Shown here one piece after another: positions 1 through 38,776 of a stretch of 38,776 bases of DNA; within the stretch, counting starts at the first letter, position 1; every line of letters starts with the position of its first letter. The translations under genes were made by a program, and so were the position numbers. This DNA comes from Thermoproteota archaeon (lineage in GTDB: Archaea > Thermoproteota > Thermoprotei_A > EX4484-217-1 > JAPDJV01), in the NCBI GenBank assembly GCA_029258925.1, contig JAPDJV010000017.1, positions 1-38,776 on the forward strand, written 5' to 3'. The notes under the pieces were generated by a model that was not told where the DNA came from, did no database searches, and was given only the letters and a program-made list of their open reading frames with translations.

Positions 1-116
1 TTAGCTCCCCTCGGGAACCCAGCGGTCACCAATAAACTCTTAGAGCTTAGAGTTTATAGGTCTTACGAACTTCTCCAAAGGCATGAAAGACATACTATGA
101 TACAGAAAGACATAAT

Positions 117-297
117 CTAACATTTCTGCCCCCGACTCGCGTTAATAGCCATTGCTATGAGGAGCTTCGTCTTAGGATCCAGAGCACCAGGTCTCGTACA
201 TAAATACCGATTGGAAAGCCTTAGCAAACACGGGGTCACGTTCCATTAAGATCTTGAGACAAGGAGGTATTTCCTTTCTTTCCAATACTTTAATGAC
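117..297 (-). pseudogene. Decayed carboxymuconolactone decarboxylase/AhpD-like gene
   Basis: On the minus strand a reading frame from about 297 encodes a stretch containing EIPPCLKILMERDPVFAKAF and stops at 174-172. From about 183 the next frame continues with GALDPKTKLLIAMAINASRG and stops at 119-117. Together they match the usual N-terminal half of a carboxymuconolactone decarboxylase/AhpD-like domain: a helix with 'DP.FAKAF', then 'G.LDPKTK.LIA.A'. The change of frame falls near 178-183 and the C-terminal half is not recognisable. An in-frame TGA lies just upstream of the first segment, so no intact start is clear. The family assignment is by pattern recognition; the frameshift is read directly and could in principle be a sequencing error. 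Confidence 0.6.
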
Positions 298-453
298 ACC
301 TCAACCACTGATATGCAGTTTAATGTATATAAGTATTCCTAAAACTACATAACATAGTGCAGCATTCAGCTCGTAAAATCTTATTTGATAATGAGAAGAT
401 GCAGCTGCTCTTCCCTCTATTACTAAAACAAATGAATAGAAGGAGGAGTAATA

Positions 454-495
454 ATGATGTACAAGGAAATAGAAATCAAGCGGGTTAGAATTTAA
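454..495 (+). CDS. 13-codon ORF with a strong Shine-Dalgarno sequence
   Basis: An AAGGAGGAG sequence at about 440-448 lies a good distance before tandem ATG codons at 454 and 457. The frame encodes MMYKEIEIKRVRI and stops at 493-495, five bases from the 3' end of the convergent tRNA-Leu gene. The ribosome binding site is among the best in the window, so this may be a leader peptide or the 5' stub of a gene cut off at the tRNA. No function can be assigned and it may be chance. Confidence 0.25.
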   Translation: MMYKEIEIKRVRI

Positions 496-499
496 ATTC

Positions 500-587
500 T
501 GGTGCGGGGGGTGGGATTCGAACCCACGCAGGCCTACGCCATCGGGGCCTCAGCCCGACCCCTTTGACCTAGCTCGGGCACCCCCGC
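500..587 (-). tRNA. tRNA-Leu (anticodon GAG)
   Basis: The reverse complement folds as a class II tRNA. The acceptor arms are GCGGGGG (587-581) and CCCCCGC (510-504), followed by discriminator A and an encoded CCA (503-500). The T arm carries GGTTCGAATCC. The anticodon stem TCGGG/CCCGA encloses loop CTGAGGC, giving anticodon GAG (CUC/CUU leucine codons). The long variable arm fits tRNA-Leu. No intron is present. Confidence 0.95.
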
Positions 588-613
588 CTAAGCTAATAAG
601 TAGTTGGTATTCT

Positions 614-624
614 AGATATAAAGG
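614..624 (-). promoter_or_regulatory. TATA box of tRNA-Leu
   Basis: On the minus strand CTTTATATCTA lies about 30 bases upstream of the mature 5' end of tRNA-Leu, the expected place for an archaeal TATA box. Assigned by sequence and spacing only. Confidence 0.5.
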
Positions 625-666
625 TTTACTAGCGGGTTTGATCCTTAACATACTTGGTGGTAGCAT

Positions 667-1656
667 GTGATCGGTGAAGAGAAGAAACTGGTGGATATTG
701 GTGAGACCGGTATTGTTGAATTAATTGAGAATTTTATAGATTATCCTGATAGCGCTGTTCTGGATTATGGCGATGATGCTTCAGGCTTTGCTTTAGGGGA
801 CAAGATAGTGCTCTTGAAAATAGATGGCTTCTCGATTGCTCAGGAAAAGCTTCCTTGGAACACTATGTTCGATGTTGGTTGGAAAGCTATTACCATGGTG
901 TCTAGCGACCTGATATGTAAGGGGTCTACGCCGCTGGGATTCATGGTGTCTGTGGGGTTGGATGAACACACTTTTCTAAGCGAACTAATGGGGTTATTGG
1001 AGGGTGCAAGCAGTTCTGCGAGAGCCCATGGAGGATGGCTGATTGGAGGAGATTTAAACGAGTCGAAGGATCCATGGGTCTCGGTTTGCGGGATCGGTGT
1101 AGGGTCAACTAGGCCTCCGCCTAGAAGGGGGGCTAGGCCTGGAGACCTTGTTGTCGTTACTGAAATGTTTGGTCTAACTGGAGCAGGCTTCCACGCATAC
1201 TCCAATGGGATATCTATGGACGAGCTCCCACCTGACATTAGGGAGAGTATAATTAAGGCAACTAGTAGACCAGTTGCTCCACTAGTATTCCTCAGCTTGG
1301 TGGCTAGGCTTGACGGGAATATTTCGGCGAGCATGGATTCCAGCGACGGTCTAGCCTTCAGCTTACATGAGATCTCCAAGAGCAGCGGCTACAAGATAGA
1401 GGTTAGCAGGCTTCCAGCTCATCCCAACGCAGTGAAGTATGCCGAAGAGTTCAACGCAGATCTCGAAGAACTAGTATTTTATGGTGGGGAAGAGTTTCAG
1501 ACGGTCTTCACAGTTGACGAGAACGTTCTAGGTGAGGTAGTAGAGGTTCTGGGAGAGGATGCTGTGATAGGGAGAGTGTTGGATGAGAGGGGTTGCGGAG
1601 TACTGTATGGGGGTAAAGCTCTTAGTCCAAGGGGATGGAGGTATTTTGGAGGATAA
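667..1656 (+). CDS. thiL: ThiL-like thiamine-monophosphate kinase (AIR synthase fold)
   Basis: A 329-residue protein of the PurM/ThiL/HypE ATP-binding superfamily. ThiL phosphorylates thiamine monophosphate to thiamine pyrophosphate with ATP in the cytoplasm. The metal/nucleotide-binding signature DYGDDASG is at residues 33-40, a WKAITMVSSDLICKGSTPLG stretch matches the central ThiL helix, and a Gly-rich C-terminal domain with DSSDGLA follows. The length matches E. coli ThiL (about 325). The start is a GTG at 667; an ATG at 665 runs straight into TGA. Only six bases separate the stop from the radical SAM gene, so they are probably co-transcribed. The superfamily is clear; ThiL is the usual archaeal annotation, but a paralogue with another substrate cannot be excluded. 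Confidence 0.8.
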   Translation: MIGEEKKLVDIGETGIVELIENFIDYPDSAVLDYGDDASGFALGDKIVLLKIDGFSIAQEKLPWNTMFDVGWKAITMVSSDLICKGSTPLGFMVSVGLDEHTFLSELMGLLEGASSSARAHGGWLIGGDLNESKDPWVSVCGIGVGSTRPPPRRGARPGDLVVVTEMFGLTGAGFHAYSNGISMDELPPDIRESIIKATSRPVAPLVFLSLVARLDGNISASMDSSDGLAFSLHEISKSSGYKIEVSRLPAHPNAVKYAEEFNADLEELVFYGGEEFQTVFTVDENVLGEVVEVLGEDAVIGRVLDERGCGVLYGGKALSPRGWRYFGG

Positions 1657-1662
1657 CACTGC

Positions 1663-3363
1663 ATGAAATTCGAGAAAGTGATGATACTAGACGGCTACAC
1701 AGATGAGCCTGCGGGGCTCGGAGTACCCCCATACATAGGAGTCTACCCAAGATACATTGCAGGGGCTATATGGTGCGCCAACAAGGATGCCAGCATCACC
1801 TATGTAACAGTTGATAGTGCTAGAGAAATGGAGGAAAAATTCTTTAAGCTAGCAAACAGCATGGACGTAATAATAATTGTGGCAGGAGTCACCGTGCCCG
1901 GAAAATACCTTGGAGGAAACCCCATCACCATAGCTGAATTAAATAATTGGTTTAAGATCATAGATAAACCCTTGAAAATCCTCGCAGGGCCCGCAGCCAG
2001 ATTCGGAATAGGTATTAGAGGGGGCAAAGTAGCGGAGCTGCCTTGGAAGATGAGGGAGAACTTCGACATCATAATCAAGGGAGATCCGGAAATAGTGGTC
2101 TACAGGTTATTCAAGGAGAGAAGCGTGGAGTTTATAGAGCCTGATGAGAAAAGGGAGGACTATGTTCTAACAAACGAGTTCTCGGTGAAGGGAGCTAGAA
2201 TAGTAGAAATGCACCCTAACCACGGGAAGAACTTGATTGCTGAAATAGAGACGTATCGCGGATGCCCTAGGTTCATTACGGGAGGATGCTCGTTTTGCAC
2301 GGAGCCACTATATGGGGAGCCAGTTTTTAGAGATCAACGGGATATTGCGAGAGAAGTGGAAGCCCTACACAGAATCGGGGTCAAATTCTTCAGACTTGGA
2401 AGACAACCAGACATATTCGCATATAAGGCTGTGGGTGTTGGCGAAGAAGAGTTCCCGAAGCCTTCGCCGATCGAAGTAGAGAAATTGTTTAAGAGTGTCG
2501 TGAGCGCGGCGCCTGAACTGGAAGTTCTCCACATAGACAACGTTAATCCGGGGACAATAGCTCATCACCCGGAGGAATCCAGGGAAATCGCTAAAATAAT
2601 AGTTAAATACCATACTCCGGGCGATGTTGCAGCCATGGGAGTAGAGTCAGCAGACCCAGTAGTTATAAAAAAGAATAATCTGAAAGCTTCTCCAGAAGAA
2701 TCATATTTAGCAATTAAAATAGTAAATGAGGTTGGATCTGTAAGGGGGTGGAATGGCCTCCCACACCTCCTTCCCGGAGTAAACTTCGTCTACGGCCTAA
2801 TAGGTGAAACAAAGGAAACCTACAAGTTAAACTACGAGTTCATGAAGAGAGTGCTGGACTCGGGTCTAATGGTTAGGAGGATAAATATTAGGAAGGTCAT
2901 GGCTTTCCCCGGGACACCTATGTGGAGAATAGGTGACAGAATCATTAGGAAACACAAGAGGGTATACGATAAGTACTTGAAGCTCGTGAGAGCTAGGATA
3001 GACTTGCCGATGCTGAGGAGAGTTGTTCCCAAGTACACTGTTCTGAGAAGGGTTTATACGGAGAAGATAATTGATGACAGAACTTATTCGAGACAGATTG
3101 GATCTTACCCGATAATGGTAGTCATACCGTTTACTATGGATGTTGGGAAATTCATAGATGTTGTAGTCACGGAGCACTCACATAGATCTGTTATGGGACT
3201 GCCCTACCCCATAAAAATAAATGAGACCCCCATTAGAGCCTTAAAGAGTGCTCCAGGTATTACGAAGAGCGTGGCCAGGAAAATCACGTTGAAAAGACCA
3301 TTCAGGAGTGTGGCCGAGCTGCGGGAGTTATTAGGCGAGTATAGTAAGTACTATGAAGTCTGA
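1663..3363 (+). CDS. Radical SAM protein with B12-binding-like N-domain and C-terminal HhH
   Basis: A 566-residue archaeal radical SAM enzyme. Residues 1 to about 160 resemble the cobalamin-binding-like Rossmann domain of B12-binding/radical SAM proteins. The cluster-binding cysteines are C201, C209 and C212 (CX7CX2C), a wider spacing than the canonical CX3CX2C; C212 is followed by the common 'TEP'. A TIM-barrel core follows with GVESADPVV and YGLIGET motifs. Residues about 530-560 (APGITKSVARKITLKRPF) look like a helix-hairpin-helix nucleic-acid-binding motif, suggesting an RNA or DNA substrate (inference). It starts with ATG six bases after the ThiL-like gene. The stop overlaps the end of the convergent threonine synthase by 13 bases. 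The substrate is unknown to me. Confidence 0.8.
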   Translation: MKFEKVMILDGYTDEPAGLGVPPYIGVYPRYIAGAIWCANKDASITYVTVDSAREMEEKFFKLANSMDVIIIVAGVTVPGKYLGGNPITIAELNNWFKIIDKPLKILAGPAARFGIGIRGGKVAELPWKMRENFDIIIKGDPEIVVYRLFKERSVEFIEPDEKREDYVLTNEFSVKGARIVEMHPNHGKNLIAEIETYRGCPRFITGGCSFCTEPLYGEPVFRDQRDIAREVEALHRIGVKFFRLGRQPDIFAYKAVGVGEEEFPKPSPIEVEKLFKSVVSAAPELEVLHIDNVNPGTIAHHPEESREIAKIIVKYHTPGDVAAMGVESADPVVIKKNNLKASPEESYLAIKIVNEVGSVRGWNGLPHLLPGVNFVYGLIGETKETYKLNYEFMKRVLDSGLMVRRINIRKVMAFPGTPMWRIGDRIIRKHKRVYDKYLKLVRARIDLPMLRRVVPKYTVLRRVYTEKIIDDRTYSRQIGSYPIMVVIPFTMDVGKFIDVVVTEHSHRSVMGLPYPIKINETPIRALKSAPGITKSVARKITLKRPFRSVAELRELLGEYSKYYEV

Positions 3364-4496
3364 ACAATACTTGCTATTTTAGAAGACATTTTTAAGCCCG
3401 AGCCCGTCAAGGGTACAACAACACTTGTTCCTCCAGGCAATAACCCCTCCTCTCGAGCCTTCCATAAGCCTGCTAGGGCTGCAGCAGAAGTGGGTTCAAC
3501 AATGAATCCTCTGCGTACCAGAAACTTAAGAGCTTTAATTATCTCCTTGTCCTCCACGACCACGCAGAAACCTCCGCTCTCCCTAACAGCTTCAGCCATC
3601 TGGCCCAGTCTCGGAGGCTCAGGCACTCTTATACCATCTGCGAGAACGCTACACGATACATTTTTCCTCCTTCCCCCAATAACCCTACATAAATAGTCGT
3701 ATCCCGACGCCTGAACCGCTATTATCGAGGGCATTTTTTCTATAAGATTTAGTTCCAACAGCTCTCTAAACCCCTTATATATTCCTAGGAGTAAGGTTCC
3801 AGATCCGGCTAGTGCAACCACGTAGTCCGGTATTTTACCCTTAAAGTATTCCGCTATTTCGAAGGCAATAGTTTTAATGCCCTCGATGAAGAAGGGATTC
3901 CAATTGTGACCAACATAGTGCCTATTCTCAGAACTCTCCGAGAACTCTATCGCTTTCCTCCTAACAACGTCTCTACCTCCCTCTACTTCAACTAGAGTCG
4001 CACCTAAACTCTTCAATAAGGCTTTCTTCCCTTCCGGGGCATCCGAGGGAACAAATATGACTGCTCTTAGGCCTGCTCTCATAGAGTAAGTTGCAACTGA
4101 TATACCAGCATTGCCTGAGGAGTCCTCTACTAAGATACCTTTGGGGTGGAGGGTTTTAATCAAGGAAACAGCTAAGACGCTACCCCTATCCTTAAACGAG
4201 CCTGTAGGCGACAAGTATTCGAGCTTGAAGTAAACGTTGAATTCTCCTATAGATTCCTCAACTATCGGAGTACAACCCTCACCGACACTAATACTATCGA
4301 AGGGAATGGGTGGAAGAAGCTCTCTATACCTGGCTATGCTGGGCTTCCTCTTCGCCCATTCATCGTATGAAACCTTAACTGTGCTCAAGTCTACTTCATA
4401 GGTGAGTGTTCCACCACACTCGTGGCGCCACATCCACCTATCTAGGAGAACAGTGCTAGAGCATTTATCACATTTAAGCTTCAACAATTTGCACAC
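3351..4496 (-). CDS. thrC: Threonine synthase (PLP-dependent)
   Basis: A 381-residue fold type II PLP enzyme that converts O-phosphohomoserine to threonine. K102 in TGSFKDRG is the expected Schiff-base lysine, and DSSGNAGIS binds the cofactor phosphate. A Gly-rich ALAGSGTLLLG and a C-terminal PLTGSGLK complete the family pattern. The N-terminus holds C2, C9, C12 and C27, the small zinc-ribbon-like extension typical of archaeal threonine synthases. The start is GTG at 4496, giving MCKLLKLKC. The C-terminus overlaps the convergent radical SAM gene by 13 bases. A related cysteate synthase or threonine dehydratase is less likely given the N-terminal cysteines. Confidence 0.85.
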   Translation of the reverse strand: MCKLLKLKCDKCSSTVLLDRWMWRHECGGTLTYEVDLSTVKVSYDEWAKRKPSIARYRELLPPIPFDSISVGEGCTPIVEESIGEFNVYFKLEYLSPTGSFKDRGSVLAVSLIKTLHPKGILVEDSSGNAGISVATYSMRAGLRAVIFVPSDAPEGKKALLKSLGATLVEVEGGRDVVRRKAIEFSESSENRHYVGHNWNPFFIEGIKTIAFEIAEYFKGKIPDYVVALAGSGTLLLGIYKGFRELLELNLIEKMPSIIAVQASGYDYLCRVIGGRRKNVSCSVLADGIRVPEPPRLGQMAEAVRESGGFCVVVEDKEIIKALKFLVRRGFIVEPTSAAALAGLWKAREEGLLPGGTSVVVPLTGSGLKMSSKIASIVQTS

Positions 4497-4575
4497 CCGT
4501 TTAAACCCGAGGCTTGATCCCTTAATTAACTTTAACCACTTCCTCCACGGGAACCCTTGAGGCTCCGAAAGGTCT

Positions 4576-5187
4576 CTACGAAATATATAGGATGTACGTC
4601 CTTAACATTAAGAATAGTATTGTCGCTATGCATCCTATTAAAACCATTTTTAAACCCGACTTGATCAAGGGTTCCTCGCTTATTTTACCTAGATAAGCTC
4701 CTAAGGTGAAGAGTAGTGCGTGTATTATAATTATTGACATCAACGTGGCGCTCATAATATTCAACACTCCAAGCATGCATGCCACATATGGCAACAATGA
4801 TATTGCCGGGAAGAATACTACCCCCAGCAAAGACCAGAACGCGACATATAGTGGAATCACTCTAGCAACCTCGCCGTAAACACTGTTATCTAGGTCAGCT
4901 AGCACCGATCTCTCGATGTGCTTCAACTCTTTAAGTCTCTCAGCCTTCTCCGACATATATGTTCCCATAAAACCGCTGAAGAAACCCATGGTCACGATAC
5001 CGCCTAGACCTGCACCAACATATGCTGTGGGATCTTTTATGTTCATGGCAAGTATTCCCAGGACTATTCCCAGAATCGATAGTAGACCGTCAAGGGAGTT
5101 TGTTACGAAAAGCCTTCTACTAACCTCCTCGGCTTTAGCAATTCTGACGAGTCTTTTCATCTTAGTAGTGTATTTAAACACCATCAC
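4576..5187 (-). CDS. VIT1/CCC1-family membrane protein
   Basis: A 203-residue integral membrane protein with about five hydrophobic segments (around residues 31-50, 58-76, 106-126, 130-158 and 180-202). The N-terminal LDGLLSILGIVLG and the GLGGIVTMGFFSGFMGTYMS stretch followed by an E/K-rich linker resemble the VIT1/CCC1 family, which moves iron or manganese across membranes in eukaryotes. Many acidic ligands of characterised plant VIT1 are not obvious, so the substrate is uncertain. It stands alone between the minus-strand threonine synthase and the divergent argS. A second ATG follows the first directly and either could be used. Confidence 0.65.
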   Translation of the reverse strand: MMVFKYTTKMKRLVRIAKAEEVSRRLFVTNSLDGLLSILGIVLGILAMNIKDPTAYVGAGLGGIVTMGFFSGFMGTYMSEKAERLKELKHIERSVLADLDNSVYGEVARVIPLYVAFWSLLGVVFFPAISLLPYVACMLGVLNIMSATLMSIIIIHALLFTLGAYLGKISEEPLIKSGLKMVLIGCIATILFLMLRTYILYIS

Positions 5188-5245
5188 CCACTACCCTTCT
5201 AGGTAGGCGACTTGGAAGCCACATAATGGTACTAGTAGCGCATTC

Positions 5246-5253
5246 TATATATT
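5246..5253 (+). promoter_or_regulatory. Probable TATA box of argS
   Basis: TATATATT lies about 40 bases before the ATG pair at 5289/5292 and downstream of the first possible ATG (5226). Its position argues that the upstream ATG is not the real start. Confidence 0.4.
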
Positions 5254-5288
5254 CCTGTCTATCCTCTATGAAACAAGAGGGCAATGGA

Positions 5289-7262
5289 ATGATGGGATTA
5301 GACGTGGAGTTGCAAGATCCTTACGTGCACGTACTCGAAAGACTAGGCAAGCTGGCTTCACAAGCATTGAGCGAGCTTGACATCCACTTAGAGGAGTCTG
5401 AAGTGATACAACTCCTAGAGGAGCCCCCGAAGGAGGTCATGGGTGATATAGCGCTGCCTGTGTTCCAAATAGCGAAAAAAGTGAAGACTAGCCCCGCAGA
5501 GCTAGCTAGGGCATTAGTTGAGAAACTTGGAGAAACACCTGATCCAATAGTGGAGAAAGCAGTTAACGTGGGAGGTTACGTCAACTTCTATTTAAAAACA
5601 CGTGTTCTAGCCGAAATGCTCTCGGAGGCTTTGAAGAAGTATGGTGAAGATTATGGAAGGATTAAAGTGGAGAAACCTTTGAAAATAGTGGTTGAACATA
5701 CTAGTGCAAATCCCGTACATCCACTACACATAGGCCATGCCAGAAACTCGATTATAGGAGACACGTTAAGTAGACTTCTAACGTGGAGAGGGCACAGAGT
5801 TGAACGCAGATTCTACGTCAATGATATGGGTAGACAAGTAGCTATCCTAATTTACGGATATAGGGCACTGGGGTGTCCCAAGGTAAGAGACAAACCCGAC
5901 CACTTCATGGGAATCATATATGCTATGACGAACACTATTATTGAAATAGATCGCTTAAAGACGGAGATAAACGATGCGAAAAAATCCAATGACGATAAGA
6001 GGCTTAAAAGACTTCTAAAAGAATTGGACGAATGGGTTTCCGTAGCAGACGAACTGAGAAGAAAAGGCCCTGAACTATTCGATACACTCGTTGAGAAACT
6101 TAGGGGAAGAGACCACGAGAAAGAACTATCACTCCTCATGAAGGCCTACGAGGAGAGAAGCGACAAGCAGTTAGTTGAAGTATTTAGGAAAGTTTCCGAG
6201 ATGGTTATAGAAGGGTTCAAGGAAACCCTGAGAAAAGTACACGTGGAATTCGACTACTGGGATTGGGAGAGCAACATAGTTTGGAGCAGCATTTTAGACG
6301 AAATTGTGGAGAAAGCTAGGAAACTAGGCAAACTAGTGACGTATAAGGGAGCGTACGCTATAGATCTCACAAGTATTCAAAGAAGCGAAGATTTGAGGAG
6401 AAAACTGGGCTTACCCCAGTTCTTCAAAATACCGCCACTCATAGTGAAGAGAAGCGATGGAACAACACTTTATCCAATAAGAGACGTCGCCTATTCGATA
6501 GTTAAGTTCAGGAATGCGGATAAAGTGATTAACGTCATAATGGCCGAGCAAAAATTGGAGCAACTCCAAGTAAAGCTCGCACTATATGCGCTTGGCTACA
6601 TTAAAGAGGCACTAAATCTAATCCACTACTCGTACGAAATCGTAAAGCTTCCAGGAGTCAAGATGTCGGGTAGAAGGGGTAGGTACGTGTCTTTCGACAG
6701 TGTTATAGATGATGCGATAGTAAGAGCATTTTATGAAGTGAAGAAAAGGAATCCAAATATGAGCGAGGAAGAAGCCTCTAAGATAGCTAAAATGGTGGGC
6801 ATAGGGGCAATAAGATATGCTCTCATATCAGTTAGTGCGGAGAAACCCCTATTATTCGACTGGAACACTGTTTTAAGTTTTGAACAAAACAGCGGACCAT
6901 ACATACAGTACACTTACGCTAGAGCAAGGAACATCCTAAAGAAGTACGGTAAACCCGTAGATTACACTAACCTAGACTATGATAGCGTGGAGGAGAAAGC
7001 GGAGAGGAGGAAACTCGTAAAACACCTCTTAAAATATCCCCACGTAATCTCGAAGGCTGCCGACACTCTGGCACCGGAAACAATAGTGGACTACGCTGGC
7101 AAGCTCTCTGAAACATTCAATAAATTCTACGACACCGACCCAGTTCTAACAGAGAAATGCGAGTCCAAGAAGAAAATGAAGCTGGTATTAGTGAAAGGAA
7201 CCCAAGTAGCACTGAAGAACATACTGTCCATGCTTGGAATAGAAGCCCCAGAGAAAATGTAG
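5289..7262 (+). CDS. argS: Arginyl-tRNA synthetase
   Basis: Class I aminoacyl-tRNA synthetase that charges tRNA-Arg. HTSANPVHPLHIGHARN carries the HIGH signature at about residues 147-150, and VKMSGRRGRYV is the KMSKS-equivalent loop of ArgS. The N-terminal ArgS domain and C-terminal anticodon-binding helical domain (QYTYARA region onward) are both present. The open frame extends up to an ATG at 5226, but a TATA-like element at 5246-5253 and a GAGG at 5277-5280 favour the ATG at 5289 (or 5292), giving about 657 residues. It is monocistronic and ends before a strong hairpin terminator. Confidence 0.93.
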   Translation: MMGLDVELQDPYVHVLERLGKLASQALSELDIHLEESEVIQLLEEPPKEVMGDIALPVFQIAKKVKTSPAELARALVEKLGETPDPIVEKAVNVGGYVNFYLKTRVLAEMLSEALKKYGEDYGRIKVEKPLKIVVEHTSANPVHPLHIGHARNSIIGDTLSRLLTWRGHRVERRFYVNDMGRQVAILIYGYRALGCPKVRDKPDHFMGIIYAMTNTIIEIDRLKTEINDAKKSNDDKRLKRLLKELDEWVSVADELRRKGPELFDTLVEKLRGRDHEKELSLLMKAYEERSDKQLVEVFRKVSEMVIEGFKETLRKVHVEFDYWDWESNIVWSSILDEIVEKARKLGKLVTYKGAYAIDLTSIQRSEDLRRKLGLPQFFKIPPLIVKRSDGTTLYPIRDVAYSIVKFRNADKVINVIMAEQKLEQLQVKLALYALGYIKEALNLIHYSYEIVKLPGVKMSGRRGRYVSFDSVIDDAIVRAFYEVKKRNPNMSEEEASKIAKMVGIGAIRYALISVSAEKPLLFDWNTVLSFEQNSGPYIQYTYARARNILKKYGKPVDYTNLDYDSVEEKAERRKLVKHLLKYPHVISKAADTLAPETIVDYAGKLSETFNKFYDTDPVLTEKCESKKKMKLVLVKGTQVALKNILSMLGIEAPEKM

Positions 7263-7315
7263 TAATAAAGATTGTTTGAACCGAAGATCGCACGACTCGC
7301 GTTGATAGAAAAATT

Positions 7316-7355
7316 AAAGAGCTATTTGATTCATATTTGAATCAAATAGCTCTTT
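7316..7355. terminator. Perfect 18-bp inverted repeat between convergent genes
   Basis: AAAGAGCTATTTGATTCA (7316-7333) is followed after a four-base TATT loop by its exact complement (7338-7355). It lies about 50 bases after argS and a few bases before the stop of the convergent LruC-type gene. Both strands have short T runs at the outer edge of the stem. The position between converging genes suggests bidirectional termination or a 3'-end stabilising hairpin; this role is inferred. Confidence 0.7.
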
Positions 7356-7366
7356 TCATATTGTTC

Positions 7367-8548
7367 TTAAGGTTTGATGTATACTAAATCAATATTATAG
7401 TTTTCCCACCAGTTCTCAGCGTATTCCGGAAGTCCGTCGACACAGGTTACATCGTCATATGCATCCCATATTGGCACAATCTCTCTAGGCCACAACCAGT
7501 CCACGGGAACTGTGATGACTCTAAGGTCTCCTTTATCCACAGTATAGTGCTTCGTATTTGAGAAGCAACAAACATGTAGATAGGGGTTGAAGAATAACTC
7601 TTCTGCATGCACATTACCGGCACTGTATGGGTCATAATCGTTGAGGTCGAACTCCACTGGATTATCAAACATTATAACTAGCTTCACTATAATCTTAGTC
7701 TTTACATAAGAATCTTCTTGCACCGTATTTGTGAAAATCTCGCCTTCATTGGGAGGTAGCGCATCCTTTGTCCATTCGATTACGGTGAAATTGTTGTCCA
7801 CGCTGGCAATGAATTCTCCGTCCTCCACAGCAGTCGGGGTTCCGTTTTCATCGTAGAATGTAATAATGTAGTGTCCGTTACCTGGGAAGGTGTTGGCTGG
7901 AATGGAGAAACCCCACAAATGATTATAGCCTGCTCCTCTCGCTTCAGGAACAAATACGAACTTTATTGCCATCAGCTTTGGGCCGCATTTACAGCAGCCT
8001 GGATGGCAATCACAGTTTGAGTGACATTTGCATTTAGTGTATAGTGCTTCAGTATTGATATCTACAATCCAATCGTTGTAGTCAAAATCGTTTCCTGTAC
8101 CTATGGGTAAGTCTTCAAATGCTGCTGTTAGTGTTCCACCAGTAGGCCACTCTATTATAATATGGTTCTTCCAGAAACCAATAGTGTAGCCACAGTAGTT
8201 GTTTAAGTTGTCGCATAGTGTTTTCGCGTATTCGAGATTTTCAAAGTCTTCATCAGTCAGTTCGTCAGGCTTAACCTGGTATAAGTCCATTATTGCCTTA
8301 GCTTCATCAAAGTCTGGAATACCATTACCGTTTAAATCCGTTGAAGGATCTAGAAAGCCGAACTCTATGTTCTTTACAGTGGCATTGTATTGTTCCCATG
8401 CCTTCTCCCACATGTTACTGCGCTCTTTATGATTGCATGAGATCGTTGCTTGAGGCACTATAGCTATCATTGACGCCATGACCAATAGTATCGTCAATAC
8501 CATAATTTTGTGTATGTTCTGCTTATATATCACGCTAAAATTATCCAT
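7367..8548 (-). CDS. Secreted LruC/DUF4842-type protein with Ca-binding loop and Cys-rich insert
   Basis: About 393 residues. The N-terminus has a hydrophobic signal segment (about residues 16-35). A calcium-loop pattern DLNGNGIPDFDE (72-83, counted from the GTG at 8551) resembles EF-hand/dockerin loops. GYTIGFWKNH (121-130) is a motif of many secreted proteins. The LruC signature follows: FEDLP with DFDYNDWIVDI (145-165), ARGAGYNHLWGF (204-214), and a C-terminal domain ending WWENYNIDLVYIKP. A CKCHSNCDCHPGCCKC cluster (174-189) is inserted between the two LruC segments. GTG 8551 and ATG 8548 are tandem candidates after a GGAG at 8562-8559. It has its own promoter. LruC proteins are best known from bacteria, so transfer is possible. 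A cell-surface or extracellular role is inferred. Confidence 0.75.
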   Translation of the reverse strand: MDNFSVIYKQNIHKIMVLTILLVMASMIAIVPQATISCNHKERSNMWEKAWEQYNATVKNIEFGFLDPSTDLNGNGIPDFDEAKAIMDLYQVKPDELTDEDFENLEYAKTLCDNLNNYCGYTIGFWKNHIIIEWPTGGTLTAAFEDLPIGTGNDFDYNDWIVDINTEALYTKCKCHSNCDCHPGCCKCGPKLMAIKFVFVPEARGAGYNHLWGFSIPANTFPGNGHYIITFYDENGTPTAVEDGEFIASVDNNFTVIEWTKDALPPNEGEIFTNTVQEDSYVKTKIIVKLVIMFDNPVEFDLNDYDPYSAGNVHAEELFFNPYLHVCCFSNTKHYTVDKGDLRVITVPVDWLWPREIVPIWDAYDDVTCVDGLPEYAENWWENYNIDLVYIKP

Positions 8549-8591
8549 CACTGTTCTTCTCCTTTTTCTAGATACTACTCCCTATTTCTGG

Positions 8592-8603
8592 AGATATATT
8601 AAA
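8592..8603 (-). promoter_or_regulatory. TATA box of the LruC-type gene
   Basis: The minus strand reads TTTTTTAATATATCTCC here, an AT-rich TATA element about 45 bases before the start codon. An AAAAAGGAG ribosome binding site follows at about 8567-8559. Confidence 0.45.
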
Positions 8604-8879
8604 AAATTTCTACAATAATATTACTAATTTTATAATCAATTTTTATCCTATTTTAAAATGAAAATGGCTGGAAAAAAAGTGATGAAGCGATTCATTAGCA
8701 TCCATTTCCGCCAAAGCGGAGATCAAAGGCTTGAAGATGAACGCAATTGTACATTTTTCTAAGCTGGATGAAAGCTGCTGAGAAAAAATGCTTTAAATAT
8801 TATTTAAGCCGAGATATTTCTGGAATTCATTAACTATCTTAGTTTAGGTAAAAAGAAAGTTCGTCACTTTTGATTAAAT

Positions 8880-9047
8880 ATGCGAAGCAAAAGTTTCACT
8901 GTTCTCATTGGGATTATTGGAATGATTTTATTGGCTTATTCGAGTTTACCTAATTGTTCCCAAACTAAAACCACCGAATCCCATTCTACATCTTCTCGTC
9001 TCTCTAGAGGTCTTACGCTGAATTCGAAGTATTGTGAAATAGGTTAA
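8880..9047 (+). CDS. Possible small secreted peptide (55 aa)
   Basis: ATG at 8880 opens a 55-residue frame. A short basic start (MRSKS) is followed by a hydrophobic stretch (FTVLIGIIGMILLAY), a cysteine, and a Ser/Thr-rich tail. This looks like a small exported or membrane-anchored peptide. A TATA-like TTTAAATATT lies near 8792, but no clear ribosome binding site precedes the ATG. It sits on the opposite strand to the secreted LruC-type protein and to tRNA-Arg. It may be real or a chance frame; I recognise no family. Confidence 0.25.
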   Translation: MRSKSFTVLIGIIGMILLAYSSLPNCSQTKTTESHSTSSRLSRGLTLNSKYCEIG

Positions 9048-9095
9048 TGAAGTAAAAGTCTGTTCCCTAGGAGGAGGTAGAAATCGTAGTTAACG

Positions 9096-9173
9096 TGGCG
9101 GGCCCGCGGGGATTCGAACCCCGGACCTCCGGCTCCGCAGGCCGGCGCCCTATCCAGGCTAGGCCACGGGCCC
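9096..9173 (-). tRNA. tRNA-Arg (anticodon GCG)
   Basis: The reverse complement gives a 78-base tRNA with acceptor arms GGGCCCG (9173-9167) and CGGGCCC (9106-9100), discriminator G, and an encoded CCA (9098-9096). The T arm holds GGTTCGAATCC. The anticodon stem CCGGC/GCCGG encloses CTGCGGA, so the anticodon is GCG. No intron is present. Confidence 0.95.
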
Positions 9174-9203
9174 CAGATCCTGCCTACATTTAAGCATATT
9201 AGG

Positions 9204-9214
9204 TAATATATTAT
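9204..9214 (-). promoter_or_regulatory. TATA box of tRNA-Arg
   Basis: TAATATATTAC on the minus strand is centred about 36 bases upstream of the mature tRNA-Arg 5' end, compatible with an archaeal TATA box and a short 5' leader. Confidence 0.4.
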
Positions 9215-9260
9215 TTTAAGGATTCTCAAGTCTTTAGTGTTAATGGAAAAACTTAATTTC

Positions 9261-9268
9261 TATAAAAG
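9261..9268 (+). promoter_or_regulatory. TATA box of the aminotransferase gene
   Basis: TATAAAAG lies about 45 bases before the TTG start at 9311, leaving room for a leader with the purine-rich GAGGAGTGGGG ribosome binding site. Confidence 0.45.
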
Positions 9269-9310
9269 GTTGTATATTGAAAAACCCAGTGGCCGAGGAG
9301 TGGGGAAGCA

Positions 9311-10510
9311 TTGACGCCAAGCATTGCTAGGAAGTCTTCAAAGTTCAGGGAGTCACAAATTAGAAGACTTTTCGCCGAAGTCGAGAAGATGAGGGCTAGA
9401 GGAGAAGACGTGTACTTCCTGTCTGCGGGGCAGCCGGGCATTCCCCCGGATGAGGAGTTAGTGGAGTATATGATGAAAATTGTGTTAAGTGGGCGGGGAA
9501 AAGTATTCAGGTATTCTCCGTCAAGGGGGCTGCCAACGCTTTTAGAGGCCATATCAAGAGACTTGAAGAAGTATGGTAAAATAGATGTTCCATCAAGTAA
9601 CATACTTGTCACCACGGGAGCCTCGGAAGCAATATATGTGGCTATTCTAGCCTTAGTCAAGGAGAGAAGGGAAGCTGTAATATTTGACCCCACATACGTC
9701 ATATATCGTGACACATTGGAGTTCGTTGGAGCCAAAATAAAAAGAATACCGGAACACATAGAAAACGAGTTTCAGCCATCTGAAGAAGCTATTAGAGAAG
9801 CTCTTTCGAATAAAACCAGCGTTGTAATCATAACTACTCCAGACAATCCCACAGGGAGGATACTGGATGAAAGCAGAGCTAAACTCATCGTGGATTTAGC
9901 TAGAGAATACGATTTTTGGATAATAGCTGACGAGGCATACAAGCACATGGTCTACGAGGGCGAACATTTATGGCTATCTAAACTCGACCCGGATAGAGTT
10001 ATATCGATTAACAGTTTTTCTAAAGACGCGGCGATCCCAGGTCTTAGACTCGGCTACGTCTACGGACCCAAGAGGGTTATAAGAAGGTTAGAGAAGATAA
10101 GACAGCACATAACGCTCTGTCCTCCAACACTACCCCAATACATTGCAGAATACTACCTTGAATCGGGCATAAAAGAACGCTATCTTAAAAAGGTTCTTCC
10201 AATATACAGGAGAAGGCGGGACATACTTTTCGATAACTTAGTAAGCGGGGGCTTAATAAGAGCATTTAAGCCTCCGGCTGGAATGTTCATATTCGCGGAT
10301 GTAAGGAGCGCCACTGAAGCGTTGAGCAGCGACGACAGATTTTTTGCAGAAAGACTACTGCACGAAATGAAGGTCTCAGTTGTTCCAGGCTCAAGTTTCG
10401 GCGAAGTAGGCAGAGGGTTCATAAGGCTATCATTTGTTTCCGAAAACGAGGAAAGACTTAAGATAGCTGCTGATAAAATTAAGGAGTTCATTAATAAGAT
10501 AAGTGGTTAA
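9311..10510 (+). CDS. Class I/II aminotransferase (aspartate aminotransferase-like)
   Basis: A 399-residue fold type I PLP enzyme. K238 in INSFSKDAAIPGLRLGY is the expected Schiff-base lysine. N179 in DNPTG and D207 in ADEAY are the other cofactor contacts, and the C-terminal GRGFIRLSF carries the arginine expected to bind the substrate carboxylate. The length is normal for the aspartate/aromatic aminotransferase group, but the amino acid substrate cannot be read from sequence alone. The start is TTG at 9311, preceded by GAGGAGTGGGG. It has its own TATA box and ends about 115 bases before polB, which has a separate promoter. Confidence 0.88.
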   Translation: MTPSIARKSSKFRESQIRRLFAEVEKMRARGEDVYFLSAGQPGIPPDEELVEYMMKIVLSGRGKVFRYSPSRGLPTLLEAISRDLKKYGKIDVPSSNILVTTGASEAIYVAILALVKERREAVIFDPTYVIYRDTLEFVGAKIKRIPEHIENEFQPSEEAIREALSNKTSVVIITTPDNPTGRILDESRAKLIVDLAREYDFWIIADEAYKHMVYEGEHLWLSKLDPDRVISINSFSKDAAIPGLRLGYVYGPKRVIRRLEKIRQHITLCPPTLPQYIAEYYLESGIKERYLKKVLPIYRRRRDILFDNLVSGGLIRAFKPPAGMFIFADVRSATEALSSDDRFFAERLLHEMKVSVVPGSSFGEVGRGFIRLSFVSENEERLKIAADKIKEFINKISG

Positions 10511-10602
10511 ATGAAAACTTGAGGAAGCGAGAATCGCTTAAGGCTAAAACACTTTTTATCTGCGAGAAACATAAATCTTAACTAGCTAGTACCACAGAGG
10601 CC

Positions 10603-10610
10603 TTAAATAT
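10603..10610 (+). promoter_or_regulatory. TATA box of polB
   Basis: TTAAATAT lies about 20-30 bases before the possible GTG (10626) and TTG (10635) starts. This spacing would place transcription initiation at or beside the start codon, so the mRNA may be nearly leaderless. Confidence 0.4.
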
Positions 10611-10625
10611 CTTGGCCACAAATCG

Positions 10626-13250
10626 GTGGGATTATTGAGACAAGTAAAACTTGATACATTCTTTAAGGGAGATAGCGGTAAGGCCGAGGAACACAAGAAA
10701 ATCAGTGAAGCTAGGGAAAGCCCTAGTCATGTATTTAAAAGCGTGGAGGAGGAATGCCCCGACAACACCAGCCCATGCTACTTGCTATCAGTCACATATA
10801 ATGGTAAGAAGAAGAAAGCCCTACTAAAATTGTATGATCCTAAAAATCACAAGATATACTTGTGGTACGACAAATATGGGCACAAACCATATTTCCTAAC
10901 AGATATTCCTCCAGACAAGATAAAACAGATCGAAAAACTAGTGTCTCATCCATCATTTGAGAGAGTAGAGCACATAGTAAAATACGATATAATCAGAGAC
11001 GAGAAGAGAGTGATGTCTAAAATAGTAATGAAAGATCCTCAAGCAGTTGCCACAGCAAGAAACTATGTGCCCAAAGCTTGGGAGGCAAAGATAAAGTACC
11101 ACGACAATTACATTTATGATCTGGGACTGATCCCAGGAATGCTCTATAAAATAGAAAGAGGCTTGCTTAAGCCTGTTCCCACAGAGATAAGTGCAGAGGC
11201 TAGAGAACTCATCCGAAAATCTTTCAAGAACGATGACGAGAGAGAGCTTGCCGAAAAGTGGATACCCTTATTTGAAACCCCTCCCCCCAAGTATAGGAGA
11301 GTGGCTCTTGACATAGAGGTATACACGCCTGTAAGGAATAGAATACCGGATCCCGAGAAGGCGAGAGAGCCCATAATAAGTATAGCTTTTGCTGGCTCCG
11401 ATGGATTCAAGAAGGTTCTCATATTACTGACAGAAGATTTGATGGCAAGAGAACTGGGATACTCCACTATCGAGGAGGAAAATGTTATACTTGAAATTTT
11501 CGACAGCGAAAAAGAGTTGTTAAGAGAGTGCTTCAGAATAATAAGCGATTATCCAGTGATAGTAACGTTCAACGGAGACAACTTCGACCTTAAATACCTC
11601 TATAATAGAGCTAAGAGGCTGGGGTTCAGGGAGAGCGATATCCCGCTAAACAGGGCAGCAGGCTGGATGAGAGTTAATAGAGGGATTCACATAGACTTGT
11701 ACAAATTCTTCGAGAATAAGGCCATACAGGTCTACGCGTTTGCTGGTAAATATAAGGAGTTCACGTTAGATGCCATAGCATCCGCATTCCTAAAATACCA
11801 TAAAATAAGGCTCACAGCCCTAGTCTCGGAGCTCAGCATAGGCGAGTTAGCGGCGTATAACTTCAGGGACTCCAAGATAACTCTAGCACTAACAATGTTC
11901 GATAACGATTTAGTAATGAGGTTGATCACGCTAATTATGAGAATATCTAGAATGGGTATGGAAGATGTTGTTAGGAGAAGAGTGTCAGCGTGGATAAAGA
12001 ATCTGTTTTACTGGGAACATAGGAGAAGAGGCTACTTGATCCCACTGGCTGAAGAAATAATAGAGCTTAAAGGAGATACTGTTACCGAGGCCGTTATAAA
12101 GGGGAAGAAGTATGCCGGAGCAATAGTCTTAGAGCCGAAGCCCGGTATCTACTTTAACGTTGTAGTGCTAGACTTTGCAAGCCTGTATCCCAGCATTATC
12201 AAGACGTGGAACCTAAGCTACGAAACAGTTAACTGCAGCCATGAGGAATGTATGTCGAATAAAATACCTGAAACAAACCATTGGGTGTGCACGAAGAGAA
12301 AAGGCCTAACATCTCTAATTACTGGGATGCTGAGAGACTTAAGAGTCCTCATATATAAGAGAAAGGCTAAAGACAAAAAACTCCCTGAAGAAGAGAGAGC
12401 ATGGTACGATGTTGTTCAAAGAGCTATCAAGGTCTACATCAACGCATCATATGGAGTCTTCGGATCGACTTCTTTCCCACTATATTGTCCACCAGCAGCT
12501 GAAAGCGTTACTGCCATAGGGAGACATACAATTAAAACGGCCATCAAGAAAGCCACCGAGCTGGGATTAAACGTAATATATGGAGACACGGACTCCCTCT
12601 TCATAGAGAAGCCTGAAAGCGAGAAAATAGAGCTACTTGAAAAATGGGTTCGAGAGGAGTTCGGCCTAGACTTAGAAGTAGACAAGGAATACGTGTATGT
12701 GGCTTTTTCAAGTAGGAAGAAGAACTATCTGGGACTTCTGATAGATGGGAGAGTCGACGTAAAGGGGCTTGTTGGGAAAAAGAGGAATACGCCGGAATTC
12801 CTCAAGAACGCCTTCAACGAGGTCCTTGAAGAGTTGAAGAATGTGCATGATATCAGGGAATTCAATAGGATGAAGGAGAATATAAAGAAGATAATTCAAG
12901 AAGTCTATACAAAACTAAAGAATAGAGAATATACTCTAGAAGAGCTCGCATTTAGAGTAGGATTAACCAAGGAGTTAGCGGAGTACACTAAGAATACACC
13001 TCAACACGTTAAAGCTGCTCTCCTCTTAAGAAGAGAGGGGATTAAAATAGGTAAGGGTGATATTATAAGCTACGTAAAAGTTAAGGGTAGTACTGCTGTA
13101 AAACCTGTACAACTAGCAAAACTTAATGAAATAGACTTTGAAAAATACGTTAGCCACATTAAAACAACATTCGAACAGATTCTAGACGCTCTAGACATAG
13201 ATTTCGATGAGATCCTCGGCTCAATTAGACTTGAGGCATTCTTCTCTTAA
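10626..13250 (+). CDS. polB: Family B replicative DNA polymerase (PolB1 type)
   Basis: An 874-residue DNA polymerase with proofreading. 3'-5' exonuclease motifs: D229-I-E231, NGDNFD (316-321) and YNFRD (411-415). Polymerase motifs: motif A with D516 (DFASLYPS), motif B (KVYINASYG, 602-610), and motif C YGDTDS (652-657). The N-terminal region around GHKPYFL and YIYDLGLIPGM resembles Sulfolobus PolB1 (Dpo1). C537, C542 and C555 lie in the region after motif A. QVKLDTFF (6-13) fits the PCNA-binding PIP pattern QxxLxxFF, and IRLEAFFS at the end is PIP-like. GTG 10626 gives the full frame; TTG 10635, preceded by GGTGGG, is an alternative. No intein is present. Confidence 0.95.
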   Translation: MGLLRQVKLDTFFKGDSGKAEEHKKISEARESPSHVFKSVEEECPDNTSPCYLLSVTYNGKKKKALLKLYDPKNHKIYLWYDKYGHKPYFLTDIPPDKIKQIEKLVSHPSFERVEHIVKYDIIRDEKRVMSKIVMKDPQAVATARNYVPKAWEAKIKYHDNYIYDLGLIPGMLYKIERGLLKPVPTEISAEARELIRKSFKNDDERELAEKWIPLFETPPPKYRRVALDIEVYTPVRNRIPDPEKAREPIISIAFAGSDGFKKVLILLTEDLMARELGYSTIEEENVILEIFDSEKELLRECFRIISDYPVIVTFNGDNFDLKYLYNRAKRLGFRESDIPLNRAAGWMRVNRGIHIDLYKFFENKAIQVYAFAGKYKEFTLDAIASAFLKYHKIRLTALVSELSIGELAAYNFRDSKITLALTMFDNDLVMRLITLIMRISRMGMEDVVRRRVSAWIKNLFYWEHRRRGYLIPLAEEIIELKGDTVTEAVIKGKKYAGAIVLEPKPGIYFNVVVLDFASLYPSIIKTWNLSYETVNCSHEECMSNKIPETNHWVCTKRKGLTSLITGMLRDLRVLIYKRKAKDKKLPEEERAWYDVVQRAIKVYINASYGVFGSTSFPLYCPPAAESVTAIGRHTIKTAIKKATELGLNVIYGDTDSLFIEKPESEKIELLEKWVREEFGLDLEVDKEYVYVAFSSRKKNYLGLLIDGRVDVKGLVGKKRNTPEFLKNAFNEVLEELKNVHDIREFNRMKENIKKIIQEVYTKLKNREYTLEELAFRVGLTKELAEYTKNTPQHVKAALLLRREGIKIGKGDIISYVKVKGSTAVKPVQLAKLNEIDFEKYVSHIKTTFEQILDALDIDFDEILGSIRLEAFFS

Positions 13251-13469
13251 TATAATAATTATCCTAGAGCGATCATCCCGCATGAGCACCCGTACTTTTG
13301 TGGGAGACACGTAGAATCCTTAGCAACTCCCGCTCTCCGCTTCATCTAGGTTGAGAAGGCTCTCATAAACGTTGCAAGCATGATGACAGAATCCAAAGCA
13401 TTATCTTCTAGGACGCACTCTAACGACACAAGCCATGCAACATAAATCGTATTATGTGATTAGATCCGT

Positions 13470-13931
13470 TCACTCCTCCAAATGCTCTAGGTCTTCTTCG
13501 GTAAGCTCTATTCTAAATTCCCTCCGCATACCTTTAGTAATTTGCTCAGCCCACGACTTTATCTCTTCAACGTATTCTTCATCAACATAATACGTAATTA
13601 TTCTAACTTTCTTATCCAAGTAGTCGTCTTCAATCCACTCATTATCATAGGATATTATGTAGACCGGTATATTTACGAGAGCATAGCCTTCACGTGACCT
13701 CCTTATATTAAATTTAGAGTACTTCTCGAACTGTTCTTTAGTTAATGGAAGGCTCAGGGAGATCTCGTAGTTCTCCTTTATAATAACGAAATCAGAAAAT
13801 GACGGCTCCCATAAATCTATGAGCTTTTTAGCTTCATCTTTCACAACATTCCATAAATTATCTGCTTTCACGACTCTAGTGTCCTTAATGCTTCCATGCT
13901 CAGAGTCTAATATTAGTATCTCAGTGTCCAT
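13470..13931 (-). CDS. Uncharacterised protein (153-155 aa)
   Basis: An acidic soluble protein with mixed helix and strand and no membrane segment. Several short hydrophobic strands (IPVYIIS, VRIITYYV) alternate with Glu/Lys-rich helices, and it ends TEEDLEHLEE. I recognise no family or catalytic motif. The frame opens with TTG at 13937, but the ATG at 13931 is the more ordinary start. It is the last of four small unknown minus-strand genes (14.7 to 13.5 kb), about 90 bases after the thioredoxin-like gene, so a separate promoter is possible. Confidence 0.7.
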   Translation of the reverse strand: MDTEILILDSEHGSIKDTRVVKADNLWNVVKDEAKKLIDLWEPSFSDFVIIKENYEISLSLPLTKEQFEKYSKFNIRRSREGYALVNIPVYIISYDNEWIEDDYLDKKVRIITYYVDEEYVEEIKSWAEQITKGMRREFRIELTEEDLEHLEE

Positions 13932-14025
13932 TGCCAAATTTCATCTACCCCTAAGTTTCTCCACACTACTATACCTATTTTTATTTAATCCAAAGTATTA
14001 TTCTTAAAGCGTAGAAACAGCAATA

Positions 14026-14337
14026 TTAAATCTCCAGGCCCGCTACTATTAGTTCTCTCATCTTATTCTCATCCGGTTTCAACTTCTCATCAAACGGTAT
14101 TTCCCATAGAACAGGCTTAACTTCTCCATTATCGTATTCTATGAAAACTTGGGGAATACCAGCAAATCCGAAATCGTCTTTCACACCGTGATCTGTTAAG
14201 AAAACGTAGTCTTCGTCTTTAAATTCGAATTCCAAACCTCTCTCTTCAGCTAATTTCTCGCATATCTTTAATAGCTTATTATGTACTGGATGGTATTTAG
14301 CTGATACTAGTATTATCTTCTTGGGTTTCACCATCAT
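14026..14337 (-). CDS. Small protein, possibly thioredoxin-fold without CXXC
   Basis: 103 residues, soluble. The opening strand KKIILVSAKYHPVHNK is followed by a helix (LLKICEKLAEERG), an acidic strand, and GIPQVFIEYDNGEVK. The latter resembles the cis-proline turn and hairpin of thioredoxin/glutaredoxin folds. The position where CXXC would be expected reads YHPV, so redox activity of the usual type is unlikely. The fold assignment is inference from pattern only. It begins with tandem ATG codons at 14337/14334. Neighbours are all uncharacterised. Confidence 0.65.
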   Translation of the reverse strand: MMVKPKKIILVSAKYHPVHNKLLKICEKLAEERGLEFEFKDEDYVFLTDHGVKDDFGFAGIPQVFIEYDNGEVKPVLWEIPFDEKLKPDENKMRELIVAGLEI

Positions 14338-14427
14338 CCCACCCTCTATAGCTACAAGTTACAAGTTCAGAGGCTTGTGGAGGCTTTAATATTTTTCCTC
14401 AGATGTCTTTGAGCAAATACTACAAGA

Positions 14428-14583
14428 TTACTCTGTTTCCTCCGTGATTATCTTAAGTTTTCTGCCATCCCACCTGTATCTACCTTCTTTTAGAGAATTG
14501 ACTATTTTGAGGGCTACCGAGTCTTTCGGATGTCTTCTCAAGTGTCTCATCATTTTCCTTAGATAACGGATTTTCCTCGACAT
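14428..14583 (-). CDS. Small basic protein (51 aa)
   Basis: ATG at 14583 opens a 51-residue frame that begins MSRKIRYLRKMMRHLRRHPK and ends in GRKLKIITEETE. The very basic first half suggests nucleic-acid or ribosome binding (inference). The codon pattern looks genuine. It lies six bases downstream of, and in the same frame as, the 36-residue ORF, separated by TGA TGT AAA. It is followed by a 90-base gap before the thioredoxin-like gene. I recognise no family. Confidence 0.55.
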   Translation of the reverse strand: MSRKIRYLRKMMRHLRRHPKDSVALKIVNSLKEGRYRWDGRKLKIITEETE

Positions 14584-14589
14584 TTTACA

Positions 14590-14700
14590 TCACACTATAT
14601 TTCCTTCTATTTTGAAGTTGCTGTTTACATAATCTTTGGGGGCTCTGACGCGCAGATTCTTCATTAATGTTCTGGTCCCGGATTCCGCTTCATCGCCCAT
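14590..14700 (-). CDS. Small ORF (36 aa) in frame with the 51-aa ORF
   Basis: ATG at 14700 opens a 36-residue frame that includes TLMKNLRVRAPKDYVNSNFK and stops at a TGA (14592-14590). Reading past this TGA gives Cys-Lys and then the start of the 51-residue ORF in the same frame, so both may be one gene interrupted by a stop, or two coupled genes. A TATA-like TTTAAAGAATA lies about 30 bases upstream. No family is recognised. Confidence 0.35.
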   Translation of the reverse strand: MGDEAESGTRTLMKNLRVRAPKDYVNSNFKIEGNIV

Positions 14701-14789
14701 AGAACTATTTTAAGTAAAGTATTCTTTAAACATTTTCATTATAAAATTTTAGAACTTTAAAGAAGCTGATTTAGGATTTTGGAAAAATG

Positions 14790-14803
14790 TTCTTAAATAT
14801 ATT
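14790..14803 (+). promoter_or_regulatory. TATA box of the endonuclease IV-like gene
   Basis: TTCTTAAATATATT lies about 45 bases before the chosen ATG at 14845. A 6-bp hairpin (GTCTAG, six-base loop, CTAGAC; 14817-14834) follows and ends directly at the GGTGGA ribosome binding site (14835-14840). Confidence 0.4.
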
Positions 14804-14844
14804 CCATGATAATTTAGTCTAGCTAATACTAGACGGTGGAGTTC

Positions 14845-15729
14845 ATGGCCTTCAGGTTCGGGCCTGCTGGTAGACCAACCACGTATAAGGGATCCACCGT
14901 CGACGTCCCCAGTTTTCTGAGGAAAATAGGTTTGAATGCGTTTGAGTACCAAGCTGTTAGGGGAGTTAAAATAAGGGATGAAGATGCTGTTAGGTTGGGG
15001 GAAAACGCTATAGCCAACGACGTCCTCCTATCACTGCATGCCCCGTATTTCATAAACTTTTCATCTGACAAGAGTTCTGTAGTGGAGAAAAGCATTGAAC
15101 GCTTGACTAAATCGTTAAAAGCAGCTTATGCTATGGAAGCATACGTCGTTGTATTTCATCCAGGATACTACGGGAATCTGAGTCCTGTGGAGGCGGCGAA
15201 GAAAGTTATTGCAAATTTAAATAAAGTTGTGGACGTGGTCGACAGAAATATTCTTAAAAGAGTTTTCATAGGGCCTGAAACCACTGGAAGAAAAAAGCAG
15301 GTTGGATCACTTGAGGAAATAATCATGATATGTAGAGGCGTAGATCACAGCAGGCCTGTGGTTGACTGGGCACATCTTTACGCTAGGAGTGAGGGAACGT
15401 TCATAGTAAGTGAAAGCGATGTCATAGATGTCATCGAGAAAATAGAGAGGGAGCTTGGAAAGGATCCATTAAAGCCCCTACACTGCCACTACTCTAAAAT
15501 AGCCTATGGGAAGGGAGGAGAGAGAGAACACAAGACCCTTGATGCAAGCGGTTACGGCCCAGACTTCACCATGATCTGTAGAACGCTTTTAAACATTGGT
15601 GTGGAAGCAGTATTCATATCGGAGAGCCCGATACTCGAAAAGGATGCGTTGAAGATGAAGAAGATCTACGAGGAAGAGGTATCTAGGATTGCTGAGCAGG
15701 TTGAGAGAAAAGGTAAAGCACTTGATTAG
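14845..15729 (+). CDS. Endonuclease IV-like TIM-barrel metalloprotein
   Basis: About 294 residues of the AP endonuclease family 2 fold (Nfo), which cuts DNA at abasic sites using three metal ions. Candidate metal ligands appear in order: His in LSLHAPYF, His in VVFHPGYYG, Glu in IGPETTG, Asp and His in VVDWAHLY, His in KPLHCHYSK, Glu and His in GEREHKTL (where E. coli Nfo has Asp and His), and Glu in ISESPI. A GTG at 14836 gives a slightly longer frame, but GGTGGA before the ATG at 14845 favours the latter. The last 41 bases overlap the next gene in another frame, implying co-translation. It could be a sugar isomerase-like relative, but the ligand order favours Nfo. Confidence 0.75.
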   Translation: MAFRFGPAGRPTTYKGSTVDVPSFLRKIGLNAFEYQAVRGVKIRDEDAVRLGENAIANDVLLSLHAPYFINFSSDKSSVVEKSIERLTKSLKAAYAMEAYVVVFHPGYYGNLSPVEAAKKVIANLNKVVDVVDRNILKRVFIGPETTGRKKQVGSLEEIIMICRGVDHSRPVVDWAHLYARSEGTFIVSESDVIDVIEKIERELGKDPLKPLHCHYSKIAYGKGGEREHKTLDASGYGPDFTMICRTLLNIGVEAVFISESPILEKDALKMKKIYEEEVSRIAEQVERKGKALD

Positions 15730-16264
15730 TCCGATAGTAGATTATCTTATTAAAATCGGAGTAACAGCTAATATGGCTTCAGTAATGGGGCTCATATTTT
15801 CGATAGCATACTTATTCTCATCTTGGAGTAAAATAATACCACTGACATTACTATTCCTGGTTTTATCAGGGCTATTTGATGCATTAGATGGAGAAATCGC
15901 TAGAAAAACAGGGCGGGCCAGTCGAAGAGGGACACTTATAGACTCTACATTAGATAGGGTTGAAGATGGATTGTACATGGTTGGACTACTCGCACTAGGC
16001 TTGAACAGTTACCTAGTATTCTTGACTATGATTTCATCGTTCATGGTGAGCTATCTGAGAGCTAAGGCTGACTCATTTAACATTAACCTTGAAGGTGTGG
16101 GGATAGCTGAAAGAGGAGATAGAATAATTATAATTGCACTAGCAATAATAATCTACTACTTATACGGTACTTTTTGCTCAGAGATAATTATACTCATATT
16201 GATGGTTGCATCCATGGAAACTTGTATAGAGAGAAGCATACACATATTGAGACAACTAGAGTAA
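15689..16264 (+). CDS. CDP-alcohol phosphatidyltransferase
   Basis: A 191-residue membrane enzyme that transfers a phosphatidyl (here probably archaetidyl) group from a CDP-lipid to an alcohol. The family signature is perfect: D64, D67, G68, A71, R72, G81, D85 and D89 in the DX2DGX2ARX8GX3DX3D pattern. About five to six hydrophobic segments surround it. In archaea such enzymes make archaetidylinositol phosphate or archaetidylglycerol; the acceptor alcohol cannot be read here. The TTG at 15689 overlaps the endonuclease IV-like gene by 41 bases; a TTG at 15701 is an alternative. Confidence 0.85.
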   Translation: MLSRLREKVKHLISPIVDYLIKIGVTANMASVMGLIFSIAYLFSSWSKIIPLTLLFLVLSGLFDALDGEIARKTGRASRRGTLIDSTLDRVEDGLYMVGLLALGLNSYLVFLTMISSFMVSYLRAKADSFNINLEGVGIAERGDRIIIIALAIIIYYLYGTFCSEIIILILMVASMETCIERSIHILRQLE

Positions 16265-16302
16265 GCGTTTTTCCTAATAACAGTAGTGCTTATGGAAGTA
16301 CT

Positions 16303-16926
16303 TTAGAGTTCAACACGTTCTAACATCTTATCCAAGTAATAGTTTACGAGTATTACCGCGTGACTAGCAAGATAGCTTTTAGGTCCAAGAGAATACTTCA
16401 TGAATCCTGCCCCCTCTAGGAGGCCTACATCTCTTCTCGAGAGATCTTCTTGAGTCCCTAAAGCTATAGTTATTGTTTCAGCAGCCCTTTTGTGATATTC
16501 CTCACGAACGCTCAGAATGTCTGCCCCCTCTTCGTGGAGAAGTATAGGGAGAACTCTTCTTGAACCTATGATCTTCAATACGTCAATCAAGTTGCCTTCG
16601 AAAGTCCTCACACCCTCATAATAGCCGCTTACCATAGACTTAGCTATAGCGTCTGCGACTGTGAGCTCCGAATACAGCACGTTTAAGCTCACATTCCTAG
16701 TTACATGAACCACCATATTGGGACCCGGAGGACCAGCCAATACAGCATAGAATTCCACGTTCCTCCTTAAACCACTCCTCGTCTTGAAGGCTTGAATTAT
16801 ACATCTACATATCACGTCCAATCTTCCCGACGATGATGCTAAGGAGGATAGGGAAAATATTGGTCTAGTTACTGCTGTATAAGATTTAGATAAAAATATC
16901 CTCTTAACAGAGGGGCTTCTAAACAT
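16303..16926 (-). CDS. trmY: tRNA (pseudouridine54-N1)-methyltransferase
   Basis: A 207-residue SPOUT-family (DUF358) protein. SSGRLDVICRCIIQAF (32-47) and VEFYAVLAGPPGPN (57-70) match the conserved core of archaeal TrmY, and the C-terminal LGPKSYLASHAVILVNYYLD aligns with its knot region. TrmY methylates N1 of pseudouridine 54 in the T loop, making the archaeal replacement for ribothymidine. The length is close to characterised homologues (about 200). It starts with ATG 16 bases after the S26e stop and is probably co-transcribed. Confidence 0.85.
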   Translation of the reverse strand: MFRSPSVKRIFLSKSYTAVTRPIFSLSSLASSSGRLDVICRCIIQAFKTRSGLRRNVEFYAVLAGPPGPNMVVHVTRNVSLNVLYSELTVADAIAKSMVSGYYEGVRTFEGNLIDVLKIIGSRRVLPILLHEEGADILSVREEYHKRAAETITIALGTQEDLSRRDVGLLEGAGFMKYSLGPKSYLASHAVILVNYYLDKMLERVEL

Positions 16927-16942
16927 GAAGAACCAAACCTAG

Positions 16943-17239
16943 CTACCTGGGCCTTCCTCTCTTTAAAGCTCTCTCCCTCTCCTCACTAGATCTTATTCTT
17001 ATAAAGCCGTAATGTATTGCACAGCTCACACAGTAATATTTGGTTACTGGGTATCTGGTAATTATGGCTCCCTTCTTCTCGAGTTCTGCAGCTAGTTGGG
17101 GGTCTACGGGACTATACATTCTAGTTCTTACAACTGCCTTGTCTTCTGGAACCCATCTACCACAATTATCGCATTGAACTAGTCTCGTCTTCCCTTTATC
17201 TCCCTTACTCCTACCCCTACTCTTCCTCTTTTTAGGCAT
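16943..17239 (-). CDS. rps26e: Small ribosomal subunit protein S26e
   Basis: A 98-residue protein with a highly basic N-terminus, then a zinc ribbon with C23 and C26 (CDNC) and a second CXXC in YYCVSCAIH. VPEDKAVVRTRMY is characteristic of S26e, a protein of the 30S platform found in Thermoproteota and eukaryotes but not bacteria. A GGTG ribosome binding site precedes the ATG by eight bases, and an AAATATAAGG TATA-like element lies near 17275. It heads a unit with trmY. Confidence 0.93.
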   Translation of the reverse strand: MPKKRKSRGRSKGDKGKTRLVQCDNCGRWVPEDKAVVRTRMYSPVDPQLAAELEKKGAIITRYPVTKYYCVSCAIHYGFIRIRSSEERERALKRGRPR

Positions 17240-17359
17240 CTGCTTTACACCATTTCAAGGTTTCTTGAATCCCCTTATATTTCTTTTCTAGGATTTAAAC
17301 TATAGTGCTGTGGAAATTGCTGTACTGAATTGCCGAATTTGGTGGAAATATGTAGCTCA

Positions 17360-18799
17360 CTAATATGTCTTTGCCAGACGCATTATTGTCTTCCCCTCTC
17401 CCCCGCAGAGCACACATTTATGATTGCCTATCACTTCGTCTTCATCAATAGGGCTTCCAAGAGTCCTAAAGCCAATCTTATCCTCCATTTCAAGACCGCA
17501 CTTCGCTCTTCCACACCAGGGAACCTGAAGTATTCCTCTCCAACCATTATTGACCATTTTCAGTGCTTCATCCATATCCTTAACATATAGAATATTATCG
17601 TTAATCCACTTCCACGCTCTGGCTCTCAGGTTTTCCATAATTGAGGACCTAGCGTTTTCTATAGACGATACCATTTTGTCTATGGGAATCTCTAACTTCT
17701 CACGAGTATCTCTTCGAACCATAGTTACAGTATTAGAGGAGGCCTCTCTTAACCCTATATCAAGCCTTATTGGAACTCCTCTAATCTCCCAATAGAAGAA
17801 CTTGTATCCAGGTGAGTAGTCTTCTCTATCATCAACTACAATGTTATATCCGTGGTCGACGAGCATTTTGTGTATATTGTCCACATATTCCATTACGTTC
17901 CTCTTTACTTCAACACTGTATATTGGAACTATTACGATGTCTATAGGAGCGACGTTTGGTGGTAACATAAGTCCTCTATCGTCACCGTGAATAGATATGA
18001 GCGCAGCTATAACTCTCTCAGATATCCCGTAAGAAGTTTGCCAGACGTAATCTAATGTCTCATCCTTTAACTGAACTCTCACCTCAAAGGCTTTAGTAAA
18101 GCTCTGTCCAAGTAAGTGAACTGTACCTATTTGAAGAGCTCTTTTATCAGGTAGAAGGGTGTCGAAGGCTATGGTATATAGTGCTCCAGCAAACTTATCC
18201 CAGTCAGGTCTCTTAGAGATTATGAATGATATGCCTAGCTCATTAAAGAACTTCCGATATATTTCAACAGCCTCTGCGATCTGCCTCTCGGCATCCTCGA
18301 AACTGGCATGTGCCGTATGGGCTTCCTTAAATGTTGTAACCTCTCTAACTCTAATCATAGGCTTCGTGGCCTTGGTCTCATACCTAAAGATGCTACATAT
18401 TTGAAAGTACTTTTTGGGTAACTGCTTATAGGATTTTATCCATAAGGCTTCATATAGAGAAAGTATCGTTTCACTAGTTGGCCTTAAAGCCAACTTCACA
18501 TCAAGTTCATCGCTTCCGCCATGAGTCACCCAGTAGACTTCTTCCTCAAATCCACGGATGTGCTCCTTCTCCTTTTCCAGCACGCTCCTGGGGATTAAGA
18601 GGGGGAGAAGAATTTCCTCGTGACCAGTCTCCTCGAGAAGTTTCCTGATGATTTTCAAAACATTCCATCTAATCTTGAAACCGTAAGGTCTCCAAACCCC
18701 GCATCCCTTAACAGGATATCTACCATAATCATATACTTCTGCTTCCTCAATAACCCATTCAAACCATTCACTAAATTTTTCACCTATTCTTGTAGGCAT
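17360..18799 (-). CDS. proS: Prolyl-tRNA synthetase (archaeal/eukaryotic type)
   Basis: A 479-residue class II aminoacyl-tRNA synthetase that charges tRNA-Pro. Class II motif 2 is seen in [20 protein letters not shown], and the anticodon-binding domain follows ([10 protein letters not shown] onward). The C-terminal zinc domain has cysteines in WCGRAKCG and HKCVLCGG. The protein ends in Tyr, as is typical of archaeal-type ProS. There is no bacterial editing insertion. It has its own AT-rich promoter (TTATTTATTTATAG on the minus strand near 18820) so close to the start that the leader is very short. Confidence 0.93.
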
Positions 18800-18917
18800 T
18801 TTCTTCCCCTTAAAGTCTATAAATAAATAAAATTTAGAAATAATTAACGTTCACGCTCTCACTACACGATCATAGACGAAGAGCCGTAGTATTGTCGGAT
18901 CTCAACATAGCAGCTTT

Positions 18918-19271
18918 CTACATTTTAACCCACAAGAGTATAGCTATAATTAGCCCATATATTGCGACAGCCTCACCTAAAGCCACTATAAGGAATCCTC
19001 TGAAGAATAACTCAGGTCTCTCGGTGCTAGCACTCATGGTTGCAGCACCTGCAACGGCTATAGCATACCCTGCTCCAAGGCCTGCAAGACCCATTGCCAA
19101 GCCCATTCCAATAGGTATGCCACTTACGTCTCCCCCACCTTCAGGCGCTACCTCGCCTTCACCTCTAGCAATAGTGACAACAGCTATAGCTGTTAACGCT
19201 ACTACTACGATTGCTAAGACTAATAAAGCTCTCTTTGTTTTTAAACGTGCACTAACTTTTCCCGAGGCCAT
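18918..19271 (-). CDS. atpK: A-type ATP synthase subunit K (proteolipid c)
   Basis: The membrane rotor subunit that binds the translocated ion. Two transmembrane hairpin helices rich in Gly/Ala (GMGLAMGLAGLGAGYAIAV and FLIVALGEAVAIYGLIIAIL) carry the essential glutamate at about E103 (counted from the GTG at 19280). An extra hydrophobic N-terminal segment (ALLVLAIVVVALTAIAVV) and a GEGEVAPEGGG linker precede them, like the leader known in several crenarchaeal proteolipids. The ATG at 19271 is preferred over GTG 19280. It is the last gene of the F-E-A-B-D-K unit. Confidence 0.9.
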   Translation of the reverse strand: MASGKVSARLKTKRALLVLAIVVVALTAIAVVTIARGEGEVAPEGGGDVSGIPIGMGLAMGLAGLGAGYAIAVAGAATMSASTERPELFFRGFLIVALGEAVAIYGLIIAILLWVKM

Positions 19272-19304
19272 GATAATCACTTCGCTCCAAGTTTATGATG
19301 CAAA

Positions 19305-19457
19305 TCAGTTTTTTAAAATTTTACGTTGTAGCTCTTCAAGCTTTCCAATTATTAGTGTTTTGTTCTCCTCGATCCTCTTTAAAATTCTTTTCCTTAAATC
19401 TTCATATATTCTCGACACTCTTATTTCCAATTCTTCTTCCATAGAGTTTTCAGGCAA
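19305..19457 (-). CDS. Small coiled-coil ORF in the ATP synthase operon (45-50 aa)
   Basis: Between subunits D and K a short frame encodes EEELEIRVSRIYEDLRKRIL and continues as a Lys/Glu-rich amphipathic helix to a TGA at 19307-19305. ATG at 19442 gives 45 residues; a TTG at 19457, four bases after AGGAGG inside the end of atpD, gives 50 and overlaps the atpD stop. The strong ribosome binding site and operon position argue that it is expressed. It may be a small stalk-associated helix, but I recognise no family. Confidence 0.6.
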   Translation of the reverse strand: MPENSMEEELEIRVSRIYEDLRKRILKRIEENKTLIIGKLEELQRKILKN

Positions 19458-20088
19458 TGCCCCTCCTCCTATACATTATTCTTTTGAGTATTTTAAGCCT
19501 ACTAAATTCTTCTCTCATCGTTTCCTCCAGAACCATTTCTATATATTTAATTTGCTCCTCATAGGAGGGTATTATCAAGTTATCCAACGCGTTTATCAGT
19601 CTCTGTGTCTTCTTAAATTCTTCTAGAACTCTTAGGACTGTAGTTTCCGCTTCAGATAATTTAAGTATTACTTGGAGTGCTTGGAGGAGTTTGTTAAATG
19701 TTTCGACTATTATAGGATTCGTGTGTGCTGGACTGAAATATATCTTTGGTACACTTTCTTCATCTAATCTTAGGATAGGGATTAAGATGTTGAAAACTAT
19801 CCTACTTGCCCTCTCAACCTTTGTCGTTGTAGGCGTTGAAAACGCTATGGACTCCAACTCCTCGGCTCCTATCTTCATTTTAGCTAGGAATAAACAGTCG
19901 TATGCTTCGAGAATTTTCTTCTCCGCTTCAATTCTTATCGTATCATATTCTTGAATGGACTGCTTTAGGTGCAGTAGTAGTATTTCACGTTTCTCGTCCA
20001 AGATCTTCCTTATTTTCTCAGAAGTCTTCTTCATCCTCTTCAATCTAAGTAGATTTAAGCGGGTTGGCAGCAGTCGCTGAGTGGACAT
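19450..20088 (-). CDS. atpD: A-type ATP synthase subunit D
   Basis: A 212-residue central-stalk (rotor shaft) subunit. The N-terminal LLPTRLNLLRLKRM and the long, heptad-like helices at both ends match the family, as does the length (about 200-215). It turns inside the A3B3 head and couples to F, C and the K ring. It starts three bases after the subunit B stop. Its 3' end contains the AGGAGG that could serve the next small ORF. Confidence 0.92.
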   Translation of the reverse strand: MSTQRLLPTRLNLLRLKRMKKTSEKIRKILDEKREILLLHLKQSIQEYDTIRIEAEKKILEAYDCLFLAKMKIGAEELESIAFSTPTTTKVERASRIVFNILIPILRLDEESVPKIYFSPAHTNPIIVETFNKLLQALQVILKLSEAETTVLRVLEEFKKTQRLINALDNLIIPSYEEQIKYIEMVLEETMREEFSRLKILKRIMYRRRGIA

Positions 20089-20091
20089 TTA

Positions 20092-21471
20092 TTAACCCCT
20101 ATAGTATTTCTTAATGTGCTCCTCCTTAATGTTGATGAGTTCTCTTTCGGGAAGTATTGAGAGAACCTCCCATGCTAAGTCGAGTGTGTACTCAATGCTT
20201 CTGTTCTCGTAGAATCCTTGATTCAAGAACCTTCTTTCAAATGCGTCGGCGAATGCTAAGTACTTCCTATCCACGTCTGAAAGGCTTTCCTCTCCTACAA
20301 TTGCAGCCAGAGACCTCAAATCTTGGGCTCTAGCATATGCACTATAGAGTTGGTTAGACACTCCCGCGTGATCCTCTCTGGTCTTACCTGGCCCAATTCC
20401 CTGTTTCATCAGCCTCGAGAGGCTCATTAGCACGTTTACAGGCGGATAAATACCTTTCATGTATAGTCCTCTATCTAACACTATTTGGCCCTCAGTAATG
20501 TAACCCGTCAAGTCGGGTATAGGATGAGTAATGTCGTCGTTTGGCATTGTTAGTATGGGCATCTGGGTAATACTCCCTTTACGTCCCTCAACTCTACCAG
20601 CTCTCTCGTATATGGAGGCTAGATCTGTGTACATATATCCGGGATACCCCTTCCTACTGGGCACCTCTTCTCTGGCAGCACTTATCTCTCTCAATGCTTC
20701 ACAGTAGTTTGTGATATCCGTTAGAATGACAAGTACGTGCATGTCATATTCAAAGGCAAGATATTCTGCAACTGTTAGGGCCATTCTAGGCGTTATGAGC
20801 CTTATCATTGCTGGTTCATTGGCTAAGTTTATGAACATCACGGTCCTGCTTAAAGCACCCGTTTCCTCAAACGCCTTCTTAAAGAAAGTTGCCTCATCAT
20901 ACTTGACTCCTAAGGCGGCGAACACTACTGCAAACTCCTCTTCCTCTCCTAAAACAGTTGCTTGACGAGCTATTTGGACTGCCAGTTCGTTGTGAGGAAG
21001 TCCTGAGCCTGAAAATATTGGGAGTTTCTGGCCTCTAACCAAAGTGTTCATACCATCAATAACCGAAACCCCTGTTTGAATGAAGTCCTCTGGGTAAGCT
21101 CTAGCTGAAGGATTCAATGGAGCTCCGTTTATGTCGCGTGTATCCTCCGGGATTGGTTCAAGTCCACCGTCAATGGGCTCACCTAAACCACTAAACACTC
21201 TCCCAAGCATATCCACCGTAACAGGGGCTTCCAGCGTTCTCCCTCTAAATCTGACGGTCACCGTCTCAGGAGATATCCCTGTAGTCCCCTCAAATACTTG
21301 AACAACTGCTATGCCGAAACCTGTCTCAAGTACTCTGCCCCTCCTCACCTCACCTGTTGGTAACTCTATTTCAACTATCTCATCGTAAGCAACTCTATCG
21401 ACACCTTCTACGAATAATAGGGGACCCTTTACGTCCCTAACACCGCGTTTTTCAATCGTTAACGTAGACAT
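20092..21471 (-). CDS. atpB: A-type ATP synthase subunit B
   Basis: The 459-residue non-catalytic subunit of the A3B3 head. It has the beta-barrel N-terminus, the nucleotide-fold region where the P-loop is replaced by [14 protein letters not shown], and [20 protein letters not shown] characteristic of subunit B. The length is normal. It starts one base after the subunit A stop, indicating tight translational coupling and matched stoichiometry. Confidence 0.95.
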
Positions 21472-21472
21472 T

Positions 21473-24400
21473 CTATAATGTCACCTCCGCGAACTTCTTC
21501 AACTCGTTAACCATTTCCTCATATATTTTCTCCAATTCATTTAATTTATCGTTCGGTATAGTCATTCTAGCTCTCACTATTTTAGTCACTATGGGCAACT
21601 CCATTAATGTAGACGTCTTAACACCTCTCTCGATAGCCTTTCTAGCCATGCTATAGAAGTCAATTATGATTTTCAGAAGCTTGTACTGTTTCTCCGGAAC
21701 GCTGAAAACGTCTATTAAATCGAATGCGTTCTGCCTTAGAAAACCGTCTTTCAGCATTCTGGCTACTTCTAAAACCAGCTTGTCGTGTTCGCTTAGAGCT
21801 TCTGGACCTATAAGTCTAACTATTTCCCTGAGCTCCGCCTCCCTATGTAAGATCTCCATTGCTGTCTCTCTAAGTCTCTTCCACTCTGGACCCACACGCT
21901 TCACCCACCACATCAACGTGGTTTCAGTATAAGCTGAATAGCTCATCAACCAGTTTATTGCGGGGTAATGTCTGCTATAAGCTAGAGCGGTGTCTAGAGC
22001 CCAAAATACTCTGATCATTCTCTTAGTATGTGATGTGACCGGTTCGGAGAAGTCTCCTCCTGGAGGTGAGACAGCTCCTATGAGCGTTACTGAACCATAC
22101 CTTTCGGGATTGCCTACTCCAATAACTTTACCAGCTCTCTCATAGAATTCAGCAAGTCTTGAGGCGAGGTAGGGTGGGTATCCTTCCTCAGCAGGCATCT
22201 CCTCAAGTCTCCCTGAAATCTCTCGTAAAGCTTCAGCCCACCTACTAGTAGAGTCTGCTACGAGTAATACGTCGTATCCCATGTCCCTGAAGTACTCGGC
22301 TATAGTAACTCCAGTATAAATGCTAGCTTCTCTGGCAGCAACAGGCATATTACTGGTGTTGGCTATCAGAATTGTTCTCTCCATCAATGGTCTTCCCGTC
22401 CAAGGATCCTTCAACTTCGGGAACTCTACTAGAACCTCTGTCATCTCGTTGCCTCTCTCCCCGCAACCAATGTATATCACGACCCTTGCGTCAGACCAGG
22501 AGGCTAATACGTGGAGCAATACAGTGTTATGCAATATTGCTGGGAATATTCCCCCGACGAAGTTCTGTGTTCCGGGAACCACAAGATCGTATACCTCCTG
22601 TTCTCCCGCTATTTCCTCAACTTCAACAACTCTATCTAGCGTTACATATTCCAATGCGTTTAGTAATGTTGCAGATGCTGTTAAATCCTCGAAGCATAAC
22701 GTCCTGCTAGATCCCTCTATAACGATGCCGCCATCCATTGCAACACCTTTTTCACCGAACAGGTTTCCGGGGGGGCTGAGAGGATTACTCATATAGTATT
22801 CTCTGATAGCCTCTACTTTCCTATGCACGAAGTCTGTGGACTCCATTAAAACATTCGTAAACAGCTGTAAGTTGCCGAGGCCTCTAATAATTATCTTGTA
22901 GCATTTGTCTTCCTTCTTTATTTCGTGGAAAACTCCGAGTCTAGCTAAAATGTAGGACAAACCTCCTGCCATTTTCTTAGATAGAACAGTTATCTCAACC
23001 ATTCCATCCGCGAATCTCCCGGATCCCACATAGTATCCTTTAAGGAATGCTGCAACCACTCTGTCAGGAGACTTCAAGATTATTTGGGGAACACCTACGT
23101 CAATCCCTCTCCCTACAGAGACTCCTAGTTCCTCTAATAACTTAATTAGGAGAGACTTTTGGATTCCAACCCCTCCTTCGGGAACATTCTGGCAAGTCAG
23201 GCCAAATAATTCTTTCACTAGACTTGAAAACCTGGATAATATGGATGAGTCCTCGTTAACAAGTTTTAAACTATTGTAATCCACAACACCACTGGATATT
23301 AAAAGCCCTAGAAACTCCGCAAACTTCTCATCTACGATTTTAGGCACTTTCATACCATCTACATTACTAGTCGATGAGTTGATTGAAAGGTTTCCTAGAA
23401 GCTCTGATTCAGCCTTTATTTCCTGGTACTGTAGGTTAAGCCTTATTTTCTTTGGTACTATTATGCTGTCGCCTAGAGTTATCAGTGCTGCAGGTTTTTC
23501 TTCAAACGAGCCTCTCTCACCCAATGTTATCAGCTTATGTGAAGGAGTCACCTCAATTACTCTGCCCGAAGCCGTCTTGATTCTGATGATTCTCTCTGTC
23601 TTACCCTTATAGATGTAGGCAACGGGCATTTCCACTATTTGTACACCATCAAATGATAGTACATGGAGGTTTTCTACTTCAACAAGTTCCTCATCTAGCA
23701 ATGGATTTGGTTCTTCACCTTTACAAGCAATAAACAACTCTTTTATAGGTACCAGCCTGCCATCGCTGAGTAGTACTGGTGTATGTGGAAGCACACACTT
23801 ACCTGTTCCGAAACCTCCTGGAACAGCTCCTGTTCCTCCCTTGGCCATAGGGAAGAATGTGTCAATTATCCTTGTACCGGTAATTAAAGGCTCTGTTGGT
23901 TCGAGCTTTACCTTATATGGCCTAGGCTTCCTAACAGGCCACTTATGATACATTTTTAGCTCGTGTTTTTTACCATTAGATTCTAAGGTTGCTATTGCCT
24001 CCTCAACAGTATACTCTCCTTCGGGAACTATCTCGCTAATTTTACCCCTATATCCTGGGGGAACCATTATCTTATGTTCTATAAGTGGTGTTTCCTCGAC
24101 AACACCTATAATGTCTCCAGGCCCAACTTTTACTCCCGGTTTCACGGAGGGTTTAAAATACCATTTCTTGTCTCTCGGAATTGAGGGAACCTTTATTCCT
24201 CTAGTTACGAAGATTCCTGAAACGCTCTTTATTATCTCCAACGGCCTCTGAATACCATCATAGATGTTCCCTATTATTCCGGGACCCAGCTCCACCGTTA
24301 GGGGCATGCCAGTTCTATAGACTGGTTCACCTGGCCTTAAGCCACTAGTATTTTCATAGACTTGTATTGTAGCTGTTTCCCCCTCTACTCTGATCACTTC

Positions 24401-24517
24401 TCCTATGAGCCTCTCGGATCCGACTTCAACCAGTTCATACATGCTAGCTTTACCCATATTGTTGGCTTTTACTACTGGTCCACTTATCCACACTATTTCG
24501 CCTACTCCAAGACTCAT
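21473..24517 (-). CDS. atpA: A-type ATP synthase subunit A precursor with intein
   Basis: A 1014-residue precursor of the catalytic subunit. The exteins (1-240 and 665-1014) add to 590 residues, the normal length of subunit A. The P-loop GGFGTGK/T is split by an intein between Lys and Thr; downstream, [13 protein letters not shown] and the [10 protein letters not shown] and [20 protein letters not shown] motifs are typical of the catalytic subunit. ATP hydrolysis or synthesis needs the intact P-loop, so splicing is essential for function. It starts nine bases after subunit E and ends one base before subunit B. Confidence 0.96.
22526..23797 (-). mobile_element. Intein in atpA P-loop (VMA-b type site), endonuclease probably inactive
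   Basis: Residues 241-664 (424 aa) form the intein. Splicing blocks: Cys241 with [13 protein letters not shown] (block A), [12 protein letters not shown] with T324/H327 (block B), [14 protein letters not shown] (block F), and a terminal His663-Asn664 followed by Thr665 (block G). All look competent. A central LAGLIDADG domain is present as [12 protein letters not shown] (401-412) and [13 protein letters not shown] (490-502), but the catalytic Asp of each motif is Ser (S409, S499). The insertion between the P-loop Lys and Thr is the site known from Pyrococcus and Thermoplasma ATPases. The loss of both acids suggests the homing nuclease is dead while splicing is retained. Confidence 0.92.
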
Positions 24518-24526
24518 GTTATCCCC

Positions 24527-25150
24527 CTACTCGAACAAGATTTTTGATGCAACCATTCTCAACTCCCCTCTTAGAGAGTGGAATAGATCGTCTAATGTCA
24601 TTCTGATAACGGTTTTCCTATCGGAAGAGTATAAAATAAAACCTCTCTTATCTCCATCTAAAACGTCTTCAGATAATTGTATCTCCTTCTCCAGGCTCCC
24701 CCTTAACTTCTCTACAATGCCTTCTATTAGCTTCTTATCCTCGGGAGCAGCAACAACTATTACTTTCTTATCAGCTATAAGGCTTATAGAGTTCCTCAAT
24801 AGATTCTCTATGAGAAAAGCGTATTTCTCGCCTATGAGGTCCGGTAGCTCCCTCTTAGCTTCCTCAAGTAGCTCTTCAATGAGTCTTGCTTTAGTATTCT
24901 GGAGCTCCCTCTTATACTCCAATTCCTTTATGGAAACAGCTTTCCTTATTTCAAGTTCCACGTCATGTTTTGCACGCCTAAATTCTATGTCAATTCTCCT
25001 AAGAGCATCCTTGTATTCTTTGTCTAGTTCTTTTAGTAAGAACTCCTTTAATTCTTCAAATAATCCTTCAATTTCCCTTTTAAATTTCTCAACAATAGGT
25101 TCCACGATCCCCTCCACACCAGTTCCAATATCATTTTTAACTTCAACCAT
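24527..25150 (-). CDS. atpE: A-type ATP synthase subunit E
   Basis: A 207-residue peripheral-stalk subunit. The first half is a long charged coiled coil (KFKREIEGLFEELKEFLLKE onward) that pairs with subunit H; the second half is a globular domain that caps the A3B3 head. The frame is open upstream to 25204, but the ATG at 25150, which overlaps the subunit F stop by one base (TAATG), is the natural start. The gene order F-E-A-B-D matches other archaea. Confidence 0.9.
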   Translation of the reverse strand: MVEVKNDIGTGVEGIVEPIVEKFKREIEGLFEELKEFLLKELDKEYKDALRRIDIEFRRAKHDVELEIRKAVSIKELEYKRELQNTKARLIEELLEEAKRELPDLIGEKYAFLIENLLRNSISLIADKKVIVVAAPEDKKLIEGIVEKLRGSLEKEIQLSEDVLDGDKRGFILYSSDRKTVIRMTLDDLFHSLRGELRMVASKILFE

Positions 25151-25455
25151 TACCCAACACCTAAAGCTTTTCTTACAAGCATTCTTAGATCCATAGGCCT
25201 CCACTCTTCGAGGGGTGCGGGAATTTCAGTTATTACGGGGGTAGGTGTTTTCATTTTTAATGCATATATTTGCCCTCTGACCTCCGAGGCTAAGCTGGAG
25301 TCGATTAGTATTAATGCTACTTCTTTACGAGTGTTTATCAAGTTTTTAAGCGTTTTCATTAGATCTCCTGATTTTTCAACAATAATTCCTTCAATACCTA
25401 AGAGTCTAAATGCAGCCACTAAATCCCTCTTCCCTACAACCATCACTTTCTCCAA
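25150..25455 (-). CDS. atpF: A-type ATP synthase subunit F
   Basis: A 101-residue central-stalk subunit with a Rossmann-like fold. The N-terminal VMVVGKRDLVAAFRLLGIEG and VALILIDSSLASEVR match the family pattern, and the length is typical. It starts with TTG at 25455, eight bases after GAGGGG, and is the first gene of the minus-strand unit. The upstream AT-rich TTTTTTATTAATATCC near 25480-25495 is the likely promoter, shared with the divergent subunit I region. Confidence 0.9.
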   Translation of the reverse strand: MEKVMVVGKRDLVAAFRLLGIEGIIVEKSGDLMKTLKNLINTRKEVALILIDSSLASEVRGQIYALKMKTPTPVITEIPAPLEEWRPMDLRMLVRKALGVG

Positions 25456-25587
25456 TCATTACCCCTCAACCTTTATTCACAGGATATTAATAAAAAAGTT
25501 TATGTAGGATATCATATTCATTTGAAGTACTAGATACAAGTTCATTGCAAAAATCGAACATGAATCAGCATATGCTGGGGATGTCAT

Positions 25588-27264
25588 TTGTTTAGACCTG
25601 AGAGAATGGTTCGGGTAACATTTATTTATCCTAGAGAACTCGAGGATAAGTTAACATATGCACTACTTAAAACTAAGAGCTTTCAGCCAACAAAACCCAG
25701 TAAAGTCCTATCGACTCTATCTGAAGCTAGGGGAAGAGAACTATCAGTAAAAGTGTCAACGTTAATGACTAAAATCAATTCCCTACTAGAGAAATATAAG
25801 GAGCCTGTAGAGGGGGTAGGAGAGAGTTTAAAGAAAACCCTTAGGAAGCCAACAGTATATGAAGCTGCTAACTGGAACGATCTCGTAGATAGAATAGAGG
25901 AGAGAGTAAGGGAGTTAGAGAGAGCATTATCGGAGGCGCAGGAGAGAGGAGAGAGCGGCGCTATTAGGAAGTACAGGCAGGAACTCTTAGATCTGCAGGA
26001 GGCGTTAGAAGTATGCAACGATGTTATAACGGTTTTGAACGAGACACGTGTTTCAAAATACTTTGCACAAACCGCCGGCTTTATTCCGAAATCCAGGCTA
26101 AGCAAGGCTTTAGAAGAAGTCTACAATGAATGTGGAAGGAAAGTGCTCGTGTTAACAGAGGAAACCGAGGAAGCTCCAACCCATATAGAATATCCATGGT
26201 GGCTAAAGCCTTTCATGACGATAACTTGTCTCTACGGAGCCCCGAATTACAGGGAGATCTCTCCAGTACCTTTCTTAGCGTTCACATTTCCACTATTCTT
26301 CGGGCTAATGTTTGCTGACACCGGGCACGGCATATTCCTAATACTAGCTGGTCTACTCATATACTATAAGTTCAAGGAGCAGGAGGGCATGAGAATACTG
26401 GGAATGATAAGCATATACTTCGGAATATTTGCGGCAATAGCCGGCTTTTTCTCAGGCGAATTCTTCGGGCCAGCACCACCCTTAGGACCAGCATATAAGA
26501 GCATTGTTAAGAAAATTCTTGGAATACCTGAAACGGAACTACTACCTCTTGAAATAGAGCTCGGAGGAGAAAATATAACCCCTGTAATAATGTGGATCTT
26601 AATACTCTCTATAAAAATTGGAATACTTCAAATGCTACTGGGTTTCGTAATTTCGATAATAAATGAGGCTATGAGGAAAGAGTACTTAGATCTCTTCACA
26701 GTGACCATCCCGCAAACACTCGTCTTCATTGTTGGAACATTACCCTTCTTGCTAGCAATAGTAGAGGGAGCTTCAGTAAAACTGCCTCTACTAAACTATC
26801 CCGGACTCAACATGATGTGGGTTAACACCGTCCTCGGACTACTAGTGATATTAGCCTTCGCAAAACCCCTAGCGTGCAAATTATTGAGAGTTGAGGAAGA
26901 GGAAGGTTTTGGCTTCTCAATGTTTGAGGCATTCGACTTCCTGTTAAGAATAGTGAGCAATACCGCCTCCTATATGAGGATCCTTGCTCTCCTCATGGCT
27001 CACATAGGTTTAATGTACGTATTCTACGTTCTAGGAAACCTAGTAGCTCAACCTTTACCACTAATGCTAAGCGGTATAGCGTTTGGCATAGTTTACGCTC
27101 TAGGAAATATAATAACGATAGGATTGGAGTCCATAATAGTCTTCGCCCACACAGCAAGGCTTCACTTCTACGAGTGGTTCAGCAAGTTCTACCTAGGTGA
27201 CGGAGTAACGTTCACTCCGGTCAAAGCGTCTAGGATAAGGGTTGCCGTGAAAATCGGTGGGTAA
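25588..27264 (+). CDS. atpI: A-type ATP synthase subunit I (a)
   Basis: A 558-residue membrane stator subunit that forms the ion half-channels against the K ring. The N-terminal half is cytoplasmic and coiled-coil-rich. From about residue 230, multiple transmembrane helices follow, including PVPFLAFTFPLFFGLMFADT with GHG, SNTASYMRILALLMAHIGL, and the last helix, all conserved in the family; the arginine in SYMRIL is the expected channel residue. At 558 it is shorter than the usual 620-700, the difference being in the N-terminal domain. TTG at 25588 follows GGGG by seven bases; ATG at 25606 is an alternative. It is transcribed opposite to the other ATPase genes. Confidence 0.92.
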   Translation: MFRPERMVRVTFIYPRELEDKLTYALLKTKSFQPTKPSKVLSTLSEARGRELSVKVSTLMTKINSLLEKYKEPVEGVGESLKKTLRKPTVYEAANWNDLVDRIEERVRELERALSEAQERGESGAIRKYRQELLDLQEALEVCNDVITVLNETRVSKYFAQTAGFIPKSRLSKALEEVYNECGRKVLVLTEETEEAPTHIEYPWWLKPFMTITCLYGAPNYREISPVPFLAFTFPLFFGLMFADTGHGIFLILAGLLIYYKFKEQEGMRILGMISIYFGIFAAIAGFFSGEFFGPAPPLGPAYKSIVKKILGIPETELLPLEIELGGENITPVIMWILILSIKIGILQMLLGFVISIINEAMRKEYLDLFTVTIPQTLVFIVGTLPFLLAIVEGASVKLPLLNYPGLNMMWVNTVLGLLVILAFAKPLACKLLRVEEEEGFGFSMFEAFDFLLRIVSNTASYMRILALLMAHIGLMYVFYVLGNLVAQPLPLMLSGIAFGIVYALGNIITIGLESIIVFAHTARLHFYEWFSKFYLGDGVTFTPVKASRIRVAVKIGG

Positions 27265-27283
27265 AAATAGTTGAAATCGATCA

Positions 27284-28345
27284 TCACATATATATTAGGT
27301 TTTCAACTATTACTGCTCTCTTAACTCTAGCTTCAATAGCTGATGCAATTAGGGCTATATCCCTAACCTCAAACTCCTTTAATAGGGAAGTCGCCACGGC
27401 TACACCTACACTAAACGGTAGAGACGTTATTATGCTCTCTGATCTAGCTCTCAGAAGCCTCATTATTTGAGTTGGAATATCCTGGGGTCCAATGTATCTA
27501 AGCCCCAATCTAACTAGTTCTGAGCTGAGTCTAGAACGGGAGAATATTTCAATAGCTTCCAACACGCTCTTCGATTTAACCATCGATTCCAGCAAGTCTC
27601 TCGAAATCATGTAATAGCCTGACACTATGCTTCTATCCAACACCTCTTGAGGCAGACCCCTATAAACACCTCCTATAACAGTCATTATATTATACATGTC
27701 TATTAGTACTCCGAGAAGTCTATTACAGTGTCTTTTGTCATTCCCCTTCAATTTTATTAAATGCCCTAAAAGATTATCGTAAACGTACTTGTCTAGAAAT
27801 ATTGAGAATATAATGGGGTCTCTTAGTTCCTCATACGTTCTAAGTGCTTGAGAAACGTATTTACCGAGTCTAGGCTCGATTTCAGAGATGGTCGATATAG
27901 CCCTCACAAGATCTTCGACTTCTAACATACTAGCAATTAGAGAGCTCCAATCAGTTTTAACATAGGCTTTGGGGTCATAGAATTCTTTAATAGCGTTAAT
28001 AGTCCCATCAATTATAGCCCTTAATATTATCTTCAATGCGTCTACAGCTTGTCTCTTCAGCAGAGAATCCATAACCTCTCGGGGAGGACCTGAAGGAGTG
28101 ACATTTTTCAGATCGTAAATTGTATCGACCAAGCTTTTCCTTATGGCGCACTCAATGGCTCTAGAGGATACAGGATGCCTCATTTCCTTAAGGTAGGGAG
28201 AGTAACTAGTCTCGCCTAGCTTAAACAATAGGTCGTCTAGATCCCTAGCTCCCAGCAATTTCATAATACCTTCTCTTCTTAGAAGTAGTCCTTTATGGAA
28301 AAAAACCTTGGGTGCCAGATATGCGTATCTAGATGCCAAAACCAT
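27284..28345 (-). CDS. atpC: A-type ATP synthase subunit C
   Basis: About 353 residues of the V-type AC39/subunit C family, an all-helical funnel that joins the central stalk to the K ring. The N-terminal YAYLAPKVFFHKGLLL and the repeated internal helices match the family, as does the length. The ATG at 28345 overlaps the stop of the upstream subunit H gene (TGATG); a GTG at 28348 is also possible. It forms a two-gene unit with H and converges on subunit I. Confidence 0.88.
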   Translation of the reverse strand: MVLASRYAYLAPKVFFHKGLLLRREGIMKLLGARDLDDLLFKLGETSYSPYLKEMRHPVSSRAIECAIRKSLVDTIYDLKNVTPSGPPREVMDSLLKRQAVDALKIILRAIIDGTINAIKEFYDPKAYVKTDWSSLIASMLEVEDLVRAISTISEIEPRLGKYVSQALRTYEELRDPIIFSIFLDKYVYDNLLGHLIKLKGNDKRHCNRLLGVLIDMYNIMTVIGGVYRGLPQEVLDRSIVSGYYMISRDLLESMVKSKSVLEAIEIFSRSRLSSELVRLGLRYIGPQDIPTQIMRLLRARSESIITSLPFSVGVAVATSLLKEFEVRDIALIASAIEARVKRAVIVENLIYM

Positions 28346-28692
28346 CACTCTCGAACCGTTAACTCTAAAAATCTATTTACGACCTCTAGTTTGGCCTTCT
28401 CCCAGTTTGCTCTTGAAATCTCGACTATTCTCTCCATCTCCTTTTTCATGATCTCGGCAATTTTAGCTTCTTCTTCCTTAGTCTTCTTAGCATACTTCTC
28501 CCTTAAATCCAGCTTGTATTCTTCAACAACGTCCAAGACCTTGTTTCGAAGGGAGGTAATTTCCTCGAGAAACAAGGTCTTCATGTTTTCTGAAATAGAG
28601 TGAGCTTTCTCCAACAGCTTGTCTATTTCGGCTTCAAATTCTCTTAGAATATTTATTATTGTAGTTAACTCGGTAGTCTCTTCAGCGGCCAT
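28345..28692 (-). CDS. atpH: A-type ATP synthase subunit H (peripheral stalk)
   Basis: A 115-residue, strongly charged, continuous coiled coil (EFEAEIDKLLEKAHSISENM to AKIAEIMKKEMERIVEIS) that should pair with subunit E in the peripheral stalk. The frame opens at 28707, but the ATG at 28692 has GGTG nine bases upstream and gives MAAEE. It is coupled to subunit C by a TGATG overlap. The sequence is low in diagnostic residues, so the call rests on the coiled coil plus operon position. Confidence 0.8.
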   Translation of the reverse strand: MAAEETTELTTIINILREFEAEIDKLLEKAHSISENMKTLFLEEITSLRNKVLDVVEEYKLDLREKYAKKTKEEEAKIAEIMKKEMERIVEISRANWEKAKLEVVNRFLELTVRE

Positions 28693-28783
28693 ATCTAGAT
28701 ACACCATTCGCAGTGTTTAAGATTGTGTAGTCAAGCAGTAAATAGTAAAGGTACACATATTAATTGTTTTTCTGTCCTCGAAA

Positions 28784-29575
28784 CTATTGAACCAGTATTT
28801 TCCTTGTAACGAGAATATATCCTGTGTGTCCTATCATCCTTGTCCTCGGTCTAAGCTCGTCTACTGACGGCTTATACTCTCTTAGAAGAGTCTCAAATAT
28901 TGTGGGTTTTATGAAGCCTCCGTGCTCGTATAACGCCTTAATGATCTTCCCCACCTGAACTATCGTCGGCATGAATGCTACAAGTATCCCTGAAGATTTT
29001 AGAGAATTATATGATGCCTCCAACGCATTCCATGGATCCGGCATGTCTAGAAAAACTGCATCAACATCGCATTCATCAATCCCCTCCCTGATATCCTTAA
29101 TTTTAAGCGTCACATATGGTAGTAACCCTGCCAGCTCCAAGTTTCTCTTAGCAACTTTAATATTGACCTCGCTGATATCGTAGGAGTATACTTTACCCTC
29201 TGGCCTCACTAGGTATGCTAGAAATGCCGTCAAAACTCCACTACCTGTCCCGGCTTCAACGACTATTGATCCAGATGATATCCCTGAAAAAAGTATTATT
29301 GAAGCTAGATCTTTTGGATATATTATTTGAGTTCTCCTCTTAAATCCGTAGAGCACTATATCGACAAGTAGCGGTTTTAATACAAAATATCTTATCCCTA
29401 TACTAGTCCTACAAGTAGAGCCGTAAGGTATTCCTATTAGATCCTCTAATCTGATAACCCCCTTATCTGTATGGAGCTCTGCGCCTCTAGAAGCTCTTAC
29501 AATGTACTTTCTCCTCTCGTCAAAGTAAATTAAGCAGAGACTTCCCTCCTCTACAAGAACCTCTCTTGAAGTCAA
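28784..29575 (-). CDS. trmI: tRNA (adenine-N1)-methyltransferase TrmI
   Basis: A 263-residue class I AdoMet-dependent methyltransferase. Motif I is VVEAGTGSGVLTA (about 105-117), and DISEVNIKVAKRN supplies the acidic ribose-binding residue. DAVFLDMPDPWNALE carries the DXPDPW active-site motif of TrmI/Trm61. Archaeal TrmI makes m1A at positions 57/58 of the tRNA T loop, next to the TrmY target. The N-terminal beta domain is present. It starts with TTG at 29575, after GGGTGG, nine bases downstream of a small ORF. Confidence 0.9.
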   Translation of the reverse strand: MTSREVLVEEGSLCLIYFDERRKYIVRASRGAELHTDKGVIRLEDLIGIPYGSTCRTSIGIRYFVLKPLLVDIVLYGFKRRTQIIYPKDLASIILFSGISSGSIVVEAGTGSGVLTAFLAYLVRPEGKVYSYDISEVNIKVAKRNLELAGLLPYVTLKIKDIREGIDECDVDAVFLDMPDPWNALEASYNSLKSSGILVAFMPTIVQVGKIIKALYEHGGFIKPTIFETLLREYKPSVDELRPRTRMIGHTGYILVTRKILVQ

Positions 29576-29584
29576 GAAACCACC

Positions 29585-29770
29585 CTAACTACAGTCCTTA
29601 GATAAGGAATCTAACTTCTTCAAAATCTTCTCCAAACAATCCTCAACTCTGTTAAGTTTTTCAGATATCTCAATCTGTCTTTTAAGTATAGCTGTTAATG
29701 TCTCCATAATGCTGAGGTACATGAACGATTGTGGGTGTCCAGCAATATACTTTCTAAACTCCTCTCCCAT
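29585..29770 (-). CDS. Small helical protein upstream of trmI (61 aa)
   Basis: A 61-residue frame starting with ATG at 29770. After MGEEFRKYIAGHPQSFMYLS, the rest is an amphipathic, heptad-like helix ending in ILKKLDSLSKDCS. Only nine bases separate it from trmI, so it is probably co-transcribed. No family is recognised; the helix suggests a coiled-coil partner protein. It is next to a decayed region, so it could also be the preserved end of an older gene. Confidence 0.5.
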   Translation of the reverse strand: MGEEFRKYIAGHPQSFMYLSIMETLTAILKRQIEISEKLNRVEDCLEKILKKLDSLSKDCS

Positions 29771-29819
29771 ACATATCTCCTACATTACCGTCTCCCGCCC
29801 TAGGTCATTGTATGTCTCT

Positions 29820-29921
29820 CTAGGACGGGTTATGCCTCCGCTCATGCTTCATCACGGCCACTAGCCGTTCCACGTGGAGTTCATAGACGCCCTTCAGGAG
29901 AGCCACAGCACAACCCCACAT
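29820..29921 (-). pseudogene. Gene fragment with VYEL-LVA motif
   Basis: ATG at 29921 opens a 33-residue frame containing LLKGVYELHVERLVAVMKHE and ending at TAG (29822-29820). The same frame continues upstream as coding-like sequence but is broken by two TAG codons, so this is probably the tail of a decayed gene. Family unknown. Confidence 0.3.
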
Positions 29922-30491
29922 CTAGGCGCCCCTCAACTAGACTATCCTCCGAGCACTCTTATCATCGGAACACCAAGATAAAGGCCTACAAAAGCCTATA
30001 AAAAACTTACACTTGAAGATATTAACATACTGTTTCTCGCCTACGTCTGTATAGGTCTCCGTAGGAGTCGTCCATCACAGCACCTTGGCATGTCCGCTTA
30101 CGGTCTTCAACTCCACAGTTTGGAAGGCAGAGATATCAGCGAACACGGTTTCATTCAGTAGCTAAATATGCCTTTAGACTAGTTAAAGCTTAAAGATTTA
30201 CTTAAGGAATACACACGATCCCGCAGAGACTATAAAGATGAAGAAAGCAGAAGCCAGTAACAAACCCTTGTCTTTAAGTTGGAAGCTCAGTTCTGGCGTC
30301 GTTCTTCATCAATCCGAAATACCAGCCATCATCATAGCATACACACCTTACTATATGTCTCATTTTAGAAAAACTTACTGGTGTAAAATTCCTTGAAAAG
30401 AATATTATTCCCAGTCCATGTTGTCCTAGGTCTTGGGAGGGGTTCGCCATTAAATCCATGTAATCTAAGCATTATGTGAGTTTGACTGTTA

Positions 30492-30635
30492 TTAGTAGTG
30501 TATTAGTCCTAACCTTCCAGATGAAGGTATGGATAAACTAGGAAAGTAAATATCTGCGAAAGTCTGTAGACTACGAATCTCAGCTACAAGTTCTTTAAGG
30601 AATAGTTCATAGACTTCAAGCACGCCCATCTCCAT
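30492..30635 (-). CDS. Small ORF or remnant (47 aa) with VYEL-LVA motif
   Basis: ATG at 30635 opens a 47-residue frame beginning MEMGVLEVYELFLKELVAEI and ending SGRLGLIHY. A TATA-like CTATATACTTATTAA lies at about 30672-30686 on the minus strand, properly spaced, and a GAGG precedes the ATG closely. It resembles the fragment at 29820-29921. It may be a live small gene or the best-preserved piece of a decayed one; no function can be given. Confidence 0.35.
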   Translation of the reverse strand: MEMGVLEVYELFLKELVAEIRSLQTFADIYFPSLSIPSSGRLGLIHY

Positions 30636-30752
30636 AGTCCTCAATGCTTCATCAAACTGGATGACAAAAACTTAATAAGTATATAGAGGTTCGACCATAT
30701 TCCAGCATTAAAAATTCCTAAAATCTACAGAAGTAGTCAATACTCATGAGAG

Positions 30753-31226
30753 TTGAAACAGTTTCGTAGGCGAGAATTATTGGAGTTAAAGTACTTGATG
30801 TCAATAAAACCTAGGTACTCTAGGAAGATCTTTGCTGGTCTCAAAAAGTACGAGCTGAGAAGATTTACGGGAACAACTATCGTTGAAGGATCTAAGATAA
30901 TAGTTTATGAGAGTGGACATGTTAAGGCAATTGTAGGAGAGTTCACGGCTGGAAAAGTCTTTGAGGGAGACTACAATACGCTAAGGAGAATGCTGTCTAA
31001 ACATATCGGCAGAGGCATAGATAGAGAGGATTTGAAATACATTGAAGGAGCCAGAAGAGCCATGGCCATACAGGTGCTCAATCCAACATTATATAACATC
31101 AAAGTAAAATTGAATCAGCTAAGGAATATAATACCAGGCTTTATGCCTCCAATAAGCTTCAGAAGATTATATCCAGGAGAACCACTGGTAAAGCTGTTAA
31201 TTGAGAAAGTTTCTAGGAAATACTAA
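30753..31226 (+). CDS. ASCH-domain (PUA-like) protein
   Basis: A protein of up to 157 residues. LMSIKPRYSRKIFAGLKKYELRR (residues 15-37, key residues S17, I18, K19, P20, K33, E35, R37) is the opening strand and helix of an ASCH domain, a PUA-like fold predicted to bind RNA. The rest of the domain follows through SKIIVYESG and GEFTAGKVFEG. Related archaeal proteins are annotated as predicted regulators, without a proven target. TTG at 30753 opens the frame, but homologues usually start near MSIKP, here the ATG at 30798, giving 142 residues. It stands alone beside the decayed region. Confidence 0.75.
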   Translation: MKQFRRRELLELKYLMSIKPRYSRKIFAGLKKYELRRFTGTTIVEGSKIIVYESGHVKAIVGEFTAGKVFEGDYNTLRRMLSKHIGRGIDREDLKYIEGARRAMAIQVLNPTLYNIKVKLNQLRNIIPGFMPPISFRRLYPGEPLVKLLIEKVSRKY

Positions 31227-31354
31227 CAAATAATTAGGAATTCGCAAAAGACCCTAATTGCCAAAATAACTCTACACTATTGCAAGTAGCACACTGAGCT
31301 TTCTACACCTTGACTAAATATTATATTAATTAGTGAGAGACGTTTGATGGTGGT

Positions 31355-31552
31355 TCACGTTAAAACCCTTCCCCTACTCCTGTGATAGCCCAACACGTAG
31401 CGGTCTTCGGCTGTGAGCCATAATTCTCTTCTCAGCAAATCCCTGATAGCTATTCTTATCGCTTCGCTCCTAGAAGAATACCTCCCATTCCTGACAAGCT
31501 CGTCTAAACCTTCAATGTATGCCTCTGGCATTTTTACTGTTACGAGCTTCAT
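31355..31552 (-). CDS. Ribbon-helix-helix (CopG/Arc-type) DNA-binding protein
   Basis: A 65-residue protein with the classic RHH pattern: an N-terminal strand [16 protein letters not shown], a helix with [17 protein letters not shown], and a second helix [11 protein letters not shown]. The C-terminal tail is basic. Such proteins bind DNA as dimers and act as repressors or antitoxins. The ATG at 31552 has GGTG close upstream; a GTG at 31561 is an alternative. No toxin-like partner adjoins it, so it is more likely a stand-alone regulator. Confidence 0.8.
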
Positions 31553-31637
31553 TTCGAACACCAGTTATATGATGAAGGCCGTGAATGACTTATAAACACT
31601 AACCATTAATAATACGGTTAATACTACTAGTAGAACA

Positions 31638-32060
31638 TCATACGCTAATGAAGGGAGGTATTTCCTTCAACGTTATTATAGGTATAGCTACTACCCCTGG
31701 TCTAGTGGTCTTTGAGAACTCTAATTTCTCTCCTCTCTCATCAGATCTTAACAAGATGTAGTTTTTATCGTCGTGCTCTCCAGATAACTCAACGTAATAG
31801 AATATCGGTAAGCCGTGGTATTTGTAGAAATCCCTGAATACTGCTAGCAAACCATAAATGGTCTTATCACCCTTCTTGAATCTTAAAACATATACTGGTT
31901 GACCTAGTGTCGCAAGAGATCCGGCGAATCTAGCTATATCGTTTATTGAGTCTACTCTAATCGAAATAGTCTTGTTCGCTATACTACTATCAATCACAGA
32001 CATCGGGGTCACCATGGAATAGTTTATTAGATGCCCGTCAGACCTGCGCGGGCTCAGCAT
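31638..32060 (-). CDS. Uncharacterised protein (about 120-140 aa)
   Basis: A soluble alpha/beta protein. TISIRVDSINDIARFAGSLA and PVYVLRFKKGDKTIYGLLAV suggest strands flanking a helix, and YHGLPIFYYVEL is followed by a short acidic loop. No motif is recognised. The frame starts at ATG 32060, but ATG at 32015 or at 32003 (which has GGTGA upstream) could be the real start. It is divergent from the KaiC-like ATPase across about 110 bases, so the two may share regulation. Confidence 0.6.
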   Translation of the reverse strand: MLSPRRSDGHLINYSMVTPMSVIDSSIANKTISIRVDSINDIARFAGSLATLGQPVYVLRFKKGDKTIYGLLAVFRDFYKYHGLPIFYYVELSGEHDDKNYILLRSDERGEKLEFSKTTRPGVVAIPIITLKEIPPFISV

Positions 32061-32134
32061 CAGCTGTTCTAAGCCCTTTCGAGCATCATCATTCTCACTA
32101 CTATTAGATCCGATAGAGTTAATAATGATTTCTC

Positions 32135-32143
32135 ATAAATATA
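32135..32143 (+). promoter_or_regulatory. TATA box of the KaiC-like gene
   Basis: ATAAATATA lies about 30 bases before the GTG start at 32171, so the transcript would have a very short leader with GAGG as its ribosome binding site. Confidence 0.45.
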
Positions 32144-32170
32144 GGTCGAATAATTAAAGAGGCCAGCGAA

Positions 32171-32971
32171 GTGAGTATTGAGAGATTATCTACTGGAATA
32201 AAAGAGTTCGATAATCTAGTGGAGGGAGGTATTCCACGAGGATTCCTGGTTGCAGTAGTGGGGGAACCCGGAACCGGCAAAACAATATTCTGCATGTCAT
32301 TTATCAATAAGGGGATTTTGGAAGGAGACTTGAATGTATATGTTACTACGGAGGAGTCTAGGGAAAGTATTATAAAGCAGGCTAAGCAGTTTGGATGGAA
32401 TTTCGACAATGCAATTAACAATGGCAAACTGATCATTATAGATGCATTAATGGGATTATCAGATGATCCCTGGTCTCTTACTTCACTAGACATAGAAGAT
32501 TTAGTAAATAAGATCATTGAAGCTAAGAAAACTCTGGGCTATGGGAGAGCAAGACTTGTGATAGACTCTCTCTCAGCTTTCTGGCTTGACAAGCCGGCAA
32601 TGGCTAGGAAGTATTCTTATGTTGTTAAAAGAGTGTTATCAAGATGGGGTTTCACAATCCTAGCCGTATCCCAATATGCCGTAACCACGTCTCTGGGATT
32701 TGGTTTCGGCATAGAGCACATAGCTGATGGAATAATAAGGTTTAGAAGGGCTGTTATAGGAGGAGAGCTCAAGAGATTTGTCATGGTTGAGAAAATGCGT
32801 CAAACCCAGCACGATCTGAGAATGCACGAAGTAGATATACTGAGCAATATAGGTTTAATTATTAAGAGACCAACAAAGTATAGGAGAGAAGACCTTGCTC
32901 TACCGAGAGACGTAGTCAAGAAAATCATCGAATCCGAGAAGAAAAAACAGTTAGAGCTCTTCTTTAGCTAA
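32171..32971 (+). CDS. KaiC-like RecA-superfamily ATPase
   Basis: A 266-residue single-domain KaiC/RadA-like ATPase. Walker A GEPGTGKT is at residues 31-38, the acidic TTEES at 59-63 carries the likely catalytic glutamates, and Walker B RLVIDSLSA has D132. The opening RLSTGIKEFDNLVEGGIPRG is typical of archaeal KaiC-like proteins, which are widespread and mostly of unknown function. The C-terminus is basic and ends KKKQLELFFS. The start is GTG at 32171. It converges with ppsA, the stops being about 10 bases apart. Confidence 0.88.
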   Translation: MSIERLSTGIKEFDNLVEGGIPRGFLVAVVGEPGTGKTIFCMSFINKGILEGDLNVYVTTEESRESIIKQAKQFGWNFDNAINNGKLIIIDALMGLSDDPWSLTSLDIEDLVNKIIEAKKTLGYGRARLVIDSLSAFWLDKPAMARKYSYVVKRVLSRWGFTILAVSQYAVTTSLGFGFGIEHIADGIIRFRRAVIGGELKRFVMVEKMRQTQHDLRMHEVDILSNIGLIIKRPTKYRREDLALPRDVVKKIIESEKKKQLELFFS

Positions 32972-32981
32972 TTCGAACTAG

Positions 32982-35396
32982 CTAGAACCTAAGCCTCCAT
33001 TCATCCTTCTCCTTGGAGAATGCTTTATGCAGTTTTTCTAGCATCACTTTCTTCTCTATACTTGCTACAAGCCTTCTTGTTCTTATTACGACATCCGGGT
33101 TAACGCTAATACTGTCGATTCCATGTCTAACCAGGAACTCCGTGAATTCCGGATAGACGCTTGGAGCTTGGCCACATATTGAGACTGTTCTACCGTATTC
33201 ATGTGCGACTTCTATCAAATGGGCAATGGCTCTAGTTACAGCTGGGTCCCTCTCATCAAAGTATCCCATTCTACCTAATATCCCGGAGTCTCTGTCAGCT
33301 CCAAGTATTAGCTGAGTTAAGTCGTTGCTTCCTATGCTGAAACCGTCTACAAGCTTACTGAACTCGTCGGCTAAGAATATGACTGACGGTACCTCTGCCA
33401 TTATCCAAACCTTGAAGTCTCTAGTTCTCTTAAGTCCCTCCTCAGCCATTAATTCAAGTATGCTCTCTACTTCCCAAGTTGTTCTAACAAATGGTAACAT
33501 TACCCAAACATTCTTTAATCCGTACTCCTCCCTAACCTTCCTTAGAGCTTTTAGTTCTAACCTGAAACCTGGCTCGTACTCAGGCGATATGTATCTCGAA
33601 ACTCCTCTCCACCCTATCATCGGGTTTCGCTCGTCCGGCTCGAATTCCTCTCCGCCTTTCAAGCCCTTATATTCATTTGTCTTGAAGTCACTGAACCTTA
33701 CTACAATGGGTCTAGGATATATTGCCTGAGCCACCTTCGCTATTCCATCAGCCAATTTATCGACGAATTCTTTCTCCTTTTTAACTTTAATTAAGTACAG
33801 AGGGTGATATCCTACCCAATCGGAGATTATGAACTCTACTCTCATCAAGCCTATGCCGTCGAATGGTAGATCGATATATTTATCTATCATATTGGGTTCT
33901 CCTAGGTTCATGTAGATTTTAGTTGCTGTAACAGGGAACATTTCCTGCAAGTATTCCTTCGGTATTGTCGCACCTACACCTGGCCTGATTTCCTCCTTTG
34001 CTTCAAGCTCGACTTTTCCTTCATAAACTACTCCCCTAGTGGCATCAACCGTCACCAGGGTTCCGGTGCTTAATTCTTGAGTAGCATTCTTGGTTCCCAC
34101 AATACATGGTATTCCTAGCTCTCTCGATACAATTGCGGCGTGACAAGTCATTCCTCCTTCATCAGTGACTATTGCCGCCGCCTTTTTCATTAAGGGGACC
34201 CAGTCTGGATCCGTCATTTTCGTTACAAGAACGTCTCCCTCTTCCATCAGATGGGAGTTCTTATGTGGATCGAATAGTACTTTTACTACTCCAACTGCTA
34301 CACCAGGACTTGCAGGTAGCCCTCTTACAAGTATTTTTCTCTCAGCTGGTACTGAAATCGTCTTTGCAGGCTTAGCTGACCTATCCTTCTTAACACTCCA
34401 TACGGTCTCCGGACGCGCCTGAACTATGAATATGTTCTCTGGATAGGGTAGATCGCTGTCGACAGCCCATTCTATGTCCATAGCTTTGCCATAGTGGTTT
34501 TCTATCTTAATACCATAGTTAGCTAATATTTTCACCTCTTCATCGCTAAGACTGGGGGCATTTGCTTTTTCCGGTTCCAGATTCACCGTTACATTTCTTC
34601 TTTGAGTTGGATCATATACTAGTGCTATCTCCTTAGTCGATATCCTCTTTTCAATGATCTCCAGAGTTTTCTTATCAACAACGAACTCGTCAGGAGTAAC
34701 CCTACCTTGAACCACGAACTCTCCTAAACCCCAGGCGCTTTCTATGACTATTTTATCTTCCTCACCGGTGACAGGGTGGATGGTAAACATTACTCCAGCA
34801 GACCTTGAGTTAACCATTTTTTGAACTGCAACACTTATCAGGACCTTTCTGTGATCGAAGCCCTTCTTTTCTCTGTAGAATATGGCTCTCGGTGTGAAAA
34901 GACTTGCCCAACACTCCCTAACCTTGCGGACTACTTCATCTTCTCCCTCAACATTTAAAAAAGTCTCCTGCTGTCCTGCAAAGCTTGCATCCGGTAAATC
35001 CTCGGCAGTAGCAGAGCTTCTGACAGCAACTCTTACATTTTCAATTCCGAGATTCTCGCAGAGCTTCCTATAATTTAATCTTATTGTAGTCTCTATATCC
35101 CTTGGCATCGGAGTTGAAGTTATTAATTTCTGTATTTCGCCTGCAACTCTCTGAAGCTGCTCAGTATCATCGACGTCGACCTCTTTCAACATTTCAATTA
35201 TCTTATCTGCTATTCCAGTTTCAGTTATGAATCTCTTGTAAGCGTAGGCTGTTACGGCGAACCCTGGAGGCACAGGAATTCCTGCTGATATTAGTTCACC
35301 TAGGTTAGCATTTTTCCCTCCAACAAGTGGCACATCTTCTTTTCTAAGCTCTTCAAACCACAATATGAGAGCTGACGCTCTGTCTATTCCACTCAT
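32982..35396 (-). CDS. ppsA: Phosphoenolpyruvate synthase
   Basis: An 804-residue enzyme that converts pyruvate, ATP and water to PEP, AMP and phosphate, used in gluconeogenesis. Domains in order: an N-terminal ATP-grasp-like nucleotide-binding domain ([29 protein letters not shown]), the phosphohistidine swivel domain with [18 protein letters not shown] (catalytic H419), and the PEP/pyruvate-binding TIM barrel with [10 protein letters not shown] and a catalytic cysteine in SICGQAPS. The length matches archaeal homologues. GGTGG precedes the ATG by nine bases, and a TTAAATAGATC TATA-like element lies near 35457-35467. It is monocistronic. Confidence 0.95.
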
Positions 35397-35578
35397 CTCC
35401 TAATACCACCCATTGCGCTTGATGTGTATAGTTCTACGCTGGGTGTCTGGAAAGATCTATTTAAGTTTTTAAGGTACTAATAATCATCTAAATGCAGTAA
35501 TGGATCTCTACTCTTTGCGTAGATCTGTTCAAATTAAAGTTGGTTTCCTCTTAAATTCTAAAGCCCACAAATAGCCGT

Positions 35579-38065
35579 TCATTTCTTAATGGTTATTCCG
35601 GGCTTCTCATTGTAGCCTACATAAGCATTTACGAACTTCTTAGCTATTTCCTTAAGCGACATCATTATCTTTATTTGCTTTTCATTTAAGCGCTGTGCTA
35701 CTTCATCCCATGGTCTCCCCTGAAGAACCTTCATTATTAAGATCTCTTCCTCCCTAGTAGAGAACATTAGTTTCTTCCTGCATTCTTCGTAATTAGAGAA
35801 GTAATAGAATGAAAGAAGCTTCATGACGTCGCATACTGCCTCGTAGGTCATTGGGCCCAGAGAGTATATTCTTAGCCTGTCCCATTGAATTCTACTTAAG
35901 TAGAGTTTTCCAAAGAGTTTTATGGTTCCAGTGGGGATTGTAAGCATCATGTGAGCAACGTCTACTTCCATATCTCTGTATATTTCATGAAGACTGATTA
36001 ACAACTTGCATTTAAACTCTTTAACAAAAATCTTCATCAGCTCGGCTACTAAATAATCTAAAGGATTCAATACGATAACAGTATATTCTCCACTCACCGG
36101 ATTCCTATCTGGGGAAATGTGTATGGGTAGAAAATCATTTTTTACCCAGAATTTTAGGAGAGGAGGATTCACTCCAAATCCTGCGCCGATCCAGTTATAG
36201 CCTCTTTGAGAAGCCTCAGAGATCAAGTATTTGAGCATGAGAGTACCTATACCCCTGCCTTGAACGCGTGGATGAGTAGCGATTCTAACTATCCTCCATC
36301 CCCTAGTCTCCGCGAACTCCCTTATCCTTAGATGCTTCAGAATCCTATCTGGAATAATGTTGCCGGGAATGCGTTCACCCATGAGGAGAGCATCAACCAT
36401 GTCTGGAGGTATTGGGCCTTCTTCAGCCAGTTGAACAGAGCATACTATTTTCCCAGATGATGTCTTTAGAGCTCTAATAGTATGATGGGGAGCATCGGCC
36501 ATCATGCCCAGATCGTCAGGCTCATTCCTATAATGTGCCAACACGTATATTCCAAAGAACTGTCTTAGCTCCTCTTCACCCTCCTTAGAGAACCATCGCT
36601 CTAGGTTAGGGACAAAGTAGCTTAATCTATTGTTCGCTATGTCATCTAAGTCTCTGCTATCTAGTTCAGCTGGCTCAGCATCTAGAAGAAGCGTGTCGAA
36701 CTGCCATTTCTCTATCGGATCGTCTAAACCGTACCTTATGGGCTCCTTCATCTCATATTCTATTATATCCGATTTCGGATCCTCCTTTACGAGTTGAAGA
36801 AATCTTATAGAAAAACCTCTGCCAGCGCCTTCATAGCCGTGTATTGTACTCGAATACAATATCCTATTGTGCACCTTCCTTATAGCGTGTAGCATAGGTA
36901 CGTGGAGACCAGCTGCTTCGTCAACTATGACTATGTCTCCTCTTAGAGACGGGATTTTTATTGGCTCCCAGTATTCGATGCTATATCTCTCGCCCTTTAT
37001 CTCTATTATTCTCCTTCCTCTCCTTATAATCTTAGGATTCAACTTTAGGGCTTCAAGAGTCTTCAATGCCAGGTCCATCAGAGACTGGACGTTGGAAAGC
37101 TTGGGAGCAGTTACAAGTATTCGAACCCTATTCTTAACCTTTAGTAATTCGTTTATGAGGGCAGCTGCGCCTATACCTAAAGCGCACGACTTGCCTCTTC
37201 CCCTATCCGCTATGAGAATTAAGATTCTCTTCCTCCCATACTTGGGTTTCTCCACGAATCTCTCGAGAAGCTGGATTACGTTGACCTGGTCTTGTGTCAA
37301 TGCCTGCAAGTACACTTCCCTTGGGAAAACTCTTTTTTCAGGTATTACGATGCTCCTATGAGAACTTGCTGGAAGTACTTCGATACGTTTATCGATACAT
37401 GACTTGATAGTTCTAAAGTTATCCGCATCGTATATGAAAATGCCATGGTGTTCTTTGAGCTTCATCTTAAACCATTTTTTAAATATGTTCCTAACTTCCT
37501 CCCTCGGATGCTGGGGTGTGGCCAGGCTTAACTGAAACAATGTTAGCTTTTTATCCCATTCATTCCATGAAGGAGTCTGCAGAATTATTAAGCCTCCGCC
37601 TTTAACTACTCCTATCATCCTCCCCAAATCATTCGGCCTCAAATCCTCGTTTAAATCCATTACTAATGAGTTGAAAGTTGTCCCGAGATAGTCCTCAGAT
37701 TGACTGTAGTCAATGAACTTTATTTTCACCTTCTTAGTTTTCCTTTTAACGAGTTCCTCAACTATCCCCCTCCTTAACCTAGCATGGGGCATATCACTGT
37801 GGTACACATACAATACTTCAATGTTACTTTCAGTACTTGTACCAAGCTTCTTTAATACTTTTGAAAACTCTACTAAGCTTCTAGCAGTTAGAATCCCCGA
37901 GATCTCCGGATTGTCTCCGGAAATTACAAGCACTCTCCTATGGTTAAGTCTTACTGCATTCTCTAAAGACTTCTTCAACTTCCTTAAGAGCCTTATGAAC
38001 GATGCTCGCGTGTAATTCTCATATTTCTCCACAATTTCTCCTATGATGGACTTCTCTGCTTCCAT
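35579..38065 (-). CDS. tmcA: tRNA(Met) cytidine acetyltransferase
   Basis: An 828-residue helicase-acetyltransferase fusion that makes N4-acetylcytidine in tRNA (and rRNA in some hyperthermophilic archaea). An N-terminal DUF1726-like domain (VLVISGDNPEISGILTARSL) is followed by a RecA-like ATPase with Walker A ADRGRGKS (about 286-293) and DEAAG (382-386). A GNAT domain comes next, with RIATHPRVQGRGIGTLMLKY (acetyl-CoA loop at about 601-607) and NPPLLKFWVKN, then the C-terminal tRNA-binding domain. All catalytic parts seem present. It starts with ATG at 38065 and ends about 180 bases before ppsA. Confidence 0.94.
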   Translation of the reverse strand: MEAEKSIIGEIVEKYENYTRASFIRLLRKLKKSLENAVRLNHRRVLVISGDNPEISGILTARSLVEFSKVLKKLGTSTESNIEVLYVYHSDMPHARLRRGIVEELVKRKTKKVKIKFIDYSQSEDYLGTTFNSLVMDLNEDLRPNDLGRMIGVVKGGGLIILQTPSWNEWDKKLTLFQLSLATPQHPREEVRNIFKKWFKMKLKEHHGIFIYDADNFRTIKSCIDKRIEVLPASSHRSIVIPEKRVFPREVYLQALTQDQVNVIQLLERFVEKPKYGRKRILILIADRGRGKSCALGIGAAALINELLKVKNRVRILVTAPKLSNVQSLMDLALKTLEALKLNPKIIRRGRRIIEIKGERYSIEYWEPIKIPSLRGDIVIVDEAAGLHVPMLHAIRKVHNRILYSSTIHGYEGAGRGFSIRFLQLVKEDPKSDIIEYEMKEPIRYGLDDPIEKWQFDTLLLDAEPAELDSRDLDDIANNRLSYFVPNLERWFSKEGEEELRQFFGIYVLAHYRNEPDDLGMMADAPHHTIRALKTSSGKIVCSVQLAEEGPIPPDMVDALLMGERIPGNIIPDRILKHLRIREFAETRGWRIVRIATHPRVQGRGIGTLMLKYLISEASQRGYNWIGAGFGVNPPLLKFWVKNDFLPIHISPDRNPVSGEYTVIVLNPLDYLVAELMKIFVKEFKCKLLISLHEIYRDMEVDVAHMMLTIPTGTIKLFGKLYLSRIQWDRLRIYSLGPMTYEAVCDVMKLLSFYYFSNYEECRKKLMFSTREEEILIMKVLQGRPWDEVAQRLNEKQIKIMMSLKEIAKKFVNAYVGYNEKPGITIKK

Positions 38066-38174
38066 GTCTGGTACCTCCCATTAATGAAGCTCTCAATCGA
38101 AGATCGCCGTGTTATATTAAAATGAGAGATGATAGGAGTAGTCCATGGCGACTGTAGCGTTGAGTTAAAGTTTT

Positions 38175-38776
38175 CTATGTTACCGCCAATCTCTTTAACT
38201 CCTTTGCCAGCTTCTCATATCTCTCTATTTCCTCTTTTGTGAGGCTTGGAGGAATGGAATCGAGAGCCTTTATGAAATGTTTCATCTCTACTGGACGTAC
38301 TTCAAACTTCTCCCTCAACGCTATCATGGCAGCCTCTCTGCAAACAGCCTCTATGTCCGCACCAGTGTAGCCTTCAGTTAGTTCAGCTAATCTTTTCAAG
38401 TCAACATCCTTAGCTAAAGGCATTTTCCTAGTGTGCACTTTGAATATTTCATATCTTGCCTCAAGATCTGGTGGAGGCACGTAGAGTAGTCTGTCGAATC
38501 TACCTGGCCTGAGAAGTGCAGGGTCGACAATATCGGGTCTATTAGACGCAGCTATGACAACCACGTTTGTTAGAGGCACAATGCCGTCTAATTCAGTTAG
38601 CAACTGGTTTACTATTCTATCAGTTACCCCCGAAGTATCGCTTCTTATACCTCTTATTGGTGCTATTGCGTCTATTTCGTCGAAGAATACTACGCATGGT
38701 GCTGCTTGTCTTGCTTTCCTAAATATTTCCCTAATAGCCCTCTCACTCTCCCCAACCCACTTACTCAAAACCTCGG
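38175..38776 (-). CDS. CDC48/VCP-type AAA+ ATPase, C-terminal part (cut by window edge)
   Basis: The visible 200 residues are the C-terminal AAA+ (D2) domain of a CDC48/p97-like unfoldase. They begin within the pre-Walker B segment ([19 protein letters not shown]) and include Walker [10 protein letters not shown], the second region of homology with arginine fingers ([19 protein letters not shown]), the sensor 2 region, and the C-terminal helical lid. The Walker A lies beyond the window, so the gene is partial at its 5' end. CDC48-type proteins unfold protein substrates for the archaeal proteasome. Confidence 0.92.

Follow-up and report, generated by a model that had tools for sequence, protein, structure and literature searches.

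The LruC/DUF4842 domain defines a mainly bacterial family of surface proteins. For one leptospiral member, LIC13086, the predicted model resembled the 3oqq structure of Bacteroides ovatus BACOVA_00967, and the recombinant protein showed no Ca2+ binding by circular dichroism (PMC8280789), which cautions against taking calcium binding as a family trait. LIC13086 and BACOVA_00967 are both described as lipoproteins. The DUF4114 domain, present for example in Myxococcus PilY1.1, is described as Ca2+/sugar-binding (PMC9109919). In the nearest relatives found for the protein studied here, from Anaerolineales (Chloroflexota; L001 and L002), LruC forms the C-terminal domain of longer repeat proteins, with DUF11-type repeats in L001, and has a short hairpin with no Cys cluster. 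Segments of the GYWKNH type occur in bacterial secreted proteins, and bacterial metallothioneins of the SmtA type, which are small and Cys-rich throughout, have C-x-C clusters with His.

The archaeal protein is encoded on the minus strand of a 38.8-kb contig, and the whole stretch analysed (38,776 nucleotides) is referred to as the window. The features of the locus are as follows.

7367..8551, minus strand: open frame of 394 codons for the LruC/DUF4842 protein (394 aa; PF16130, TIGR04456), probably starting at the ATG at 8548, with GGAG ~10 nt 5' of it
8444..8551, minus strand: signal-like hydrophobic N-terminal segment, residues 1-36, core IMVLTILLVMASMIAIV, without a clear lipobox (read by eye; the model shows a helix over residues 8-29)
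8303..8338, minus strand: putative EF-hand/TSP3-type Ca loop DLNGNGIPDFDE, residues 72-83 (consensus match)
8162..8215, minus strand: C113-x6-C120-GYTIGFWKNH segment, residues 113-130 (from the sequence)
8069..8092, minus strand: NDFDYNDW, an invariant LruC block, residues 154-161, and a candidate Ca site resembling DUF4114 (alignment; sub-threshold DUF4114 match)
7985..8032, minus strand: Cys/His insert CKCHSNCDCHPGCCKC, residues 174-189, at the hairpin tip between strands 161-172 and 193-204 (homologue comparison; model)
7919..7942, minus strand: ARGAGYNH, a conserved LruC block, residues 204-211 (ARGA and H invariant in the alignment)
7565..7570, minus strand: C328-C329, a second Cys patch in a separate loop (HVCCFSNTKH), not in bacterial relatives and at the end of strand 322-328 in the model
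7442..7444, minus strand: C370, a further cysteine not in bacterial relatives
7316..7355, no strand assigned: inverted repeat (perfect over 18 bp, 4-nt loop) 3' of the LruC stop, where the ArgRS and LruC genes converge; a terminator-like hairpin possibly shared by both
9096..9173, minus strand: tRNA-Arg(GCG), bounding the probably gained segment on the right (ArgRS/tRNA-Arg(GCG) spacing compared with the relative G006)

Membership in the LruC/DUF4842 family, as put forward in the original prediction, was borne out by profile searches, which did return an LruC model match: PF16130 (DUF4842) scored 29.9 bits over residues 195-367, above the Pfam cut-off of 22. TIGR04456 (LruC) was borderline against its curated cut-off of 36, at 34.2 bits by hmmscan and 36.4 bits with in-frame pieces summed. 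In an alignment with four bacterial relatives, all residues invariant across the five domains (E146-D147-L148, NDFDYNDW, ARGA-H, H315, W352, W354-P355, and E357) were kept in the archaeal protein, which has the full block set of E-D-L, NDFDYNDW, ARGA..H, and W-x-W-P-x-E. The whole domain could be aligned with the Anaerolineales versions, beginning at the EDL block and ending at the C-terminal WW, at 33-38% identity and with the invariant blocks all present; unlike these long repeat proteins, the archaeal protein is short, and an EF-type loop and the GFWKNH segment precede its LruC domain. Confidence was low in both AlphaFold models, whose mean pLDDT was 57 and 61. For each of them the top PDB fold match in Foldseek was 3oqq, with a probability of 1.00 and a lead of at least 15-fold in E-value over the other PDB fold matches, but with a low TM of only 0.28-0.41 and a very low sequence identity to the archaeal protein of 10-13%. 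The leptospiral LruC proteins, which belong to the same domain family, are likened to it by description only; a difference is that LIC13086 and BACOVA_00967 are described as lipoproteins.

Among the genomes searched, the gene was confined to one. An LruC profile search of 229 genomes of the class gave this genome as the only real match, and a DUF4842 search of a 300-genome sample of the phylum had the same outcome, which agrees, for the class and this sample, with the predicted rarity of the family in archaea. A weak, apparent second LruC of the class (G746, L010) was discarded, as the match spans a stop codon amid ordinary unrelated ORFs. Contamination or a binning error was also rejected since the contig surrounding the gene also carries ArgRS, PolB, A-ATPase, TmcA, and DUF2286 genes of archaeal type; this housekeeping setting supports the archaeal host that had been proposed, and the host is probably heat-loving. 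The gene for the A-type ATPase catalytic subunit A (window 21473-24517, minus strand) is itself interrupted by an intein, in which an Intein_splicing match covers residues 257-664 and an endonuclease domain of the LAGLIDADG_3 type is present.

Comparison with G006, a genome of the same class but a different family, revealed a gene-free version of the site. There, the ArgRS and tRNA-Arg(GCG) genes are convergent and 78 bp apart, whereas in this genome LruC occupies a gap of 1,833 bp between them; past this gene pair, no synteny with G006 was seen. No att-type repeats of an integrating element were found at the tRNA, and a viral or plasmid origin was dismissed because no LruC relative turned up in viral contigs, plasmids, and phages. 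The best matches outside were the Anaerolineales proteins. A horizontal gain from bacteria is likely, and it would be the simplest reading, but no homologue found is close enough to assign the donor. Independently of LruC, several families of this class were seen to have a tRNA-Arg gene adjoining ArgRS, its anticodon (GCG, CCG, or TCG) and orientation varying (window 5226-9173; L023, L024, L025, L026, L029, L030).

The N-terminal part of the protein fits two further elements of the original prediction. Export is suggested by the hydrophobic N-terminus, which on reading by eye is of the exported type, and the EF-hand-like loop claimed upstream of the insert was found in DLNGNGIPDFDE, which matches the EF-hand consensus at positions 1, 3, 5, 6, 9, and 12 and satisfies the loop pattern D-x-[DN]-x-[DN]-G-x-x-D-x-x-E. 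At E <= 10 in Pfam, no EF-hand, dockerin, or TSP3 profile match was listed. Over residues 136-166, on the acidic block, DUF4114 (PF13448) gave a match that stayed below the Pfam cut-off (19.4 bits vs 27). A GFWKNH-type pattern is matched perfectly at just one place in this genome, by the C-x6-CGYTIGFWKNH segment, which resembles the bacterial GYWKNH-type segments and had no counterpart in plasmids and viral contigs.

The insert has seven Cys and two His within 16 residues in the pattern CxCHxxCxCHxxCCxC. Across 21 neighbouring ORFs, which total 9,476 residues, cysteine accounts for 0.75%. At this rate at least 7 Cys in 16 are expected with P ~1.4e-11 per position, or ~7e-6 over 5e5 residues, so the cluster is non-random against the local background, which supports the original prediction. 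The LruC signature was, however, not split by the insert as originally read: NDFDYNDW and ARGAGYNH are both intact, and what the cluster extends is the variable hairpin that separates these two blocks. In nine bacterial homologues, the stretch between NDFDYNDW and ARGA is a short variable turn, to which the archaeal protein adds 12-16 residues, and in the model two long strands are linked by the cluster; it is therefore a hairpin-tip expansion between two beta-strands. The insert was absent from all nine bacterial domains, as were C328, C329, and C370, leaving ten cysteines of the archaeal LruC domain that are not shared with bacterial relatives. No close homologue with the insert was found.

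The description of the cluster as metallothionein-like held for the motif but not for the protein as a whole, which has 13 Cys in 394 aa (3.3%), is neither small nor Cys-rich throughout, and had no metallothionein match in Pfam or NCBIfam; other than in the SmtA type, the cluster is one 16-residue loop of a long, exported-looking protein. A reading of the insert as a haem site was discarded in the absence of a CxxCH motif. In the full-length model, pLDDT fell below 50 at residues 175-187, so the geometry of the insert is not judgeable. Of the outcome that the original prediction itself had named as refuting it, a disordered, non-conserved loop with no partner cysteines, or no LruC model hit, half came about, as the loop is of low confidence and missing from nine homologues. 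The other half did not, since LruC models do match and potential partners exist outside the cluster in C39, C113, C120, C328, C329, and C370.

A class-wide DNA search for C-x-C-H-x2-C-x-C returned matches in 32 genomes, mostly in short or unlikely frames, and only the window protein and one other, L047, looked like real exported proteins. Nine viral contigs matching CxCHxxCxCHxxCC had short or repeat-like frames and were judged to be noise. The exported-looking L047 family (L047:1336-1932, plus strand, and L081-L109) occurs in 63 of the 226 genomes examined from the class, was not detected in this genome, and had no Pfam or PDB match; going by an impression from sequence, its members are possibly TasA-like archaeal pili. 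Its sequence is unrelated to that of the LruC protein, yet it likewise has a variable Cys/His cluster in a loop between strand-like segments, along with a second Cys/His loop. Across 30 members, the loop that follows the GDxDxxIxSYKxF block varies between poor in Cys and very rich in Cys and His (as in CCEHCCCCCIKC and THCVCHSCCV), and the second loop often has more Cys and His. The Cys counts of the two loops correlate (Spearman 0.51, p = 0.004, a statistic that ignores relatedness), while those of loop 1 show no correlation with cysteines elsewhere (0.12). By analogy and not by homology, this family makes a functional LruC insert more plausible.

Taken at about even confidence, the leading reading is that of an exported, adhesin- or matrix-like LruC beta-sandwich, gained from bacteria, that would hold Ca2+ and carry a hairpin rebuilt as a metal-bound or disulphide-linked Cys/His knob. 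I infer export, Ca binding, metal binding, and adhesion alike; what the data show directly is the family, the insert and where it lies, its absence from homologues, the archaeal setting, and the gene-free site in a relative. Speaking for the reading are the PF16130 score, the retained invariant residues, the 3oqq fold match, the bacterial homologues without the insert and the added cysteines, the single LruC match in the class, the ArgRS/tRNA-Arg(GCG) spacing, the L047 family, and the resemblance of the acidic block to DUF4114. Speaking against it are the low model confidence, the low TM to 3oqq, the absence of Ca2+ binding in the leptospiral protein, the want of a close homologue with the insert, and the borderline TIGR04456 score. 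The sandwich would be supported by Ca2+ bound both at the acidic NDFDYNDW block and in the N-terminal EF-hand-type loop, and the protein would make adhesive or matrix contacts in the manner of an adhesin or extracellular-matrix protein. Its exposed knob, perhaps closed by C328-C329 of the second loop, would either chelate Zn, Cu, or Fe as a soft metal ion, which is the favoured version, or form disulphides, and may serve as a reinforcement or contact point.

Whether the knob binds metal or is stapled by disulphides depends on how its residues are read. A metal-free knob, in which S-S bonds inside the insert and from it to C328, C329, and C370 would stabilise the exported protein of an archaeon from a hot environment, is possible though somewhat doubtful: leaving aside the signal-proximal C39, an even number of 12 Cys remains, and cysteines were gained at several places together relative to bacterial homologues. 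The repeated CxCH spacing with its His, and the CxC and CC steps, suit metal ligation at least equally, however, and a knob made of disulphides alone would leave the His enrichment beside Cys in the L047 family without a purpose. Metal ligation is only moderately favoured, mainly because His accompany Cys both here and in that family. To take the metal further and make the insert a dedicated metal-scavenging or electron-transfer site, as the main function of the protein, appears highly improbable. The C-x-C clusters do recall metallothionein ligand patterns, but a single short cluster in a long protein of low overall Cys content, the missing haem motif, and the lack of a redox or metal-transport gene directly beside LruC speak against it; a VIT1-family gene (4576-5187) lies beyond ArgRS.

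The cluster could also be a functionally neutral, lineage-specific loop expansion, which would agree with the low pLDDT of the insert and its absence from every homologue compared. This was considered distinctly unlikely given the density of cysteines in a Cys-poor genomic setting, the additional cysteines elsewhere in the domain, and the recurrence of Cys/His-rich loops in a second exported family of the class. A wider proposal returns to the metal-binding knob: archaea of this class may repeatedly place such Cys/His knobs on hairpins of unrelated exported beta-rich proteins, with two loops forming one site, as a general means of metal cross-linking or stabilising surface structures, and the LruC insert would be one case, on a bacterial domain. 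This generalisation is tentative and more probably wrong than right.

With this protein, a family of surface proteins known mainly from bacteria is extended to an archaeon, with a domain that would have been altered after transfer by the gain of a Cys/His hairpin. Beyond this locus, over a quarter of the class carries an uncharacterised exported family with variable Cys/His loops, and the idea of metal-ligated or cross-linked archaeal surface proteins becomes directly testable with small, expressible proteins.
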